A stretch of 64,000 bases of DNA, from positions 1-64,000 of the IMG/VR virus record IMGVR_UViG_3300031669_000012. One strand, given 5' to 3'. Source of the DNA: a virus. The position numbers and the translations under genes were made by a program. How positions within the stretch are numbered: position 1 is the stretch's first letter; each line of letters opens with the position of its first letter. Below the pieces are notes generated by a model. The model made no database searches, was not told where the DNA came from, and worked only from the letters and a program-made list of their open reading frames with translations. Below, one piece after another: positions 1 to 64,000 of this stretch.

Positions 1-11
1 TAAAGATGAAG

Positions 12-163
12 TTGTGCATGGTATCTTTCGTTAATATATGATACCTCACAATAACACGTTAGCATAACAATAGGAGATTAGATTGATTAGAATCTTCAAA
101 GGAATGAACTCCATTTTCAAATGTAAAAACTTCATTTTCAAATGCAAATTTTACATGCATTCC
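12..163. other. Hairpin-rich gene-free stretch at left edge
   Basis: No gene is visible in bases 1-170. A stem pairs 12-16 and 20-25 with 40-45 and 47-51 (5 + 6 bp). A small hairpin pairs 80-84 with 91-95. A larger one pairs 101-106 with 158-163 and, inside it, 121-128 with 149-156 (8 bp). The 12-mer CATTTTCAAATG occurs twice, at 112-123 and 133-144. On the minus strand this lies 3' of the gene at 171-494, so it could be a processing or termination region or part of an RNA that continues beyond the edge. No U-run typical of a Rho-independent terminator is seen. Confidence 0.4.
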
Positions 164-170
164 GTAGATT

Positions 171-494
171 TTAATTTAAGCGTTTTATAATAGCAATATT
201 GCCAAGTATATTTACTGAAACTTCAATGTCCATTTCTTTCTTTATTCGATGAACATTACTGCAAAGTTTATTTTTGGCTAATTTTCGATCATATTCAGAT
301 TCAGCTTGTGCAATTTGAGGAATTGGACATCTTATAGATTCTCCAATTTCCAAAGTTAAAAGACCTTTACGAATACTTATTAGTTCAGGTTTTTTAGATT
401 TTTCTGCAATTAAAGCTTTTACTGTTAAAATAACTTCATCAGTTTCATGTTCTGAAAGTTTCTCTACTACAAATTCTTCTTTCTTCTTTTTCAT
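171..494 (-). CDS. Hypothetical early-arm protein, 107 aa
   Basis: A 107-residue protein of unknown function, with no recognised family. The N-terminus is strongly basic then mixed-charge (MKKKKEEF...), and no membrane segment or signal peptide is visible. The C-terminal third (IEVSVNILGNIAIIKRLN) could form beta strands. It starts at ATG 494 and lies 6 bp from the downstream end of the membrane-protein gene at 501-899, so the two probably share a transcript. Hairpin-rich DNA follows its stop codon. The reading frame is convincing from length and packing, but no function can be read. Confidence 0.7.
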   Translation of the reverse strand: MKKKKEEFVVEKLSEHETDEVILTVKALIAEKSKKPELISIRKGLLTLEIGESIRCPIPQIAQAESEYDRKLAKNKLCSNVHRIKKEMDIEVSVNILGNIAIIKRLN

Positions 495-500
495 TAGGTG

Positions 501-899
501 TCAAATTAGATATGTTAGTAAAAAGAATAATCCCCAAAGTAATGCAACAATCAGTGTTGAAGCATGTGCTATTAACTTTATTTTAAAGTATTCAGATAAT
601 GAAATTTTAAAAGAAGTCCATCGAGATATACCATGAGTCTTTTTAAACTCATCAAGAGTTGTAATCAACTTATTATATAGTTCTTCTTCTTTAGGATCTT
701 TATATGATCGTATTGTATCTGGATGCATCGATCTCTTTCTACGTTTAGAATATTCCATTGCTTCCAGTTCTTCATCACTAGGAAGATTTACAATATTACT
801 TATTCTTCCAACTGTTGTTCTTGCTGAAAGATTCACAATAACAGAAATAGTCATATAGACTAATGCAATCAAATAAATTGTCATAATGAATGTGAACAT
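501..899 (-). CDS. Small membrane protein with two transmembrane segments
   Basis: A 132-residue protein with a hydrophobic N-terminal segment (about residues 1-26) and a second at the C-terminus (about 110-131). Between them lies a charged stretch rich in Arg, Lys and Glu containing SKRRKRSMHP. This predicts an inner-membrane protein with both ends anchored and a soluble loop. The family is not recognised. It could be an early host-takeover or superinfection-exclusion protein, but that is a guess from size, topology and position in the early arm. It is followed 6 bp later by the 107-aa gene and preceded by the large structured gene-free stretch at 921-1300. Confidence 0.72.
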   Translation of the reverse strand: MFTFIMTIYLIALVYMTISVIVNLSARTTVGRISNIVNLPSDEELEAMEYSKRRKRSMHPDTIRSYKDPKEEELYNKLITTLDEFKKTHGISRWTSFKISLSEYFKIKLIAHASTLIVALLWGLFFLLTYLI

Positions 900-920
900 A
901 AAGTTTATTTTTAATTAATA

Positions 921-1300
921 GTCGAAAGGGGTAAAAACCTTTCTCGCACACTACTCATAGATTAACTACTCCTATGAGTTACTTTGATAAATATGAACAT
1001 TATCTGTTTTAGTTCATAACCTATTGCTAGTTCAAAGGCATAGCGCAATACTATGCTGCCAATCTCAATACTTCTTAAAATTAGTATTGAAACTACGTTC
1101 TAATCTTCCTAGAGATTGAACTGTTTTTCTGCTTCAATGAGTAGTGGATAAGACTACCTGCACAATGCTTGAATTGCAATTTTCAAAAGCTACTATACTC
1201 ATATCACTATGAGCAAGGCGATATCATTTTATTGTTTCACAACAATTATCAATACCGCTGCCTCCTCGTTTCATATCAGTGGCAGTGTTTGTTATGTAAC
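921..1300. ncRNA. Candidate structured RNA: tandem array of about 11 hairpins
   Basis: Bases 900-1378 carry no convincing gene but a near-continuous run of non-overlapping hairpins. Arms pair 924-929/938-943, 953-960/972-979 (8 bp), 992-998/1012-1018 (7 bp), 1038-1043/1051-1056, 1065-1072/1083-1090 (8 bp), 1097-1106/1113-1121 (9 bp, one bulge), 1141-1145/1153-1157, 1169-1173/1182-1186, 1198-1203/1208-1213, 1231-1236/1241-1246 and 1256-1262/1281-1287 (one G-U). A 14-bp palindrome lies at 1360-1373. Some 5-bp stems are expected by chance in AT-rich DNA; the 7-9 bp stems and the tiling are the real evidence. Orientation is undetermined because wobble pairs point both ways. No tRNA or known riboswitch was recognised. 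Confidence 0.45.
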
Positions 1301-1378
1301 CTTCAAGTCGGTAGGAAATGAGTGCCAATAAAAGAACGTTGAAACGATTCATAAGTCTCTACTTAATTAAGTATGACA

Positions 1379-1672
1379 TTAGTTGTAAATTTGTTCAATT
1401 GTATAATGCACAGGTGGAGCAATTAATTTCTTAAATACTTTTAACACCTTTGAAGCACTACCAAGACAATTCGCAAAATGTGGATTAGATATTTTGAAAG
1501 TATTAGTTTCATCTAAAGTATCCAAATCAATATATCTATAATCACTTTTACGAACAAAAGGATATGATCCTTTCCTAATAGCATATTTTCCATTTATTTT
1601 GTGAATTTGATAAGGTGCTTTTGCATATTTCAAACCATTCACAAAATAGAACAATCGTATTTTTCCAAACAT
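1379..1672 (-). CDS. Hypothetical protein, 97 aa
   Basis: A small basic protein, not recognised. The frame can be extended to a GTG at 1696, but the ATG at 1672 (MFGKIRLFYFVNG...) is preferred because it follows the stop of the upstream gene at 1674 with almost no gap. The sequence is rich in Lys and Tyr, with HKINGKYAIRKGSYPF in the middle, suggesting a compact beta-rich fold. No membrane segment is visible. It belongs to the tightly packed minus-strand early cluster, and the structured stretch 921-1300 lies directly downstream of its stop codon. Confidence 0.6.
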   Translation of the reverse strand: MFGKIRLFYFVNGLKYAKAPYQIHKINGKYAIRKGSYPFVRKSDYRYIDLDTLDETNTFKISNPHFANCLGSASKVLKVFKKLIAPPVHYTIEQIYN

Positions 1673-1673
1673 A

Positions 1674-1871
1674 TTATTTAATATTGGGATCACCACGTTG
1701 AACAGTATTGTTGGGAGTTTTATTCAAAACATTTTGAGCATATTCCCAAGCTTGCATTACATCTCTATCGAGACACGATTCAAGTTTATGACAATGCAAA
1801 ACATTTGCTACTTTACGAAAAGTATCTTCTATCTGTTTTGCCTGATAAGTCAGGATTGTTAATTCTTCCAT
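1674..1871 (-). CDS. Hypothetical small protein, 65 aa
   Basis: A 65-residue protein starting at ATG 1871 inside the 3' end of the gene at 1813-2205 (59-bp overlap in another frame). The sequence looks helical (EELTILTYQAKQIEDTFRKV) with three cysteines and one histidine in LHCHKLESCLDR, which might bind metal but does not match a known zinc-finger spacing. The overlap and the immediate start of the next gene fit the packing of its neighbours. An opposite-strand frame over the same area is an unlikely alternative. Function unknown. Confidence 0.55.
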   Translation of the reverse strand: MEELTILTYQAKQIEDTFRKVANVLHCHKLESCLDRDVMQAWEYAQNVLNKTPNNTVQRGDPNIK

Positions 1872-2205
1872 TAGTATCAGATTTAGGTAAAACTTTCAAT
1901 GAAACCTTATATATAACCATAGGTCCAGATTCATACATTGGATATAGACTAACAAATTCTTTTTCAATTGTAAATATTTCAGGATATCTTGAAAGAGAAT
2001 TTACAAATGCACGAATAGCTGCTACTTCTTTCCAAAGATCATTTTTTTCAAAATCTACAGGGAAAGTAATAGTATTTATCAATGTAATTGGTTCAATCTT
2101 AGCCTCACTCAAAGGTTTAGATTCAGGAAGATTTGTTCCAAAAAGCAATCTCTCAATCCATTTTAGGATTTTAAGTTTTGTTTGATGTTTCATTTCTTTT
2201 CGCAT
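1813..2205 (-). CDS. Hypothetical protein, 130 aa
   Basis: A 130-residue protein of unknown function, starting at ATG 2205 (a second in-frame ATG lies four codons later, at 2193). The N-terminal 25 residues are basic and amphipathic (KHQTKLKILKWIERLLFG). The rest is mixed, with the segments ITLINTITFPVDFEKNDLW and PMVIYKVSLKVLP likely to form strands. It overlaps the end of the upstream gene (2171-2581) by 35 bp and the start of the downstream 65-aa gene by 59 bp, suggesting translational coupling. A plus-strand frame covering 1805-2185 is judged to be a shadow. Confidence 0.62.
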   Translation of the reverse strand: MRKEMKHQTKLKILKWIERLLFGTNLPESKPLSEAKIEPITLINTITFPVDFEKNDLWKEVAAIRAFVNSLSRYPEIFTIEKEFVSLYPMYESGPMVIYKVSLKVLPKSDTNGRINNPDLSGKTDRRYFS

Positions 2206-2581
2206 TACGTTTAATTTCCTCAGTTATGTCAATTTGAACTCTGATAGATTCTTTTGTATATGCAGTTTGATGTGATGCAACTTGATATTCTTCTACTTCT
2301 AAATAATAGATTTTAAATCCTCTATCTAAAAGTCTAAGTATTTCATTATCAGTAATCCATTTTGTCATAAAGACAATAGACTTGAAAGCACAAAACCATT
2401 CTTTACCATTCAAATCCATATCAATATGTTCATCAGTATCTGGATTCAAATCTAAATAAGGTTGAGGAAAATCGTGATATCTTTCAATTAATGCATGAAA
2501 ATCATCATTGAGGTATACTCCTCTGTCATGATTGAACAACCCAATACCATTAGAATGTTCTATTCGTATTAGAGATTTCAT
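2171..2581 (-). CDS. Phage hypothetical protein, 136 aa
   Basis: A 136-residue protein resembling a small hypothetical type seen in many phages. It opens with an I-E-H-x-N-G-I-G-L-F motif, then D-F-P-Q-P-Y-L-D, then an aromatic core K-E-W-F-C-A-F-K-S, and a segment D-R-G-F-K-I-Y-Y-L-E-V-E followed by H-Q-T-A-Y-T-K. The resemblance is from memory of the general pattern, and no function is known for that type. It starts at ATG 2581, 11 bp after the stop of the gene at 2593-3135. No signal peptide or membrane segment is present, so it is probably a cytoplasmic early protein. Confidence 0.65.
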   Translation of the reverse strand: MKSLIRIEHSNGIGLFNHDRGVYLNDDFHALIERYHDFPQPYLDLNPDTDEHIDMDLNGKEWFCAFKSIVFMTKWITDNEILRLLDRGFKIYYLEVEEYQVASHQTAYTKESIRVQIDITEEIKRNAKRNETSNKT

Positions 2582-2592
2582 TGTTAAAAGAA

Positions 2593-3135
2593 TTATTTGT
2601 TTTTACTCAATTTGTGAATTCTAGATTTTGCCCAATAACTAAAATCAGAAGGATTTAATGAAGGACTTTCATGAAGACTTCCAACTTTATAACAATCGTG
2701 CATAAGTTTTAAAAGAGCTTCTTCAGTAAATCTATGAACTTTTGTAAGTTCTAAAGAACCTTCATCTGAATTTTGACTTACTTTAGGTTTGTCAATTACA
2801 TCAAAAGCATCTCGAATTGCAATAAGTTCTTTAAGAGTCCCTTCTTCACATCCAAAACCTATTTTGAAGTTTCTAACTTTAGCATGAGATATATCTCTAA
2901 AACTTTCCCAATCTCCATTAGAGAATATGCTAAGAGGATAACCTGCTAGTTTTGGAGCAGTTTCAATATAATCGATTGCTGCAATTATTTCATCTCGTGT
3001 GATATCTCCATATTTTGTTTCAGCAAATTCACTATTTTTGTGAATTTGAAATCTTACTTTTCCAAAATAGAGAACTTTTGTAGGAGGTAATACTTCTTCT
3101 TCTGGTAATTCACTTAATGTTTTACAAAGTCCCAT
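2593..3135 (-). CDS. Hypothetical protein, 180 aa (start moved to 3135)
   Basis: The longest open frame begins with TTG at 3411, but the ATG at 3135 (MGLCKTLSELPEEEVLPPTK...) is a better start. The 92-codon extension would be translated from DNA that folds into a series of hairpins and has an odd Lys/Ile-rich composition. Another ATG lies at 3201. From 3135 the protein is 180 residues, soluble and mixed-charge, with KVLYFGKVRFQIHK near the N-terminus and a helical C-terminus ending in KSRIHKLSKNK. The family is not recognised. It is followed after 11 bp by the 136-aa gene. Confidence 0.55.
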   Translation of the reverse strand: MGLCKTLSELPEEEVLPPTKVLYFGKVRFQIHKNSEFAETKYGDITRDEIIAAIDYIETAPKLAGYPLSIFSNGDWESFRDISHAKVRNFKIGFGCEEGTLKELIAIRDAFDVIDKPKVSQNSDEGSLELTKVHRFTEEALLKLMHDCYKVGSLHESPSLNPSDFSYWAKSRIHKLSKNK

Positions 3136-3407
3136 AATTGTAAATTTGAGTTTGAGCTTTATTACTATTTCAAGTAATATACTAGCACTCCTATTCTTCA
3201 TTTTATAGTCAGAACTTTTATGACTTATAAAAACCACAAGATGTGCAGATACATCTCGTGGTGTAAATTTAATCCAATAAACTTTTAGTAGTTTCGCCCC
3301 CTGTATAGATAGTTTATACTCTATCAGATGTTTCAAGGTCAACCTTGATTCTTCTATCTTTTCAGATTTACTCTCAAATGTGAGGAAGGGAGCCACCTCT
3401 ACTAATA
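3136..3407 (-). ncRNA. Candidate structured RNA or leader: second hairpin array
   Basis: Consecutive hairpins pair 3161-3166/3173-3178, 3201-3210/3222-3232 (10 bp, one bulged T), 3234-3244/3251-3261 (11 bp around a 6-base loop), 3279-3283/3290-3294, 3308-3312/3321-3325, 3333-3339/3342-3348 and 3382-3385/3396-3399. In the 11-bp stem the single mismatch is A-C on the plus strand but G-U in a minus-strand RNA, which favours transcription with the surrounding early genes. The open frame through this stretch has only a TTG start and no recognisable protein. It could be the 5' leader of the 180-aa gene or an independent RNA. Confidence 0.4.
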
Positions 3408-3731
3408 TCAAAAATACTTATTGTAGACTTCAATTAGCACTTCATATTGTGCTCTAGCCGTAATCAAAGTAATTTCTAAATCAAAAATAGAAACAATTTG
3501 ATTTTTAGCGAAGTCTCTCGATGGATTAACAAAAGGAGTTTTATCCATAGCATTTATTGCTGCAGAACGAAGTTCAATAGTTTCTTCATGTCTAGCAATC
3601 ATGTGTTCAACTCTTGAAATTCTATCCAATAGATCTTTTTTAGAAATATCAAATAAAACTTCTTGAGCAGCAGGAGTATTTGCATAATTAGCAATTATCT
3701 TACTGATTCTGGGTTTCTTTTGATAAGCCAT
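3408..3731 (-). CDS. Hypothetical helical protein, 107 aa
   Basis: The preferred start is the ATG at 3731 (MAYQKKPRISKIIANYA...). The frame extends to 3773, but that adds only a hydrophobic tail overlapping the upstream gene more deeply. The protein is predicted to be almost entirely helical, with heptad-like stretches (VEHMIARHEETIELRSAAIN and FDLEITLITARAQYEVLIEV), so a small coiled-coil or dimeric regulator is possible. It overlaps the end of the gene at 3700-4221 by 32 bp. Hairpin-rich DNA lies directly beyond its stop codon. Not assigned to a family. Confidence 0.6.
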   Translation of the reverse strand: MAYQKKPRISKIIANYANTPAAQEVLFDISKKDLLDRISRVEHMIARHEETIELRSAAINAMDKTPFVNPSRDFAKNQIVSIFDLEITLITARAQYEVLIEVYNKYF

Positions 3732-4221
3732 GTGAATTATTATTAGTAAACAAATGTTCAATATAATTCTCATTTATTTCCATAGCCCTATCTTTAAAAA
3801 TAAAGCGCATGAACGTATTTGCGATTTGTGCAAGTGTAACAGTTTTAAACCGAATTGTATTACAAATAATCGCACCACAATCTCTTTCATAGATTACTTT
3901 GAATCCATGATATTTTGTAGCATCTTTTATTGGCACAAGTAATCTAACTTGAATACCAATTTCATCCTCTTGACAAACTCCATCTACATAATATTTGCCA
4001 ACATGAATATGCTTTGTAGAAGAAACTTTACGAAGAATGCCTTTGAAACTAACTTCGTGTTTAGGTAGATGTTTAACTCTAACACCTAAAATGTTACGAT
4101 AATCTTCTGTATCGTTATAACACCTGACGAAGTTTTCTTTGCACAATTCACGAGTTCTATCTTTACTCAAAGTAATGTTACATTGAGGACATTTACCAAA
4201 TGGTCCATCAGGGTTTCTCAT
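3700..4221 (-). CDS. Hypothetical protein with N-terminal Cys cluster, 173 aa
   Basis: A 173-residue protein. The N-terminus carries a zinc-ribbon-like pattern: C-P-Q-C (about residues 11-14) followed by single cysteines near 27 and 34, consistent with a small metal-binding knob, although the spacing is not that of a named finger. The middle (VKHLPKHEVSFKGILRKVSSTKHIHVGKYYVDG) looks beta-rich, and another C-G-A-I-I-C pair occurs around residues 115-120. It might bind nucleic acid or be a small processing enzyme, but this is speculation. It starts at ATG 4221, 11 bp downstream of the thyX stop, so it probably shares the thyX transcript. Confidence 0.65.
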   Translation of the reverse strand: MRNPDGPFGKCPQCNITLSKDRTRELCKENFVRCYNDTEDYRNILGVRVKHLPKHEVSFKGILRKVSSTKHIHVGKYYVDGVCQEDEIGIQVRLLVPIKDATKYHGFKVIYERDCGAIICNTIRFKTVTLAQIANTFMRFIFKDRAMEINENYIEHLFTNNNSHGLSKETQNQ

Positions 4222-4232
4222 ACGATTAGGAT

Positions 4233-5015
4233 TTAAAGATCATCAAACAAAATAGGTATTAAACTTTGAAATCTCTCTTTAAGAGGATTCATTAAATCTA
4301 TCATTTGAGGATGTGCAGCAGCACCACAACGAAGTTTAAATATGTGTCTCCATTCTCTAATATTAGCAGAAATATTTATTTCTGTTTTAAGAGAATTAGG
4401 AAGAACTGAACGTGCTTGTTGAGGCGACCAACCTAAACTTATTAACGTTTGATATGTTGTTTCTGATCCAGCAAGTGAATGTAAAAACCAATCAGATGCA
4501 TGTTTATTATCATGTTTTACAATTTTATCTAATTTGTCATTAACCCAATCATTTTCCCACCAAATATAAGTATCTTCTGATAGATACAACCAACTAGGAA
4601 TAATGAAAGTAATATGCTTTTCATTTCCATAATTACAATATCTAGTTGATTCTTGTGCAAAACTAGCAATACGATGTCTTACTAATTCATGACTAACACC
4701 TCTATCCGTAATAAACTTAACAGTGATATTTCCACCAAATTCAAGCATTGCTTCATGCTTTCTAGAAATTAGTTTAGGAATTAATTTACGAGCAGATATA
4801 GAATATTGAAAATTAATATCACTCATATTTATTTCAACAAGTTGTGTAGAAACATGATTAACTATTTCACTTTTTTCGGATAAAGGAAGTAATTTAGAAT
4901 ATTCAATTCTGCCTTCACTCTTATAACAAGTTCTAGCAGCTAACTCAATTTGTTTAAGAATCTCTTCTCCATTAATAGGAGTAATAATCTCAAAAGATTG
5001 TTTGATCAGTTTCAT
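4233..5015 (-). CDS. thyX: Flavin-dependent thymidylate synthase ThyX
   Basis: ThyX methylates dUMP to dTMP using methylene-tetrahydrofolate, with FAD and NADPH. The family signature RHR-x7-S is intact: R113-H114-R115 and S123 in RHRIASFAQESTRY. The C-terminal conserved region N-x-R-E-W-R-H-I-F-K-L-R is also present. At 260 residues the length is normal, and nothing suggests decay. Phages commonly carry thyX to keep up dTTP supply during replication; it is the only nucleotide-metabolism gene recognised here. It starts at ATG 5015 and is followed closely by the 173-aa gene. A long imperfect hairpin (5056-5144) sits in its 5' leader and may control expression. Confidence 0.95.
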   Translation of the reverse strand: MKLIKQSFEIITPINGEEILKQIELAARTCYKSEGRIEYSKLLPLSEKSEIVNHVSTQLVEINMSDINFQYSISARKLIPKLISRKHEAMLEFGGNITVKFITDRGVSHELVRHRIASFAQESTRYCNYGNEKHITFIIPSWLYLSEDTYIWWENDWVNDKLDKIVKHDNKHASDWFLHSLAGSETTYQTLISLGWSPQQARSVLPNSLKTEINISANIREWRHIFKLRCGAAAHPQMIDLMNPLKERFQSLIPILFDDL

Positions 5016-5055
5016 TTGGTATCGTAAGATTTAAAGTTTGTTTTGATAAAAACAT

Positions 5056-5144
5056 TTTCTACACTATAAATTATTGGAGAATACCAAAATTTGCAACTTA
5101 TTTCGCATAATTCGGCTCAATTCCAACAACTTATAATGTAGAAA
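5056..5144 (-). ncRNA. Structured thyX leader: long stem-loop
   Basis: In minus-strand RNA, 5131-5144 pairs with 5056-5069 in a 14-bp helix with one U-G wobble. On the plus strand the same position is an A-C mismatch, so the structure is intact only in the thyX sense direction. Inside it, shorter helices appear to stack with internal loops: UUGG/CCAA, then CCGAAUU with AAUUUUGG, then UGCG/UGCA. It ends about 40 bases before the thyX ATG. It could be a cis-regulatory element. It does not resemble a riboswitch I can name. Confidence 0.5.
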
Positions 5145-5259
5145 GTAATCAAACAGTAAGAATCATATAAGCTGTTGCATAAGTCTATTGATTATGTTTG
5201 ATTGATTCAGGAATAGTATCTGGAATCGAATGCATACCAGCAAGATTTGTATAATTATG
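5145..5259. other. Further small hairpins upstream of thyX leader
   Basis: This remainder of the gap between thyX and the 87-aa frame holds no gene. Short hairpins pair 5152-5156/5172-5176, 5178-5182/5192-5196 and 5204-5210/5220-5227 (7 bp, one bulge), with a weak one at 5234-5252. These short stems could arise by chance in AT-rich DNA. They are recorded because they continue the hairpin tiling seen in the other early-arm gaps. Confidence 0.3.
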
Positions 5260-5523
5260 TCAATATTGGCTTGGTTTAGTTGAATTTGTATTATGATTGA
5301 AGATACGATCTGTAATATGAGGTTTGATTTGATTTAAAGGATGATTTAGGTTATGATCTGAAAGATGATCGGAATTAGAATCTGAATTAGAATCTAAGTT
5401 AGAATCTGAAAGATGATCTGTTGTATAGGTTTTGCAAACTACATTATAAAGTAATGGTGATTTTAAGGAAGTGTTTTGAAAAGGTATTAATGTGGATGGA
5501 TATGTAGGCGCATCTAAACACAT
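5260..5523 (-). CDS. Possible small repeat protein, 87 aa
   Basis: A frame with an ATG at 5523, 7 bp after the stop of the next gene upstream. Residues about 39-62 are tetrapeptide repeats of the type D-S-N-S, D-S-N-L and D-H-L-S, produced by a 12-bp tandem repeat in the DNA. The remainder is rich in Asn, His, Thr and Pro with no recognisable domain. The low complexity makes it unclear whether the protein is real. If real, it would be an acidic, disordered, repeat-bearing protein. Low confidence. Confidence 0.4.
   Translation of the reverse strand: MCLDAPTYPSTLIPFQNTSLKSPLLYNVVCKTYTTDHLSDSNLDSNSDSNSDHLSDHNLNHPLNQIKPHITDRIFNHNTNSTKPSQY
5348..5419. repeat. Six tandem 12-bp units
   Basis: Six imperfect 12-bp units run end to end: AGGTTATGATCT, GAAAGATGATCG, GAATTAGAATCT (twice, identical), AAGTTAGAATCT and GAAAGATGATCT. 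The period is a multiple of three, so the frame of the overlapping 87-aa ORF is kept and each unit gives four residues. There are no spacers, so this is not a CRISPR array. Slippage or a DNA-binding iteron are both possible. Confidence 0.85.
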
Positions 5524-5530
5524 ATTAATT

Positions 5531-5881
5531 CTATGTTACACGAACAAACCATTCTTTAAAACTCATTCCTTTACCACGTTTCTGAAACCTATGAACTTTA
5601 GAAGGATCAATGTCTTTATAAGCTACTTCTTCGTCCTTACAAATAATAAGCATTGCTAAAGTTTCCCAAACACGTTTCTTATTAGAATCAGATCTAGGTT
5701 CAACAATATGAATATTCTCTTTAAAAGTTCTACAAAGTTTCTCAATGATAAGATGTTCAACAGTTTCATTAAAATCCTTACTAGGAATTGAAAAACTATA
5801 AAATCCTACAACAGTAGAATATCTAATATATTCTTTACCATCAGCAGGATCATTGTAAGACATTCTATGAATCGTTACCAT
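5531..5881 (-). CDS. Hypothetical protein, 116 aa
   Basis: A 116-residue soluble protein of unknown function. The N-terminal half (MVTIHRMSYNDPADGKEYIRYS) looks like a beta hairpin. The C-terminal half is basic, with FQKRGKGMSFKEWFVRVT. No motif was recognised. It starts at ATG 5881, overlapping the stop of the upstream gene (5875-6288) by 7 bp, which suggests coupled translation, and it ends 7 bp before the possible 87-aa gene. Early-arm location suggests a role soon after infection, but nothing in the sequence defines one. Confidence 0.62.
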   Translation of the reverse strand: MVTIHRMSYNDPADGKEYIRYSTVVGFYSFSIPSKDFNETVEHLIIEKLCRTFKENIHIVEPRSDSNKKRVWETLAMLIICKDEEVAYKDIDPSKVHRFQKRGKGMSFKEWFVRVT

Positions 5882-6288
5882 AACTTAAACCTTTTAAATA
5901 TGTTCCAAGGTCTTCTCTCAATCGTAATAAGAGCAATAAGATAGTTTTCACGTGCAAGACGATCTAACATAATTAGATTCAAATCAACTGAATTCTTACC
6001 AATCAATTGTAGACCAATCCTATCTCGAACATTTTCAACAGGAAATTCCATCCTAGTAATGTCGATAACATTTAATTTAACTTTAAAAGCAGTTCTTGGA
6101 AGATTAAATGTTAGCATCACATCAGCATCAAACATCCTAATATTGAGAAATATTGCTCTAAGAATGTTCTCAAGTAACGTGTTAGGAAAATGACTGAATC
6201 TAACATGCAATCTTATAGAAGCTTCTTCAACAGTCTTTATAACAAATATAACAGAAGCATCTGAAATAGTTTCAAGTGTAAGTTTCAT
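5875..6288 (-). CDS. Hypothetical protein, 137 aa
   Basis: The preferred start is ATG 6288 (MKLTLETISDASVIF...); the longer frame to 6318 begins with TTG. The protein alternates hydrophobic and polar residues, suggesting a mixed alpha/beta fold, with a basic C-terminus (ERRPWNIFKRFKLW). No recognisable domain, signal peptide or membrane helix is present. It overlaps the next gene by 7 bp. The SSB-like gene's terminator lies upstream at 6362-6399, so this gene and those after it probably need a promoter within about 6289-6361. No good match to the Bacteroidota consensus was seen there. Confidence 0.62.
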   Translation of the reverse strand: MKLTLETISDASVIFVIKTVEEASIRLHVRFSHFPNTLLENILRAIFLNIRMFDADVMLTFNLPRTAFKVKLNVIDITRMEFPVENVRDRIGLQLIGKNSVDLNLIMLDRLARENYLIALITIERRPWNIFKRFKLW

Positions 6289-6361
6289 CGCTAATCTAAA
6301 TTTAAGCACTATTAACAAAAATACATTAGGTTAAAAATAATATTGAAAGTATGGAGTCCGA

Positions 6362-6399
6362 GGAAAAGAAGAAGGAGTTAGGAACTTAATCCCAACTCC
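6362..6399 (-). terminator. Rho-independent terminator after SSB-like gene
   Basis: On the minus strand a 10-bp stem with one G-U (arms 6390-6399 and 6374-6383, 6-base loop) is followed by a T-rich run read from 6373 to 6362. It begins 11 bp after the stop of the gene at 6410-6892 and should end that transcript. Confidence 0.75.
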
Positions 6400-6409
6400 A
6401 TCAACATTG

Positions 6410-6892
6410 CTATCTGAATGCGACAGCCATCTCTTCCTTTGAAAATCCGAAAGAGGTCATCAATTCCATCTTCTTTTGCATAACCTCTTCCATTACAGAG
6501 AGATTACCTTTTGCAGCAGCACGTGCTCCAATTTCAGCGGCAATTTCCTGCGATTGAAAAGACGAAAGAGGAAGAACGGTAACCAAAGCTTCTCCACTGT
6601 TGGTGTGAACCTTAACGTCGCCATTTTCATCAAGATACTCAGTCGTGTCTTTAATCCGTTCTTCAACGGTAACATTGACCTTAGAACCTTGATGAAGGGC
6701 TTCACGATAAGTCAAACCATTCAATGAAAAGCCTTCGAGTTGTCCAAGCGAAGTAATAACTCGATGAACTACGCCTTTAGTGTCAACAACACTGATAAAG
6801 CGAAAAGCACCTTTGCTACCGTCTTTGCTTGAAAGATCACCAGTAATATCAACGATTTCACCGGTGAATGATTTTGATTTTGCAGCGTTCAT
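6410..6892 (-). CDS. Possible OB-fold, SSB-like protein, 160 aa
   Basis: A 160-residue soluble protein whose N-terminal two thirds alternates strands and turns (SFTGEIVDITGDL, AFRFISVVDTKGVVHRVITS, GSKVNVTVEERIKD), in the manner of an OB fold. The C-terminal third is helical and ends in a short basic tail. That arrangement suggests a single-stranded-DNA-binding or similar protein, but no diagnostic motif confirms it, and there is no acidic SSB-type tail. The codons are visibly richer in G and C than those of its neighbours. A terminator on each side (6362-6399 and 6998-7030) makes it a separate transcription unit, consistent with strong expression. Confidence 0.65.
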   Translation of the reverse strand: MNAAKSKSFTGEIVDITGDLSSKDGSKGAFRFISVVDTKGVVHRVITSLGQLEGFSLNGLTYREALHQGSKVNVTVEERIKDTTEYLDENGDVKVHTNSGEALVTVLPLSSFQSQEIAAEIGARAAAKGNLSVMEEVMQKKMELMTSFGFSKEEMAVAFR

Positions 6893-6952
6893 AGCGCATA
6901 TGAATTTAGTTACAGAGCAGGACTATTCCTACCCCGACAAGTGCTAGTAGGG

Positions 6953-6989
6953 TGAATATTACTCTGATAGTGGTTATGAATATTACTCT
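6953..6989. repeat. Two exact 13-bp direct repeats upstream of SSB-like gene
   Basis: TGAATATTACTCT occurs at 6953-6965 and 6977-6989, 24 bp apart. The pair lies between the terminator at 6998-7030 and the start of the SSB-like gene at 6892, the stretch that must hold that gene's promoter. A small hairpin (CCTAC...GTAGG, about 6929-6951) lies between the repeats and the gene. The repeats may be operators or activator sites. Confidence 0.6.
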
Positions 6990-6997
6990 TTTGTTTT

Positions 6998-7030
6998 AAA
7001 AAAGAACCCTAGTCATTAAAACTAGGATTC
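6998..7030 (-). terminator. Rho-independent terminator, minus strand
   Basis: In minus-strand RNA, 7021-7030 pairs with 7004-7013 over 10 bp (one U-G), with a 7-base loop and a run of six U from 7003 to 6998. It lies just after the stop of the 55-aa gene at 7039-7206, so it ends the transcript of the two small genes. Confidence 0.88.
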
Positions 7031-7038
7031 TAATTAAT

Positions 7039-7206
7039 TCAATCTCTTACTATCTTACGAATAGTATAATCACCATAAGCGAACATACCAATCATAGCAG
7101 CGAGAAGAGCAAATAGATAACTTGCTTCATGTTGTTGAATAGTATGAAGAACATACGATGCAAATACAGAAGCAATAAATACGAATGAATAAACAAACCA
7201 TTTCAT
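7039..7206 (-). CDS. Small membrane protein, 55 aa
   Basis: A 55-codon gene starting at ATG 7206: MKWFVYSFVFIASVFASYVL, then a short polar loop (HTIQQHEAS), then a second hydrophobic stretch ending in GDYTIRKIVRD. Two transmembrane helices are predicted in a hairpin. The coding composition is protein-like and the stop is followed directly by a strong terminator, both of which support a real gene. The function is unknown; small two-helix proteins in phage early regions are often host-modifying or exclusion factors. Confidence 0.6.
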   Translation of the reverse strand: MKWFVYSFVFIASVFASYVLHTIQQHEASYLFALLAAMIGMFAYGDYTIRKIVRD

Positions 7207-7224
7207 AATAATAGTTTTTAAAGG

Positions 7225-7359
7225 TTAATGAACTAAGAAAGGATAAGGACGAATAATCCTAACTCTATGACAAATTCTTGGACGTTTTACATTCACAATT
7301 AGATATGAATCTCCGATCCTCACTGTCTTAAGAATTAGTCTTGCATTTGGATGTGTCAT
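7225..7359 (-). CDS. Small basic protein, 44 aa
   Basis: A 44-codon frame from ATG 7359: MTHPNARLILKTVRIGDSYL, then IVNVKRPRICHRVRIIRPYP, then FLVH. It is strongly basic with alternating hydrophobic residues, suggesting a small beta sheet that may bind nucleic acid or RNA polymerase. It is 18 bp from the 55-aa gene, and the pair ends at a terminator, so they probably form a two-gene transcript. It would be the first early gene next to the divergent control region. Short length keeps confidence moderate. Confidence 0.5.
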   Translation of the reverse strand: MTHPNARLILKTVRIGDSYLIVNVKRPRICHRVRIIRPYPFLVH

Positions 7360-7905
7360 GGCAGTTAGTATTAAAAAAGTTTAACAAATAATAGTAAGAT
7401 TGATATGACCCTATTAAATTTTACTTTCATTATTCAGAGAAAGATTCAACGATAGGGGGCATGTCAATCACAAGTTTTAGTAGGGGGTTGTCTAGAAGGA
7501 GGTTCCTCTATACATACATATAAACTACCCTACCATATCTATAAAAACATATATACAATCATTTCCAAATTCAACTCCAATATTAATTAAAAGTTGAACC
7601 CTTATATTAATTTTAAAAGTTAAACCCTTATCCAGAGTTCTATAAAGAATAGTATACAGAGTTCTATTTTCAAATTCATTAATAGCACTATTATCATTAA
7701 TATTAACTTAAATCCTATTTAATCCTTCTTTCCTACAGGGATCATTAATACTAATTAGTTCATAATTTTAAATATTAAAAGTCTTATTAATTAAATCATT
7801 GCTATTATCATTTAAAGATGCATTAATGTTAGTTAGTTCAGAATTTTTTAAATTAATATTAATTTAAGTATCTTTATAAGTATTATAAAATTTTGACGAA
7901 AGGTA
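7360..7905. other. Divergent control region, candidate origin, with iteron-like repeats
   Basis: No gene is seen here. Direct repeats include a 17-mer at 7589-7605 and 7615-7631 (16 of 17 identical), CAGAGTTCTAT at 7633-7643 and 7657-7667, and a 27-mer at 7743-7769 and 7821-7847 (23 of 27). CTATTATCATT, upstream of each 27-mer copy, occurs at about 7688 and 7802. Two G-runs of the type TAGGGGG...GTC lie at 7454-7466 and 7482-7493, and GTAGGG at 7481-7486 is matched by CCCTAC at 7528-7533. The stretch sits where transcription diverges. Repeats, AT-richness and position suggest an origin or regulatory region; that is inference. Confidence 0.5.
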
Positions 7906-7936
7906 TTGATTTTTTCAGAAATTTTTTATAACTTCG
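7906..7936 (+). promoter_or_regulatory. Bacteroidota-type promoter candidate for right arm
   Basis: TTG at 7906-7908, a 20-base spacer, then TAACTTCG at 7929-7936. This is close to the Bacteroidota consensus of TTG (-33) and TAnnTTTG (-7), with one substitution in the -7 box. It faces the right arm, about 60 bp before the possible gene at 7995 and 310 bp before the gene at 8246. It would be used by the host RNA polymerase. Confidence 0.5.
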
Positions 7937-7994
7937 TATTCTACTTGTTAGAACTTTAAATGTAACACATACTATATTTAATTCATATAATAAT

Positions 7995-8174
7995 ATGAAT
8001 AAAATTATTATTAATAATAAAAAAAATAAAATAAAAAATAAATTTAAAAAAAACTTAAAAGATTTTATTTGTATTTCTTCTAAAGATACTTTTTATAATA
8101 CTACAAAAGATATTAATGTTAATATTAATAAAAGATTTTTGTATAATTTTTGCCTTATATATTGTAAAAAATAA
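7995..8174 (+). CDS. Possible very AT-rich small protein, 59 aa
   Basis: A complete ATG-to-TAA frame in extremely AT-rich DNA. The first 20 residues are almost all Lys, Asn and Ile (MNKIIINNKKNKIKN...). The remainder (LKDFICISSKDTFYN, then TTKDINVNINKRFLYN, then FCLIYCKK) looks more protein-like and holds three cysteines. It lies between the promoter candidate at 7906-7936 and the first clear right-arm gene. In DNA of this composition such a frame can occur by chance, so it may be a leader rather than a gene. Confidence 0.3.
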   Translation: MNKIIINNKKNKIKNKFKKNLKDFICISSKDTFYNTTKDINVNINKRFLYNFCLIYCKK

Positions 8175-8245
8175 ATAAATGTATTACATTTACATCATTA
8201 TTAATTAAAGATCATTTTCTTTTTTAAACTTTTAATACTATTACA

Positions 8246-8758
8246 ATGAGCACAGAAAATCAGAATGCAATTGATGCAAATGAAGTTGAACCAATCTATC
8301 CAGTAGATTGTGAAAATCTTGATGATTCAAAACCTTATAGGTTTTTTGAAAGTGATGGGACTACTGAAATTGTAGCAATTAGAGATTGTCATACGTGTTG
8401 CAATATGCTTCCTAGAAACAATCATGTTATTATTAAAAATACTTGGAGAGTTCCTGGTATGTTACTTAATGATGAAAAATCATTAAAATCTCAATTAGAA
8501 CCTTATAAAAAAGAGATTGTTGCTATTCAAGATACTAATTCAGCATTTCAAATTGGAGATGTTATTGAAGTTGCAGCAGGTTCAAGTATTATGCCTGTAA
8601 TGGTAAAAGGTAATAATCTTAATATTAAAAATGTAATGGAAGTTTACAAAGATGGTTTTCAAAAGCATAAGACTGATAAGGGATATAGTGGAAGAACTTA
8701 TGAAGCAGTCGATTACTATCTTGTTCCAGCAGTAATCATTGCAGCAATACAACTCTAA
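8246..8758 (+). CDS. Hypothetical protein, 170 aa, first right-arm gene
   Basis: An acidic 170-residue soluble protein of unknown function. The N-terminus is disordered-looking (STENQNAIDANEVEPIYPVD), followed by a Cys-bearing segment C-H-T-C-C-N-M and a beta-rich middle (IGDVIEVAAGSSIMPVMVKG). The C-terminus (AVDYYLVPAVIIAAIQL) is hydrophobic but too short and mixed to be a clear membrane anchor. It is the first clear gene after the candidate promoter, and its stop overlaps the next start as TAATG, which suggests coupled translation. Confidence 0.7.
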   Translation: MSTENQNAIDANEVEPIYPVDCENLDDSKPYRFFESDGTTEIVAIRDCHTCCNMLPRNNHVIIKNTWRVPGMLLNDEKSLKSQLEPYKKEIVAIQDTNSAFQIGDVIEVAAGSSIMPVMVKGNNLNIKNVMEVYKDGFQKHKTDKGYSGRTYEAVDYYLVPAVIIAAIQL

Positions 8759-9117
8759 TGTATATCGAAGAAAAAGATATATATGCTAGTATTGTAAAAA
8801 AACTACAAGAGAATCCTTTTACTCGACAACCTAGTTGGGTAAGAGGATTTCTTCTTAATGAAAATAAGATTGAGATACTAGCCTTACTTCATAGTCTACA
8901 AAAAGAATGTATTATAGATGCAATGACTTCATTAGATGAAACAATAGATCTTCCAGGATTAGGTAGATTTGTTCTTAATACTTCAAGAAAAGAATTTGCG
9001 GATATACTTCATGAAAATCCTCAAATGGAAGTTGAAGAAATAGAAAAGATAGTTGTTGAAAACTACATAAATCGGAAGAAACAAAACAAAAAGAAGAAGT
9101 CATGGAAACAAGAATAA
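8758..9117 (+). CDS. Small basic protein, weakly HU/IHF-like, 119 aa
   Basis: A 119-residue protein with a Lys-rich C-terminal tail (RKKQNKKKKSWKQE). The segment TIDLPGLGRFVLNTSRKEF is reminiscent of the strand-turn-strand start of HU/IHF proteins (hydrophobic-x-G-x-G-x-F followed by basic residues). crAss-like phages are known to encode IHF-like proteins, which makes the comparison reasonable, but the match is short and unproven. It starts at an ATG overlapping the previous stop and ends 16 bp inside the nuclease gene. It may bind DNA. Confidence 0.65.
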   Translation: MYIEEKDIYASIVKKLQENPFTRQPSWVRGFLLNENKIEILALLHSLQKECIIDAMTSLDETIDLPGLGRFVLNTSRKEFADILHENPQMEVEEIEKIVVENYINRKKQNKKKKSWKQE

Positions 9118-10037
9118 AAGGTAGAAAGATTTACTTTGATGAAATAAAACATAGATATACAGATGATATGGACAATGTCTATACATCTACTACAACTCTT
9201 ATTGGCAAATATGCTAATGAGTTTGATATGGAAAAAATGGCAAAGATATGTGAAAAGATTGGAAGAAATCCATCACATCCTAAGTATAGAAAATATAAAG
9301 GTATGAGTGCAAATGCACTTATTAATTTATGGACAAGAGAAAAAGAAACTGCTTGTGAAAAAGGTAGTGAAAGACATGATTATCTTGAAGGAACTATTAA
9401 AGAAGTTACCAAATTTAATAGTATAAATAAAAATCTTGGAAGACTTTATACTATTGATGATATATTAATCGATCATAATTTTGGAGAAGTAAAACTTGAA
9501 CAGTTTGTAAAAACTGGACTTAAAGAAAAGTATCCAGAAATTTATAATATGATTCTAGGTCTTAGTAAATTAGGATTTAGATTTTATGCTGAAATAGGAG
9601 TATACGATTCAACATACCTTATTTCAGGTATGATCGATTTACTTGCTGTAAAAGGAGATACATTTATAATAATAGATTGGAAAACTAATAAGATGCCTTT
9701 GATGTTTGAAGCAGGTCATTTTGAAAAAGATATCAATAGGAATATAATTTTGAATTCTTTTATTAAAGAAGATAAGAAAATGAAGTTTCCCTTAGAACAT
9801 CTTGAAGATTCAAATGGAAATCATTATGCTTTACAACTATCTATGTATGCACATCTAGTAGAATCATTTGGTTTTAAATGTTTGGGTTTAGTAATATTTC
9901 ATATTATGAAAATTAGTGAAACTCAAGAAGAAGTTGTAAAAATACCAATGCCATATTTGAAATCTGAGATAAAAGATTTGCTTGCAGATCATAGTAAAAC
10001 TCTAGTTAAAAACTCTCAAAAAAACTTGTTTCAATGA
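9102..10037 (+). CDS. PD-(D/E)XK family nuclease
   Basis: A 311-residue nuclease of the RecB/Cas4-like PD-(D/E)XK superfamily. Visible motifs in order: G-S-E-R-H (residues 88-92), E164 in the helix before the core, D179 in G-M-I-D-L-L, the D192-W-K194 strand (IIIDWKTNK), and the Q245-L-S-M-Y249 motif typical of RecB-type members. All catalytic positions are present, so it should be an active metal-dependent DNase. The role could be recombination, processing of concatemers or degradation of host DNA; the position upstream of the packaging genes does not decide. It overlaps both neighbours by a few bases. Confidence 0.88.
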   Translation: METRIKGRKIYFDEIKHRYTDDMDNVYTSTTTLIGKYANEFDMEKMAKICEKIGRNPSHPKYRKYKGMSANALINLWTREKETACEKGSERHDYLEGTIKEVTKFNSINKNLGRLYTIDDILIDHNFGEVKLEQFVKTGLKEKYPEIYNMILGLSKLGFRFYAEIGVYDSTYLISGMIDLLAVKGDTFIIIDWKTNKMPLMFEAGHFEKDINRNIILNSFIKEDKKMKFPLEHLEDSNGNHYALQLSMYAHLVESFGFKCLGLVIFHIMKISETQEEVVKIPMPYLKSEIKDLLADHSKTLVKNSQKNLFQ

Positions 10038-10861
10038 AGATGATTCCTTTTACACCTCAATCAATGAATCTTCCATTTGCTCCTAATGGATTAGATTTTG
10101 ATACAATTGAATCTATTGCTAGTAAACATGGATTCCCAATTTTTAAACCCAATGATAGAAATGGATTGAATGATAATATTAATGTTAATATTTGGGTAAT
10201 CAGAAATTCAAATACTACTGCTGGTAAGTTTGATGATTATGAAATTCAGTTCTGGTTTGATTTGAATAAACGTCAATGGATATATGAAGCATATACTGTT
10301 ACTGCAGATCCTAGTGATATAGCTTTAGAACATCCTATTAATCCAAATGGAACTGCTATTATCGCATATGGATTTCATCATCTTAAATGGCAACTTGGAT
10401 TTCATAAAGGAAGAACTGATCATCCAGCATTAGTTCAATGTGATAATCTTTTAGTATATCGAGATGCAAATAGGGATAAGATTCTTGATTATCCTAAATT
10501 TGAAATGTTTAAAAGTGAGAAAGATATTATACATGGTTCGCCACAAATATTAAAAGTAAATGGAACGAATATGTTTGATTATACTTTACAACAAGAATCA
10601 TTGCATATTCCAAAACTTATCTTAATGTATAACGATCAAGGTAAACAAGTTTTTGCAATGGAATATGGAATGTTTGGTATAAATAATCATAGAGCTTCTG
10701 CATGGCATAAACTTGAAAATGTAGGATTGTATAGTGAAGGTTGTATTGTTCATAATGATCCTGTTCATTACGAAACTTTCATAGGAACTAACAGACGTTG
10801 TAGTAAGTTCTATGGTAGTAAGTTTTCTATTACAGTTTTACCAATATCTGAATTTAAATAA
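10034..10861 (+). CDS. L,D-transpeptidase-like cell-wall enzyme, probable endolysin
   Basis: A 275-residue protein. Near the C-terminus is the pattern G-I-N-N-H219-R followed by Y-S234-E-G236-C237-I-V, which matches the His and S/T-x-G-C active site of YkuD-like L,D-transpeptidases, with C237 as the nucleophile. Earlier, W-Q-L-G-F-H-K-G-R and L-L-V-Y-R-D-A-N-R-D resemble Bacteroidota-phage lysin-like proteins. No signal peptide is seen, so export would need a holin or ejection. Two overlapping spanin-like membrane proteins follow directly, which supports a lysis role. A virion wall-digesting enzyme is the alternative. It shares an ATGA overlap with the nuclease gene. Confidence 0.7.
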   Translation: MKMIPFTPQSMNLPFAPNGLDFDTIESIASKHGFPIFKPNDRNGLNDNINVNIWVIRNSNTTAGKFDDYEIQFWFDLNKRQWIYEAYTVTADPSDIALEHPINPNGTAIIAYGFHHLKWQLGFHKGRTDHPALVQCDNLLVYRDANRDKILDYPKFEMFKSEKDIIHGSPQILKVNGTNMFDYTLQQESLHIPKLILMYNDQGKQVFAMEYGMFGINNHRASAWHKLENVGLYSEGCIVHNDPVHYETFIGTNRRCSKFYGSKFSITVLPISEFK

Positions 10862-10862
10862 A

Positions 10863-11213
10863 ATGAGTAATAGAACTTATCAAATAGTTAAGATAATTTT
10901 ATACCTTTTCATTCTATTAATTATGTTTTTTGCATGGAAAGGTGTGAATAATAAATTAGATGTAGTAGTAACATCTAATACAACCTATCAAGAAAACTTA
11001 AATAAGTTAGATAAAAGAATTGATACATTGAACTCTAATCTTAAAGAGAATCAATTATATAAAGATAGTCTAAATAACAGTCTAATTTCTTTAAACAAAT
11101 TAAATCAACAAACTTATGATAAACTTCAAAATTATAAAAATTATCTTAGTCCTACTATTTCAGACGATAGCGTTTGTAGGTTTATCACAAAAGCCATATA
11201 TAATACAAAGTGA
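10863..11213 (+). CDS. Inner-membrane spanin-like protein, 116 aa
   Basis: Starts at ATG 10863, directly after the lysin stop; a longer in-frame start at 10812 would run into the lysin gene and is rejected. Residues about 7-26 (IVKIILYLFILLIMFFAWKG) form one N-terminal transmembrane helix. The remainder is a periplasmic-type coiled coil (NLNKLDKRIDTLNSNLKENQ). That is the architecture of Rz-type inner-membrane spanins, which fuse inner and outer membranes at the end of lysis. The next gene begins inside this one in the +1 frame, as in Rz/Rz1 pairs. Assignment is by architecture and context only. Confidence 0.65.
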   Translation: MSNRTYQIVKIILYLFILLIMFFAWKGVNNKLDVVVTSNTTYQENLNKLDKRIDTLNSNLKENQLYKDSLNNSLISLNKLNQQTYDKLQNYKNYLSPTISDDSVCRFITKAIYNTK

Positions 11214-11532
11214 TACGCTAGTATGCTACACCCATTGGGAAAATAGACGTATAGCGGCCTTATTATATAAAGGTATATATTCAGACACCTTGGTTACAAT
11301 ACAGGGCAAGCAAATTGACGTTTTAGGCCAACTTGTCGAAAAATACAAATTCGATTCATTACTATATTCACAAAAAATCACTACCTTTGAAACGAAGTTT
11401 AAAATGTCAGATAGTCTATACAATAAGACTTATGATGCTTATTTAGTTGAAAACAAAAAAGCTAAAACTTTAAGAACAATTGGTTTTATTTCAGGTGGAT
11501 TAAATATACTATTACTAATAATTTTGTTATGA
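11116..11532 (+). CDS. Spanin-partner-like membrane protein, 138 aa
   Basis: Starts 98 bp inside the upstream spanin-like gene, in the +1 frame. Residues 1-24 form a signal-peptide-like segment (IIKIILVLLFQTIAFVGLSQ). The middle is coiled-coil-like (YSQKITTFETKFKMSDSLYN), and the C-terminus is a transmembrane helix (about 120-138, ending in LLLIILL). There is no cysteine at the likely cleavage site, so it is not a typical outer-membrane lipoprotein. The topology resembles a unimolecular spanin lacking its lipobox. Function inferred from gene overlap and neighbours. Confidence 0.6.
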   Translation: MINFKIIKIILVLLFQTIAFVGLSQKPYIIQSDTLVCYTHWENRRIAALLYKGIYSDTLVTIQGKQIDVLGQLVEKYKFDSLLYSQKITTFETKFKMSDSLYNKTYDAYLVENKKAKTLRTIGFISGGLNILLLIILL

Positions 11533-12119
11533 TTTTATTTACTCGAAAAGGTTCTGTTATAACTCCTACTCATGAGATAATGAGTTTTCCATTTTATTCA
11601 GAACTAATAAAACAATATCCTTCAGATGAGACTGTATTATCTATATTAAGATATATTTATTTTGTTTCACATAGTGAATCACATATTGTTGAAAAAAGAC
11701 TTCCAAAAGCAATTTCAGTTAAACAGGCAAAAGAAGCAAGTCATCTTCCTAATGAAGTGAATGTTAATTCACCAATTATATTAGATGCAATTCAAGCAAT
11801 AGAAAATGCAAGCAAGGATATTGTTAAAGAATCTATTAATAGAGTTCTTGCTTCATTTGATAAAACTGGAAAAGTAATTGATAAACTTCTTCAAGAAATA
11901 GACACACTTTATGAAACTTCTGATAAAGATAATTTAAATAAAGCTTTAGGATATCTAAAAAGTGTAATGGATTTATCTTCTAAAATACCTGAGATAACTA
12001 CAACACTTAAAACAACTTTAGATGCTTATAAATCTAAAATGGATGATAAGCAATATGCAAGAGGTGGAAATGATATTCCAGATTCTTATGAAGGTGATTC
12101 TGAAATTGAAGGAGATTAA
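11529..12119 (+). CDS. Possible small terminase subunit, 196 aa
   Basis: A 196-residue, mostly helical protein ending in a strongly acidic tail (DSYEGDSEIEGD). Helices around residues 85-170 are heptad-like (IVKESINRVLASFDKTGKVI and LNKALGYLKSVMDLSSKIPE), suggesting oligomerisation. It lies immediately upstream of the large terminase with a 2-bp gap and overlaps the previous gene by 4 bp. By position it is the best candidate for the small terminase subunit, which selects the packaging site, but no DNA-binding motif is evident and a structural or chaperone role is possible. Confidence 0.5.
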   Translation: MILFTRKGSVITPTHEIMSFPFYSELIKQYPSDETVLSILRYIYFVSHSESHIVEKRLPKAISVKQAKEASHLPNEVNVNSPIILDAIQAIENASKDIVKESINRVLASFDKTGKVIDKLLQEIDTLYETSDKDNLNKALGYLKSVMDLSSKIPEITTTLKTTLDAYKSKMDDKQYARGGNDIPDSYEGDSEIEGD

Positions 12120-12121
12120 GA

Positions 12122-14446
12122 ATGATTAAAGATTTTCTATTAGGTAAAATACCATTTAATGGAGAACATGTAGTTTATGAAGGAGTAGAAATTAAATACT
12201 CCTTCATAGATTATGTGATTTCTGATAAGTCACGTTATGCTTCTGCAAGTAGCATAAATCTTATCGATTTAGATAATGACTTTCTAATAGATAGAAATGA
12301 AAATCTTCTAATGAAGATTGATTTCATGTTTATTAATACTGAAGTTTTTACTAAAGCTGCAGATCATTTTAGAGAACACAAGTGCTATACATTTGCTGAA
12401 AGAGGTTCTCAAGAATATAAGGCATTTTATAGACAAGAAACTATACGTCGTAAAAGAGGTATGACTGCTAAATGTAAGTTGTATTTTAAAGACGTTCCTG
12501 AATATTTTGATCCAAATGCTCCCGAAGAAAGAAAAAAAGAATTATTACACGATCTTAGAATTACAGGAGATCATTATAATTTCTTAAACTATACTCGTAT
12601 GATGCGAACTAGAACTCGTGAAGAGGAACTAGATGCAATCAAAAGAGGATTACGAAAAGGTAAAAAAATTAAAGATTTTCCTAGATTCATAGATGGTCAA
12701 TATTGGGAACATAAAACTGATGAGTTTTGTATTAACAATGGACTTAATCTAGTTGAAACTAAAGCACGTAGAAAAGGTTTTACTTACAGTAAGGCTAGTC
12801 ATAGTTCTAATACTGTAAATCTATATAAAGATACTTCTATATTAAATCTTGCATTTGATATAAAATATCTTACAGATGCAAATGCTTTGAGTCATATGAT
12901 TAAAGCAAATCTCGATTGGCTTGAAAGTAATACTTATTGGTCAAGAGGTTATCTTAAAGAAGATCTTGCAAATATACAACTTGGTTATAAGAAGCAAAAA
13001 GAAGGTAGTAAGAAATTTGGATGGGGTTCTAGTGTATTGAGTTATGCTACAAATAGAAATGAATCTGTGGGTGTTGGTAAAGATGGTGCTGAAATCAATT
13101 ATGAAGAATCTGGTAAATTTGCTAACTTAGAAGATACAGTTAATATTACAAACTCTTCAATTGAAGATGGAGATTTAGTAAGTGGTATTCAACGAATGTT
13201 TGGAACTGGTGGAACTAAAGATGCTAACTGGTTAGATTTTTCTAAATTCTATTATAAACCTAAAACTTTTAATGGTGTATCATTTGCAAATGTTTGGGAT
13301 GATAATTCTATTGATACTGCTGCTGGGTTTTTCTATCCACAAGTATGGGCTTATTTTCCTTATGTAGATGAATTTGGAAATTCGGATATAATTAAAGCTT
13401 ATCATATAGATACACTTAAAAAGATTGCTTATGCAAAAGAAAACTCTGCAACAAAAACAAATATATTTATTGGTCAACGTGCAAATAGACCTTCTGAAGC
13501 ATTCTTAAATACTAATGAAAATATATTTACACATAAGGCATTAACTAGAAAATTAAGAACTATTCAAAATCCAGATACTGTATTTACATATAGAGATGGA
13601 TGGATAGAATATAATGAAGATAATAAACCTGAATTTGTTAGCAATCTAACTAGAATGACTAACAATGAATCTTTGTATGAATATTTATTAAGTGATATTC
13701 CTAATGTGGATAAAGGTGTTAAAGGTGCAGATAGAATATTTTATTCACCTTATAGAGATACTAATGATGATATTCCTAAAGAAATGTCTATAACAGTATA
13801 TGACCCTTATGGAATTGATAAAGATAAAAAAGAATTAACTAATAAACATTCGTTAGCTAGTATTCAAGTATGGGGATTACCTAATAAACATTTTCCTAAT
13901 TATGGATTTCGTTTACTACACAGTTATTGTGGAAGATTGGATACTATGGAAGAAATGGATTTAAAAGCATTAGCAATTACAGAATATTATGGTTCATTAC
14001 TTGTAGCAGAATTAGATAGAGGAACATGTTTAGCAACTGCTAAAAAATATAAAAAAACTAAGTTACTTGCAAATGATATTTCTTATTATACTGATCCTAA
14101 AGGTAAAGGTTCAAATCAAAAAGGAATTGTTGTAGGCTCATATGAAAAAAAAGCTGAATTGCTTACAAGTTTTGCAGATATGCTTTATGAAAAAATATCA
14201 ATAGACGAAGATGAAAATATATATTACAATATTGATAATCTAAACGATCTACCTCTGCTATTAGAATTAGCTAACTTCAAGACTGGTAAAAATTCAGATA
14301 GGATTAGTTCTGCTATTTTAGCAGTTCCTTACATGAGATATTACCAAACTAAGATGTTTAATGCAGGTTATACTAAAGATAGTGCAAAGTCAACTATTGC
14401 AAATAAAACTCACAGAAAGAGATTAGCAGAACTTTTTAAAAATTAA
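12122..14446 (+). CDS. terL: Terminase large subunit (TerL)
   Basis: A 774-residue packaging ATPase and nuclease that pumps DNA into the prohead through the portal. The Walker A-like segment E-T-K-A-R-R-K-G-F-T lies near residue 211, and a Walker B with catalytic acid (E-I-N-Y-E-E-S-G-K-F) near 323. The C-terminal RuvC-like nuclease shows an acidic strand Y-D-P-Y-G near 557, A-E-L-D-R-G near 627 and D-R-I-S-S-A near 725. Order, length and the portal gene 9 bp downstream support the call. The Walker A deviates from the classic GxxGxGK[ST], as is usual in terminases. Confidence 0.93.
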   Translation: MIKDFLLGKIPFNGEHVVYEGVEIKYSFIDYVISDKSRYASASSINLIDLDNDFLIDRNENLLMKIDFMFINTEVFTKAADHFREHKCYTFAERGSQEYKAFYRQETIRRKRGMTAKCKLYFKDVPEYFDPNAPEERKKELLHDLRITGDHYNFLNYTRMMRTRTREEELDAIKRGLRKGKKIKDFPRFIDGQYWEHKTDEFCINNGLNLVETKARRKGFTYSKASHSSNTVNLYKDTSILNLAFDIKYLTDANALSHMIKANLDWLESNTYWSRGYLKEDLANIQLGYKKQKEGSKKFGWGSSVLSYATNRNESVGVGKDGAEINYEESGKFANLEDTVNITNSSIEDGDLVSGIQRMFGTGGTKDANWLDFSKFYYKPKTFNGVSFANVWDDNSIDTAAGFFYPQVWAYFPYVDEFGNSDIIKAYHIDTLKKIAYAKENSATKTNIFIGQRANRPSEAFLNTNENIFTHKALTRKLRTIQNPDTVFTYRDGWIEYNEDNKPEFVSNLTRMTNNESLYEYLLSDIPNVDKGVKGADRIFYSPYRDTNDDIPKEMSITVYDPYGIDKDKKELTNKHSLASIQVWGLPNKHFPNYGFRLLHSYCGRLDTMEEMDLKALAITEYYGSLLVAELDRGTCLATAKKYKKTKLLANDISYYTDPKGKGSNQKGIVVGSYEKKAELLTSFADMLYEKISIDEDENIYYNIDNLNDLPLLLELANFKTGKNSDRISSAILAVPYMRYYQTKMFNAGYTKDSAKSTIANKTHRKRLAELFKN

Positions 14447-14455
14447 TTTGAAGAT

Positions 14456-16849
14456 ATGAATAATTTTTATTCTAGTCAAAGGGTAACATTTGAACAAAAA
14501 CAAAATCCAGATTGGTATAAACCAGTTGCGGATCATATAATAGATTTAGCTACGAGTTACAATAATAATAAAGATTTAGTTGAAAAACAATTGCGATATG
14601 CAAGAGGTATTGTAGATACAGCTGATATTCTAAAAGAACTTAAAAAGTTTTCAATTGATGGGTCTACAGTTGTATTACCAAAACATATTGATGAATTTGA
14701 ATTTATAACTGGAATTGTTGAAAGATATATTGGCGAATATATTAGGAATTATTCTGATTTTGAAGTTTATAATAATGATCCTGAAACAGTAATGAAACGT
14801 AACCAAACGTTAAATGCTTTTTTAGAAGATAAAATTTTTGATGTTGTAATGGATAAATTTAGTGAATTACAACAACAACAAGAACAAGCAGATCAACAAG
14901 CTCAACAGCAAGGAGCACAACAAGCTCCTCAACAATCTGCTCCTCAATTAACAGAAGATGATATTAAAAAGATTCGTAAAGATTTTTTAGATACATGGAT
15001 TGATGAAAAGGTAATTGAGTATAGTAATGTAATTCATTTATTGAATGATATTACTGATGCTGAGATTAAATATATTAAAGCTTTCTTTTATTGGTTTGCA
15101 ACTGAACAAGTAATAAGTTACAGACGTGTAATTGGAAATAAAGTTTATAAAGAGATTGTTTCTCCAGTAGAATATTATCGAATAAATGGTAATAATAATA
15201 TGTTTATAGAAGATGATCCTATAGGAGTTAGACAAGATCTTATAACGATGGACGTATTAAATTCACAACATCGTAATGATCTAGACGCAGAAGATTATCA
15301 ACTAATATTACAAATGGTAGATACAGGAACTCAGAATGGAGAATATCTCTATCCTAATAAAATACTACAATCTAGACAAATCGAAGGTAGTATGGCTAGT
15401 ATAGGAGTTCCAAGTATTGATGGTGCTACTGATCCTGTAATGTTTACTACAAATGGACTTATTGCAAGAAGTCATATAGTATTTAAAAGTGAAGAAGAAA
15501 TTCAAATTCTTACTTATCATGCTGATGATGGGAGTATCAAAACTAAAGAAGTTGATACTGATTACGAACTTGATCCAATGATTGGTGACATATCTTTAAC
15601 AGAAGATTATATTCTTAAGGGTTACGAAATGTATAGATTTGGATCAGGAGTTACATCTATTTATACTAAACCTCGATATTTTGAACCTCAAAGAGTAGAT
15701 ATTAATAATTCTTCTGATTTGAAATTACCATACAACGGTATTACTGGAATTTTAGGAGATGGGCATTGTAATCCTATTCCTTCAAGAATTGCTCCATTAC
15801 AAGTAATATACAAACTATATTCAATTCAACTTGAGAAAGCAATATCAAGATATAAAAATTTAGTAGTTATTCCTGAAGATTTAATTGAAGATAGTGAAGA
15901 AACTTCCAGAGTTGAAAAACTATCTATTGCTAAAGAAGATGGATTTTTATTTGTTACTACTGATAATGTAAACTTGATTCAAGGAATTAGAAGTGTTTAT
16001 ATGAGTGGTCTTGAAAACTTTATAAAGATGATTTCTGAATTAAAAGTTGAAGCTAAAAAAGAAGCACTTGAAATAGCCTCTATGAATGAACAACGTTATG
16101 GAGACATTAATAGTTCTGCTGGAAAAGCTACTACTGAATATGCAATTACTAAAGCTACTACTGCAAGTATCCTATTGTTTGAAATGTTTAATAAATTTAG
16201 AGAACGAGATGGATTAGCAGATATCGATGCAAGTAAGTTAGCATGGATTGATGGAATTAAAGGGAGTTTCTACAATAAACAAACTAACAAAACTGTTTAT
16301 GTAGATATTCCCGGAGAACAGCATAATGCTAGCAATATAGGTATCACATATAAGAATGGAGTATTAGAATCTGAAAAGAAAACTCAACTTGCGAATCTGG
16401 CATTAGCAAGTGCTCAGAATGGAAATCTTACTCTAGCTGCAGAAGCAATTGATAGTAATAGTATGGCTTCATTGAAGGAGATCATTAAGAAAGTTGAAGA
16501 ACAAAAAACAGCTTTGGAACAAGCTAATATGCAATATACAGAACAAGCGAAGAAAGATATTGAACAAATGAAACTTCAGCTTGAAGATATGAAAGAGAAA
16601 AGTGCTGAAAGAATGAATACTGAAAGTGAGCAAATGGAAACTGCAAGACTTGAATATCAAATGTCAATAAAGATGTATGAGATACAAGCTTTGTCAGATA
16701 ATGCAAATGGAAAATCAAATGATGTGGAATTAAAACAATTAAAACTTGGAATAGAACAACGAAGATTAGCTCTGGATACTCTTTCTGCAAAACAAAGAGG
16801 TCAAGAAATTGCAATTCGTAGTAGACAACAAAAGAATCGACAAAAATAA
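14456..16849 (+). CDS. Portal protein
   Basis: A 797-residue protein directly after TerL, with the length and layout of crAss-like portal proteins, which form the dodecameric DNA channel at one capsid vertex. A Gln-rich low-complexity stretch (about residues 140-165, QQQQEQADQQAQQQG) interrupts the N-terminal half. The final 150 residues are a long charged helix (EQANMQYTEQAKKDIEQMKL onwards), compatible with the barrel or crown region inside the head. Assignment is from position, size and architecture; no short signature motif exists. A 137-bp gap follows with promoter-like boxes. Confidence 0.87.
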   Translation: MNNFYSSQRVTFEQKQNPDWYKPVADHIIDLATSYNNNKDLVEKQLRYARGIVDTADILKELKKFSIDGSTVVLPKHIDEFEFITGIVERYIGEYIRNYSDFEVYNNDPETVMKRNQTLNAFLEDKIFDVVMDKFSELQQQQEQADQQAQQQGAQQAPQQSAPQLTEDDIKKIRKDFLDTWIDEKVIEYSNVIHLLNDITDAEIKYIKAFFYWFATEQVISYRRVIGNKVYKEIVSPVEYYRINGNNNMFIEDDPIGVRQDLITMDVLNSQHRNDLDAEDYQLILQMVDTGTQNGEYLYPNKILQSRQIEGSMASIGVPSIDGATDPVMFTTNGLIARSHIVFKSEEEIQILTYHADDGSIKTKEVDTDYELDPMIGDISLTEDYILKGYEMYRFGSGVTSIYTKPRYFEPQRVDINNSSDLKLPYNGITGILGDGHCNPIPSRIAPLQVIYKLYSIQLEKAISRYKNLVVIPEDLIEDSEETSRVEKLSIAKEDGFLFVTTDNVNLIQGIRSVYMSGLENFIKMISELKVEAKKEALEIASMNEQRYGDINSSAGKATTEYAITKATTASILLFEMFNKFRERDGLADIDASKLAWIDGIKGSFYNKQTNKTVYVDIPGEQHNASNIGITYKNGVLESEKKTQLANLALASAQNGNLTLAAEAIDSNSMASLKEIIKKVEEQKTALEQANMQYTEQAKKDIEQMKLQLEDMKEKSAERMNTESEQMETARLEYQMSIKMYEIQALSDNANGKSNDVELKQLKLGIEQRRLALDTLSAKQRGQEIAIRSRQQKNRQK

Positions 16850-16986
16850 TTAATTTATATCGACACTATAATATAGTAATTTATTTTTATTATATTTGTG
16901 CATTGCTTATACCTATATTATATGACTGCAAACAAGTAGCAAAATGCTATCTTTGATAAAGATTTTAAATACAAAAAATTAAAACT
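16850..16986 (+). promoter_or_regulatory. Intergenic stretch with Bacteroidota -7-like boxes
   Basis: This is one of the few gaps in the right arm. TATATTTG at 16891-16898 and TATCTTTG at 16948-16955 both match the Bacteroidota -7 consensus TAnnTTTG, but no TTG lies at the expected distance upstream of either. The same octamer TATCTTTG occurs in the gap before the gene at 39250. A promoter for the scaffold-capsid genes is plausible but unproven. Confidence 0.35.
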
Positions 16987-18276
16987 ATGCTTGAACCAAT
17001 AAAACTTCCTGCAAACATAAAGGTAAATGAAACAGGAGATGTTATTAAGGATGATACTTTAATTCCTGATTTAGATGAACAGGGAAATCCTATCATACCT
17101 GACGATGTAGACAAAGATAAACATGAAGAAGAAACTGATAAAAATTTATTAGTTATCGATCTGAATGCAGACAAAGGAATTTTTGACATTGCTGATTTTA
17201 AATTTGAAGATGATTCCAAAACAGTTATTCAAGATGGCGATAATGAAATTGAAGCCTATCTAACTGAAAATGGGGATTATATTAATAAAGAAGGTAAAAT
17301 ATTATTAACAAAAGATGAAGCTGAACAACTTGCTGCTCAAGCTGATACTGAAGATGAAGATAGTTTTACTATTGATAATATATCAAAACTTAGTGGCATT
17401 GAATTAAAAGATGCTGATGGTAAACCTTTAGTATTTGAAAATACTCCTCAAGGATTTGCTGCTAGAGAAGCTAAGATTAGAGAACAAGCTGTAGCTGAAA
17501 CTAAACAAGAAGTAATAAATGAATTCTTTAAAACGAATCCTGATATTGCTCAAGTTTATAATCATAAGCTTACAACTGGTTCAATTAATAATTTCGTTCC
17601 AGTTCAAAGTCTTACAGAGAAACCTCTTACAAAAGATGATGTTGAACTAATGGAAAAGATTATAACTGCTGCTCAGTTACATAAAGGAGATTCTCAAGAA
17701 AGAATTACTAGATTTATAGGATATAGTAAAGCTGATAATAAATTGATGGAAGATGCTTTAGAAGCACAAATTTATCTTAAAACAGTTGAACAGAATAAAA
17801 CAGCTGAGACACAACGAGTTGCAAATGAACAGAATACTAAATATTATGGTATTTCATTTGAAAATGGTAAAGAAGTAGTTCATGATATTGAAGGTTCGAT
17901 TTATGATAAGATTGTAAAGAAGGGTCAAATTAGTGGTTTTAGAATTCCAGAAGTTGGAGTTAAAATTAAACGAGAAGATGGTTCTATACAAACTATGTCA
18001 CGTAAACAAGTATTTGATTATATTTCATATGCCGCAGATGCAAATGGTAATACACAAGCAATGATCGATTATAATAAACGACTTTCAAATGTAGATGAAA
18101 AACTTCTACTTTATCTAACGACTTTAATGCATGGAGATTTATCTCAACTTAGCAATCAAGTTCGTGATGACAATAAAGGTAAACGAATACCTACAATTAC
18201 TATTGGTAACAAGAAACCGGCTTCAAGTAGCAATAAGCCTCGAATAATAAAATATAATCTTCCTGTAAAACATTAA
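16987..18276 (+). CDS. Scaffold-like acidic protein upstream of capsid gene
   Basis: A 429-residue protein between portal and major capsid genes. The first 150 residues are very acidic and look disordered (DDTLIPDLDEQGNPIIPDDVD, then many Glu/Asp-rich segments). A helical middle follows (FAAREAKIREQAVAETKQEV), and the C-terminus is basic (NKKPASSSNKPRIIKYNLPVKH). An acidic, helical protein at this position with a basic end is the usual profile of a scaffolding protein that guides capsid assembly through its C-terminus. No protease motif is seen. A permanent minor head protein is the alternative. Confidence 0.6.
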   Translation: MLEPIKLPANIKVNETGDVIKDDTLIPDLDEQGNPIIPDDVDKDKHEEETDKNLLVIDLNADKGIFDIADFKFEDDSKTVIQDGDNEIEAYLTENGDYINKEGKILLTKDEAEQLAAQADTEDEDSFTIDNISKLSGIELKDADGKPLVFENTPQGFAAREAKIREQAVAETKQEVINEFFKTNPDIAQVYNHKLTTGSINNFVPVQSLTEKPLTKDDVELMEKIITAAQLHKGDSQERITRFIGYSKADNKLMEDALEAQIYLKTVEQNKTAETQRVANEQNTKYYGISFENGKEVVHDIEGSIYDKIVKKGQISGFRIPEVGVKIKREDGSIQTMSRKQVFDYISYAADANGNTQAMIDYNKRLSNVDEKLLLYLTTLMHGDLSQLSNQVRDDNKGKRIPTITIGNKKPASSSNKPRIIKYNLPVKH

Positions 18277-18282
18277 AAAACT

Positions 18283-19767
18283 ATGCGTATTCTTTCTCAA
18301 GGTGCATTCATTGCTGAAAAGCATTCGAGCACAAATATGTTAATTAATAATCAACTTATTGATCCAGTAGATCTTTCTAAAAATCTTACATGGATGTTCG
18401 GTAAAGATACTACATCTTTCCCATTAAGTATGATGACTGAAGGTAACGGTTTCCTTAAGAGTGTTAAACCTACGGTTATGAACGACACTCAATATAAGTG
18501 GAATATCATCGGTAGGATGAAAAGGACTTCGATGTGTAAAGGTCTTTCAGGTGTTAATGCAACTCCTGGTTTATATACCACTCCAATTAAAGTAATTTTT
18601 GAGGATAAGACTTTCATTAAGAGTTACACTCTTACTTCTCCTGATAATCTTTTTCAGTTCTATTTAATGAATGATGGTAATAGATTGGGTGCTAATTCAT
18701 ACGAATACCTATTGATGCCTATGAACTTGAAAGAAGGTGAATCAGTTGATTTATCTAATTTCACAGAAGGTCTTTACTGGGTTATGGGTGCTCCTATCAT
18801 TGCTGCTGCCAAATCAGATGGAACTAGAAGTAATTCTTATACTCCTGGTAAACTTACAAACCAATTTGGATATCACAGATATTCAAAAGGTATTACTGGT
18901 AATATTGCCAATAAGGTTTTAAATATCGAACTTGATGCCATTGATGAAAACAACAAATCTACGAAAGTAAATAGTTGGATTCCTTTTGAAATGGCTATCT
19001 TTGAAAGAGAAAGACGTTTCTTGAATGAAAATGATCTTTGGGTAAGTAAATATAATAGGGATAATAACGGTAAGATTATGCTTCAAGATCCTGACACTGG
19101 GGAAGATATTCCTAGAGGTGCAGGTGTTTTTGAACAAATCGATTCAGTTGGAAATTCAGATTCATATGCAACTTTAACTCTTAAGAAGTTCGATAATACT
19201 ATCAACGCTATCTATTCAAATAGAGACGATGATGGTCCAACTGAAATTATTCTTTATACTGGTCGTGGTGGTGCAAGAGAATTTCATAACGCTGTTATGA
19301 CAGATGCAATTGCACATCAGTATTTTACTCCACTTGGAGATACTCAAATTGGAACTGCAAATGGCTTCTTAGAATATGGTGCTTATTTCAATAGATACAA
19401 AACTATTGATGGTAAGATTATCACTGTTCAAGTTACTTCTTATTTTGATAAAGGTCCAGTAGCTCAAATGCAACTTCAGAATGGAGATACTATTGACGGT
19501 CTCGCAAGAGAAAGTTTCACAATGGTATTCCTAGATCACTCGGTTGCTGAAGATGGTGAAAGGAACGTTCAACTTGTTGCTGAAGCAGGTAGAGAATATC
19601 AAGTTGGAATCTATAAAGGTATGACTCCACTACCTAAGGAATGGGGTTTGAGTAATGATATTCGTATTTCTGATAGAAAAGACGTTGCATACTACGAAGT
19701 AATTGATTCATCGGGAATCGCTATTAAAAACGTTTCAACATGTTTCTATCTTAAGAAAGAACTTTAA
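18283..19767 (+). CDS. Major capsid protein (HK97 fold expected)
   Basis: A 494-residue protein with the position and length of crAss-like major capsid proteins. The codon choice is richer in C-ending codons than in neighbours (AAC, ATC, TTC), suggesting high expression. The N-terminus (MRILSQGAFIAEKHSSTNML) is followed by a beta-rich body, and YTGRGGAREFHNAVM occurs near residue 326, a glycine-rich loop plus helix in the style of HK97-type subunits. The HK97 fold is inferred from the family, not read from the sequence. The gene is 7 bp after the scaffold-like gene and 27 bp before the next head gene. Confidence 0.87.
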   Translation: MRILSQGAFIAEKHSSTNMLINNQLIDPVDLSKNLTWMFGKDTTSFPLSMMTEGNGFLKSVKPTVMNDTQYKWNIIGRMKRTSMCKGLSGVNATPGLYTTPIKVIFEDKTFIKSYTLTSPDNLFQFYLMNDGNRLGANSYEYLLMPMNLKEGESVDLSNFTEGLYWVMGAPIIAAAKSDGTRSNSYTPGKLTNQFGYHRYSKGITGNIANKVLNIELDAIDENNKSTKVNSWIPFEMAIFERERRFLNENDLWVSKYNRDNNGKIMLQDPDTGEDIPRGAGVFEQIDSVGNSDSYATLTLKKFDNTINAIYSNRDDDGPTEIILYTGRGGAREFHNAVMTDAIAHQYFTPLGDTQIGTANGFLEYGAYFNRYKTIDGKIITVQVTSYFDKGPVAQMQLQNGDTIDGLARESFTMVFLDHSVAEDGERNVQLVAEAGREYQVGIYKGMTPLPKEWGLSNDIRISDRKDVAYYEVIDSSGIAIKNVSTCFYLKKEL

Positions 19768-19794
19768 TCTAAATAAATCCTTAAAAGTAACAAT

Positions 19795-20811
19795 ATGAAT
19801 TACACTAGAACTACAAGAATAAATTGGAAGTTAAACCCTTCATGGTTTGAAACACAAAATGAGAAAGTTCTTGTAAAAGAAACTATGAGAATAGGAAGTT
19901 CCACTTCTGCTGTCAAAGCTATGACATCCAGAGAGGAACTTCTTAGAACAGTAATGCCAACTGTAATTGGTGCTTCTGCCAATACTGCTTCTGTAAATTG
20001 GCAAAAGGAAATGAATGAACATTTCAATAGTATATCTGTTGAAGTTCCAAAAGGTGGTTATGTTCTCAATCTGAGTATGGATTTTAATATTGACGATCCT
20101 GATCCAATCAGAGCGGCATATATTAGAACCCTAAAGGACGAACAAAAGATAACCACTTCTGAACAACTTATGAATTATGTTGTAAAGGAAATGATGAAAG
20201 GAAATATCAAAGATGATTCACTTTATAAGTTTGGTCAATTTGAAAATCCTTCTGATTATGTTCTTTATATTTATTGCCTCGGTTATAAAGCCGTAGCAAA
20301 TAATCCTAAAGATGTTCATAAATCTGCTGCTATTAAATTTTATATTTTTAGCGATAGTGATGAAGAGCGTAGAAAAGAAGAAGCTGAAAAAAGAAGTCTT
20401 GAAGCTACTAAAAAGTTTACATCTCTCATTGTTAAAGATCAAGATGTTGATACATACATGGCAATTTATATTGAATTGTTCCCTAATTTGGTTAGAGATG
20501 CAATTAAGATGCCAATATCATCTCTTCAGGCTGGTATTATAAAAGTTATTTCAAACAAAGAGGATGAAATAATTAAGATCCTGAATGACCTTGATCACTA
20601 CATAGATAAGTCTCTTATTTTAAAATATGAGGCTCTTAATCTGATTAAACGTCTACCACCTTCAATCTTTGTTGATCCTGAAAATCCTTCGTTTATCTTT
20701 GGTGAAAATCTCGATCAAGCTATTTCATTCTTTCATTCAAAAGATGAAAATAAGATTAAGGTTGCGAATGCTTTGAAACAATCTTATTTACAATTAAAAA
20801 ATCATAAGTAA
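19795..20811 (+). CDS. Head-associated structural protein, 338 aa
   Basis: A 338-residue protein immediately downstream of the major capsid gene. The N-terminal 110 residues are beta-rich (TRINWKLNPSWFETQNEKVL and VPKGGYVLNLSMDFNID). The rest is helical with a charged segment (DSDEERRKEEAEKRSLEATK). The stop and the next start overlap as TAATG. By position it is likely to be an auxiliary capsid, vertex or head-completion protein. The exact role cannot be read from the sequence. Confidence 0.65.
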   Translation: MNYTRTTRINWKLNPSWFETQNEKVLVKETMRIGSSTSAVKAMTSREELLRTVMPTVIGASANTASVNWQKEMNEHFNSISVEVPKGGYVLNLSMDFNIDDPDPIRAAYIRTLKDEQKITTSEQLMNYVVKEMMKGNIKDDSLYKFGQFENPSDYVLYIYCLGYKAVANNPKDVHKSAAIKFYIFSDSDEERRKEEAEKRSLEATKKFTSLIVKDQDVDTYMAIYIELFPNLVRDAIKMPISSLQAGIIKVISNKEDEIIKILNDLDHYIDKSLILKYEALNLIKRLPPSIFVDPENPSFIFGENLDQAISFFHSKDENKIKVANALKQSYLQLKNHK

Positions 20812-21842
20812 TGTATAATTCACCTAAAGAACTTCATATCGGAATTGATCTAGTGTTGCAACATATTACAAGTAATAGGAAACAATCTATTCTTCCTGAG
20901 CTTAAAGATATGGTTTTAAATTCATCATGTCTAGCGTATATTGATAGCATCATTGATGATCGTAGAAATAAACGAAATGAAGGCTTTGAGGCGAATCAAT
21001 TAAATTACGATGAATTAGCTCCATTAAAAAAGACTTGTTCTATTCCATTATATTATGTGGATTCTACAAAGTCTATTGGTATTCTTCCTTCTGATTATAA
21101 GAACCATTCGAGAAGCAATGTTAGTTATTATTACAATAGGAATGGAATCATTCCTAATTTGCAACCTATCAATAAATATGTTGCAACTATAAAAGTAACT
21201 GATTTTACTAGTGCGGATGGTCTCTTATTTTCAACTTTCAAACTATGGATTGAAAGAGATACAATTGAAACATTGTATACTATTGATACTGCTATAATTA
21301 AAGTAGTTGACAAAGATGGATTATTCATGTTGGTTAACGATGTGTTAGATAAAGTTGGTAGAAACAACTTTGAAATATATTGGGAATATTATGGAGATAC
21401 ATATGCGCCAACATCTTTTATAATTGTTTCAGATACAGAAATAGTTAATGGTGGTTTAAAAGATGGAGAAAACAGTGCAACGATCAATACGATAAATTAT
21501 CAATTATCAACTTTAAATAATACAAAAACTTCACCAACTGATTTAATTAAAAGTAGTGAAATAGATGAAGTATTAGGAAATACGATGTATACATTAAATA
21601 GACATCGTAAACCTTTAATAGATATTCAACAAAACAAAATCATTGTTTTTAAAAATAATAATTTCGATGTTAACTCTCTTTCTTTAACATACATTAAAAG
21701 ACCAAGATTGATAAATATTAATACTGGAGCAATGTGTGAAATAAAAGTTGGAGAAAAGATTGTAGATTTAAGTGCTCAAAAACTTAAAGCTTATATTGAA
21801 GGTAGTTATCAGGCTATTTTAAACGAAAATAAAACTAATTAA
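20811..21842 (+). CDS. Structural protein of head-tail module, 343 aa
   Basis: A 343-residue protein of the crAss-like structural block. The N-terminus is helical (PKELHIGIDLVLQHITSNRK, then LPELKDMVLNSSCLAYIDSI). The C-terminal two thirds is rich in strands, with KRPRLININTGAMCEIKVGE near the end. The helical start and small beta domain would suit a ring or collar protein that binds the portal, but no signature confirms it. It is translationally coupled to its upstream neighbour through TAATG and followed after 1 bp by the next gene. Confidence 0.6.
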   Translation: MYNSPKELHIGIDLVLQHITSNRKQSILPELKDMVLNSSCLAYIDSIIDDRRNKRNEGFEANQLNYDELAPLKKTCSIPLYYVDSTKSIGILPSDYKNHSRSNVSYYYNRNGIIPNLQPINKYVATIKVTDFTSADGLLFSTFKLWIERDTIETLYTIDTAIIKVVDKDGLFMLVNDVLDKVGRNNFEIYWEYYGDTYAPTSFIIVSDTEIVNGGLKDGENSATINTINYQLSTLNNTKTSPTDLIKSSEIDEVLGNTMYTLNRHRKPLIDIQQNKIIVFKNNNFDVNSLSLTYIKRPRLININTGAMCEIKVGEKIVDLSAQKLKAYIEGSYQAILNENKTN

Positions 21843-21843
21843 A

Positions 21844-22812
21844 ATGATTCAAAAATTTATTACTGTTGGTCTTAAAGGCTCAACTGATAGGTTCTCAAAA
21901 GGTCTTACTGCTGGCGATGTTATCGGTGGGATTACTGATTTGGCTGATGGTGGAATTACATTTTTAGGACATGATGGAGTTCTTTTAGTTCCTGGAGTAA
22001 CAGGTGCAGCAATTGCTGCTAACCTAGGTCTCGATGCAACTAAGTATGGAACTTTTATGGTAAATCATGGTGGTGATTTTCAATCAGCTAATCCAATGAA
22101 TGCCGGTAAGATCAAAACTGTAAAAAAGACATATGTTGCTCCAACAAAGTTTACATATGCTTTAGGTTATAATGCTGCATCAGGTCTTACAACTAAGAAC
22201 ATCAATGCTCCTAGTGATTATACGAATTATGTTGGATTACCTGTATCTTTGTATACATACGATCCAATGATTGTAAATGAAAATCCACTTCATAGTCGTC
22301 ATTATGAGACGTTAGTGCAAACTGGAGATTCTACTGCAACTATTCTTGCTCGTTTAGTAGCGCTTGTGAATGCTGATTCACACGCACATGGTGTTGCAAC
22401 TGTTACGAATTCTACAGTTTATTATGGAATCCAATTAGTAGCAAAAGATTACGATCATCCTATCTTTGCAAAACTTGGTGATCTATATGCAGGAACTGCT
22501 TATGCAATGGTTTCTGGAACTATGGGAACTCCTGTAAGTGATCTAGTTGCATTGGAAAATGAAGCAAAGGTAAGCAATGGTCAGAATCCTGCTCCTGCTG
22601 CAAAACTGTTTGGAGAAATTCCATCGTATATTGATACAACTTTGACGTATGTTGCATATTTCATAACATTTGTAAATAAGACTGAATCTCTAAGCACCGA
22701 ATTTGAAATTCAAAATGTTATCGCTGTTCCAACAACTTCTACAGCACTGATTGCTGATATGGATTCTATTCTTGCTGCTCTTGTCGGCTCTGCTGCTGAA
22801 ACTTGGGCATAG
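21844..22812 (+). CDS. Abundant-type structural protein, 322 aa
   Basis: A 322-residue protein rich in Gly, Ala, Thr and Val, with codon usage like the major capsid gene and unlike the fibre genes that follow, which suggests high copy number in the virion. It opens MIQKFITVGLKGSTDRFSKG and has Ala-rich stretches (TGAAIAANLGLDATKYG). Predicted mostly beta, no membrane segments. A strong terminator follows 21 bp after its TAG stop. Candidates are a capsid auxiliary protein or a tail-tube/sheath-like ring protein; I cannot choose between them. Confidence 0.65.
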   Translation: MIQKFITVGLKGSTDRFSKGLTAGDVIGGITDLADGGITFLGHDGVLLVPGVTGAAIAANLGLDATKYGTFMVNHGGDFQSANPMNAGKIKTVKKTYVAPTKFTYALGYNAASGLTTKNINAPSDYTNYVGLPVSLYTYDPMIVNENPLHSRHYETLVQTGDSTATILARLVALVNADSHAHGVATVTNSTVYYGIQLVAKDYDHPIFAKLGDLYAGTAYAMVSGTMGTPVSDLVALENEAKVSNGQNPAPAAKLFGEIPSYIDTTLTYVAYFITFVNKTESLSTEFEIQNVIAVPTTSTALIADMDSILAALVGSAAETWA

Positions 22813-22833
22813 TAACAAGGTGACACATTTAAT

Positions 22834-22874
22834 AAGCCCTTCTCTAATGATTTTATTTAGAGTAGGGCTTTTTT
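22834..22874 (+). terminator. Strong Rho-independent terminator ending head module
   Basis: Arms 22834-22847 and 22857-22870 pair over 7 + 6 bp around one T-T mismatch with a 9-base loop, followed by T-run 22869-22874. It separates the packaging and head genes from the fibre cluster and can insulate the highly expressed 322-aa gene. Confidence 0.92.
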
Positions 22875-22893
22875 ACTTAAAACAAACACTATT

Positions 22894-24729
22894 GTGAAAA
22901 ATACGATAACTCTCAAAAAGGTTTCTAAACCAATTGAATCAATTGTCGAAGCGCAATTTGATGGAACACCAATAATAACATTATATGATACTTATAGTGA
23001 TAGATCCGTTAGTATAAATAATGCTGATACATGGGAGTCTGTATACTTTAGAACAAATAAATTAAGAGATACAGAAGTCAAAGCCATGTATGAAAGTGCA
23101 ACAGGTAAATTGTATATCAATGCTATGGATGCAAGACAATATCTCGATCTCGATGAAGAGATAAGTGTTGTTTTAGATATTCAGGCAGGTGGATATATGA
23201 CTTATCATAATTTTCTTAAGTTTTATAATTACGATCTTGCTTTTGATTTGAAGATGCTAACTTTAGATTTAAATCATATTGCGTATGCTTCTTTTGCATA
23301 TAATTACAAACCTTATAGTAAAATAGTAAATCTATTTAAAAATAATAATTCTGTTAGTACGAATGTTAAATATCTAGTTGGAAGCAAATATTATAGTTCT
23401 TCAAACATATCTGGAATAACTCAATTTATTTCTCCTACATTTGTAGATAATAGTTTAGTAACACTTGTTTCAGAAAATACTTTTATTAATCCTGATATTC
23501 AAATATTTGAAACTGTTGTAGATACCAGTGCCCCTATTCAAATCATATTACCAAAATATGATCCAGATGTTACATTTCAAATGAATCCTATAGATGGCAA
23601 ATACGTTATTGGTAAAAGATACTCACCAAATATAATTCTAGATTTTACAAATGTTACTAAGTTTTATATAGATGGAGTTCTTTCAAATCCAGATAGACAA
23701 CTTGGAATAAATTACGAATGTAAATCTGATACAGGCAAAGTAATAAACACTCGTGAATATATGGGCTATAATACGACAGGTATTCAGAATGTTAGTATTT
23801 ATCCATTTGAAATAGATGAACCTGGTAATATAACTAATATTATTACTTTCTTCAGACTTGGAGAAATAGCTAATCTAGTATATGCTTCTAGTTTGCAATT
23901 AGGAACTTATATCAGAATGACTGTTAGATGGGAATATACTCTATTTGAAACTGTTACAATTTCTAATCAAAGTCAATTAGATGTATATAAAACAGAAGAT
24001 AGTTATTTTTTACCTGTAATGGATTTAAATGTTGATCTGCAATATTATAAATATTTTCAATTGACTCCTGTAAACGTTGGAGATATTCCAACTATAAATG
24101 AATCTTTAGGAGATGAAGTTGATTCATATTTCCAAGGTGCTGCTAATTACATTATATCGTATGCGGATTTTGATGCAGGTTTTACTATCAGTGTAAATGG
24201 AGTATTGACAACTAGAAATAAAACTAATGAAACTGGAATTCCAGCATTATCAACTGTTACAAAACTACATGTAATTACTGAAAAATATCAATCAAATATA
24301 AGTATTGTATCATATGAAAATATAACATACACTTTATATCAAATGAATGATGATAAACTTTGGGATACAGTTGAAACAAATAATATCGATACTACTGAAA
24401 AAATACTAAGTCTCCCAGATGGAATATTTAGAATAAACATTGTAGATTCTTTAGGAACATATGATTATATATTTGTAGCATATCCTACAATATTGAATGG
24501 TAATACTAAATATTTAGGAAGTTTGTTACAATCATATCCTAGCAATAATCCTCATGCTTCGTTTTATGACTTCAATGTATTTATAACTTTGAAAGATACA
24601 TTGTATAGAAAACTTAATTACATGTATTCTTTTGATTATACATATCAAGATTTATACGATGCTTTGATTAGTGAACTATATGTATTGAAAGATTTAATTG
24701 ATAATCTTAAGAAATATGTTCCAGCATAA
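22894..24729 (+). CDS. Probable virion fibre or baseplate-like protein, 611 aa
   Basis: A 611-residue beta-rich protein beginning with GTG at 22894 (MKNTITLKKVSKPIESIVEA...), directly after the terminator. Tyr, Asn, Thr and Ser dominate, as in the phage fibre proteins that follow. No enzyme motif or membrane segment is present. It overlaps the next gene slightly and is first in a run of fibre-type genes, so it may join the fibres to the particle. A start upstream is blocked by the terminator. Family not recognised. Confidence 0.65.
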   Translation: MKNTITLKKVSKPIESIVEAQFDGTPIITLYDTYSDRSVSINNADTWESVYFRTNKLRDTEVKAMYESATGKLYINAMDARQYLDLDEEISVVLDIQAGGYMTYHNFLKFYNYDLAFDLKMLTLDLNHIAYASFAYNYKPYSKIVNLFKNNNSVSTNVKYLVGSKYYSSSNISGITQFISPTFVDNSLVTLVSENTFINPDIQIFETVVDTSAPIQIILPKYDPDVTFQMNPIDGKYVIGKRYSPNIILDFTNVTKFYIDGVLSNPDRQLGINYECKSDTGKVINTREYMGYNTTGIQNVSIYPFEIDEPGNITNIITFFRLGEIANLVYASSLQLGTYIRMTVRWEYTLFETVTISNQSQLDVYKTEDSYFLPVMDLNVDLQYYKYFQLTPVNVGDIPTINESLGDEVDSYFQGAANYIISYADFDAGFTISVNGVLTTRNKTNETGIPALSTVTKLHVITEKYQSNISIVSYENITYTLYQMNDDKLWDTVETNNIDTTEKILSLPDGIFRINIVDSLGTYDYIFVAYPTILNGNTKYLGSLLQSYPSNNPHASFYDFNVFITLKDTLYRKLNYMYSFDYTYQDLYDALISELYVLKDLIDNLKKYVPA

Positions 24730-25450
24730 TATAAATAGTCGAGATGAGAAGATAATAAAGTTTTTAGATTTAACTAAAACTTATTATAATAATTTAATTA
24801 ATCAACAATTAGATGAGGATGCAGAATTTAATCTAAGTAATGCTTATAAAAATATCATATTTTTAAATACAATCCTAGAATTACTCGATAATCTCTTCTA
24901 TAATGAAAGCAAATTCCTAAAATGGAGTGAAATAAAGGTTAGGTATAGTTTCGATAAGATACGCTCTAAATTGGCATACTATGGCTACGATTTTGATACT
25001 TTCCTATCCATATATTTAAAGAAGTATAAATTGGAAAATGAGATAGATAGTCCAATAGGTCAAATGTCTATTTCTGATATAATTGAAGTTAAACATGAAA
25101 TATTAACAGTTACAATACCTACAATTCCTTCTACTATGTTACAACTTATATATGGGTTAAGTTCTACGTTAGGTTCACTTACATCTGATGAATATAACAA
25201 CGGAACGGTTGTTAATATATCTGACACATATGGTTATATGCAATTAACTATATCGAACATTGTAAATAAGATTCCATATTTTTTAGTTCCAGTTGGTCAT
25301 ACTATAAACAGTATTAAAGACGGAGAAGATGAAACTGCAACAGATTATAGAAAATCTACTATAACTTTAAATGGTAGTAATTATTATTTATATCAATTGA
25401 GTGGTATAACTTCAATAGATGTTTTTAAACGTAGTTTAGCAATAACATAA
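24716..25450 (+). CDS. Structural protein of fibre cluster, 244 aa
   Basis: Start taken at ATG 24716 (MFQHNINSRDEKIIKFLDLT...), overlapping the upstream stop by 14 bp; an ATG at 24698 is in frame but gives an unlikely hydrophobic tail. The N-terminal half is helical and resembles a small adaptor, with TYYNNLINQQLDEDAEFNLS and a W-S-E-I-K segment. The C-terminal half is beta-rich with SGITSIDVFKRSLAIT at the end. Probably a fibre connector or chaperone by position. Its stop overlaps the next start as TAATG. Function not recognised. Confidence 0.6.
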   Translation: MFQHNINSRDEKIIKFLDLTKTYYNNLINQQLDEDAEFNLSNAYKNIIFLNTILELLDNLFYNESKFLKWSEIKVRYSFDKIRSKLAYYGYDFDTFLSIYLKKYKLENEIDSPIGQMSISDIIEVKHEILTVTIPTIPSTMLQLIYGLSSTLGSLTSDEYNNGTVVNISDTYGYMQLTISNIVNKIPYFLVPVGHTINSIKDGEDETATDYRKSTITLNGSNYYLYQLSGITSIDVFKRSLAIT

Positions 25451-27786
25451 TGAGTATAGATAAAACTTCTTCTTATTTTTTACGACGTCAAGAACCTTTA
25501 GATAAAAAGGCATGGCTTGATATACAAGGAATGAATTCTTTAGTTCTTAGTGATAGATATCCTTGGATGTTAGTTGTTGAAAAAACAAGTGGACAATTAT
25601 ATCAATTACAACCTGTAGCAATACCTTCTACAGCAGATCTTGTAAATGATTGGACATTTAAACCTTTTTCAACTGGTGGCGGAACATCTAATTATCAAAA
25701 CGTAATATGGACAAATGGAATTCCATATCAAATAGGATATGTTGTATTTTTTGGTGAAAAGATTTATATAAGTAAAACAATAAATATTGATAAAGCTCCT
25801 GTAGTAAATGGAATATTAGATACTGTCAATTGGTATGAATCTGGAATTAGTTTGTATTCTCATCCTAAGAATCAAGATTTGAGATTAGGAAGAAGTTGGA
25901 ATTTTATATCTGCTGTTGGTTATACTCCTGCAGGCAATAGTATGCAAGGATTAGATATTAGAAATTATTATAAAACTGTAAATACTTGTCAATTATCGAT
26001 AAAAGATAGTGCTTCATTTGGTAGTTTAGTGATTGACAATTCAAATGGAATAAATTTAGAAGATATAACCGTAAATGATTTTTTAATTGTTTTCAATTTT
26101 TATAATGGAGTAGATGTTAATACTCCACCTGCAACAACTAAAACAATAACATTTAAAGATACACTAAATGTTTCTAATACAGATATTTTTCCAATGTTTC
26201 TTGGTGGAAAGGATATCACATTTAGTTCTGATGATGGTGCATTTGGTCAATTTATACACTTCAAATTAGATATTTATAATAGAATCTATCTTTATAATAG
26301 TTCTAAAAAAGATATTACTGCAACAGTTATTTCTTCAGATTTGAAACCTGTATTGGCAATACTTCCGGATTTATCTAATTTTCCAACAAATGAAATAGGA
26401 GACAGATATATTGTGGCAAATAGTATATATGAGAAATATCCAAATTCTTCAACATATACTAAAGTATTAGATGCTAGTTTACTAGAATTAGGACAAGCAG
26501 TAGTTGTTCAAACTAATCCTGCAAGTTGGTATATTTGGAATGGAAGTTCGTGGAATAAGGATGCTGCATATGATCCAAGTAAAATTGATAATATTGTAGA
26601 TTATTTTAATGGTAACAATCATACATATAAGAGATTTACTGAAGAACTTGTTGCAGATCCTACAGGTGAAAGTTCTGAAAAGATAATTGTTCCAACTTAC
26701 ATTTCAGATGGTATTACAAAACATTTGACAGATATTAAAACTTATTATTCGGATTGTGCTATCGATTCTCCAAATACAAATCAAGACGGAGATAAAGTTA
26801 CAATATATAAAGTGTTAAGATATGATAATATTGAATTAGTAAATAATGAAAATTATAGAATGGTTACAGCTTTTGTTCCATCTGATAAAAAAGTTTATAT
26901 GATGATATATGACATAACTAATTCAAATAAATATTTAGATTGGACACAAATATATCCTATGTCTGTAAATTCAATTGCAGAATTTAATCTAGGAGATTTT
27001 ATAAATAAAAATAATTTTATATTAAGTATTGATGAAACATCAAATAAAATTATTGCAAAAGATTTTTCATATACAGACATTGTTCCTTTAGAAGATGATT
27101 TTCAAGGAATGAGTAAAAATCAAACATTCAATAAGATTCCAATTTCAACTATGATACACGATATAATACATAAATATTATAAGCCTGTTGCAACATTTTT
27201 ATGTGGGATACCTACATATAATGAACTAGGAAGTCAATTTCCAACTGAAACATTGTTTACATGGATATATCAAAATTCTCAAAACATATTGATAGATGCA
27301 GTTTCAGGAATGCATATAGAAATTTTAGATTCTACTAATGGTGGAGCAATATTATTCACTACTGATAATGCAAATAGTTCTGAATTAGTTGCACTTCAAA
27401 ATCTTACAATTCCTCAAGTTCAAGTATTTAGACTGCAATGTTATGATATAAAAGGAAATCTTATAACTAAAGATATAACTATATATGGTGTTAATCCTAT
27501 ATACTATGGAGCCAGTAATCTTGAATCATTGGCAGATACAGATATACTACTTATGATTAAGACATTGATAAATAATTGGAAAACTACTTATCCTATTGCA
27601 GATAGTGGGTATAAATATATAAATATTCCTGTTTCAACTGGAACGCCTGTTGCATTTAAAGATGCTGATACAGGATTTGCAATAGATATGCAAAGTTCAA
27701 TAGTTATAACAGTAAATGGAATAGATTATAATTCATATAGATCGACTAACATATTACATTCTTCAGTTAACATAATTGTATCATAA
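25450..27786 (+). CDS. Fibre-like virion protein, 778 aa
   Basis: A 778-residue beta-rich protein. Its N-terminus (SSYFLRRQEPLDKKAWLDIQ, then YPWMLVVEKTSGQLYQLQ) follows a pattern seen at the N-termini of Bacteroidota-phage fibre proteins: an arginine, 'P-L-D', then two hydrophobic strands with a final ly-x-L. The middle contains GDRYIVANSIYEKYPNSSTY and YIWNGSSWNKD, typical of carbohydrate-binding-like fibre repeats. TAATG overlaps join it to both neighbours. It probably forms part of a host-recognition fibre. The tail and head location cannot be separated from sequence alone. Confidence 0.7.
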   Translation: MSIDKTSSYFLRRQEPLDKKAWLDIQGMNSLVLSDRYPWMLVVEKTSGQLYQLQPVAIPSTADLVNDWTFKPFSTGGGTSNYQNVIWTNGIPYQIGYVVFFGEKIYISKTINIDKAPVVNGILDTVNWYESGISLYSHPKNQDLRLGRSWNFISAVGYTPAGNSMQGLDIRNYYKTVNTCQLSIKDSASFGSLVIDNSNGINLEDITVNDFLIVFNFYNGVDVNTPPATTKTITFKDTLNVSNTDIFPMFLGGKDITFSSDDGAFGQFIHFKLDIYNRIYLYNSSKKDITATVISSDLKPVLAILPDLSNFPTNEIGDRYIVANSIYEKYPNSSTYTKVLDASLLELGQAVVVQTNPASWYIWNGSSWNKDAAYDPSKIDNIVDYFNGNNHTYKRFTEELVADPTGESSEKIIVPTYISDGITKHLTDIKTYYSDCAIDSPNTNQDGDKVTIYKVLRYDNIELVNNENYRMVTAFVPSDKKVYMMIYDITNSNKYLDWTQIYPMSVNSIAEFNLGDFINKNNFILSIDETSNKIIAKDFSYTDIVPLEDDFQGMSKNQTFNKIPISTMIHDIIHKYYKPVATFLCGIPTYNELGSQFPTETLFTWIYQNSQNILIDAVSGMHIEILDSTNGGAILFTTDNANSSELVALQNLTIPQVQVFRLQCYDIKGNLITKDITIYGVNPIYYGASNLESLADTDILLMIKTLINNWKTTYPIADSGYKYINIPVSTGTPVAFKDADTGFAIDMQSSIVITVNGIDYNSYRSTNILHSSVNIIVS

Positions 27787-29417
27787 TGAGCACAGCACAA
27801 TCAAGTAGTGGAGTTGGAGTAACTGGAACAATCGTTAGAAAAGATCCTAATGATACGTATCCTACTCATAAAGCCTCTTTAGGAAAAGGAGGATATTTTG
27901 AAGTTGATGATATTGCTGCAAGAGACAATATACCAAGTGAACAAAGAACTTTAGGAATGCACGTATATTGTGTTGCAGAAAATGAAACATATATACTTAA
28001 AATAGCATTAGATAATGCAAGTTGGGTATTAGATCAAAGTGCTGGAGTTACAGATCACTATGCTCTAACACATATTGGAGTAAATACTCACGATCAAATA
28101 GATGAATTTATTTCAAGTAAAGGAAATGCAAATGGATTAGTTCCTTTAGGAGCTGACACAAAAATACCAACACAATATATTCCTGCTTTAGCAATATTAG
28201 ATGTTGTATATGCTGCAAGTGAAGCTGAAATGTTAGCAGCGTCTGTTCAAAAAGGAGATTTGTGCATAAGAAATGATGAAGCAAAAACATATATTTTAAA
28301 AACAGACGATCCTACACAACTTATAAATTGGGCACTTTTATTATTTCCTGGTAGTGTTGTTTCAGTAAATGGAAAAACAGGAGTTGTAGCATTAAGTTTA
28401 ACAGATCTGATTGATGCTTCAATAGTAAGTCCTGTAAATAGAAATTGCATAGTATATAATTCTACAACAGGATTATTTGAAAATAGAATGGTTACAATGG
28501 ACGATATTACAGATTTAGTTACAACTTTATCTGCTAAAGCTCCAAGTATTCATACACACACTGTTTCTCAAATAACTGATTATATTACCGATATTACAAG
28601 TAGATTACTTGCTTATGCTCCAATTTCTCATACTCAAGCAATATCTACAATAACTGATTTACAAAATCAATTAAATACTATAAATACAAATCTTGCAGGC
28701 AAAGCCCCAATAGTTCATACACATGTTATTGCAAATGTAACAGGATTACAAACTGCATTAGATGGAGTAACTAAAGGACTGGGTATAGCAACTGCTGCAA
28801 ATATTTCTTCTATAACTACTTCAATGGTAAGACTTGGAACAATATTATACATTGAAGATGAAACTAAGTATTATAAATGTTTAGACAATGCTACTCCAAA
28901 TGTGATTACTGCTTGGCAACAAATTGATGGAACATCTTTTGATAGTTTTGAATTATTTACTACAGATACACCAACTATACAAGGACAACATAGAGATAGA
29001 TTGTTTGAATTAGATATTCTTACAAATTTGGCTACTAGAAGTATTCCAATCACTTTAAAATTTCCAATTAATATTTTAACAAATGGGGATGTAATATTAA
29101 TACCTATTTCTCAAACTCCTATGAAATTTATGATTACAGATATATATTATGTGTATACAACTATTTCAGGAGTTACTGTCACTAACCCAGCATATATAAA
29201 AATCGGCAATAATGCTTCAAAAGATAATATATTAGGATCTACAAATTTACATGTAGATAATATAGCAAATTCTTTAGCATTGTTTACTAAACTAATCCCT
29301 TCTACAAATTATATAATCGATTTGACTTCTGCAAATGTTGTTATGAATATAACTCCTCCTGTAAGTGGTTGGACTATTGGAGCAATTGAGTTATTTTTAC
29401 AAGGAATAATTTTATAA
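27786..29417 (+). CDS. Fibre protein with repeats typical of phage fibres, 543 aa
   Basis: A 543-residue protein with clear fibre signatures: N-G-L-V-P-L-G-A-D-T-K-I-P-T-Q-Y-I-P near residue 115, the segment S-V-N-G-K-T-G-V-V-A-L-S-L-T-D-L near 195, and a run of H-x-H/trimer-like repeats (KAPSIHTHTVSQITDYITDI, LQNQLNTINTNLAGKAPIVH) around 245-320. The C-terminal 200 residues form a separate beta domain, probably the receptor-binding head. It is coupled to its upstream gene by TAATG and lies 2 bp from the LRR-like gene. Confidence 0.8.
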   Translation: MSTAQSSSGVGVTGTIVRKDPNDTYPTHKASLGKGGYFEVDDIAARDNIPSEQRTLGMHVYCVAENETYILKIALDNASWVLDQSAGVTDHYALTHIGVNTHDQIDEFISSKGNANGLVPLGADTKIPTQYIPALAILDVVYAASEAEMLAASVQKGDLCIRNDEAKTYILKTDDPTQLINWALLLFPGSVVSVNGKTGVVALSLTDLIDASIVSPVNRNCIVYNSTTGLFENRMVTMDDITDLVTTLSAKAPSIHTHTVSQITDYITDITSRLLAYAPISHTQAISTITDLQNQLNTINTNLAGKAPIVHTHVIANVTGLQTALDGVTKGLGIATAANISSITTSMVRLGTILYIEDETKYYKCLDNATPNVITAWQQIDGTSFDSFELFTTDTPTIQGQHRDRLFELDILTNLATRSIPITLKFPINILTNGDVILIPISQTPMKFMITDIYYVYTTISGVTVTNPAYIKIGNNASKDNILGSTNLHVDNIANSLALFTKLIPSTNYIIDLTSANVVMNITPPVSGWTIGAIELFLQGIIL

Positions 29418-29419
29418 CC

Positions 29420-31069
29420 ATGATAAAATCAAATAATAAAATAGTAAAATCGAATGATAAGATTATAATAGCAACATCTAAAAAGATTTTTACATTTTTT
29501 AATAGAGACACTACGACATATGTAAAATTTGTAATAGGAACTATTGTAAATATGACTATTTATTTAGATAATGTTGCTTATAATTGTATTGGAGGTGTTA
29601 ACACAGTAGTAAATATATCTTTACCTAGTATTAAAAATTACGATGTTATTGTAAATGACAATGATTTAGAAAACATACGATATTTATATATAGGAAGTTC
29701 ATCTTATGCTAAAGTGATAGGAATTATTCCAAATAGATTTAATAAATTGATAAATTTAGATACATTGCTGATATTTAATAATATGGATATTATAAAACAA
29801 CAACTGAATGTTGGACTTAATTTAACATATGTATATTTATATAGAGGGAAAAAAGTTTTTACTACATCTATGTTGAACTCACTTACAAAATTAACTTCTG
29901 CACAATTAGATCAATATGCGCAAGATGAAGATTTTACAACATTTTTTCAAAATAATACAAATCTTCAAGCCTTAAATATTAGTCCAGCATCAGGAACAAA
30001 TCTTGTAGGAAATGCATCTGAAATATCTGCAACAGTAAGTTCGATATCATTAGGTGGGAATTTTACAGGTGATATTTTAAAACTAATTGAAAATCCTATA
30101 TTAGCAAATGTAAATTTAACATATGCTCCTTTAGTATTTACAGATTTTACAAATCTTCAAAGTTATAATTTATCTCTGTTTCAAACATCTTACAACTCAA
30201 AAGCTGATATTGAAACTGTATTAACTCATTTTGGAAATACTGCTTCAGGATATATTTATATAAGAGGAACTATTACTGGCAATATCTCAAATTTAATAGA
30301 TTATAGATCACCAAATTATAATTCAACAGTATATTCTAAAATAGTTGGAAATAAATTTAGTAATATATATTTAGTTGCATCAGATGGAATATTTTCAGGA
30401 GATGCTGAACAATTTATAAATTTAATATCAGATTATTTAGGATATTATACATATATGTGTTTTGGAAATTATTTATATAATCATACGTTGAATATAAATT
30501 TTGATAGTCTTTCAAATAATGGTTGGACAAATTTAGAAAAATCTATATACATATACTTTATTGGAATGACTGTAAATGGAGATATGTATAATTTTGCAAA
30601 TGATGTAAACTCTTCAACAAGAGGTGGCACAAGAACTCAATATTTTATGTTAAATTCTTCTATTTGCAATATTTCTAATTTAAAATATATTGCATATTAT
30701 TCTAACATTGTGAACATAAATGTGACATATAATACAGGAATTTCTCAAATAGAATTAGATTCATTGATAAATGAAATATATCTGAATAGAACTAGTTACA
30801 TTAATACTTCTGTTAAAATATTAAATATTGGAGGAAATGATGCAAGCATATCTGGAATATATTCTTCTCCATTTGATCTCGGAGGATATACAGGAGATAT
30901 AAATGATTTAACTGAAACACAACTCAATTATTTAAATCAAGGTTTAGGATATGATGGAAATAGTAGTAATACAATTTGGACACCTAAAGAAAAATTATGG
31001 ATTCTTATAAATTTAAAAATATCTTCTACAAATTCTACTCCTAGATATCGATGGAGTGCAACTTATTAA
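29420..31069 (+). CDS. LRR-like adhesin, probable receptor-binding protein, 549 aa
   Basis: A 549-residue protein with irregular leucine-rich-repeat-like units: NLDTLLIFNNMDIIKQQLNV, NLTYVYLYRGKK, NLQALNISPASGTNLVGN, NLTYAPLVFTDFTNLQSYNL and later KILNIGGNDASISGIYSSP, a segment recurrent in Bacteroidota-phage and surface proteins. The layout resembles BspA-like LRR proteins. No signal peptide is present, so this is a virion component. It follows the fibre gene after 2 bp and probably determines host specificity. Such proteins vary greatly between related phages. The LRR call is from the repeat pattern, not a profile search. Confidence 0.65.
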   Translation: MIKSNNKIVKSNDKIIIATSKKIFTFFNRDTTTYVKFVIGTIVNMTIYLDNVAYNCIGGVNTVVNISLPSIKNYDVIVNDNDLENIRYLYIGSSSYAKVIGIIPNRFNKLINLDTLLIFNNMDIIKQQLNVGLNLTYVYLYRGKKVFTTSMLNSLTKLTSAQLDQYAQDEDFTTFFQNNTNLQALNISPASGTNLVGNASEISATVSSISLGGNFTGDILKLIENPILANVNLTYAPLVFTDFTNLQSYNLSLFQTSYNSKADIETVLTHFGNTASGYIYIRGTITGNISNLIDYRSPNYNSTVYSKIVGNKFSNIYLVASDGIFSGDAEQFINLISDYLGYYTYMCFGNYLYNHTLNINFDSLSNNGWTNLEKSIYIYFIGMTVNGDMYNFANDVNSSTRGGTRTQYFMLNSSICNISNLKYIAYYSNIVNINVTYNTGISQIELDSLINEIYLNRTSYINTSVKILNIGGNDASISGIYSSPFDLGGYTGDINDLTETQLNYLNQGLGYDGNSSNTIWTPKEKLWILINLKISSTNSTPRYRWSATY

Positions 31070-31071
31070 TC

Positions 31072-31302
31072 ATGGAACAATGTGGATTTTTAATTGAAAA
31101 TGGAATACTGATCAACGTATTTGAAAGATATTACATTGATGGAATACAACAATATGAAATAGGTCACTCTGATGATTTATCTTTAATTACAGCATCTAAA
31201 GTTTCTTTTAGAATTATAAGTAAAAGAGATAACATAGATATTTCTAAATTTGATAACGATTTTAATTTAAAATTGGATGAAGGACTTAACACTACTTACT
31301 GA
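31072..31302 (+). CDS. Small protein after adhesin, 76 aa
   Basis: Start preferred at ATG 31072 (MEQCGFLIENGILINVFERY...), right after the adhesin stop; an in-frame ATG at 31051 overlaps the adhesin and adds seven residues. The protein is small and strand-rich, without a membrane segment. It overlaps the next gene by 26 bp. It may be a fibre chaperone or accessory, by analogy with small genes that follow receptor-binding proteins in other phages. Not recognised. Confidence 0.55.
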   Translation: MEQCGFLIENGILINVFERYYIDGIQQYEIGHSDDLSLITASKVSFRIISKRDNIDISKFDNDFNLKLDEGLNTTY

Positions 31303-31972
31303 TTCATTAGAACCTTGGATGGTATTTGTAATAGCAATGATGCTAGTATTAATACCAATCTTGACAGAGGTTATACGACAAGTTCGACAATCTAGAAAAG
31401 ATAAAACTATAAATACTTTTACAAGTAATTTGTATAATTCACAAAATAATATATTTGCACAATTGCATAGAGTTGCAACTATAATAGAATCTAGTAATAA
31501 GGATACTTCTCATAGAATGACTGAATTAATTGATATTCTTTATGAAAAGTTTGCAAATAATATTACGCAAGTTGTAGCAATGGATATAATAGACTTAGTT
31601 TACAGTAGAACTAAATTATCAATATTAGATACAATTGGAGAAGCAATTTGTTTAGAAGATAATTATTCAGAAGAAAGATTCATGATAAATAGAGTTGAAA
31701 CTACTATAAGAACTCACGTAACAAATAGATACTTTCAAGATGCAAGATTTTTAAACAAACTTACATGTAGAGGAATTAAATTAGATTTTCATTTAAGTAA
31801 GAAAATGGATATGGAAGATTTTTCTAATAAATTATTGAACCTAATATCCATTTCTGCTAGTGAATCTTCTGATATATTGTATAGAGAAGTTAGAACTTTT
31901 ATAAATAACTATTTTACAACACAAATTAGTAAGGCTAAAACAGAACTAGACCTGCTAACAAAAGACTCTTAA
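31277..31972 (+). CDS. Membrane-anchored helical protein, 231 aa
   Basis: A 231-residue protein with a single transmembrane helix at residues about 13-33 (PWMVFVIAMMLVLIPILTEV), followed by a long helical cytoplasmic or periplasmic domain rich in charged residues (IIESSNKDTSHRMTELIDIL). The next gene encodes a small three-helix protein, 3 bp downstream, so the two may act together in membrane permeabilisation or in DNA ejection. The overall type resembles a membrane-anchored antiholin or regulator, but this is speculative. No lipobox or enzyme motif. Confidence 0.6.
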   Translation: MKDLTLLTDSLEPWMVFVIAMMLVLIPILTEVIRQVRQSRKDKTINTFTSNLYNSQNNIFAQLHRVATIIESSNKDTSHRMTELIDILYEKFANNITQVVAMDIIDLVYSRTKLSILDTIGEAICLEDNYSEERFMINRVETTIRTHVTNRYFQDARFLNKLTCRGIKLDFHLSKKMDMEDFSNKLLNLISISASESSDILYREVRTFINNYFTTQISKAKTELDLLTKDS

Positions 31973-31975
31973 AAA

Positions 31976-32272
31976 ATGGACACATTGTTATCCAAAATAT
32001 TTGATTTCAACTTTTACTATTTATTTTCAACAACGTTGTTAATATATGGTATTTTAAAATATCTGATAAAGAAACCCAACAAACCTATTCAAATAGGTGT
32101 TTCACTTGTTGTAGGACTAGGTCTTGGATTTCTATTTTATAAATTAGATTCGACAAACACTCAACAATTAATATATACATTCACCGTAGCAATGGTGTTA
32201 TACAACTGGATTATTAAAGAAGTTTTAAAAACTTTTAATGATCATTATGATAATAATAAAGGATTAGTATAA
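31976..32272 (+). CDS. Holin-like protein with three transmembrane helices, 98 aa
   Basis: A 98-residue protein with three hydrophobic segments: about residues 11-30 (FNFYYLFSTTLLIYGILKYL), 38-57 (IQIGVSLVVGLGLGFLFYKL) and 65-83 (LIYTFTVAMVLYNWIIKEV). Size and topology fit a class I holin, which makes holes for endolysin release. The spanin and lysin genes are over 20 kb away (10034-11532), so the lysis functions would be split. Its stop overlaps the start of the next fibre gene (TAATG). Assignment by topology only. Confidence 0.6.
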   Translation: MDTLLSKIFDFNFYYLFSTTLLIYGILKYLIKKPNKPIQIGVSLVVGLGLGFLFYKLDSTNTQQLIYTFTVAMVLYNWIIKEVLKTFNDHYDNNKGLV

Positions 32273-32988
32273 TGAGTATAGCAGAAGTAAGAGAGTTCTT
32301 TTTACGAAATGTAAAAGTCTCTGATGGAACTCTACAAGATAGAGAAAAGAATTATCCATTGAGTCATTTTGTGAATAAAGCATTTGTAGATGACGATGGT
32401 TTATATTCAATACGAAAAGTTGAAGTAGGAAATAGATTCTTAGAAGGAGACGTTCCTGCTGTTGAAACTTGGTCAAAACTATTGCAATCAATTCCTTTCT
32501 TTTTGAATTTAGAATCAAATGCTTCTAATTCTAGGCAAGGACTAGTAAAAATTGCTACTGATGCACAAGTAGCAACTTCTACTGAAAAAGATACAGATGG
32601 ATTTTATTTAGTTCCGACAGCTAAACAACTTGGGAGTAAAGCAAATAATATTACAAATTATTCAACAATTAGTGGTAATTTTTTAACAACCCCTTCTATT
32701 GCATACAATATTGCATTAAAAAGTATAAATGGAATACTTTATGCTAAAATACTAATTGCGAATACTTCTCCTTTGACAACTGGAGCACAAATAATCACAT
32801 TGAATGTTGGAATTACAAATGTAGTAAATGCTAGTTGCAAATATGATTTTCCTTCATATTCTGCTACGTTTGGACCAAGACAATCAAATGGAGATATATC
32901 ATTAACATTAAGTGTTGGAAACAAATTTACTCCTATTAGTGATGTTAATCCTACAAATTATAGTTCAGGTTGGTTAATGATATTGTAA
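32272..32988 (+). CDS. Fibre protein, 238 aa
   Basis: A 238-residue protein containing the common fibre segment R-Q-G-L-V-K-I-A-T-D-A-Q-V-A-T-S-T-E followed by a downstream P-T-A-K-Q-L, which marks many trimeric tail and side fibres. The first 60 residues are adaptor-like, and the remaining 100 form a small beta domain ending in a hydrophobic strand. TAATG joins it to both its upstream and downstream genes. It is likely a short fibre that acts with the larger fibre and adhesin genes. Confidence 0.75.
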   Translation: MSIAEVREFFLRNVKVSDGTLQDREKNYPLSHFVNKAFVDDDGLYSIRKVEVGNRFLEGDVPAVETWSKLLQSIPFFLNLESNASNSRQGLVKIATDAQVATSTEKDTDGFYLVPTAKQLGSKANNITNYSTISGNFLTTPSIAYNIALKSINGILYAKILIANTSPLTTGAQIITLNVGITNVVNASCKYDFPSYSATFGPRQSNGDISLTLSVGNKFTPISDVNPTNYSSGWLMIL

Positions 32989-33638
32989 TGAATTATATAA
33001 CATTAAGTGAAAAGGTTGCTAATCTTTTAAAGCAACCTTTCTCACTTGAACTTCAGAATAGAGTAATAGATTCGTTTAAGAATCTTTACGCCACCAGAGT
33101 AAGACAATCATTTGAACGAAATGGGATAGATAATTCTTTAAAGATTTATTATAGATTGGATTTAATTGAAACTCCATTTCCATTAGATATTCGAATAACA
33201 ATGATGAGAACTGTTAATAAAGTTGCGAAGCCAATTAGATTTGAAAATGAAGCTCCTTTTACTTTTGTAGGTAGTGGGCCACTTACATTTACTTATTCGA
33301 CTTGGGAAAGATTCAGATCAAGTGCATTCCTCTTTCCTAACGGCTTCTTTGGATATATACCTTTAGATGGTTATTTATATTTGTTCTCAACTGTTTCAGA
33401 TAATAATATTAAACTTAAAAAGATATTTATAGAATCTATATTCTATAGTCCTGAGGATGTAATTACAGCATTGACTCCTGAAATAGATAGTCTAGAAGTT
33501 GAATTACCTTTTGCAGAAGATATGATTAATTCGATCGTTACAGAAATGTTAAAAACTGAATTTGGGATTACTAATCCTGATGACAATTTAAGTGTAAAAC
33601 TAAATGAAGACGAAACAACAGTATCAAAACAGCGTTGA
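32988..33638 (+). CDS. Structural protein of tail module, 216 aa
   Basis: Start taken at ATG 32988, which overlaps the previous stop (TAATG); an in-frame upstream ATG (32970) lies within the fibre gene. The N-terminus is helical (MNYITLSEKVANLLKQPFSL), the middle is beta-rich with many aromatics (FTFVGSGPLTFTYSTWERFR), and the end is acidic. It starts a three-gene group that precedes the gp10-like tail protein, so it is likely a connector or ring protein between portal and tail. The next start lies 35 bp inside its 3' end. Confidence 0.62.
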   Translation: MNYITLSEKVANLLKQPFSLELQNRVIDSFKNLYATRVRQSFERNGIDNSLKIYYRLDLIETPFPLDIRITMMRTVNKVAKPIRFENEAPFTFVGSGPLTFTYSTWERFRSSAFLFPNGFFGYIPLDGYLYLFSTVSDNNIKLKKIFIESIFYSPEDVITALTPEIDSLEVELPFAEDMINSIVTEMLKTEFGITNPDDNLSVKLNEDETTVSKQR

Positions 33639-34437
33639 GAAGATTCAATCTAAAATGCTTCAACTGAATGCAGAAATTCATAAACTTAGACTTTCTAAAA
33701 ATGCAATGTATGCGTTGCTAAAAACTATGGAAGATAAGTTAGCGGATATAAATGTTAAAATGGAATATGTTGATACAATTCAATATAATCCTGATAAGAA
33801 AGCAAGTTGGAATTATAAGCTTGTTGGAGATAATCCAAATATGAATGTTACATTAAAAGAACTTTTTTATAAATATGTTGTGACTTCAAATAGAATATTA
33901 GAATATTCAAGATCATATAGTATTCTAGGAAGTCTCAGAGATATTGATTATAAAAGTTATTCTGAAATTGTAAATCTAATTGGAGAAGAAATTTCTAAAG
34001 GAGTATTACTTGGAAATAAATATCTCTTTAAGAAAACTTTAGGTAATATTACTATTGGAAGATTTCCTAAAACTCCAGGTAAATTAACTATTGATTGGGC
34101 AAGAAGTAATAAAAATAAACAGGAGATATTGAATAGAGGTGGTGTTCCTAGATTAGGAGACAATAATGGAGAGAATTGGTTAATGTATAGAGAAGATGAA
34201 AGTTATTTAGCATTCAATTGGAATAGGGATGGAATTAAAATAAAGAACGGAGTGTATTATTCCTTCAAAGCTACAAATTTCATAAATACTGAAAATAGAG
34301 TAAATAGTGATATTCAATCACAATGTAGAAACATTTCACAAACTCTTAACAATGATAAGATAGGAAATATTCAAAAGATGTTACACCTATCTAGCATAAG
34401 TTCTGAGATCAATTCAATTTACTCAAATGGTTTATAA
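33604..34437 (+). CDS. Structural protein of tail module, 277 aa
   Basis: A 277-residue protein with an N-terminal coiled coil (about residues 5-55, KTKQQYQNSVEKIQSKMLQL and MYALLKTMEDKLADINVKME) and a mixed C-terminal body containing NWNRDGIKIKNGVYYSFKA. It overlaps the upstream gene by 35 bp and the downstream one by 11 bp. Location within the connector-tail group suggests a ring or tail protein with a coiled-coil assembly interface. No closer assignment is possible from the sequence. Confidence 0.62.
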   Translation: MKTKQQYQNSVEKIQSKMLQLNAEIHKLRLSKNAMYALLKTMEDKLADINVKMEYVDTIQYNPDKKASWNYKLVGDNPNMNVTLKELFYKYVVTSNRILEYSRSYSILGSLRDIDYKSYSEIVNLIGEEISKGVLLGNKYLFKKTLGNITIGRFPKTPGKLTIDWARSNKNKQEILNRGGVPRLGDNNGENWLMYREDESYLAFNWNRDGIKIKNGVYYSFKATNFINTENRVNSDIQSQCRNISQTLNNDKIGNIQKMLHLSSISSEINSIYSNGL

Positions 34438-35119
34438 TTATGTTAGTGGTCGAGTAGCAGTTGCAATGCTTTATAGTGATCTAGGTGTTAATTCAAGTGG
34501 TTGGGAAGCCAATGCACCTAGATGGATTATGAATGCATTAAGTAAATTGGGTAGTATTAAGAATCTTGAAAAGACAACTGAAACAATTGAAATTGTTGAC
34601 AATCTTGGAAAACTACCCTTTCATATGCGAAGAATAGATGCAATATTTTATGAGAATGAACCAGTTACAATTTTACATTTCAATGGAAGAGTTAAAGATA
34701 GACCTATTGATGGACAACATGTTTGTCAAATAATGAATGGTCAAATTGAATTTGATCTTCCGACAGCAGAATTAACAATTAATTATAGAAAACTTCCTGT
34801 TGCATATGATGATGAATTGAATGTTTATTTTCCTTTAATTCCAGATCTTATAGAAGTTCAAACTTATGTAACATATTATCTTTTATATAATATTATGATA
34901 CTTGGATTTAAGCATCCTGTATTTTCATTTGATAGTAGAAATCCTGATACTAACATAACTAAAGTTTTAGCAGTATATGAGAAACAAGCTAGAAGCAAAA
35001 TTAGTAGAATATCTAATGCAGAACGTATTGAAATTGCAAAAATAATGGGTAATTTCCTTACAGACTATGATACATATTCTCATCACGATGTAAATTATCC
35101 AAAACTTACTTCATCATGA
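34427..35119 (+). CDS. Head-tail connector, P22 gp4-like tail stabilisation protein
   Basis: A 230-residue protein with the pattern typical of gp4-like adaptors: N-terminal V-N-S-S-G-W-E-A-N-A-P-R-W-I-M-N-A-L-S-K-L-G (residues 22-42), then a beta domain with NGQIEFDLPTAELTINYRKL and a C-terminal helix bundle. Yutin and colleagues described such a tail-stabilisation protein in crAss-like phages. It would form the ring that receives the tail beneath the portal. The next gene, a gp10-like protein, overlaps by 4 bp, in the same order as P22 gp4 and gp10. Confidence 0.72.
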   Translation: MVYNYVSGRVAVAMLYSDLGVNSSGWEANAPRWIMNALSKLGSIKNLEKTTETIEIVDNLGKLPFHMRRIDAIFYENEPVTILHFNGRVKDRPIDGQHVCQIMNGQIEFDLPTAELTINYRKLPVAYDDELNVYFPLIPDLIEVQTYVTYYLLYNIMILGFKHPVFSFDSRNPDTNITKVLAVYEKQARSKISRISNAERIEIAKIMGNFLTDYDTYSHHDVNYPKLTSS

Positions 35120-38100
35120 ACACAAATAAAGGACTAGTATTAGATGGTTATAAAACAGATACTCCTGATAAAAAATGGAATCATGCTAGAAATGTATTGC
35201 TGACAGACGATAAAATGTCAGTAAGAACCGAACCTGGGTTTACTAAACAATTTGATGTTGTTGGTGATCTCATTGGTAGTATTGATACTCCTGAAAATAT
35301 AATATCTTTTTTTAGTATTATTGAAAACGATATCACTAAATTAGCAGTATATAAAGATGCAGAATTGTTATTTAAAACTCAGTTTATTCCTATAAGTGGG
35401 AATCCTATATTTGGAACATATACTTATAATGGTATAATGGAATTGATAATTGTATGGGCAAATGGTGTTGCAGATGATTCTGATGAAATGAGATATTTTA
35501 ATTGCACTACTCCTCAAGTAGAATTAGATGCAAATAAAGAAATACTTACAGATTTAGAATGTCAGAAAACATTGTCTAATAGTAATCTTAATAAGGTTAT
35601 TTATAATATAGTTCAACGTCCAACAGGAGGAACTTTGAAAGCAGGAACTTATTTTATTGCTGCAAATTATATGATAGATGATTATAACGAAACAAATTAT
35701 TCATATATCTCAGATCCATTCTACACATTAGGTTTAGATAATAACAATAAAAATGGAGTATGTGGATTCAAATTTGATAGTGTTACACCTTGTTCATTAA
35801 AAGTAAATATTACATTTGAAAATCAATTATATAAATATGTAAATCTTGCAATTATATATTTTAATGGAACTGTTTCAATTGTTAAAAAGTTAAGTAAACT
35901 AAAAATAAATAATCGAAATGGACTATTTACAGTAGATACAGTTATTACAAATATTGATAATTTAGAATCACTAGATTTAGATTCAATTATGATTAAAATG
36001 AATCCTTATATTAAGACTAATGAAATATCAACTATTAAAAATAAACTTGTATTAGGAGGAGTTAAAACAGCTGATAGTTTTGAATATTTTGCACAACAAG
36101 CTGCAAACAAAATATATTTTGAAACTCAAATAGATGCATGGACTTCTGCAAAAGAATATGCTCCTGTAGATTTTACATTTCATAAAAGTTTTCAAGAAGA
36201 TGAAGTTTATGCGTTTTATGCAGGATTTAAATATATTAAAGGAGGTTATATTTCTATAAATCATATTCCAAATACTCATATTCTACCTTCTAATATTCCG
36301 ATGGCAGAATCTAGTAAATTATTAATACCTTCTACAAATGATGAAGAATATTACGATGATGATTTTCCACAATTGCCAAATCAAAATGTAAGACATCATA
36401 GAATTAGAAATTTTTATCAGAATGCTATGAAGACTGCTGCATATATAATTCATGGAAATAATACAATGAGTTTAGTTGCTGGTAGCAATCAATATAGATA
36501 TATGTATGCATTGAATTTAAATGATGCTGCTAATAATATAAGACCTATAAATATTAAAATTTCTGGAACAGATTTTTTAATGAATGGATGTAGAATAACT
36601 AAACAAGATTATTCAAGTGATAATTTGAGTTTAAGAGGAAATATTAAACTATTTGATAATTTCAAAAATAGCGATATTAATGAACCACTTACAGTTTCTA
36701 TATTTGCTTTAACAAGTCAAGATTTTACAAACACTTTAGAATTGGATGTTACAGATTTAACTCCAGATTATACTGCAAATATACTTCCTCAAAGTGTTAT
36801 AGACGATCCAAATAGATTTGGTAGAATTTTTGAATACGAATTGATAATGGATATAGGAGTTCCTTTAAATCAATATGCTATTGTTATAAGTAGTCAACAT
36901 TATCAAGTTGATTCTATAGAAAATGTAAATACTTCTATTGGAACTTTGACTTCTAGTATGCTTCCTACAAATAGAGAATTTACACTTAGATTAAATGTAA
37001 ACAATATTGAAATACCTGATGAATTTAAAGATGTTTGTGTAGGTGTTGATATTTTCTGTGCTAAACGAACAATGACAAATAGTAGGATTATAGATCAAGA
37101 TGTTATACATACTAGATTTTGGAATGATACCATGCCATATGGTCAACAAGCTGATCCAAACGATCCAAATACTGATTTATATCAGGAAGATAAAAATGAC
37201 TTATATAGTAAAGGACATGCTTTTTCATTGCTTTACAGTAAAGCAAATTTAAATAGTATTGCAAGTTTGGATGTATATGCATATGATGCTTCTAAAGGTG
37301 CTTCTGTAAATCCAGTAATTACTAATAAGGGATTTACATTTGTATATCCAAGAACAATTGGGAAAACTCCTACAAATTTTGTAATAGCAGATTCATTAGG
37401 TTATATAAAAAATAATAATATTGTTCATAATAATGTAAGAGGTGAAAGTGCCATAAAGATAACAACTCAAATGAGAAGTATATTGCCTATTGAATATGGA
37501 GACACTTATGAAACTCCTAGAAGTTATTACATGCAATTTGTATTCTATTTTGTAAATTACATATCTAGTAATACAAACTTTTATAGTAATTATAGAAATC
37601 AAGAACTTGTTAAATTAGGATCTATCGATGTAGATAATATCATTGAAGGAGATGTATTTTATTATCAAGGATACAATATTAGATTGAGTAGATTGTCTGC
37701 AGATTTGATTACATTACCTACAGATGATACAGATGAAACAAATATAATGACTAATATGTTGTTATACCCTATTAAATCTCAATATAATCTTGCTGCAAGA
37801 TATAGTGGGAATGATATACAGGAACGAGTATATCCTCATTCTACATTTGATGAGATTATGGATGTTCCTACAATATATGACAATTTTATAAATAGTGATA
37901 CAAATAACGGATTCAATGTAGGTTTCAATAAGAGATGTGATTTTTATACATATGTGAATGGGCATTCTAAAAAGAATGATAGTGTTAATTTAAGTTTGAT
38001 TCCAGTTAGCAATACTCAAGGTGATGAATCTAAAGTATTTAATTGGAGATATTTTGCATTAAATTCTTATAAACAACTACCTTTCAATAAAGGTATGATA

Positions 38101-39201
38101 ATGGCAATTCTAAGTGATGGTATAAAGTTATTTATACAAACTAGATTTGGATTATTTGTAGCATCAATTAAAGATGTTTTAGGAGTAAACGATCAACAAA
38201 AAACTTATTTAGGAACTGGAGATATATTTGATAGAGATCCTGAAGAAGTTATAGCAGATAAAGATGGTTATATTGGATGTGAACATAAGTTTGCTACTAC
38301 AGTAAATGAAGCAGGTTATTTTGTAGTAGATGCAATGAAAAAGAAGATATTCTGGGTAAGTCAGAATAACATATGTATTTCAGATTTAGATGCAACTAAA
38401 TTCTTTAACGATCAACTGAGTCAAGAAACAATAGACAATCCTTATAGTTATTTAAATGGCATAAGGCTTGTAAGCGACAATATAAATAAACGAGTTCTAT
38501 TTATCAATAATCATACAAATACTACTTTATCATTTAGTCCTAAAGGTTCTATTTGGGTAGCATTTCACGATTATGGTGTTTTTATGGGTTTGAGTAATAG
38601 AGTAAATACATTCTATTATTCTAAGAAAATGAATCTAGTTGGAAGTCCACCAGCTGAAATAAATACAATTAGTTTGCATGCACAAGGTAACAATGAAAAC
38701 TTTGGTAGATATGCAGATTATATAGCTAATCCTATTGATGCAAATATCAAACCTTCATTTATAGATGTTGTATTTTCAAGTGAACAGATACCAGATAAAT
38801 TACTACAAAGTATTATATGGAAATCTGATATTATTAAAAATGGTATAACAAGTTATACAGATACTATAGATTTTATAATGGCATATAGTAGAACACAATC
38901 TACTGGAATAGTTCCAATAGTAAAAGCTAATTCATTTTATTTTGAAGATACAGCTTTACTTAAAAATGATCTATGGTATTTTAATGATATCAATGATAAT
39001 GTGTTAGATGATACAGTTGCTATCTTTGATAATGCTTTGATGCCGACTGCAAACGTCGATAAGACCAAAAAAGCATGGTATAACCGAAGCAAATTTATAG
39101 GGGATATATTTGTAGTCAGATTCGGTTTAAGTAGCAACATTCGCAACATTAACGTTGCTTTGAGCGTTGTCGACTTATTGACTAGCAAAGATTTTAGATA
39201 G
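35116..39201 (+). CDS. Very long gp10-like tail tube/muzzle protein, 1361 aa
   Basis: A 1361-residue protein. The N-terminus (KGLVLDGYKTDTPDKKWNHA, R-N-V-L-L, then R-T-E-P-G-F) matches the start of gp10/gp12-type tail proteins that build the beta-propeller tail hub. The rest is beta-rich, with 'K-S-Q-Y-N-L-A-A-R-Y' and an aromatic C-terminus. P22 gp10 is about 470 residues, so this homologue carries long insertions. In crAss-like virions such large proteins form the muzzle of the tail. It follows the gp4-like gene by ATGA overlap. The TAG stop is followed by 48 bp with a -7-like TATCTTTG. Confidence 0.75.
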   Translation: MNTNKGLVLDGYKTDTPDKKWNHARNVLLTDDKMSVRTEPGFTKQFDVVGDLIGSIDTPENIISFFSIIENDITKLAVYKDAELLFKTQFIPISGNPIFGTYTYNGIMELIIVWANGVADDSDEMRYFNCTTPQVELDANKEILTDLECQKTLSNSNLNKVIYNIVQRPTGGTLKAGTYFIAANYMIDDYNETNYSYISDPFYTLGLDNNNKNGVCGFKFDSVTPCSLKVNITFENQLYKYVNLAIIYFNGTVSIVKKLSKLKINNRNGLFTVDTVITNIDNLESLDLDSIMIKMNPYIKTNEISTIKNKLVLGGVKTADSFEYFAQQAANKIYFETQIDAWTSAKEYAPVDFTFHKSFQEDEVYAFYAGFKYIKGGYISINHIPNTHILPSNIPMAESSKLLIPSTNDEEYYDDDFPQLPNQNVRHHRIRNFYQNAMKTAAYIIHGNNTMSLVAGSNQYRYMYALNLNDAANNIRPINIKISGTDFLMNGCRITKQDYSSDNLSLRGNIKLFDNFKNSDINEPLTVSIFALTSQDFTNTLELDVTDLTPDYTANILPQSVIDDPNRFGRIFEYELIMDIGVPLNQYAIVISSQHYQVDSIENVNTSIGTLTSSMLPTNREFTLRLNVNNIEIPDEFKDVCVGVDIFCAKRTMTNSRIIDQDVIHTRFWNDTMPYGQQADPNDPNTDLYQEDKNDLYSKGHAFSLLYSKANLNSIASLDVYAYDASKGASVNPVITNKGFTFVYPRTIGKTPTNFVIADSLGYIKNNNIVHNNVRGESAIKITTQMRSILPIEYGDTYETPRSYYMQFVFYFVNYISSNTNFYSNYRNQELVKLGSIDVDNIIEGDVFYYQGYNIRLSRLSADLITLPTDDTDETNIMTNMLLYPIKSQYNLAARYSGNDIQERVYPHSTFDEIMDVPTIYDNFINSDTNNGFNVGFNKRCDFYTYVNGHSKKNDSVNLSLIPVSNTQGDESKVFNWRYFALNSYKQLPFNKGMIMAILSDGIKLFIQTRFGLFVASIKDVLGVNDQQKTYLGTGDIFDRDPEEVIADKDGYIGCEHKFATTVNEAGYFVVDAMKKKIFWVSQNNICISDLDATKFFNDQLSQETIDNPYSYLNGIRLVSDNINKRVLFINNHTNTTLSFSPKGSIWVAFHDYGVFMGLSNRVNTFYYSKKMNLVGSPPAEINTISLHAQGNNENFGRYADYIANPIDANIKPSFIDVVFSSEQIPDKLLQSIIWKSDIIKNGITSYTDTIDFIMAYSRTQSTGIVPIVKANSFYFEDTALLKNDLWYFNDINDNVLDDTVAIFDNALMPTANVDKTKKAWYNRSKFIGDIFVVRFGLSSNIRNINVALSVVDLLTSKDFR

Positions 39202-39249
39202 CCTTATTATATTGTAAAATTTCGTATCTTTGAGAATAATTAAGAAAAA
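39202..39249 (+). promoter_or_regulatory. Gap with TATCTTTG box before cargo genes
   Basis: TATCTTTG at 39225-39232 is the same octamer as at 16948-16955 and matches the Bacteroidota -7 consensus, 18 bp before the ATG at 39250. The expected TTG is not at 19-21 bp upstream (a TTG lies only 10 bp away). It may start the transcript of the cargo genes. Confidence 0.35.
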
Positions 39250-41382
39250 ATGAAGAAAGTAAATCGAATTAAAATTAAAACTAGACCTAAAGCATCAAAT
39301 AAGATGGCTAGTGGTGGAGATACTGCTGAAGTAGGAAGTTCAGTTTTATCAGGTGCTGCTTCTGGTTTTTCTGTTGCTGGACCTTGGGGTGCAGTAGGAG
39401 GTGCTGTAATACAAGGAGGACTTAGTCTAATGGGTATAAACAGTAGAGAAAAAGCTATGGAAGAAGAAAAGAAGAGACTTGAAGAAGCAAAACGTGCTGC
39501 TTTAACAACTTCTGATACAGCTTCTATGGCTAACTTTGCTGGTGGAAATGGTAATGGCATCAATGTCAATGCTTTATATGCTGGAGGTGGTGAACCAACA
39601 GGATTAAAAACTGGAGATATTACTCCTAAAACTGGAGATGTTGCTCCTAAACCTACAGTAGATGATACAGGAACATATCCTGGAACTCCAGAACATTTAA
39701 AATATGATCTGGCTAGAATGGGATATGAAAATTATAATCAAGTGATGAAAGCAAATGTTAAAGAAGCAGCTAAAATAACTAAGTTAATTAGAAGCACAGT
39801 TTTAGCAAATCCTGAAAATTTTAAAGATTATTATCATATGGATGATGCAGGCATACCAATTATTAATTTTAATGCATTGATCCCTAAAGTTCTTCCTGGA
39901 ATTTCAGGAACAGTTGGATTTGTAGGTAATCAATCTGGACAAACTGCTCCAGAACCTTTTAAAATGCCTAGCACATTTGGTGAAGGTGGAGAATCTAATC
40001 CAACTCTTGCAAATCCTAATGGTGGAATTGTTATGCCAGTTGCTAGTAATGCTGGAATTGCGTTAGGTCAGACTCATGAACAAGGAGGCATCGCAATTGG
40101 TAATAATACAGAAGTTGAAAACAATGAAACTTTAATTAAGAATAAAGAAGGTAACGTTGATGTATTTAGTCATAGACTTGGATTTGCAAATCAAGCTAAT
40201 CAACTAGCAATTGAGAAAGGTAAACTTGAAACTAAGGCAAGTCTGTATGTAACTAAAATAACACAGCTTCTTAAAGATTATGATAATGCTCAAGACATAT
40301 TTAAAAGAAATGGAGATTCTCATAAAGTTGATGGAAATCATAAAATACTAGAAGGTATTATTTCTCAAATTGATATGATTGATAAAAGTCTTACAGATTT
40401 GTTTAATAAACAAGAAGCACAAAATGGTCGTATGGAAAATAACAAAGCAATGCTTGCACTTGGAGGAATAGTTAAAATGAAATTAGGAGGAAGTGATCTA
40501 ATAGCAAAGTATAGAAAACTTAGTGATTCTATGTTTCCTATGACGGACACTAAAATTCCATATCCTAATCCAAGAGATAACTCAAATCTTTCTACTGTTC
40601 CATCGATTGCACCTAAAGTAGATGTAACACCACAATCTCTTAATTTTGATAATGTAAAAACTACAACTGATTTGAGTGTTAAAACTCCTATTGATAATAA
40701 TAAAAAATTAGGAAAGATTGCAAGTGCAATAGCACCATTTATTGATAACATTGGAAATTTCTTTGCAAATGAAAATCTTAAGAAGATGGATGTTCCATCT
40801 CCAATTCTTGCAAAAGCACAAACACTAGATCCCAATATAGATGTTTCAGCATCTATGAATGCAATTGATACAGCAGCTTTAAATACTAAGAAGTTTATTG
40901 AAGCAAATTCTTCTAATTCTTCAATTGCTAGAGATATGATTCAAAGTGTTAATAACCAAGTTGGATTAAATAAAGCTGGCATTATAGAAAAGAAGAATAA
41001 TCAAGAATTGTCAATACGTCAAAGTAATCTAGGGAATATTCAAAACGTTGATAATGCTAATGCACAAACTTTGAATCAACATGCTCAAGAAGTATTTGCA
41101 AAGAATGTTCAAACTGGAATCACGAATCCTAGTGAGAATCTTGCAAACATTGAATCAAATGTTAAAGATGCTATTAGTCAAAAGAATACTAAAGATTATC
41201 AAGACAAACAATTAGGATTATATAAGGATATGACCCCCAAAGGAGTATGGGATGATATAGAACCTGCAATACATACAACTACTGCTACTGATTATGCTGC
41301 AAAACTTAAAGCAATGGGTAGAAGTGATTCATACATTCAGGATAGAATAGCATTTCTGACAAGCAAAGGAATCTTCAAATAA
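39250..41382 (+). CDS. Virion cargo / ejection-type protein, 710 aa
   Basis: A 710-residue protein. A Gly/Ala-rich hydrophobic segment (about residues 28-60, VLSGAASGFSVAGPWGAVGG) could insert in a membrane. Near residue 275 is H-E-Q-G-G-I-A-I-G-N-N-T-E-V-E-N-N-E-T, a pattern I have seen in internal virion proteins of crAss-like and other Bacteroidota phages. The C-terminal third is helical and Asn/Gln-rich. With the two following genes it forms the cargo block that precedes the virion RNA polymerase, and the proteins are likely packed in the capsid and ejected with DNA. Its exact role is unknown. Confidence 0.65.
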   Translation: MKKVNRIKIKTRPKASNKMASGGDTAEVGSSVLSGAASGFSVAGPWGAVGGAVIQGGLSLMGINSREKAMEEEKKRLEEAKRAALTTSDTASMANFAGGNGNGINVNALYAGGGEPTGLKTGDITPKTGDVAPKPTVDDTGTYPGTPEHLKYDLARMGYENYNQVMKANVKEAAKITKLIRSTVLANPENFKDYYHMDDAGIPIINFNALIPKVLPGISGTVGFVGNQSGQTAPEPFKMPSTFGEGGESNPTLANPNGGIVMPVASNAGIALGQTHEQGGIAIGNNTEVENNETLIKNKEGNVDVFSHRLGFANQANQLAIEKGKLETKASLYVTKITQLLKDYDNAQDIFKRNGDSHKVDGNHKILEGIISQIDMIDKSLTDLFNKQEAQNGRMENNKAMLALGGIVKMKLGGSDLIAKYRKLSDSMFPMTDTKIPYPNPRDNSNLSTVPSIAPKVDVTPQSLNFDNVKTTTDLSVKTPIDNNKKLGKIASAIAPFIDNIGNFFANENLKKMDVPSPILAKAQTLDPNIDVSASMNAIDTAALNTKKFIEANSSNSSIARDMIQSVNNQVGLNKAGIIEKKNNQELSIRQSNLGNIQNVDNANAQTLNQHAQEVFAKNVQTGITNPSENLANIESNVKDAISQKNTKDYQDKQLGLYKDMTPKGVWDDIEPAIHTTTATDYAAKLKAMGRSDSYIQDRIAFLTSKGIFK

Positions 41383-41394
41383 CAAACAAAACAT

Positions 41395-44025
41395 ATGCAA
41401 TTTGGTAATTTAAGTTATAGTCAAGGAAGTCCGGTTGATCCCGGACTTCCTATTGAAGATATAAAGGCAGTATCATTAGAATTAACCAATCGGTATAATG
41501 CTAATAGAGATGCTGCTAATAAACTTCTGACTGAAGCCTCGTCTATTCCTTACATTTCATCTTCTACAAATGATGCAGCAATAGTTGCAAGTAGTGTTGA
41601 AAAAGTTAAAGGAAATATTAATCAAATGGTGGAAAATCAAGATTTCCATAGGTCTGCTGATACTATCAATTCAATGGTTTCTAGTCTACAAAGTAATAAT
41701 GGTTTAAAAGCTGTTATGACAAGTTACAAAACCATGCAGGATGATTTTGCAGATATAGATAAAGCTAAAGGTTTTAGTAATGAACAAAAACAAATACTTA
41801 AAGCAAGACAGGTAGCAAATTATAAAGGAGTTGAATACGATCCTTCTGAGAACATTGCTAAAGGTGGTTATCAGAAATATGGAATTGAAGATGCTCCAGA
41901 TTTAGATCAGATTAATAAGGTTATGTCTATGTTTAAAGCTGATAAATCAGTTGTAAATAGTGGATGGAAAGGTCTAGATGTTAATAAAGTAGACGAAATG
42001 ACGAATATGAAAGGTCTTAAAGAGTATATTCAAAATGTAGAAACTACTAAAGAATCTGTTAGTGAGCAAGATGTTCGCAAAGCAGTTTTAAATTATCTTC
42101 AAAATAGCCCTGCATACAAATCTTATTATAATACTTTAGGAGATATTGAAGTTTATAAAATGCAAAAAGCATTAGGGACAGAAGATTTAAATAATCCACA
42201 AGCAACAACTGCTATACTAGGAACAATTAAGACATATGCGTCTAAAGTTGATCCTATGATTATTTTGAATCAAATGGGTGTAAATATAAAAGAATTTAAT
42301 AAACTTCCAGATGCTGATAAAAATCCAAATGCTCCTCAAACAAAACAATCAGTTTACGCTGCAGCTGTAGATTTATTTACACAACAAATGTATTCTCAGA
42401 ATCAACAACTTGGAGGAGATAATACAACAATGTTAAAAGAGATGACTGCATATAGTGAAGCAGATAAGATTGCAAATCTTTATTCAAATGTTGTTGGCTA
42501 TACAAGTATAGCTCAAAAATACGATTTGAAAAGTAATACTCTTTGGGGGAAAAGGTATGATGAAAATTCAAAAAGAATGCCTTTTTCTGTAAGTGGAACA
42601 AATTTAGATATTGGTGATTATAGTGACTTGAATAAAGCTTATAAACAAAATCTTTCTGATATGCAAACTTTTGATAGACAATTGAAAAATTTAAAAGCAG
42701 GAAATGATTCAATATTAAACAATTTAAAAGCAGCTTTAGATAATGCAAAACTTTCTGGGGATGTAAATAAGATAGAAGATTTAAAAAAACAATATGATAA
42801 TCAAGCAGAAGTTGTTAAAAGAAATATAAAAGATTTGGAAGCAAAAAAAGCAGCAATAGAATCACAAAAAGCAACTTTTGAGGCTATGCGTAATAATGCT
42901 ATGAATCAATTAAATTTAAATGTTCCAACTCAAAAAGGAACAGCTAATGTTGCAATAACAAATGAAGCTGTATTATCAAATGATAAACTTATAAAAGCCT
43001 TCGGTGAAAATCCAGCATTCGACAATTTAGAAGTTGTTAAAAAAGCATCAGAAGTTATGGAAAATGCTTTAAGTAAAGATTTACCATATAGTGATATAAA
43101 AGCTGAACTTGATAGTATAGTTTCAACAAATATGTCTAATCTTCCAATTATATATCGAGCAAGTTTTCCACATCTTATCGAACAAGCATATAATAAAATG
43201 GTTCAAAACAAACAAAATAATATAGATTCAAAAATTGAAGATTTTCAAGGAAGTGGAGGAAAATTATCTGTTCCTATTCAATTAATGTCAATGCAAGGAA
43301 ATCCTGTTTACGATAGTTATACAGATGGAATTGCTAATTCTTTAAGCACAGGACAACCTTGGAAGATATTAGGAAATAATGATTATCAAATGGCAAATGA
43401 TGAAGATTTTATTGATGAAGTTCTAAAAAAATCTTCAAGTAGAAAAGTTATGTTAGCTAGAACAACTAATAATCCAGATGGTAATGTTATGGCAAATGTT
43501 ACATACTATGATAAAGATAATAAACCTATCACAACTGTAATGGTAGAAGTTCCTAATTCAGAATCTATGAATACAGGAATGACTAAAGCATTGCTGACAG
43601 AAACAATGAACAATGCTTTTTATGCTCCAGGAGGAGATCTTGAATCAGTAGGTGATGGAACAAGAAATGTTTTAACTGCAACACAAGTAGCATCAATGGT
43701 TTATTATGATCCATCTGATGTAAAGAATGCAAATGGTGGTAAAACTCCAGCTGGAACACTTGGAGAATTGTTTACAAAAATAGATAATTCAACTGGTGTA
43801 ATAGATAAAGACATTATCATAAATGAAACAGATGGAAAAGCTACTCACTTAAAAATTCATGTGGATGCCGATGGAGCTACAGCTACATTATCTGGAGGTA
43901 AATATGGAAATCATATGGAATTAAAACCTTTCAATAAAGATAAACACGAATTTGCAACAGTTGGTGATATGATGCCTGTATTATATAATACCTTAATCTA
44001 CAAATATGCCGATAACCAACAATAA
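41395..44025 (+). CDS. Virion cargo protein, 876 aa
   Basis: An 876-residue, largely helical protein with coiled-coil stretches (about 400-500, e.g. LKNLKAGNDSILNNLKAALD and DLEAKKAAIESQKATFEAMR). No membrane segment or enzyme motif is recognised. Starting 12 bp after the first cargo gene and overlapping the third by 20 bp, it is almost certainly co-translated with them. In crAss-like virions, long helical proteins fill the capsid and tail and are ejected during infection. The short hydrophilic repeats fit such a role. Confidence 0.6.
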   Translation: MQFGNLSYSQGSPVDPGLPIEDIKAVSLELTNRYNANRDAANKLLTEASSIPYISSSTNDAAIVASSVEKVKGNINQMVENQDFHRSADTINSMVSSLQSNNGLKAVMTSYKTMQDDFADIDKAKGFSNEQKQILKARQVANYKGVEYDPSENIAKGGYQKYGIEDAPDLDQINKVMSMFKADKSVVNSGWKGLDVNKVDEMTNMKGLKEYIQNVETTKESVSEQDVRKAVLNYLQNSPAYKSYYNTLGDIEVYKMQKALGTEDLNNPQATTAILGTIKTYASKVDPMIILNQMGVNIKEFNKLPDADKNPNAPQTKQSVYAAAVDLFTQQMYSQNQQLGGDNTTMLKEMTAYSEADKIANLYSNVVGYTSIAQKYDLKSNTLWGKRYDENSKRMPFSVSGTNLDIGDYSDLNKAYKQNLSDMQTFDRQLKNLKAGNDSILNNLKAALDNAKLSGDVNKIEDLKKQYDNQAEVVKRNIKDLEAKKAAIESQKATFEAMRNNAMNQLNLNVPTQKGTANVAITNEAVLSNDKLIKAFGENPAFDNLEVVKKASEVMENALSKDLPYSDIKAELDSIVSTNMSNLPIIYRASFPHLIEQAYNKMVQNKQNNIDSKIEDFQGSGGKLSVPIQLMSMQGNPVYDSYTDGIANSLSTGQPWKILGNNDYQMANDEDFIDEVLKKSSSRKVMLARTTNNPDGNVMANVTYYDKDNKPITTVMVEVPNSESMNTGMTKALLTETMNNAFYAPGGDLESVGDGTRNVLTATQVASMVYYDPSDVKNANGGKTPAGTLGELFTKIDNSTGVIDKDIIINETDGKATHLKIHVDADGATATLSGGKYGNHMELKPFNKDKHEFATVGDMMPVLYNTLIYKYADNQQ

Positions 44026-47000
44026 TAAAGCTAATATGAATGTTCCTAATTTAGGTGCAAATGTTCCTCAAGGAGTAAAAGCTGGTTTTGCAATTGGAAA
44101 CAATGATAGCAAACAAGCTACTACTGCTGGAATGGAACTTCTTGCACCTCAACCATATCAGGTAAAAGATTTTAGGAATTATTTTGACAATACCACTCCC
44201 ATTAATTTCTTTAATCCAGATTTAATGGAGGAGGCTAGAGCTAGAAATCAAAATGGTTGGGCTTTAGCAGGTAATAGTTTAGCACAAACAATTGGGAATG
44301 ATATTATAGGTGGGACAGTTAGTGGATTTGGAACACTTCTTGATCCTAGAGCATGGCTAACATTTTTTCAAAGTGGTAGTAAAGCTTTTGAAGGGAATGC
44401 TTTAACTGAATTAGGCAGTTGGATTCAGAATGAAACTAACAATGCTTTCCCAATATACCAAACTCAAAAAACTCAACAAGGCTTTGCACCTGGTGATAAA
44501 ACATGGTGGGCATCTATGTTTCCTACTGTTGCATCTACTGCAAGTGCTCTTATACCAACAATGGCTGTTACTAAATTTGCAAAATATCTTGGTGAAGCTG
44601 TTGGTTTAGCTGAAAAGTTTTCTGCAACTGGGAAACTTGCTTCAGAAATTATTGCAAATGCGGTTATGTCTAGGCACATTGATGGATTTCAATCTGCTAC
44701 TCAGACATTTCAACAGCAGTATCAAAAATATAAGAACCTTGGATATACAGATGAAAAAGCTAAAGAAGCAGCAGGAGATGAAGCTTCAAGTGCATATAGA
44801 TATAGTTGGTTAAATCTAGGTTTCGATATCATACAATGGAAGTATTTACTTGGATCTAAAGGTATACTTGCAGGCAAAATAGATAAAGCTACTGCTGAAG
44901 CAATGCTTGAAAAGAAATTGATTACTCCTTCAGGACTTTCAAAAATACTAGTCAATTCTGAAAAAGCTCCTTCTCTTACAACAACTTTAATAGCAGAAGG
45001 TTTGAGTGAAGGTTTTGATGAATCTACAATGGACTTCTTTCAAAAGGAAGGAATTAGATCAAGTCATGTAATTAAAAAAGATGGTCAGGATGATAATTCT
45101 ACTATGCCTGAAAGATTCTTACATCACATGCTTACTGATAGAAGCACATGGGATAGTTTCTTTTGGGGTGCATTCGGTGGTCTATTTATGACAGGTATGC
45201 ACAAAGTAGGAGATCATTTTCTTAATGGCAATGAAGAAGATCAAAAGAATAAAAGATTGGCATTAATAATGGATAGAGCTGCTAACATCAGAAGTAATGC
45301 TTCTACACTAAGTCAATATATTAAAAATGGAGATACTATAAACGGAGAAGTTGGAGTTGCAAATATAGTATCAAGTATTTTAGAAAATTCAATTCAAGAT
45401 GGTGGTCAACATGCTTACAATGAGATGTTGAAACATATGGCAAATCTTACTCCCGAAGAAGCTGCAGAATTAGGTGCTACACCTGAAGAAATAGCAGGAG
45501 CAAAATTAATACATCCTGAATTTGAAAAAGCTGCTAAAATATATGATGCATTTCATGGTAAAAATTATGGTGAAGGAGATAGAGGTAATCTAGTTACAGG
45601 ATTAAATGTTGCTAGATTATCTTATTTTAGTAATAAACTCGGAGAGATAATTAATAGAATTAAAGATGATGGTTCTAGACAAGTAGAACTACAAAACTTA
45701 AAAGCCAAATTCAATCTTCCAGATGACTTTGATGTTGCAGCATTAGCTGATTTAAACAGTCCTAATCATAAAGAAGAATTAATGAAGGCTTTTGGTGATG
45801 TTTATAAGTCTAGTTATATAGATGGAATTACTCAAAGAAATAATATTCAAAGTCATATTGATGAACAAGAGAGTCATATAAAGATGTTAAAAGCAATGCA
45901 TGAAATTGCACTGCATAATGAAGAAGGCGCAAAAGATGATATTGCTAAAGAAGAACTTAAACGTAGAAGAAAAGCTGTTGAGACGGATATAAAACAAAAG
46001 ACTGATTTAGTATCTAAATATACTGATAAATTAAATGAAACTAATAAAGGTTTAGATGAGATTTCAAAATCTATTCCTAAAGAAGAACTTGAGAAATTAG
46101 AAAATCTATCTCAAGCTGTAGATATGAATGAACAAAATACTGGAAATAGAACTCGAATCCATCTTGAGAATTTAAAAGCTCAGACAGATGAAGAGTTGAA
46201 TGGATGGTTGGATAAAGATAAACGTAAAACAAAATTAAAAGATATATTTGATGAAATAGATACTAAAGCAGCACAAGAAGAAAAAGATATTAAAGAAAAA
46301 ATATCTAAAGCTTCTCCTGAAGAATTAACTGCATTTAAATCTCAAAATAATGGCAAATATGATCCAGATGTAAGAGCACGTGAAAAAGCATTAGAAGAAC
46401 TTGAAAAGAATAGAACTGAGAAATTATCTCAATTAAATGATAGAGTTGATGCATTGGATTTATCTAAAATGAATATTAGTGATTCTAGTAAATTAGCAGA
46501 AGCTCAAGAAGAAGTTAAAAAGAATCTTAAAGATACTATGTTGTATAATATAGATTCAAATATAACTGATAAGTTTTTTAATAATGCTGTAACAAAAGAA
46601 ACAAGACTTGTTGAAGAAAAATATAATAAACCTGAGAAATCTACAAATCAATCAGAAGAAATTATAACAAAAACTAAAACTTCTAAAAAAAGTATAAAAG
46701 CTATAATTGAAGAACTTAAAGAAGATCCTTCTAAATTTAATAGAGAATTAGAACGTTATACTAAGATTGTAGATTACGTTAATGATGCAATGAAATCTCC
46801 TACTATTCCAGCTGAAGAAAAACAACTGCTGCAAGAAGTAATGAATAGATTGAATCAAATTAAAGAAGATATGGAGCAAGTATCTAATTTAATTCAACGT
46901 AATGATATGTCTCCAGAAGAGGAAAAGTTTATAGCAAAAACAATATCCTTTAATAACAAATATTCTAAGATACTAAATGATTCAGTTAGTATTACAGAAA

Positions 47001-50000
47001 CTCCTGGTTCAGGAGCAATCATGACTAAGATTGCAAAAGATACAATATTTCTTTTAGATCTTGCTAACACTGCATTGAAAACATTTAGAAGCACGTCTGA
47101 AATAGAAGTTATAAATGTTGATTCTGAAGAACAAGCTTTATTAAACGATTTGATAAATGCATTTCAACCTTTTCTTGAAAAACCTTCATTGGATATTGAA
47201 GACAAAGACCTTCAAGAATGGAAAAACGATGTTACTACAAATATAGAAAAATCTTTAAAGATTATACAATCTGCCATAAAATATATTGAATATCTTACAA
47301 AGAGTCCTATTAAAACTTTAACATATGATGATGTTCTTCAGTTAGTATATAACACTGTTCCAACAGATCAATTTCTAAATATAGCTAAAGCATTAAAACA
47401 AGTTTTCAATATTATTGAAACTTCTAAATCAAATACTCAATTATTTAAAACTCTTCCAAACGAGTTTAATAAAATCAATACTGAGGTAAAATATAATGTT
47501 GATGATAATGATTTTATAAATACATGGAAAGATAAGAATGTTTATAAAGATACTCCTCAAGATATTGATTTTAGGGTTGAACATAAAAATGGAATGTCTG
47601 TATATTTGCATGATTTGAAGATACTAGATATTCCAGAAAATGGTCAAGTATCCGAAGAAGTTGCTAAACTATTATCAGAGTTTTATAGTTTGGTTGAAGG
47701 AAGTGAATTAACATTGCAAATTGATAAAAATCATAAGGACGATAGATACACAGATAATGAAGCACGAAATGCTGATCCTACAAAAGTTCCAATTTCGATT
47801 ATAACCAAAGGTGGAATTAGAATTGGATTTACAAATGAACAATATACTACTCATAGAAATATAAGTTATTTCAAAGAAAGTAAGAAAGGTAAAAAAACTG
47901 TAATGACATATCATTCTTTCATAGATGATCTAACAAATAAAGATTATGAATTGCTTGCTAATGATTCAGTTATGGCATTACTAAAAGATGTTTGGAGAAA
48001 AGAAGATTATACTAATTATAATAAGTTATCTGAAAGCAACGCTTTGAAGCAATTAATTCGTAAGATGGTTTATACAAATAGAATTGATGATAATAAAGAA
48101 GTTACAGATGAGCAAGTTAGACATGTAATATCTGCAATATTTTATAGAGTTAGTAATAGAGTTATTCAAGCATATCCTCCAACTCCTAAAATGCTTCAAG
48201 AGAAGTATAATGCTTTAAACATTAGAATGAAACAAGATTTTCAATTAGTTAAAGAACTTAGAGAGAATTTTGCTAACAATGGAATTGAATCAATGCCTGT
48301 AAAGGTTACAAATGTATCAACAGGACAACTTAAGTTTGGAAATGAATTTAAAAATATTACAGAACAAATTAAACCAATCAATGGTAAAATAACAATTGCA
48401 CTTAGAGATAAAACTAGAAATGGTAATCCTAATCAATTGTTCTTAGGTGGCATGGCTAATGAAGGAAGTCCTTTTACAGAAAATAGACCTATTAAAATTG
48501 CAAATCAAAAGACAATTGAAATGGATAGTGGGTCTAAAATATCTACACACGCAGTAGCATTTGCAATTCTTGAAGCAAATAAAGGGTCTTATTATGCACA
48601 TCCTATTTATCAATCAACTTTAAATAACAGTCAACATACTAAAGATAAAGATTATTCAAAAAAACTTATCAAGTATGTTTCTAAAAATATAGTAGAACTG
48701 CTTAATAGCAATGATACAGAAACTAGGAATAAGATTTGGGGTCAACTAGGAAAATATATTAGACTTTCAAATACTAGAAGTGCTACTGATTTTTCATTTG
48801 CATTCTTTTATAAACCTAAAAATACTGGAAAATCAAATTTAGTATTCAAAACAGTTGAGAATGTAGGTGGACAATATCTGACTACATTTTATAAAATTGA
48901 GAATAATAATGATGGAACATACAATGTATCTTCTACAAATGCTTTAAATGCATTAGGAAAACCTAAGTTTCGTAGTGATAGGTTTAAAGTTGTAAATGAA
49001 TCGGAACTACAATCTGAAATTACAGATCCTGTTTCTAAATTACAAAGGTATGTAGGATTTCATAAAGTTAAAGATCAAGTAGGTGTTTCACTAAATCCTG
49101 CAGAAGAATTTGTTGATGATGTGACTAACACAAAATATACAGCTACAAAAGATTATACAGCATATGAAAGATTTGTTTTAAATACTGGGGCTTATAATAC
49201 GAATCTAAAAGCTATTAAACAAGGCACAAATGTAATTACATCCTTCTTCCCTAACGGCTCACCTAGTGCTACTTTATTTGTAGAAACAAGTAAAACTACT
49301 CCAATTGTAGAAGATAGAATGCCATCGGATAGGACTACAACTAAACCAGTAATTGAACCAGAACAAATCGTAAAAGAAACTAAGAAAGCTCCCGAAATTA
49401 AATCTATGTCATTTGATGAATTTATATCAAGTCATAGTGATAGTGTTAAATTTGACAATCTAGCGTTCTTAAAAGATACGTTAAAAGCTTTAGGAATTGA
49501 TCTTAAGGTTGATTTGAGAATAGGTGAAGAAAAGCAAGGAGATAATAGTTCAGTTCAAGCAAGTTATGCAAATGGTAAGATTTCAATATTTTCTTCATTT
49601 GTTTCTCTAGTTAAGAATGGAGAAGTTGTTTCAAAAACTCCTGAAGAAAGAGGATTGATAATAGCACATGAAATATTGCATAGTATTATAAATGAAAAGC
49701 TTAAAGCTATGACTCCTGAACAGAGAGTTAAATATAAAGAAGATGTTGAAACATATCTTAAAGATTTAGAATCAAAACTAGAGAATCCTGCATTGGCAGA
49801 AGGTGATAAAGAACTTATAAAAAAATATATTGCTATATCTAGAACTGACAGTGATGAAGCATTTACATATGCTTTTGCAAATCGAAATGTAGCAAACATT
49901 CTTAATAAAATTGAAGGAGCAACTATTGAAAATAAGAAAACAAACTTCTTATTGAAATTAATAAATGTAGTATTGAATGCAATGGGAATAAACAAGAATA

Positions 50001-50260
50001 GTGAACTAATGACAGTTTACAACATTGCAAATAAATACTTTAATATGGAACAACAAGGAGAAGAAATTAAAACAACTACTCCAGAAGAAGTTGCACCAGT
50101 AGAACAATCTACTAAAAAGGTCTTTAAAAAACGAAATAAAGATGCAACTGATGGTAAGATAAATATTGATCCTAATAAGTATTCTAGTGATATAGACTAC
50201 AATAATTTGGCCGAATTGGTTACAAACTATACCACTGAAAATGGTTTGCATTTATGTTAA
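44006..50260 (+). CDS. Large virion cargo protein with zincin-like HExxH domain, 2084 aa
   Basis: A 2084-residue protein. The first 350 residues contain hydrophobic helices (PTVASTASALIPTMAVTKFA; WLTFFQSGSKAF) that could insert in the host envelope during ejection. The centre is charged and coiled-coil-rich. Near the C-terminus is H1888-E-I-L-H1892 in the context L-I-I-A-H-E-I-L-H-S-I-I, followed about 50 residues later by S-D-E-A-F-T-Y-A. This matches zincin-like proteases of the kind found in large phage proteins, where a later Glu is the third metal ligand. It may cut itself or other cargo during maturation or ejection. Its start overlaps the previous gene by 20 bp. Confidence 0.72.
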   Translation: MPITNNNKANMNVPNLGANVPQGVKAGFAIGNNDSKQATTAGMELLAPQPYQVKDFRNYFDNTTPINFFNPDLMEEARARNQNGWALAGNSLAQTIGNDIIGGTVSGFGTLLDPRAWLTFFQSGSKAFEGNALTELGSWIQNETNNAFPIYQTQKTQQGFAPGDKTWWASMFPTVASTASALIPTMAVTKFAKYLGEAVGLAEKFSATGKLASEIIANAVMSRHIDGFQSATQTFQQQYQKYKNLGYTDEKAKEAAGDEASSAYRYSWLNLGFDIIQWKYLLGSKGILAGKIDKATAEAMLEKKLITPSGLSKILVNSEKAPSLTTTLIAEGLSEGFDESTMDFFQKEGIRSSHVIKKDGQDDNSTMPERFLHHMLTDRSTWDSFFWGAFGGLFMTGMHKVGDHFLNGNEEDQKNKRLALIMDRAANIRSNASTLSQYIKNGDTINGEVGVANIVSSILENSIQDGGQHAYNEMLKHMANLTPEEAAELGATPEEIAGAKLIHPEFEKAAKIYDAFHGKNYGEGDRGNLVTGLNVARLSYFSNKLGEIINRIKDDGSRQVELQNLKAKFNLPDDFDVAALADLNSPNHKEELMKAFGDVYKSSYIDGITQRNNIQSHIDEQESHIKMLKAMHEIALHNEEGAKDDIAKEELKRRRKAVETDIKQKTDLVSKYTDKLNETNKGLDEISKSIPKEELEKLENLSQAVDMNEQNTGNRTRIHLENLKAQTDEELNGWLDKDKRKTKLKDIFDEIDTKAAQEEKDIKEKISKASPEELTAFKSQNNGKYDPDVRAREKALEELEKNRTEKLSQLNDRVDALDLSKMNISDSSKLAEAQEEVKKNLKDTMLYNIDSNITDKFFNNAVTKETRLVEEKYNKPEKSTNQSEEIITKTKTSKKSIKAIIEELKEDPSKFNRELERYTKIVDYVNDAMKSPTIPAEEKQLLQEVMNRLNQIKEDMEQVSNLIQRNDMSPEEEKFIAKTISFNNKYSKILNDSVSITETPGSGAIMTKIAKDTIFLLDLANTALKTFRSTSEIEVINVDSEEQALLNDLINAFQPFLEKPSLDIEDKDLQEWKNDVTTNIEKSLKIIQSAIKYIEYLTKSPIKTLTYDDVLQLVYNTVPTDQFLNIAKALKQVFNIIETSKSNTQLFKTLPNEFNKINTEVKYNVDDNDFINTWKDKNVYKDTPQDIDFRVEHKNGMSVYLHDLKILDIPENGQVSEEVAKLLSEFYSLVEGSELTLQIDKNHKDDRYTDNEARNADPTKVPISIITKGGIRIGFTNEQYTTHRNISYFKESKKGKKTVMTYHSFIDDLTNKDYELLANDSVMALLKDVWRKEDYTNYNKLSESNALKQLIRKMVYTNRIDDNKEVTDEQVRHVISAIFYRVSNRVIQAYPPTPKMLQEKYNALNIRMKQDFQLVKELRENFANNGIESMPVKVTNVSTGQLKFGNEFKNITEQIKPINGKITIALRDKTRNGNPNQLFLGGMANEGSPFTENRPIKIANQKTIEMDSGSKISTHAVAFAILEANKGSYYAHPIYQSTLNNSQHTKDKDYSKKLIKYVSKNIVELLNSNDTETRNKIWGQLGKYIRLSNTRSATDFSFAFFYKPKNTGKSNLVFKTVENVGGQYLTTFYKIENNNDGTYNVSSTNALNALGKPKFRSDRFKVVNESELQSEITDPVSKLQRYVGFHKVKDQVGVSLNPAEEFVDDVTNTKYTATKDYTAYERFVLNTGAYNTNLKAIKQGTNVITSFFPNGSPSATLFVETSKTTPIVEDRMPSDRTTTKPVIEPEQIVKETKKAPEIKSMSFDEFISSHSDSVKFDNLAFLKDTLKALGIDLKVDLRIGEEKQGDNSSVQASYANGKISIFSSFVSLVKNGEVVSKTPEERGLIIAHEILHSIINEKLKAMTPEQRVKYKEDVETYLKDLESKLENPALAEGDKELIKKYIAISRTDSDEAFTYAFANRNVANILNKIEGATIENKKTNFLLKLINVVLNAMGINKNSELMTVYNIANKYFNMEQQGEEIKTTTPEEVAPVEQSTKKVFKKRNKDATDGKINIDPNKYSSDIDYNNLAELVTNYTTENGLHLC

Positions 50261-50352
50261 GGAGTAGGGCAAAACCGCCCTATTCTTTACATATCTCAAA
50301 CCAGCCTTTGTAGTTATACCTTTTTAAATTTTAATTCAAACAATCGAAGCAA
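50261..50352 (+). terminator. Hairpin directly after the 2084-aa gene; possible weak terminator
   Basis: The stop at 50258-50260 is followed by an 8-bp stem with one G-U (50263-50270 with 50277-50284, 6-base loop). The T-run after it is short and broken (CTTTAC), so efficient termination is doubtful; it may act as a processing or 3' stabilising site. The rest of this 92-bp gap is AT-rich and leads to the giant gene's ATG at 50353. No clear promoter was seen. Confidence 0.5.
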
Positions 50353-53300
50353 ATGAAGTGTGAAATTATACCACAAGTCAGGAATTTACAAGATGAATTA
50401 GTAGATAGTAATCTTTTTGCAAATCTTCTCAAATCAAATGATAGAGAAACTGCTAAAGAACTATATGCTTATGTTCATTCTCCTAAATTTAAAGAGACTT
50501 ATGGGGATTGGGAATTGAAGAAAAACATTCAATTAAATAGATACACAGACGACGAATCTGCTGTTTTTCTATCTAGATATAATGGTAACTTAGACAATAT
50601 TAAATTGAAGATTGATATAGATGAGAATGGAGAACCTATTTTCAATAATGAAGATTTATCAAATTCTCAACATAATGAGAAAGAAATAAATTCTATATTT
50701 GAACAAAATCTAGAATTATCTGATATAGGTTCACAAGAACAATATTCTGAATATCTTAATACTATATTTCCTAATAGTAAAGTAAAAGATATTTTATATC
50801 ATGGGAGTAATACTAGTAATTTAGAAAGTTTAGATCCATCTAAAGCTGGAACACTATTACATTCTTCTATGGGTAAAGGGGTCTATATTTCTAATAATAA
50901 AAATGTGGCAGATAGGTATAAAGGTAAAATACCGATATCTCAAATGAATGAGATATTAAAAAATAACCCAGAATATAAAGGAGACTTTTCTGAATTTGCC
51001 GAAGGTCAAACTTATGCATTATTAATAAACGCTGAGAATTTAAATACAGACTATACCAAAGTTAATGATCCTAATGTATTTGTATCTTATATAGAACCTA
51101 TTAATAGTGCTACAGGTAAAACAATGCAATCTGAATACATTGTAAAAGATTCATCTAAAATTCATATATTAGGTTCTAAACAAGACATAAAAGGGTTTAA
51201 AGAGTGGATAAAAAATAATATAGATAATACTTCATTTTTACCTATTTTCAATAATGATGTTAGAGAAGATATTTCTAATAATAATGTTGGATTATCTAAA
51301 GAACAAATAGTAAAAGAAAAAGAAGCACAAAGAATATTAAACTATCTTTCTAAAAAATATATGATAGATGGCGCTTTGACTTCTATGGGAGAATTTAGTA
51401 GTTATGGAAGATTTGATAGAACTAGATTAAAAATACTTATAAACAGAGATACAACTCTTGATGACTCTGGAAATTTAGGATTTAAAAATTTAAACAATAT
51501 TAAAAGGTCTTCTATATTTCATGAGTATCTTCATCCATTTGTAGAAATACTTGAAAAAGCCAATCCTGAATTATATGAAGAACTACATAAAAGTGCAGAA
51601 GTATTAAATAAAGAACAACCTTTTGCTGAGATAAATCACTATGATGCAACTCAACAAAAAGAAGAATTGATAGTAAGATATTTAGATAGATTGTCTAAAG
51701 ATGATGGTGCTCCAACATTACTTCAGAAGTTTATAACTTGGTTATCATCATTCATACATTCAAAAAGAATCAATGATAAAGAAACATTACAGAATCTATC
51801 AAAAGATACAACTGTTGAACAATTGTATAATATTTTTAAAAATTATGGAAATCTTAAAGATGAAATTACTAAAGTTATAGAGCAAGATTCTTTGAAGAAA
51901 GAATTGGAATTAAATAAAAAATTATTGAATATTGCTATTGAAGAAAAACTTCCTAATGAAAATATTCAAAATTATAAAGATGAAATAGAAAAATTAGAAA
52001 GTTTGATTAATAGATATGATAAATCCAATGTTCAATACAAATTGAAGGCTGTAAATATTCTTCAATCAGATGCAGCTAAACAAGTGTTTGCTAAAGGAAA
52101 TAAAAATGGTTGGGATTTAAATAAGATATTAACTGAACTTCAGATACCTAAAGAACAAAAACAATTAGTTATAGATAGTTATAATGAAGGTAATAAAACT
52201 CCTGAACAATTAGCTATTGATATTGCTAGTAAATATGGATACAATGTTGAAGTTAATACAGCTAAAAATGTAACTAAACAGTTTGGAGCTTTTGAACAAG
52301 AACCTGGAATACCAATGGAAGCTATTATGCAATCTAGGTATTCTACAGAAAGTGAAAAAGGAAATCCAACTTCTTATTATGCAAATCTAACAGTGCCAGG
52401 TGGTATTAACTATACCGAGAATGAAATATCTACTCCATTAATTACACCAAGTATTAAAGGACATGCTCAATTTGCTACTGATAAGGGTATAGGTTGGTTT
52501 AGAAGTGATGAACAAAATTACAAAGGAGAAGCAGATGTAATATTACCAATAGGAACAAGTGGTAGTGGTAAATCTACATTTATAAAAACCTTACCTCAAG
52601 AAAATTTAGTAGTTATAGAACCTGATGTTATGAGAGTAGAATTTACAGGGGATGTAAATGATAAATCTAAAGATAAAGAAATATATGAAGAAGCTGCTAA
52701 AAGAGCTATAACTGCAATTAAGCGAGGTAAACAAGTTGTATTTGATACCACTAATTTAACAAAAAATAAAAGAACACCTTTCATTAATGCTATTAAAAAG
52801 GCTTTACCTACTGCTAATATACAGTATAAGTTAATGGAGTTAAATCCAGAATTAGCTAAACAAAGAATTAAAGCACAAATAGCAAAAGGTGAAAATAGGG
52901 CTAATGTGCCTGATAGCACAATAGATAGACACGCTGAATCTTATAAGCAAATGCTTGAAGATATCAAAAGTGAGCCTATTAGTGAATATAAAGATAAACA
53001 ACCTACTAAAACTCGTAGAATACTAGAACTACAATCTGATTTATTTCAGAAAGGTAGAGATAAAAATAAACTTGCTGGTATAGGAGAAGATGAAAGTTTT
53101 CTAAAACCCATTAAAGGCACAGAGGATGAACTTGGTATCCCTGATTTTGAAAAAGATACAGATTTAATTAGGCAAAACCAATTCCTACAACTACTAAACA
53201 AAGACAACAACTGGGTAACATTCTTTATTAAATCTATCATTCAAGATAGTGCTAAAAAAGGATATGAGAAGGTATTATTTCCTACAGGTGAAACTGCTGC

Positions 53301-56300
53301 TAAAGTAGAGGGGCATGAAACTATTGCTAATGAGATAGAAAAAAAGAATAAAGAATTAGATAAATGGAATGATACTAGTTATGTAATATCTCATGATTTA
53401 GAAGACAAAACTAAATTTGATTGGTGGGATAAAGAAGGTGATAATATGACCTATCATTATTATAAATTAAATGATAAATATTATAAATCAGGAACATTAA
53501 TTAGTAAAGATGAATTTGAAAATAAATACAATGAGTTATTACAAAATGATAAAGATAAATTTGAAAATAATAAACAAGAAAATATAGATAGAATAACTAA
53601 AGAAAAACAAGAACTTAAATCACAAGGAATAGAAAAACTTAAACCTATTGAAGCATTCTATGAAATTAAAGTAGGTAATATATTAGAAAAACAATTTGGT
53701 AAAGATAATATAAAGACTATTACTGATGAATATGGTAATCAATGGCGAGAAATTACTTTAGATAAAAATAGAGATTTAGAAGATATTATGTTTCCAAAAA
53801 ATAGTGAAGATATTTCATCTAATTCACTTCCTTATACACCTGATTATAAATTTCATCAACATGAAATAAATCATACTAATAAATTAATATCTCGTATTGC
53901 AATTGATATTCTACCTGAATTAAAGAATCTTAAAGTTGAAGATTTGGCTAATAATATTTCAGTTAAGAATTCAATTATAAGTGCTCTGCAAACAATTTTA
54001 AATAGTAAGATTGACAATAATTCTATTACTAACAGTCAGTTAGAATTTGTAAATAAAGTAATAGATGATCTTAAAATGAAAGATAGCGAGATTTATAACA
54101 ATTTCAAATTATATTTCAATTCAAATTACAATATTAAAATTAATGATCTTGAAGATCTTACTGATGAAAATGGGAATGTTACAGATGAAATAACTAAGGC
54201 TTGGGCAGATGAAGGTCAATTAGAAGAAAATCTTATGGATAAAGTTTCTAACTTTATTAAATTTAAGATTGCTAATTTAAGAAATGTTCCATCTGAATTA
54301 AGTGGAATCAGTGATGGTGTGGATATAAATGAAATTTGGAGTGTTCTTCAAACAGTTCATGCGAATGATATTACTCCTGAGGATTATATGGATACTTTAG
54401 ATGTGATATCTAAATTGAATGAGACACTGATTCCTTTGAAATCTCTTATCTTAAGTGATGAGATATTTAAGAATGCTTATATTTCAACATTCAAGAAATC
54501 TATAAATGAAACTTTTGCTATAACATTTGAAAGCGAAAATAAGAAAATTCTTGCTGACTACGCTATTCAAAATAGAAATAGTTTCCCTAGCAATGTATTG
54601 TACGATAAGTATCTTTATTCACTTAAATATTTTACTCAACATGGCGATACTGCTAAGTTCAATACAATATTGAAACAGATTAAAGATAGAATTAAGAATG
54701 ATAATAGTAAGATAACTTCATTAGAAGCAAGTCGTTTGCTTGAAGCAATGGGTATAAATATTCCTGCTATTGGATTAGATATCATAAATGAATACAAACT
54801 TAAGTTTTTAAATTCAAATATCGAACAATTAAAATCTACAATTGGAGTGGATACTACTCCTGCAGAATTAAATAAAATAAATAAAGACATTGAAGATCTT
54901 CAATATCAAAAGGAAAATGCTAGATTCTTAAATATAGCAAATCCTATTGTAAAACTTGCTGAGAATATTTCAGAAATGATTAAGGATGAAAAAGTTAAAT
55001 TTGATTCAAGAGGAGATTTAAGAAAAATTGCAACAATATCTTCGATTGTAAATAGTCATAAAGGAGATTTCTCATTCCTTGATGTGAATGGTAATAAACG
55101 TTTTAGTGTTGATTATCCAAGTTTTATAACTGATATGTTTAAAGAAGCATCTGCTTCTACACTTGGAATACAACAAGCGTTTGGTAAATATATTGAAATA
55201 TCTAAAAATAAATATTCAAATTGGTTAGTAAATACTGCTGGTAAAAATACTCCAAATGGAATATTTAATCTTGATGAAACAGGGCAAATTAATAAATTGA
55301 ATCCTGTAAATGTATCATTCTTTTCTAATAAGTTTGCAATATCATTCTTTAATGGTATTAAGAATCTTACAGAAGAGAAAGGTTCTACTTATGACGAGAT
55401 GGTTCAAGGTCTTTGGGATTATGCTACAATAGTATCATTTTTAACTGGAGATTATAATAGTAAAGGTGAACAAGAAACTGCTTATTACAGAATTCCTTCA
55501 TCGGATAGTCCTAGAATGCTTACAATTAAAGCTCCTGTGTTTACTGTTACAGATTTAATAAAATATGATACTAATTTTAAAGTAGTAGGACTTAATAAAG
55601 AACATTCTACATTTCAAACATTGAGAAATACAATGCTTCAGGAATTAGAAGAAGCATATGTTGCGAGAGATGCAATTTACGATCCTATTTTAAAAGATGG
55701 TAGAATTATAGGTTTTAAACCTAAAGAATTATATGATGCATCTAATCCAGAGAATGCTCTTCATACATTACACGATGTTAAACATTGTAAATTAAATGGA
55801 GAAGAAATTCAAATATTAGATAATAATAAAATGCCAATTGGTAGAGTTTATAAAATGACAAATTTATCTTATAAGGTAGATGGTAAAGAATATACTTTTG
55901 AAGATTATCTTAAAGAGAAATATAAAACTTTAAATCTACTCACATATAATAATTTTGAAGAAGCTAAAGCATCTTTAAAAACATCTATGGATGAATTTAT
56001 TGATACAACTATTACTAAACGTATTAATGACAATACTAATAATTTTGAATCATTACGAGAAATAATTGGTAACACTTCATTACGTGTTCCCGGTAGGAAA
56101 AGAGAAAGTAAATCTATAATTAATTCTGATAAGGATTTTAATGATATTGTTGCTAAATTTACAGTTAATGATTATTTAGCAATGGTAGAAATAAATAATA
56201 TGTTTCTTGGTAATAATTCCGAATATGGTTCTTCTGATAAATGGAACAAACGTGTTGGACAAGGAATTAAAAAAGGGCAACAATTAAATTCAGATAGACT

Positions 56301-59300
56301 TTTCAATGCATTAACTGTAAATGATATATTTTACGATAGTCCTATCTTCAAACAAATTGAAGAAGTATCTGGTAAAACTGTTGCCAATATGTTTAAACAT
56401 ATCGATGCAAGTGATGCTTTTTCATATATTACAATTGAAGAATATGAACATCGTTTAAGAGAAGCAGGTATAATTGAATCATACAAACCTATACTTGAAG
56501 CATTAAAGAATAGAGATGTTGCTTTCAATCCTGCACTTTATAATAAGTTTTTAGAATCTTTGAAATTCTTTTATTATGATAGAGATGTAAAAGAACTACC
56601 ATATAAACAAATGGTTAGTGTTCAGCAAAAGAATTCAACTATGGTTCTTGCTCCTGCATTAATAAAGAATACAGATCTTGAAAACTTATATAATGATATG
56701 AAATTAAATAATGTTGATCAAATAAACTTTAAATCTGCTGAAAAAGTAGGTGGAACTGTTCCAGTTGATATATTTAAAAATGGTAAATATGTTCCATTAA
56801 GTTCTAGTATTGTTGAACAAGAAGTAATTCCTTCTAAAGTTAGTGGTTTGAAATTACAATTGGAAGTTAAACCTCATCTTATGGATGAAGTAAATAAACT
56901 TGCAATTCAACTTTCTAAATCTATTTTTACAAATGTTCAACTTGAAAATGAAATTTATAAAATAGGAGACGAAACTGTTTCAGGACAAAAGTTGTTCGAT
57001 GATTATAATAAGATTCTTGCAACAAATATTAAAGAAAGTGCTTTAGGACTTTTAAAGAGTTGGGGAGCAGTTCAAAATGGAGAAATTAGAAGTGATGAAA
57101 ATGGAAATATAATTGTAGATATCACTAAAATATCTAAACAACTTCTTCAATATGTAATGAATGAGTCTTTAGATAATAATGCTTTAGCAGCTGTTAAGAT
57201 GACAGACACAGGTGAATCTGCAATGCCTATTTATGCACCAATTCATTATAAGAAATTCTCATCAATTCTATTAAGTAAGATTACTAAAAATATAATTGAA
57301 CAAAAACTTCCTGGATTTCATAGTCCTATTGTTCCTAATGTTTTATTCAATCCTTCTAATGTTTCAAGTGACAGTAAGATGGATATGAAAGAACTGGTTG
57401 AAAAAGGACAAATAACTTATTTAAATTCTGTTAAGGAAGATATAATTGCAGGTAAAAGAACTTCTAATCTTAAATATGAGATAGTTGAAAAAGAAGATGG
57501 TAAGCATCTTGAAGTTGAATGTGTTGTTAATCCTTGGGATTCTAAGTTCATAAAATATGATGAAAAGCATAATCCGATTGGATATATGGATATTAATGAT
57601 ATTCCTGAAGAGGCGCTTCATTTATTAGGCATTCGTATTCCTGTTGAGGGAAAACAATCAATGGTATATTTTAAAGTTGTAGGTTTTCTAAATAGTGGTG
57701 CTACTCAAATTGTATTTCCTTCAGAACTTATAACTCAAACTGGATGGGATTTTGATATTGATAGTTTGTTCGCTTATACTAAAAATCTTGAGTTCAATAA
57801 AGATGGAAAACTTCAAGTTGTAAAATATTCAAATGACAATGAAGAATTATTCAATGCTTGGAAAAGAGATAGACTTGCAACTAATCTTGCGTCTCTGACA
57901 GATAATGATCGTGCAGAAATACACAATCTTAAAAATATTGCTGGGGATATTCGTGAGGGTATGGATAGTATATTTAAAACTGAAATACAATCTCATCATG
58001 CAAATCTTGAAGGGATGTTTAAATTTCAGAATGATTATATTGAAACAGTTTTAAATGATCTTAAAGATGAATTTGAAATTGAAAGATCTAGTAAAACTTC
58101 TGATCCTGATGCAATGACTATTGATGATACTAAAATTCATGATTTGGTAGATCTTAAGAATCAACTTCTTAAATTTGCAGATAATTATGATATCGATGCT
58201 AGTTTTGGAAAATATATTGATGGAGTTAGATTGGAAATTCAAAACTTCAATAATAAAATCAATAGTGACACTGAAAATATAAAGAAATCTTATGATGATT
58301 TAAATAATCTTAAAATAGGAAAACAATCTATAGAAGCTCGAATTGATAAACTTTATCATAAAATATTTGATAACCTTAGCTTTGAAGAAAAACATACGCT
58401 TGCTAGTAGACAAAATAGAATCGTTGATACATTCACTTCAATTCTTAATAATCCTGCACATCTTGCAGAGAAAATTAAGCCTAATGAAATGCAACATAGT
58501 ATTAACGCTGCTAATCTTGTAAATGAATTATATCAAACTGGTGCAAAAGGACTTAATCCTAACTTCTATGAAGATTATAATCTTTTTAGAAATATCAATA
58601 TGTCTATTAGAGCACTTAAAGGTAATTCTGTTGGATGGGATTCTATTATGTCAATTATGGGAGTTCTTGGAGTTAAATTTAGAGAAGGTTCTTCTGTTAA
58701 ATTTAAACTACATGAAAGTTATCTTCCTAAGAATTTTAAAATTGAAGATGCTAAATCAAAAGTTTTAAATGTCACTAAGAAAGGTGGATTTTATACATTT
58801 GATATAAATACTTTGTTTAACAATGAATCTAAAACTTGGACAGATATTTTAGATGAAAATATCACAACTCAATATTCTGAAACAACTTCTCATATTTTAG
58901 ATGCTGTTACAAAACTATTAGGATTCAATCTTAATATTCATACTTTACCAGTATACAAACTTATATCATCTCTTCCTTTTAATTCTCAATATGAATTTAA
59001 CGGAGTTAGAGAAAATAATAGATTCGTTGTTCCTAATTTATTAATTCACCAGCCTATAATATTAGAATATGTTAAAGGAATTATTGATAAAAATATTACA
59101 ACCAGTGTTAATAAGAAATCGATTCAACAAGATATAATGAATGACTACATTGCTAGAATGCTGGTTCAAATGAGACCTATTTTAGACAACGCAGTTGTAA
59201 ATTTGAAATCGAAATATAATAAAGACACCTATAAATATAGTGCTAGTCCAGATGATCTAAGATCTATAATGAAAACTATATATTATAATATAGAGGCTCA

Positions 59301-62300
59301 TGGTGGATATTCTAGTTTTTCAAATGGTATTTTAACAACTAGAGTTGCTACATTACTTCAAGTATATTCTGATTATACTGAACATGAAATAGAATTGGGA
59401 ACGAATCCTATAATTCCAGATATTGGGGAAATGATACAAAGTATTAAAGATAGAAGTTCATTTGTAAATGTTATAAATTCGTCATATGTTCCTAAACTTA
59501 ATTCTGAGCAATCTATAACTGGTAAAGATGTTCAAAGTATTGATTTACAACGTGAAGGAATTAAAACTGCATTGATTCAAAGAGATAAACCTAAATATAA
59601 AGAAGGTGATAATGTAACGTTTGGAAATGATAATATTATATATCATATTGATTCAATGACAAGAACTAGTTTGAGTTCTAAAACTTCAGAAGAAACTTTA
59701 TCTAAAATTGCTACTGCTGAAGGAACAAATCTTACATTTTTAAAGAAAAGAGTTGACTCAGGTTCTATGGAAAATGGTGTTTATTTTGTTAAATTCCATA
59801 AAACTGATATGACTACAGCAAACAAAGATGCAATAAATTATTTAGCAACACAACTTCAAACATTGCACACATATTCCTATTTAGATGGTATTGCTCAAGG
59901 TGTGATTGCTTACAGTGCAATATTAAATGCAGATAAAAAGAAAGTTGGACCAGATACAAGTATTTCTGATCTAAACGAATATAGAATGAGAAATATACTT
60001 GTAGATAAAGCTAATCTTAAAGAACATCTTCTTAAAAATGGGTATAAAACAAATCAAATAAATGAAATAAATAGAGTATTAGATTCTCTTCCAACTAATG
60101 AAATGATTCCTTTTCTTGAAAATGAAGTTGGATATTCTGCTCCATCAATTCTTACATTGGATGATCATAGTTTAATTGAATCTGTATACGAAGCTTTTAA
60201 TACTGAAGAATCTAAATATCCTATATTGAATGCATTTTATGAAAATGGACAAAGGCTTAGTCAAAAGTTAATGGCTAATCTAAGTATTTATGACAATGAT
60301 AAATTTAAAGAATTTAAAAATAGCTATTTAGTAGGGATTTCAAATAATACTCAATTGACTGACACAAATGAGAGAATAAATAATTTCTTTATAAACTTCA
60401 TGTTAAGAGATTTAAATCTATTTACATATGATAATGAAAATTCATTTGAATTAAATAAGGATGTTGCTACAAAACAATTGAGAACTAGAATTAATTCTTT
60501 TAATAGTTCGTATGAAGATAATCATAAAACTTTAGAATTGACTCCTGAGAATTTTGAAGCATTTCAACAACTAACTCTTTCAAATAAGATTAGATTGATT
60601 CAAGACAATCCTGTATATAAAGAGTATTTTAATAATCCTACATTTGAAAATAATCATATATTGAACGTTTTGAATATTCAAGATGATAAAGATATAATAG
60701 AATCTAAAGGTAGAATCTTTATAAAAATTGGTGATACAAGTGATGCAAATATGACTTCTTTCTCAATGAAAGATATGTATTTTAAAGATCCATTTCTTAG
60801 AGATATAGTTACGGATTTAACTAGATATGCTTATTTCAATTTTGGATTAAGTTTTGGAAACAATCTTTCTAAATTTATTCCTGTTGAATTACTTACAAAT
60901 CCTAAATCTAATTTAGGAGAATATGGAGATGCATTGAAAGGTGTTAAAAGTCAAATATTTTCACAAATGTTTGATCCTGATTTTAAACAACTTCTACACC
61001 AATCCAACATAGATAATACAAATATAAATCCAATTGCTTATAGTCCAACAAAAGTTATTCCGGGTAATGTATATGCTAAATTTAAATTAGTAAAAGCTGC
61101 AATTCCTTTAGGAGATACACATCTTATATTTGAAACAAATGAAAGCCTTGCATTCCATAATTTAGCAATGAAAGATTATATTGTAAAACTCATTGGAGAA
61201 GATAAAGTTCTATTTAAGAAGATGGCAATGAGATTAGAAAATGGTGATAATCTCTATGTATATTATCCTATTGAAAGTCATGATATGTATGAATTTACTG
61301 ATGCAGCAAACAATAGGAATAGAAGATATAAAGAAGGAGCAAGTGAATTTGTTATAGCTCCTGAAGAATTTTATAAAGGAATGCAAGAAATGTATGATCC
61401 TTCTGTATTATTGCAAATATACAATGATACAAATAATATTAAAGTTGAAACAAATATGGATACCCCTGAAAAGAATTCTGTAGATTTGGAAACTCATAAA
61501 GACGAATCTACATCTACATGGAGTAATAAATTTAAAGAAGAAGGTAGACAAGTATTCTATATCTATAATGAAAATAAAGATTTTTCATTAAATATTCTAA
61601 AAAACAGCAATGAAGTAGGGGAGATACGTGCAACAGATTATAACGATATTGTTTCTAATTTGAATATTAATAGTAATAAAATTGTATTAAGTTTTGGACA
61701 AGACTTTAAAAATAAAGATGCAGCTGTAACAGCAATTGCTTTTATACATAGTATGTATCCTGAAGTAAATGTAGGAATTTTAAATAACTCAAATTTGACT
61801 AGTGAAATAGTTAATGAAAAAGTTAATAGTTTAAACGTATTTAATTCTAATACACTTGGAAGATCAATAGAGCAATATAGTGAGGACTTAGGTTTCGATG
61901 TATCTACAAAATTAGATATTCATAATGCTAGTGAAACAATGCTGGGAATGCTTGAAAACAATCTCAGATTAAAAAATATGTTTCAAAATAGAAAACTTAC
62001 TTTTGCTAAAGAATTGAATACACTTGATGATAAAATTATTAAGAGTAAAATTGGTGAGGAACTCAATAAAGATAATATATCTTCTATATTGGAAGGTATG
62101 GATATGGAGATAGGAATATTTACACATATTAATAAAACACTTTCTACAATTGGAAGTGAGTTTAAAGGTATCAATACCGATGAATTATATAAAAAGGGTG
62201 AAGAATCTAAAGTTGAATTTGTAAGTAGATTAAAAGAAGCACAAGCAATAAGTAGTATGTATGATTATATTGATAGACTTGATAAAATATCTTTAAGTAG

Positions 62301-64000
62301 TGCTAGAGAAGAAGATAGTTCAACTATCGAAATGATAAATAGCAGAATTGCTAAATTGAAGGAGATGAAAGAAGAGAGTGCAAGAGATAGAAAACAAGTT
62401 AAAGAAGCTGTAGATACATATCTTGCAACTATAATTTATAATACTAGTAGAAATAGTAAATCTTTTAATACTGCTTTTGAAAAGGCAAGAGAAGGAATAG
62501 ATACAAGCATAACTAAAGAAGAGTTAGCAGAGAATATGATAAAGATGTTAAGAAATAATGAAGATATTAGTGGAGCTATGTTATGGTTTGATAGTTCATT
62601 TAATACAGGTATCGCAATGGTAGATAATACCATGCTTGAATATTTTAAATACATGGGTGCTAGAGATGAAATGCGTGATTCAATGATAGATGATGTTAAT
62701 GAACTTATGAAGAAGTTGACTCCGGGAGTTGAAAATGTATTAAGTCATCACAATAAAGCTAAAAGAACTTCAAACTTTACTACTACAATGTTTGATAGTA
62801 AAAATGGAACATTGATATCTAAATTTAAATGGGAAGATTATAGACAAGCAGAAAGAGAAGCATTGAAAGCATTTTCTGAATCTATGAAAAGAATAGATGC
62901 TTTAACTATTGAAAATGATAATCTTCTCAAATCTGTAGACCCTATGGAAGAATCTGAAGAAAATACAACAATTAATAAAAGAAGTAGTGATCTTGTTAAA
63001 CAAATGGAAGTCATAAGAAGAAATGCACAACAGAACCTTAAAAAGTTTTATAATGAAAATAGAAGTCAAGAATCATTGACAACTGAAGAAGCTACTGAAT
63101 TAGATTCTCTTCTTGCAAATAATAGTCCTAAAATTGTCAATAAATGGTTGAACAATCATCATGTTAAAGAATATAAGGGAAAATATTATAAAATTATTCC
63201 ATCTGATAAATATCTGAATGAAGATTATGCTAAGATGAAAGATAGTGATAAAGAGATATTGGATGGAATTAAAAATGTTATTGCCAAGATAACAAAGACT
63301 TGTTATGGATTTGAAGTTAGTGATGATTTCTTTCCAATTAATTTAAGTCAAACTGCTACTAGTGCAATAAAACAAGTTGTTGGATATAGACGAATTTATG
63401 AAACTCAAAAAGAATTAGGATTAAACGATGAAGAATATTTCAAGCATGAATTCCCAATGTTTAATTATGTTGAGTTTCATCCTATATATAAAATAAGGCC
63501 TAGACGAATAGGTGAAGATTTCGAAGAATATGAAGATAAGGTTGTAAAATCAATTAACTACAAACATAAACTTAAAGGTGAACAAGCCTTTACTTCATTA
63601 GAAGAAATACGAACTGCAAATTTAAAGAATTCAGATTTGAATAAGAGAGATACAGTTGAGAATATGACTGCTGATCCATATGAAGCTTTAAAACTATTCA
63701 TATATCAGAGTGCTAATTTTAAACATACTGTTGATTTTGAAACTTTGTTTGGACTTCTTTTAGATAGAGTTAAGAGTGATGATTTCTCAACAACTCAAAC
63801 AAGAATGAAGGGGACAGGAGTTGTAAATACACTTGGAAGTTTATTGAAAGGAGAACGAGATTATAAAACTGTAAAAGGACAAGATACAAATGTAGCAAAA
63901 CGTTTGGAAACATTCTTATCAACTCTTAATGGAGAACATAATGTTAGAAATAGAGTTGAACAAGTTTTAGCAATTGCTAAACAATATACTTCTCTCACAT
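50353..64000 (+). CDS. Giant polyvalent protein fused to virion RNA polymerase (partial)
   Basis: One uninterrupted frame from ATG 50353 to the window edge (4549 codons, no stop). Domains in order: F46-K-x3-G-D-W53, a polyvalent-type opening; ADP-ribosyltransferase-like H150/Y178/E261; H390-E-Y-L-H394 zincin-like; N-Y-T-E-N near 685; a P-loop kinase-like insertion (Walker A G734-T742, D-T-T-N at 798-801); L-E-L-Q-S-D (891-896) opening the second half of the interrupted domain; then the crAss virion RNA polymerase with F-K-S2128-A-E-K-V-G-G, R2428-I-P-V-E-G and D2466-F-D-I-D2470. The last is the metal-binding loop of crAss polymerases. At least 1,700 residues follow with no domain I recognise. 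The polymerase is injected with DNA and transcribes early genes in studied crAss-like phages. Confidence 0.85.
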   Translation, partial: MKCEIIPQVRNLQDELVDSNLFANLLKSNDRETAKELYAYVHSPKFKETYGDWELKKNIQLNRYTDDESAVFLSRYNGNLDNIKLKIDIDENGEPIFNNEDLSNSQHNEKEINSIFEQNLELSDIGSQEQYSEYLNTIFPNSKVKDILYHGSNTSNLESLDPSKAGTLLHSSMGKGVYISNNKNVADRYKGKIPISQMNEILKNNPEYKGDFSEFAEGQTYALLINAENLNTDYTKVNDPNVFVSYIEPINSATGKTMQSEYIVKDSSKIHILGSKQDIKGFKEWIKNNIDNTSFLPIFNNDVREDISNNNVGLSKEQIVKEKEAQRILNYLSKKYMIDGALTSMGEFSSYGRFDRTRLKILINRDTTLDDSGNLGFKNLNNIKRSSIFHEYLHPFVEILEKANPELYEELHKSAEVLNKEQPFAEINHYDATQQKEELIVRYLDRLSKDDGAPTLLQKFITWLSSFIHSKRINDKETLQNLSKDTTVEQLYNIFKNYGNLKDEITKVIEQDSLKKELELNKKLLNIAIEEKLPNENIQNYKDEIEKLESLINRYDKSNVQYKLKAVNILQSDAAKQVFAKGNKNGWDLNKILTELQIPKEQKQLVIDSYNEGNKTPEQLAIDIASKYGYNVEVNTAKNVTKQFGAFEQEPGIPMEAIMQSRYSTESEKGNPTSYYANLTVPGGINYTENEISTPLITPSIKGHAQFATDKGIGWFRSDEQNYKGEADVILPIGTSGSGKSTFIKTLPQENLVVIEPDVMRVEFTGDVNDKSKDKEIYEEAAKRAITAIKRGKQVVFDTTNLTKNKRTPFINAIKKALPTANIQYKLMELNPELAKQRIKAQIAKGENRANVPDSTIDRHAESYKQMLEDIKSEPISEYKDKQPTKTRRILELQSDLFQKGRDKNKLAGIGEDESFLKPIKGTEDELGIPDFEKDTDLIRQNQFLQLLNKDNNWVTFFIKSIIQDSAKKGYEKVLFPTGETAAKVEGHETIANEIEKKNKELDKWNDTSYVISHDLEDKTKFDWWDKEGDNMTYHYYKLNDKYYKSGTLISKDEFENKYNELLQNDKDKFENNKQENIDRITKEKQELKSQGIEKLKPIEAFYEIKVGNILEKQFGKDNIKTITDEYGNQWREITLDKNRDLEDIMFPKNSEDISSNSLPYTPDYKFHQHEINHTNKLISRIAIDILPELKNLKVEDLANNISVKNSIISALQTILNSKIDNNSITNSQLEFVNKVIDDLKMKDSEIYNNFKLYFNSNYNIKINDLEDLTDENGNVTDEITKAWADEGQLEENLMDKVSNFIKFKIANLRNVPSELSGISDGVDINEIWSVLQTVHANDITPEDYMDTLDVISKLNETLIPLKSLILSDEIFKNAYISTFKKSINETFAITFESENKKILADYAIQNRNSFPSNVLYDKYLYSLKYFTQHGDTAKFNTILKQIKDRIKNDNSKITSLEASRLLEAMGINIPAIGLDIINEYKLKFLNSNIEQLKSTIGVDTTPAELNKINKDIEDLQYQKENARFLNIANPIVKLAENISEMIKDEKVKFDSRGDLRKIATISSIVNSHKGDFSFLDVNGNKRFSVDYPSFITDMFKEASASTLGIQQAFGKYIEISKNKYSNWLVNTAGKNTPNGIFNLDETGQINKLNPVNVSFFSNKFAISFFNGIKNLTEEKGSTYDEMVQGLWDYATIVSFLTGDYNSKGEQETAYYRIPSSDSPRMLTIKAPVFTVTDLIKYDTNFKVVGLNKEHSTFQTLRNTMLQELEEAYVARDAIYDPILKDGRIIGFKPKELYDASNPENALHTLHDVKHCKLNGEEIQILDNNKMPIGRVYKMTNLSYKVDGKEYTFEDYLKEKYKTLNLLTYNNFEEAKASLKTSMDEFIDTTITKRINDNTNNFESLREIIGNTSLRVPGRKRESKSIINSDKDFNDIVAKFTVNDYLAMVEINNMFLGNNSEYGSSDKWNKRVGQGIKKGQQLNSDRLFNALTVNDIFYDSPIFKQIEEVSGKTVANMFKHIDASDAFSYITIEEYEHRLREAGIIESYKPILEALKNRDVAFNPALYNKFLESLKFFYYDRDVKELPYKQMVSVQQKNSTMVLAPALIKNTDLENLYNDMKLNNVDQINFKSAEKVGGTVPVDIFKNGKYVPLSSSIVEQEVIPSKVSGLKLQLEVKPHLMDEVNKLAIQLSKSIFTNVQLENEIYKIGDETVSGQKLFDDYNKILATNIKESALGLLKSWGAVQNGEIRSDENGNIIVDITKISKQLLQYVMNESLDNNALAAVKMTDTGESAMPIYAPIHYKKFSSILLSKITKNIIEQKLPGFHSPIVPNVLFNPSNVSSDSKMDMKELVEKGQITYLNSVKEDIIAGKRTSNLKYEIVEKEDGKHLEVECVVNPWDSKFIKYDEKHNPIGYMDINDIPEEALHLLGIRIPVEGKQSMVYFKVVGFLNSGATQIVFPSELITQTGWDFDIDSLFAYTKNLEFNKDGKLQVVKYSNDNEELFNAWKRDRLATNLASLTDNDRAEIHNLKNIAGDIREGMDSIFKTEIQSHHANLEGMFKFQNDYIETVLNDLKDEFEIERSSKTSDPDAMTIDDTKIHDLVDLKNQLLKFADNYDIDASFGKYIDGVRLEIQNFNNKINSDTENIKKSYDDLNNLKIGKQSIEARIDKLYHKIFDNLSFEEKHTLASRQNRIVDTFTSILNNPAHLAEKIKPNEMQHSINAANLVNELYQTGAKGLNPNFYEDYNLFRNINMSIRALKGNSVGWDSIMSIMGVLGVKFREGSSVKFKLHESYLPKNFKIEDAKSKVLNVTKKGGFYTFDINTLFNNESKTWTDILDENITTQYSETTSHILDAVTKLLGFNLNIHTLPVYKLISSLPFNSQYEFNGVRENNRFVVPNLLIHQPIILEYVKGIIDKNITTSVNKKSIQQDIMNDYIARMLVQMRPILDNAVVNLKSKYNKDTYKYSASPDDLRSIMKTIYYNIEAHGGYSSFSNGILTTRVATLLQVYSDYTEHEIELGTNPIIPDIGEMIQSIKDRSSFVNVINSSYVPKLNSEQSITGKDVQSIDLQREGIKTALIQRDKPKYKEGDNVTFGNDNIIYHIDSMTRTSLSSKTSEETLSKIATAEGTNLTFLKKRVDSGSMENGVYFVKFHKTDMTTANKDAINYLATQLQTLHTYSYLDGIAQGVIAYSAILNADKKKVGPDTSISDLNEYRMRNILVDKANLKEHLLKNGYKTNQINEINRVLDSLPTNEMIPFLENEVGYSAPSILTLDDHSLIESVYEAFNTEESKYPILNAFYENGQRLSQKLMANLSIYDNDKFKEFKNSYLVGISNNTQLTDTNERINNFFINFMLRDLNLFTYDNENSFELNKDVATKQLRTRINSFNSSYEDNHKTLELTPENFEAFQQLTLSNKIRLIQDNPVYKEYFNNPTFENNHILNVLNIQDDKDIIESKGRIFIKIGDTSDANMTSFSMKDMYFKDPFLRDIVTDLTRYAYFNFGLSFGNNLSKFIPVELLTNPKSNLGEYGDALKGVKSQIFSQMFDPDFKQLLHQSNIDNTNINPIAYSPTKVIPGNVYAKFKLVKAAIPLGDTHLIFETNESLAFHNLAMKDYIVKLIGEDKVLFKKMAMRLENGDNLYVYYPIESHDMYEFTDAANNRNRRYKEGASEFVIAPEEFYKGMQEMYDPSVLLQIYNDTNNIKVETNMDTPEKNSVDLETHKDESTSTWSNKFKEEGRQVFYIYNENKDFSLNILKNSNEVGEIRATDYNDIVSNLNINSNKIVLSFGQDFKNKDAAVTAIAFIHSMYPEVNVGILNNSNLTSEIVNEKVNSLNVFNSNTLGRSIEQYSEDLGFDVSTKLDIHNASETMLGMLENNLRLKNMFQNRKLTFAKELNTLDDKIIKSKIGEELNKDNISSILEGMDMEIGIFTHINKTLSTIGSEFKGINTDELYKKGEESKVEFVSRLKEAQAISSMYDYIDRLDKISLSSAREEDSSTIEMINSRIAKLKEMKEESARDRKQVKEAVDTYLATIIYNTSRNSKSFNTAFEKAREGIDTSITKEELAENMIKMLRNNEDISGAMLWFDSSFNTGIAMVDNTMLEYFKYMGARDEMRDSMIDDVNELMKKLTPGVENVLSHHNKAKRTSNFTTTMFDSKNGTLISKFKWEDYRQAEREALKAFSESMKRIDALTIENDNLLKSVDPMEESEENTTINKRSSDLVKQMEVIRRNAQQNLKKFYNENRSQESLTTEEATELDSLLANNSPKIVNKWLNNHHVKEYKGKYYKIIPSDKYLNEDYAKMKDSDKEILDGIKNVIAKITKTCYGFEVSDDFFPINLSQTATSAIKQVVGYRRIYETQKELGLNDEEYFKHEFPMFNYVEFHPIYKIRPRRIGEDFEEYEDKVVKSINYKHKLKGEQAFTSLEEIRTANLKNSDLNKRDTVENMTADPYEALKLFIYQSANFKHTVDFETLFGLLLDRVKSDDFSTTQTRMKGTGVVNTLGSLLKGERDYKTVKGQDTNVAKRLETFLSTLNGEHNVRNRVEQVLAIAKQYTSLT

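Follow-up and report, generated by a model that had tools for sequence, protein, structure and literature searches.

A hairpin-rich noncoding gap and a conserved RNA module in the early arm of a Crassvirales phage

Analysis of the leftward early arm of a Crassvirales phage contig reveals a noncoding gap (900-1378) in which hairpins are more frequent and folding is more stable than in shuffled sequence, and which is bordered on both sides by genes of the minus strand. The most likely account of this gap, which we hold with slightly better than even confidence, is that it encodes a structured leader or else a stable RNA released by processing of the early transcript; the hairpin array would then be a structured, orphan early RNA that probably serves ORF 899-501 as its leader. 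A second element of the same arm, a module at 3408-3281, is probably the most novel feature of the window, by which we mean the whole stretch of 64,000 nucleotides that was analyzed. Crassvirales are abundant gut viruses and, to our knowledge, descriptions of them have so far mostly been about proteins. If large structured RNAs are indeed a part of their early arms, these would represent an unexamined layer of Crassvirales biology. The array is a lead only, since no conservation could be demonstrated, whereas the module, compact and strongly covarying, makes the firmer case: in phages it occurs next to or within tmRNAs and in front of tRNAs, and it is found in neither Rfam nor the literature searched.

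Genomic setting and hairpin content of the gap

The window comprises positions 1-64,000 of the 85,238-bp contig G000 (virus record IMGVR_UViG_3300031669_000012). On the evidence of its protein sequences the contig is assigned to a Crassvirales phage, which bears out the phage setting proposed in the initial annotation: the portal is approximately 27-29% identical to crAss-like portals over nearly its full length, and the major capsid protein shares 42% identity with that of cr127_1 (Crevaviridae). The closest capsid in IMG/VR reaches just 52% identity (MCP alignment, 80 loci), so that the collections searched yielded no close relative. Rightward structural genes start at 8.2 kb, leftward early genes run from approximately 7.2 kb to position 1, and cumulative GC skew is lowest at approximately 7.7 kb and highest at approximately 65.2 kb. 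The hairpin array sits in the gap between two early ORFs (Table 1); there are no tRNAs in the window, nor in the remainder of the contig. The divergent point and the GC-skew minimum fall in a gap of 10-25% GC with long inverted repeats (7600-8250), which is a candidate for an origin or for an early promoter region. On the plus strand, a very long open frame extends from approximately 50350 past 64000, ending at approximately 65.55 kb of the contig; this frame may encode a putative giant protein about 5,000 residues long. An alternative genetic code for 50-64 kb is unneeded, this stretch being one very long open frame that leaves the window.

All four of the longer stems described in the initial annotation are present at or very near their positions there, and the hairpins of 921-1300 are real, beyond chance. 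Counting non-overlapping Watson-Crick hairpins in this stretch and in 300 dinucleotide-preserving shuffles of it yielded 10 against 3.9 +/- 1.5 for stems of at least 5 bp, 8 against 1.3 +/- 1.1 for at least 6 bp, and 2 against 0.1 for at least 8 bp. Over the whole contig, 380 nt contain on average 2.0 +/- 1.35 hairpins of at least 6 bp; the contig maximum is attained both by 921-1300 and by part of the AT-rich gap near 7.6 kb. Stems of 5 bp are as numerous (10-11) in several other 380-nt stretches, as had been expected.

The comparison with dinucleotide-shuffled controls suggested at the outset gave z -3.75 for the plus and -3.29 for the minus strand of 921-1300, none of the 100 shuffles being as good. 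Of the 380-nt windows sampled from the same genome, 4-7% also give z <= -3.3, so that energy alone is weak evidence. Of the original structured-RNA reading, the better-than-shuffled folding and the noncoding location hold, whereas the energy proves unexceptional for the genome. These several percent of similarly folding windows, together with several coding windows that hold 7 hairpins of at least 6 bp and the failure of any search to find a homologue, are what would be expected if the structure were without function, a product of chance or a relic in intergenic DNA that evolves fast. We nevertheless consider such an origin possible but rather unlikely, given the 8 hairpins where 1.3 are expected, the rank of the 242-nt domain described below among the top few minus-strand windows, and the presumable cost of 480 noncoding bases to a compact phage genome.

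Table 1. Coordinates of the array, its surroundings, the conserved module and other structured gaps
Feature	Position or locus	Strand	Details
Upstream early ORF	1379..1696	-	105 aa, orphan
Downstream early ORF	501..899	-	132 aa, orphan, both ends hydrophobic
Two GUGA-loop hairpins	1196..1258	-	1258-1218 (inner 1246-1231) and 1215-1196; 5' of domain
Branched RNA domain (predicted)	917..1158	-	Two long-range closing helices; z -3.94
Outer closing helix	1158-1152/923-917	-	7 bp, GGUAGUC/GACUAUU; pairing probability 0.55
Inner closing helix	1146-1137/958-949	-	10 bp, CACUACUCAU/AUGAGUAGUG; pairing probability 0.95
Hairpin	1097..1121	-	9 bp, one bulge; pairing probability 0.94-0.98
Hairpin	1060..1095	-	13 bp including G-U pairs, 8-bp perfect core; probability 0.90
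Perfect hairpin	1065-1072/1083-1090		8 bp, loop 10
Hairpin	1038..1056	-	7 bp, five-base loop; probability 0.91
Helix around hairpin	982..1037	-	6-bp helix 1037-1032/987-982 around 7-bp hairpin 1018-992; probabilities 0.81, 0.94
Hairpin	992-998/1012-1018		7 bp
Perfect hairpin	953-960/972-979 (953..979)	-	8 bp, loop 11; alternative to 10-bp long-range helix
Hairpin abutting outer closing helix	924..943	-	6 bp; probability 0.77
Conserved RNA module	3408-3281	-	Directly after ORF 3408-3773, before terminator 3262-3233
Strong intrinsic terminator	3262-3233	-	12 pairs followed by TTTTT, immediately 3' of module
Module just upstream of tmRNA (Rfam scans)	L122, L126, L128, L130, L132, L133, L180, L188
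Module inside tmRNA-matched stretch (Rfam scans)	L135, L161, L165, L193, L205
Module 0-6 nt before a tRNA (Rfam scans)	L134, L160, L178, L185, L190
Module about 0.7 kb before GOLLD 3' domain (Rfam scans)	L187
Noncoding gap upstream of Thy1 gene	5016-5259	-	z -6.3, 23-bp stem
Structured noncoding gap, G002 early arm	27138-27444		z -8.0; just upstream of homologue of ORF 2171-2581
Structured noncoding gap, G002 early arm	31353-31760		z -6.4; further on from 27138-27444

Predicted architecture and strand

A partition-function fold of 900-1378 on the minus strand suggests that the best-defined unit of the gap is the domain 1158-917. Folded alone it gives z -3.94 (0/200 shuffles), a value of -3.9 being reached by 3 of the 213 sampled minus-strand windows of the domain's length. 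The initial annotation had pictured small hairpins tiled along the gap; the hairpins do exist, whereas the lowest-energy picture is that of a branched domain closed by long-range helices, because the 10-bp long-range helix excludes hairpin 953-979. On the minus strand the helix is the better of these two mutually exclusive elements by approximately 5 kcal/mol; on the plus strand they are about equal in energy. Between the end of the domain and the start codon of ORF 899-501 lie 17 nt. The A-rich start region of this ORF is largely unpaired and is covered by neither alternative state, so that a simple translation switch is not favored.

The plus strand folds as significantly as the minus (z -4.33), and energy therefore cannot decide between the strands. 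Other features favor the minus strand in a suggestive manner, namely the orientation of both flanking ORFs, the extension of stems by G-U pairing (16 pairs on the minus strand vs. 7 on the plus, the latter including Watson-Crick pairs common to both strands), two GUGA loops, and single strands that are rich in A and poor in G. As A-richness likewise marks the coding strand of the neighboring genes, the last of these is itself suggestive only. The equal folding of the two strands, and the ability of perfect palindromic arms to form in DNA as well, would also suit a DNA-level element, such as an origin, packaging site or set of protein-binding palindromes. We regard this as very improbable: the GC-skew extremes (approximately 7.7 kb and 65.2 kb) are away from the array, all arms differ and none of the listed repeat families provides a repeated unit, and the G-U extensions point to RNA. 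A skew origin is rejected for the array, which is not at the GC-skew minimum, and so is a tandem repeat array of the CRISPR, attC or iteron type, no repeat family having copies along it.

Beyond the observed hairpin and folding excess, the noncoding gap and the gene orientation, we infer transcription of the minus strand, formation of the structure in the cell and a role as leader or stable RNA. The structured RNA encoded by the gap would measure roughly 340 nt, from about 1258 to 917, and would be read jointly with the leftward early genes. Two GUGA-capped hairpins would come first, followed by the branched domain closed by its two long-range helices, and the RNA would stop short of the small ORF 899-501, immediately ahead of its start codon. 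Folding would separate the array part of the message while the A-rich start region stays open.

Search for relatives and the conserved module at 3408-3281

No homologue of the array DNA was found among 50,697 phage records. Against 16 crAss-like records from the MCP set only matches of 14 to 33 nt were obtained; full reading of three of them revealed no wider similarity, and these three were attributed to chance. An exact 17-mer of the array matched one IMG/VR entry, a 152-kb contig, in what is apparently coding sequence, and the match did not extend. Neither the proteins of the flanking genes, used as IMG/VR queries, nor the portal as a single query recovered close relatives from that database, ORF 501-899 had no match in 22 records, and nhmmer and relaxed blastn across the collected loci gave nothing significant for the array. 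Structured noncoding gaps do recur in the early arms of the present contig and of G002 (IMGVR_UViG_3300002220_000240), a 96-kb relative with a capsid identity of 51%, which provides indirect support; no sequence similarity was found between the array and these other gaps (5016-5259 and those of G002). In cr127_1 (MT774393.1), a gap near the convergent end (28589-28934) folds with z about -14 and contains a long inverted repeat.

The recurrence of structured gaps in both early arms, the long-range closure that makes the domain self-contained, and its absence from Rfam would fit a free-standing large noncoding RNA of a new class, GOLLD/ROOL-like in being self-contained and possibly oligomeric, rather than a leader. 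Such an RNA would be far smaller than GOLLD, in a contig without tRNAs to adjoin, its own terminator is missing and no second example was found; we consider it unlikely. A new class of self-contained early crAss-like phage RNA unrelated to GOLLD and ROOL, one among several structured RNAs occupying the section of the early arms with small ORFs, is a tentative possibility.

The first indication of the module at 3408-3281, which lies 2 kb from the array in the same early arm, was a DNA match of 81% to the 462-kb phage LR756500. It consists, in order, of P1, AGGUG, GCUCCCUU, a variable arm, a hairpin with a loop such as CUGA, then GCAUCUGA, a variable hairpin, UAUACAGGGGGCGAAA and P1'; its signature is AGGUGGCUCCC ... 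UAUACAGGGGGCGAAA, together with the covariation of P1 and of the inner hairpin. The 16-base core occurs in at least 119 IMG/VR stretches, and the core with its upstream half in 56 distinct places, the module being present in approximately 55 distinct phage contigs, whereas none of the 30 core matches in GTDB genomes contains the module. Among the crAss-like loci searched, model R1 identified one copy, that of the present contig. An alignment of 36 sequences shows strong covariation of P1 and the inner hairpin, with a score of 0.431 against 0.132 in shuffled alignments (0/500) and at most 0.093 in slid controls, and with 117 double-change cells; the GCUCCCU/AGGGGGC helix is invariant in this alignment, an invariance largely imposed by the exact search seeds.

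Where the module is associated with tmRNA, a boxA-like UGUUCUUUGAAA often lies between the two. Terminator-like hairpins were also seen by eye right after the module in L088 and L147. Permuted-like copies occur in L136, L127, L215, L230, L124 and L152; in these, the strand 3' of GGGGGCGAAA can pair just 5' of UAUACA and not with the 5' flank, and the open end can be read as if moved to another stem. Rfam 15 holds no family for the module, and its core was not found as text in the literature searched, which leaves room for a description elsewhere; it is apparently a phage RNA new to the literature. Identity with the theta ribozyme, an HDV-like motif (PMC10879173), was provisionally rejected, as the strand order appears not to fit by our own mapping. 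Possible roles of the module include processing or protection of adjoining RNAs, antitermination, or action as a protein- or ligand-binding domain.

Comparison with known RNA classes

As the initial annotation had stated for GOLLD and ROOL, the array matches neither: cmscan against Rfam returned no family, while the same library does detect GOLLD, tmRNA and tRNA in other loci. At a permissive Rfam threshold STnc361 scored 27.8 bits against a cut-off of 80, and was dismissed as an A+T-rich chance match. The likeness to GOLLD (RF02032) is that of a large structured phage RNA outside coding genes. GOLLD is often longer than 800 nt and located near tRNA islands (PMC12286853), whereas the array RNA would measure approximately 340 nt in a contig without tRNAs, and the RF02032 covariance model, which finds GOLLD in L187, gave no match on the array. 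ROOL, an ornate phage RNA of unknown function, is branched with long-range contacts (PMC12286853), as the predicted array domain is branched with long-range closure; the array differs in having no tRNA island, no relative found and no Rfam match, the ROOL negative relying on the overall Rfam scan rather than on a separately checked ROOL model.

tmRNAs are carried by related-host phages, and the 7-bp outer helix of the array with its abutting 3' hairpin recalls a tRNA-like end. This helix, with TTGGCAGCATAG (Leu-Ala-Ala-stop) at 1062-1051, had prompted the idea of a tmRNA, which was rejected: RF00023 has no match in the contig even at E 10, and the array is without a canonical T-loop. No promoter or terminator delimiting the array was found. 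Whereas riboswitch- or attenuator-like leaders differ from it in that the array belongs to no known riboswitch family, keeps the start region open in both states and has no terminator, it resembles structured 5' leaders of this kind in its place on the coding strand, immediately ahead of a start codon, and in its two mutually exclusive helices.
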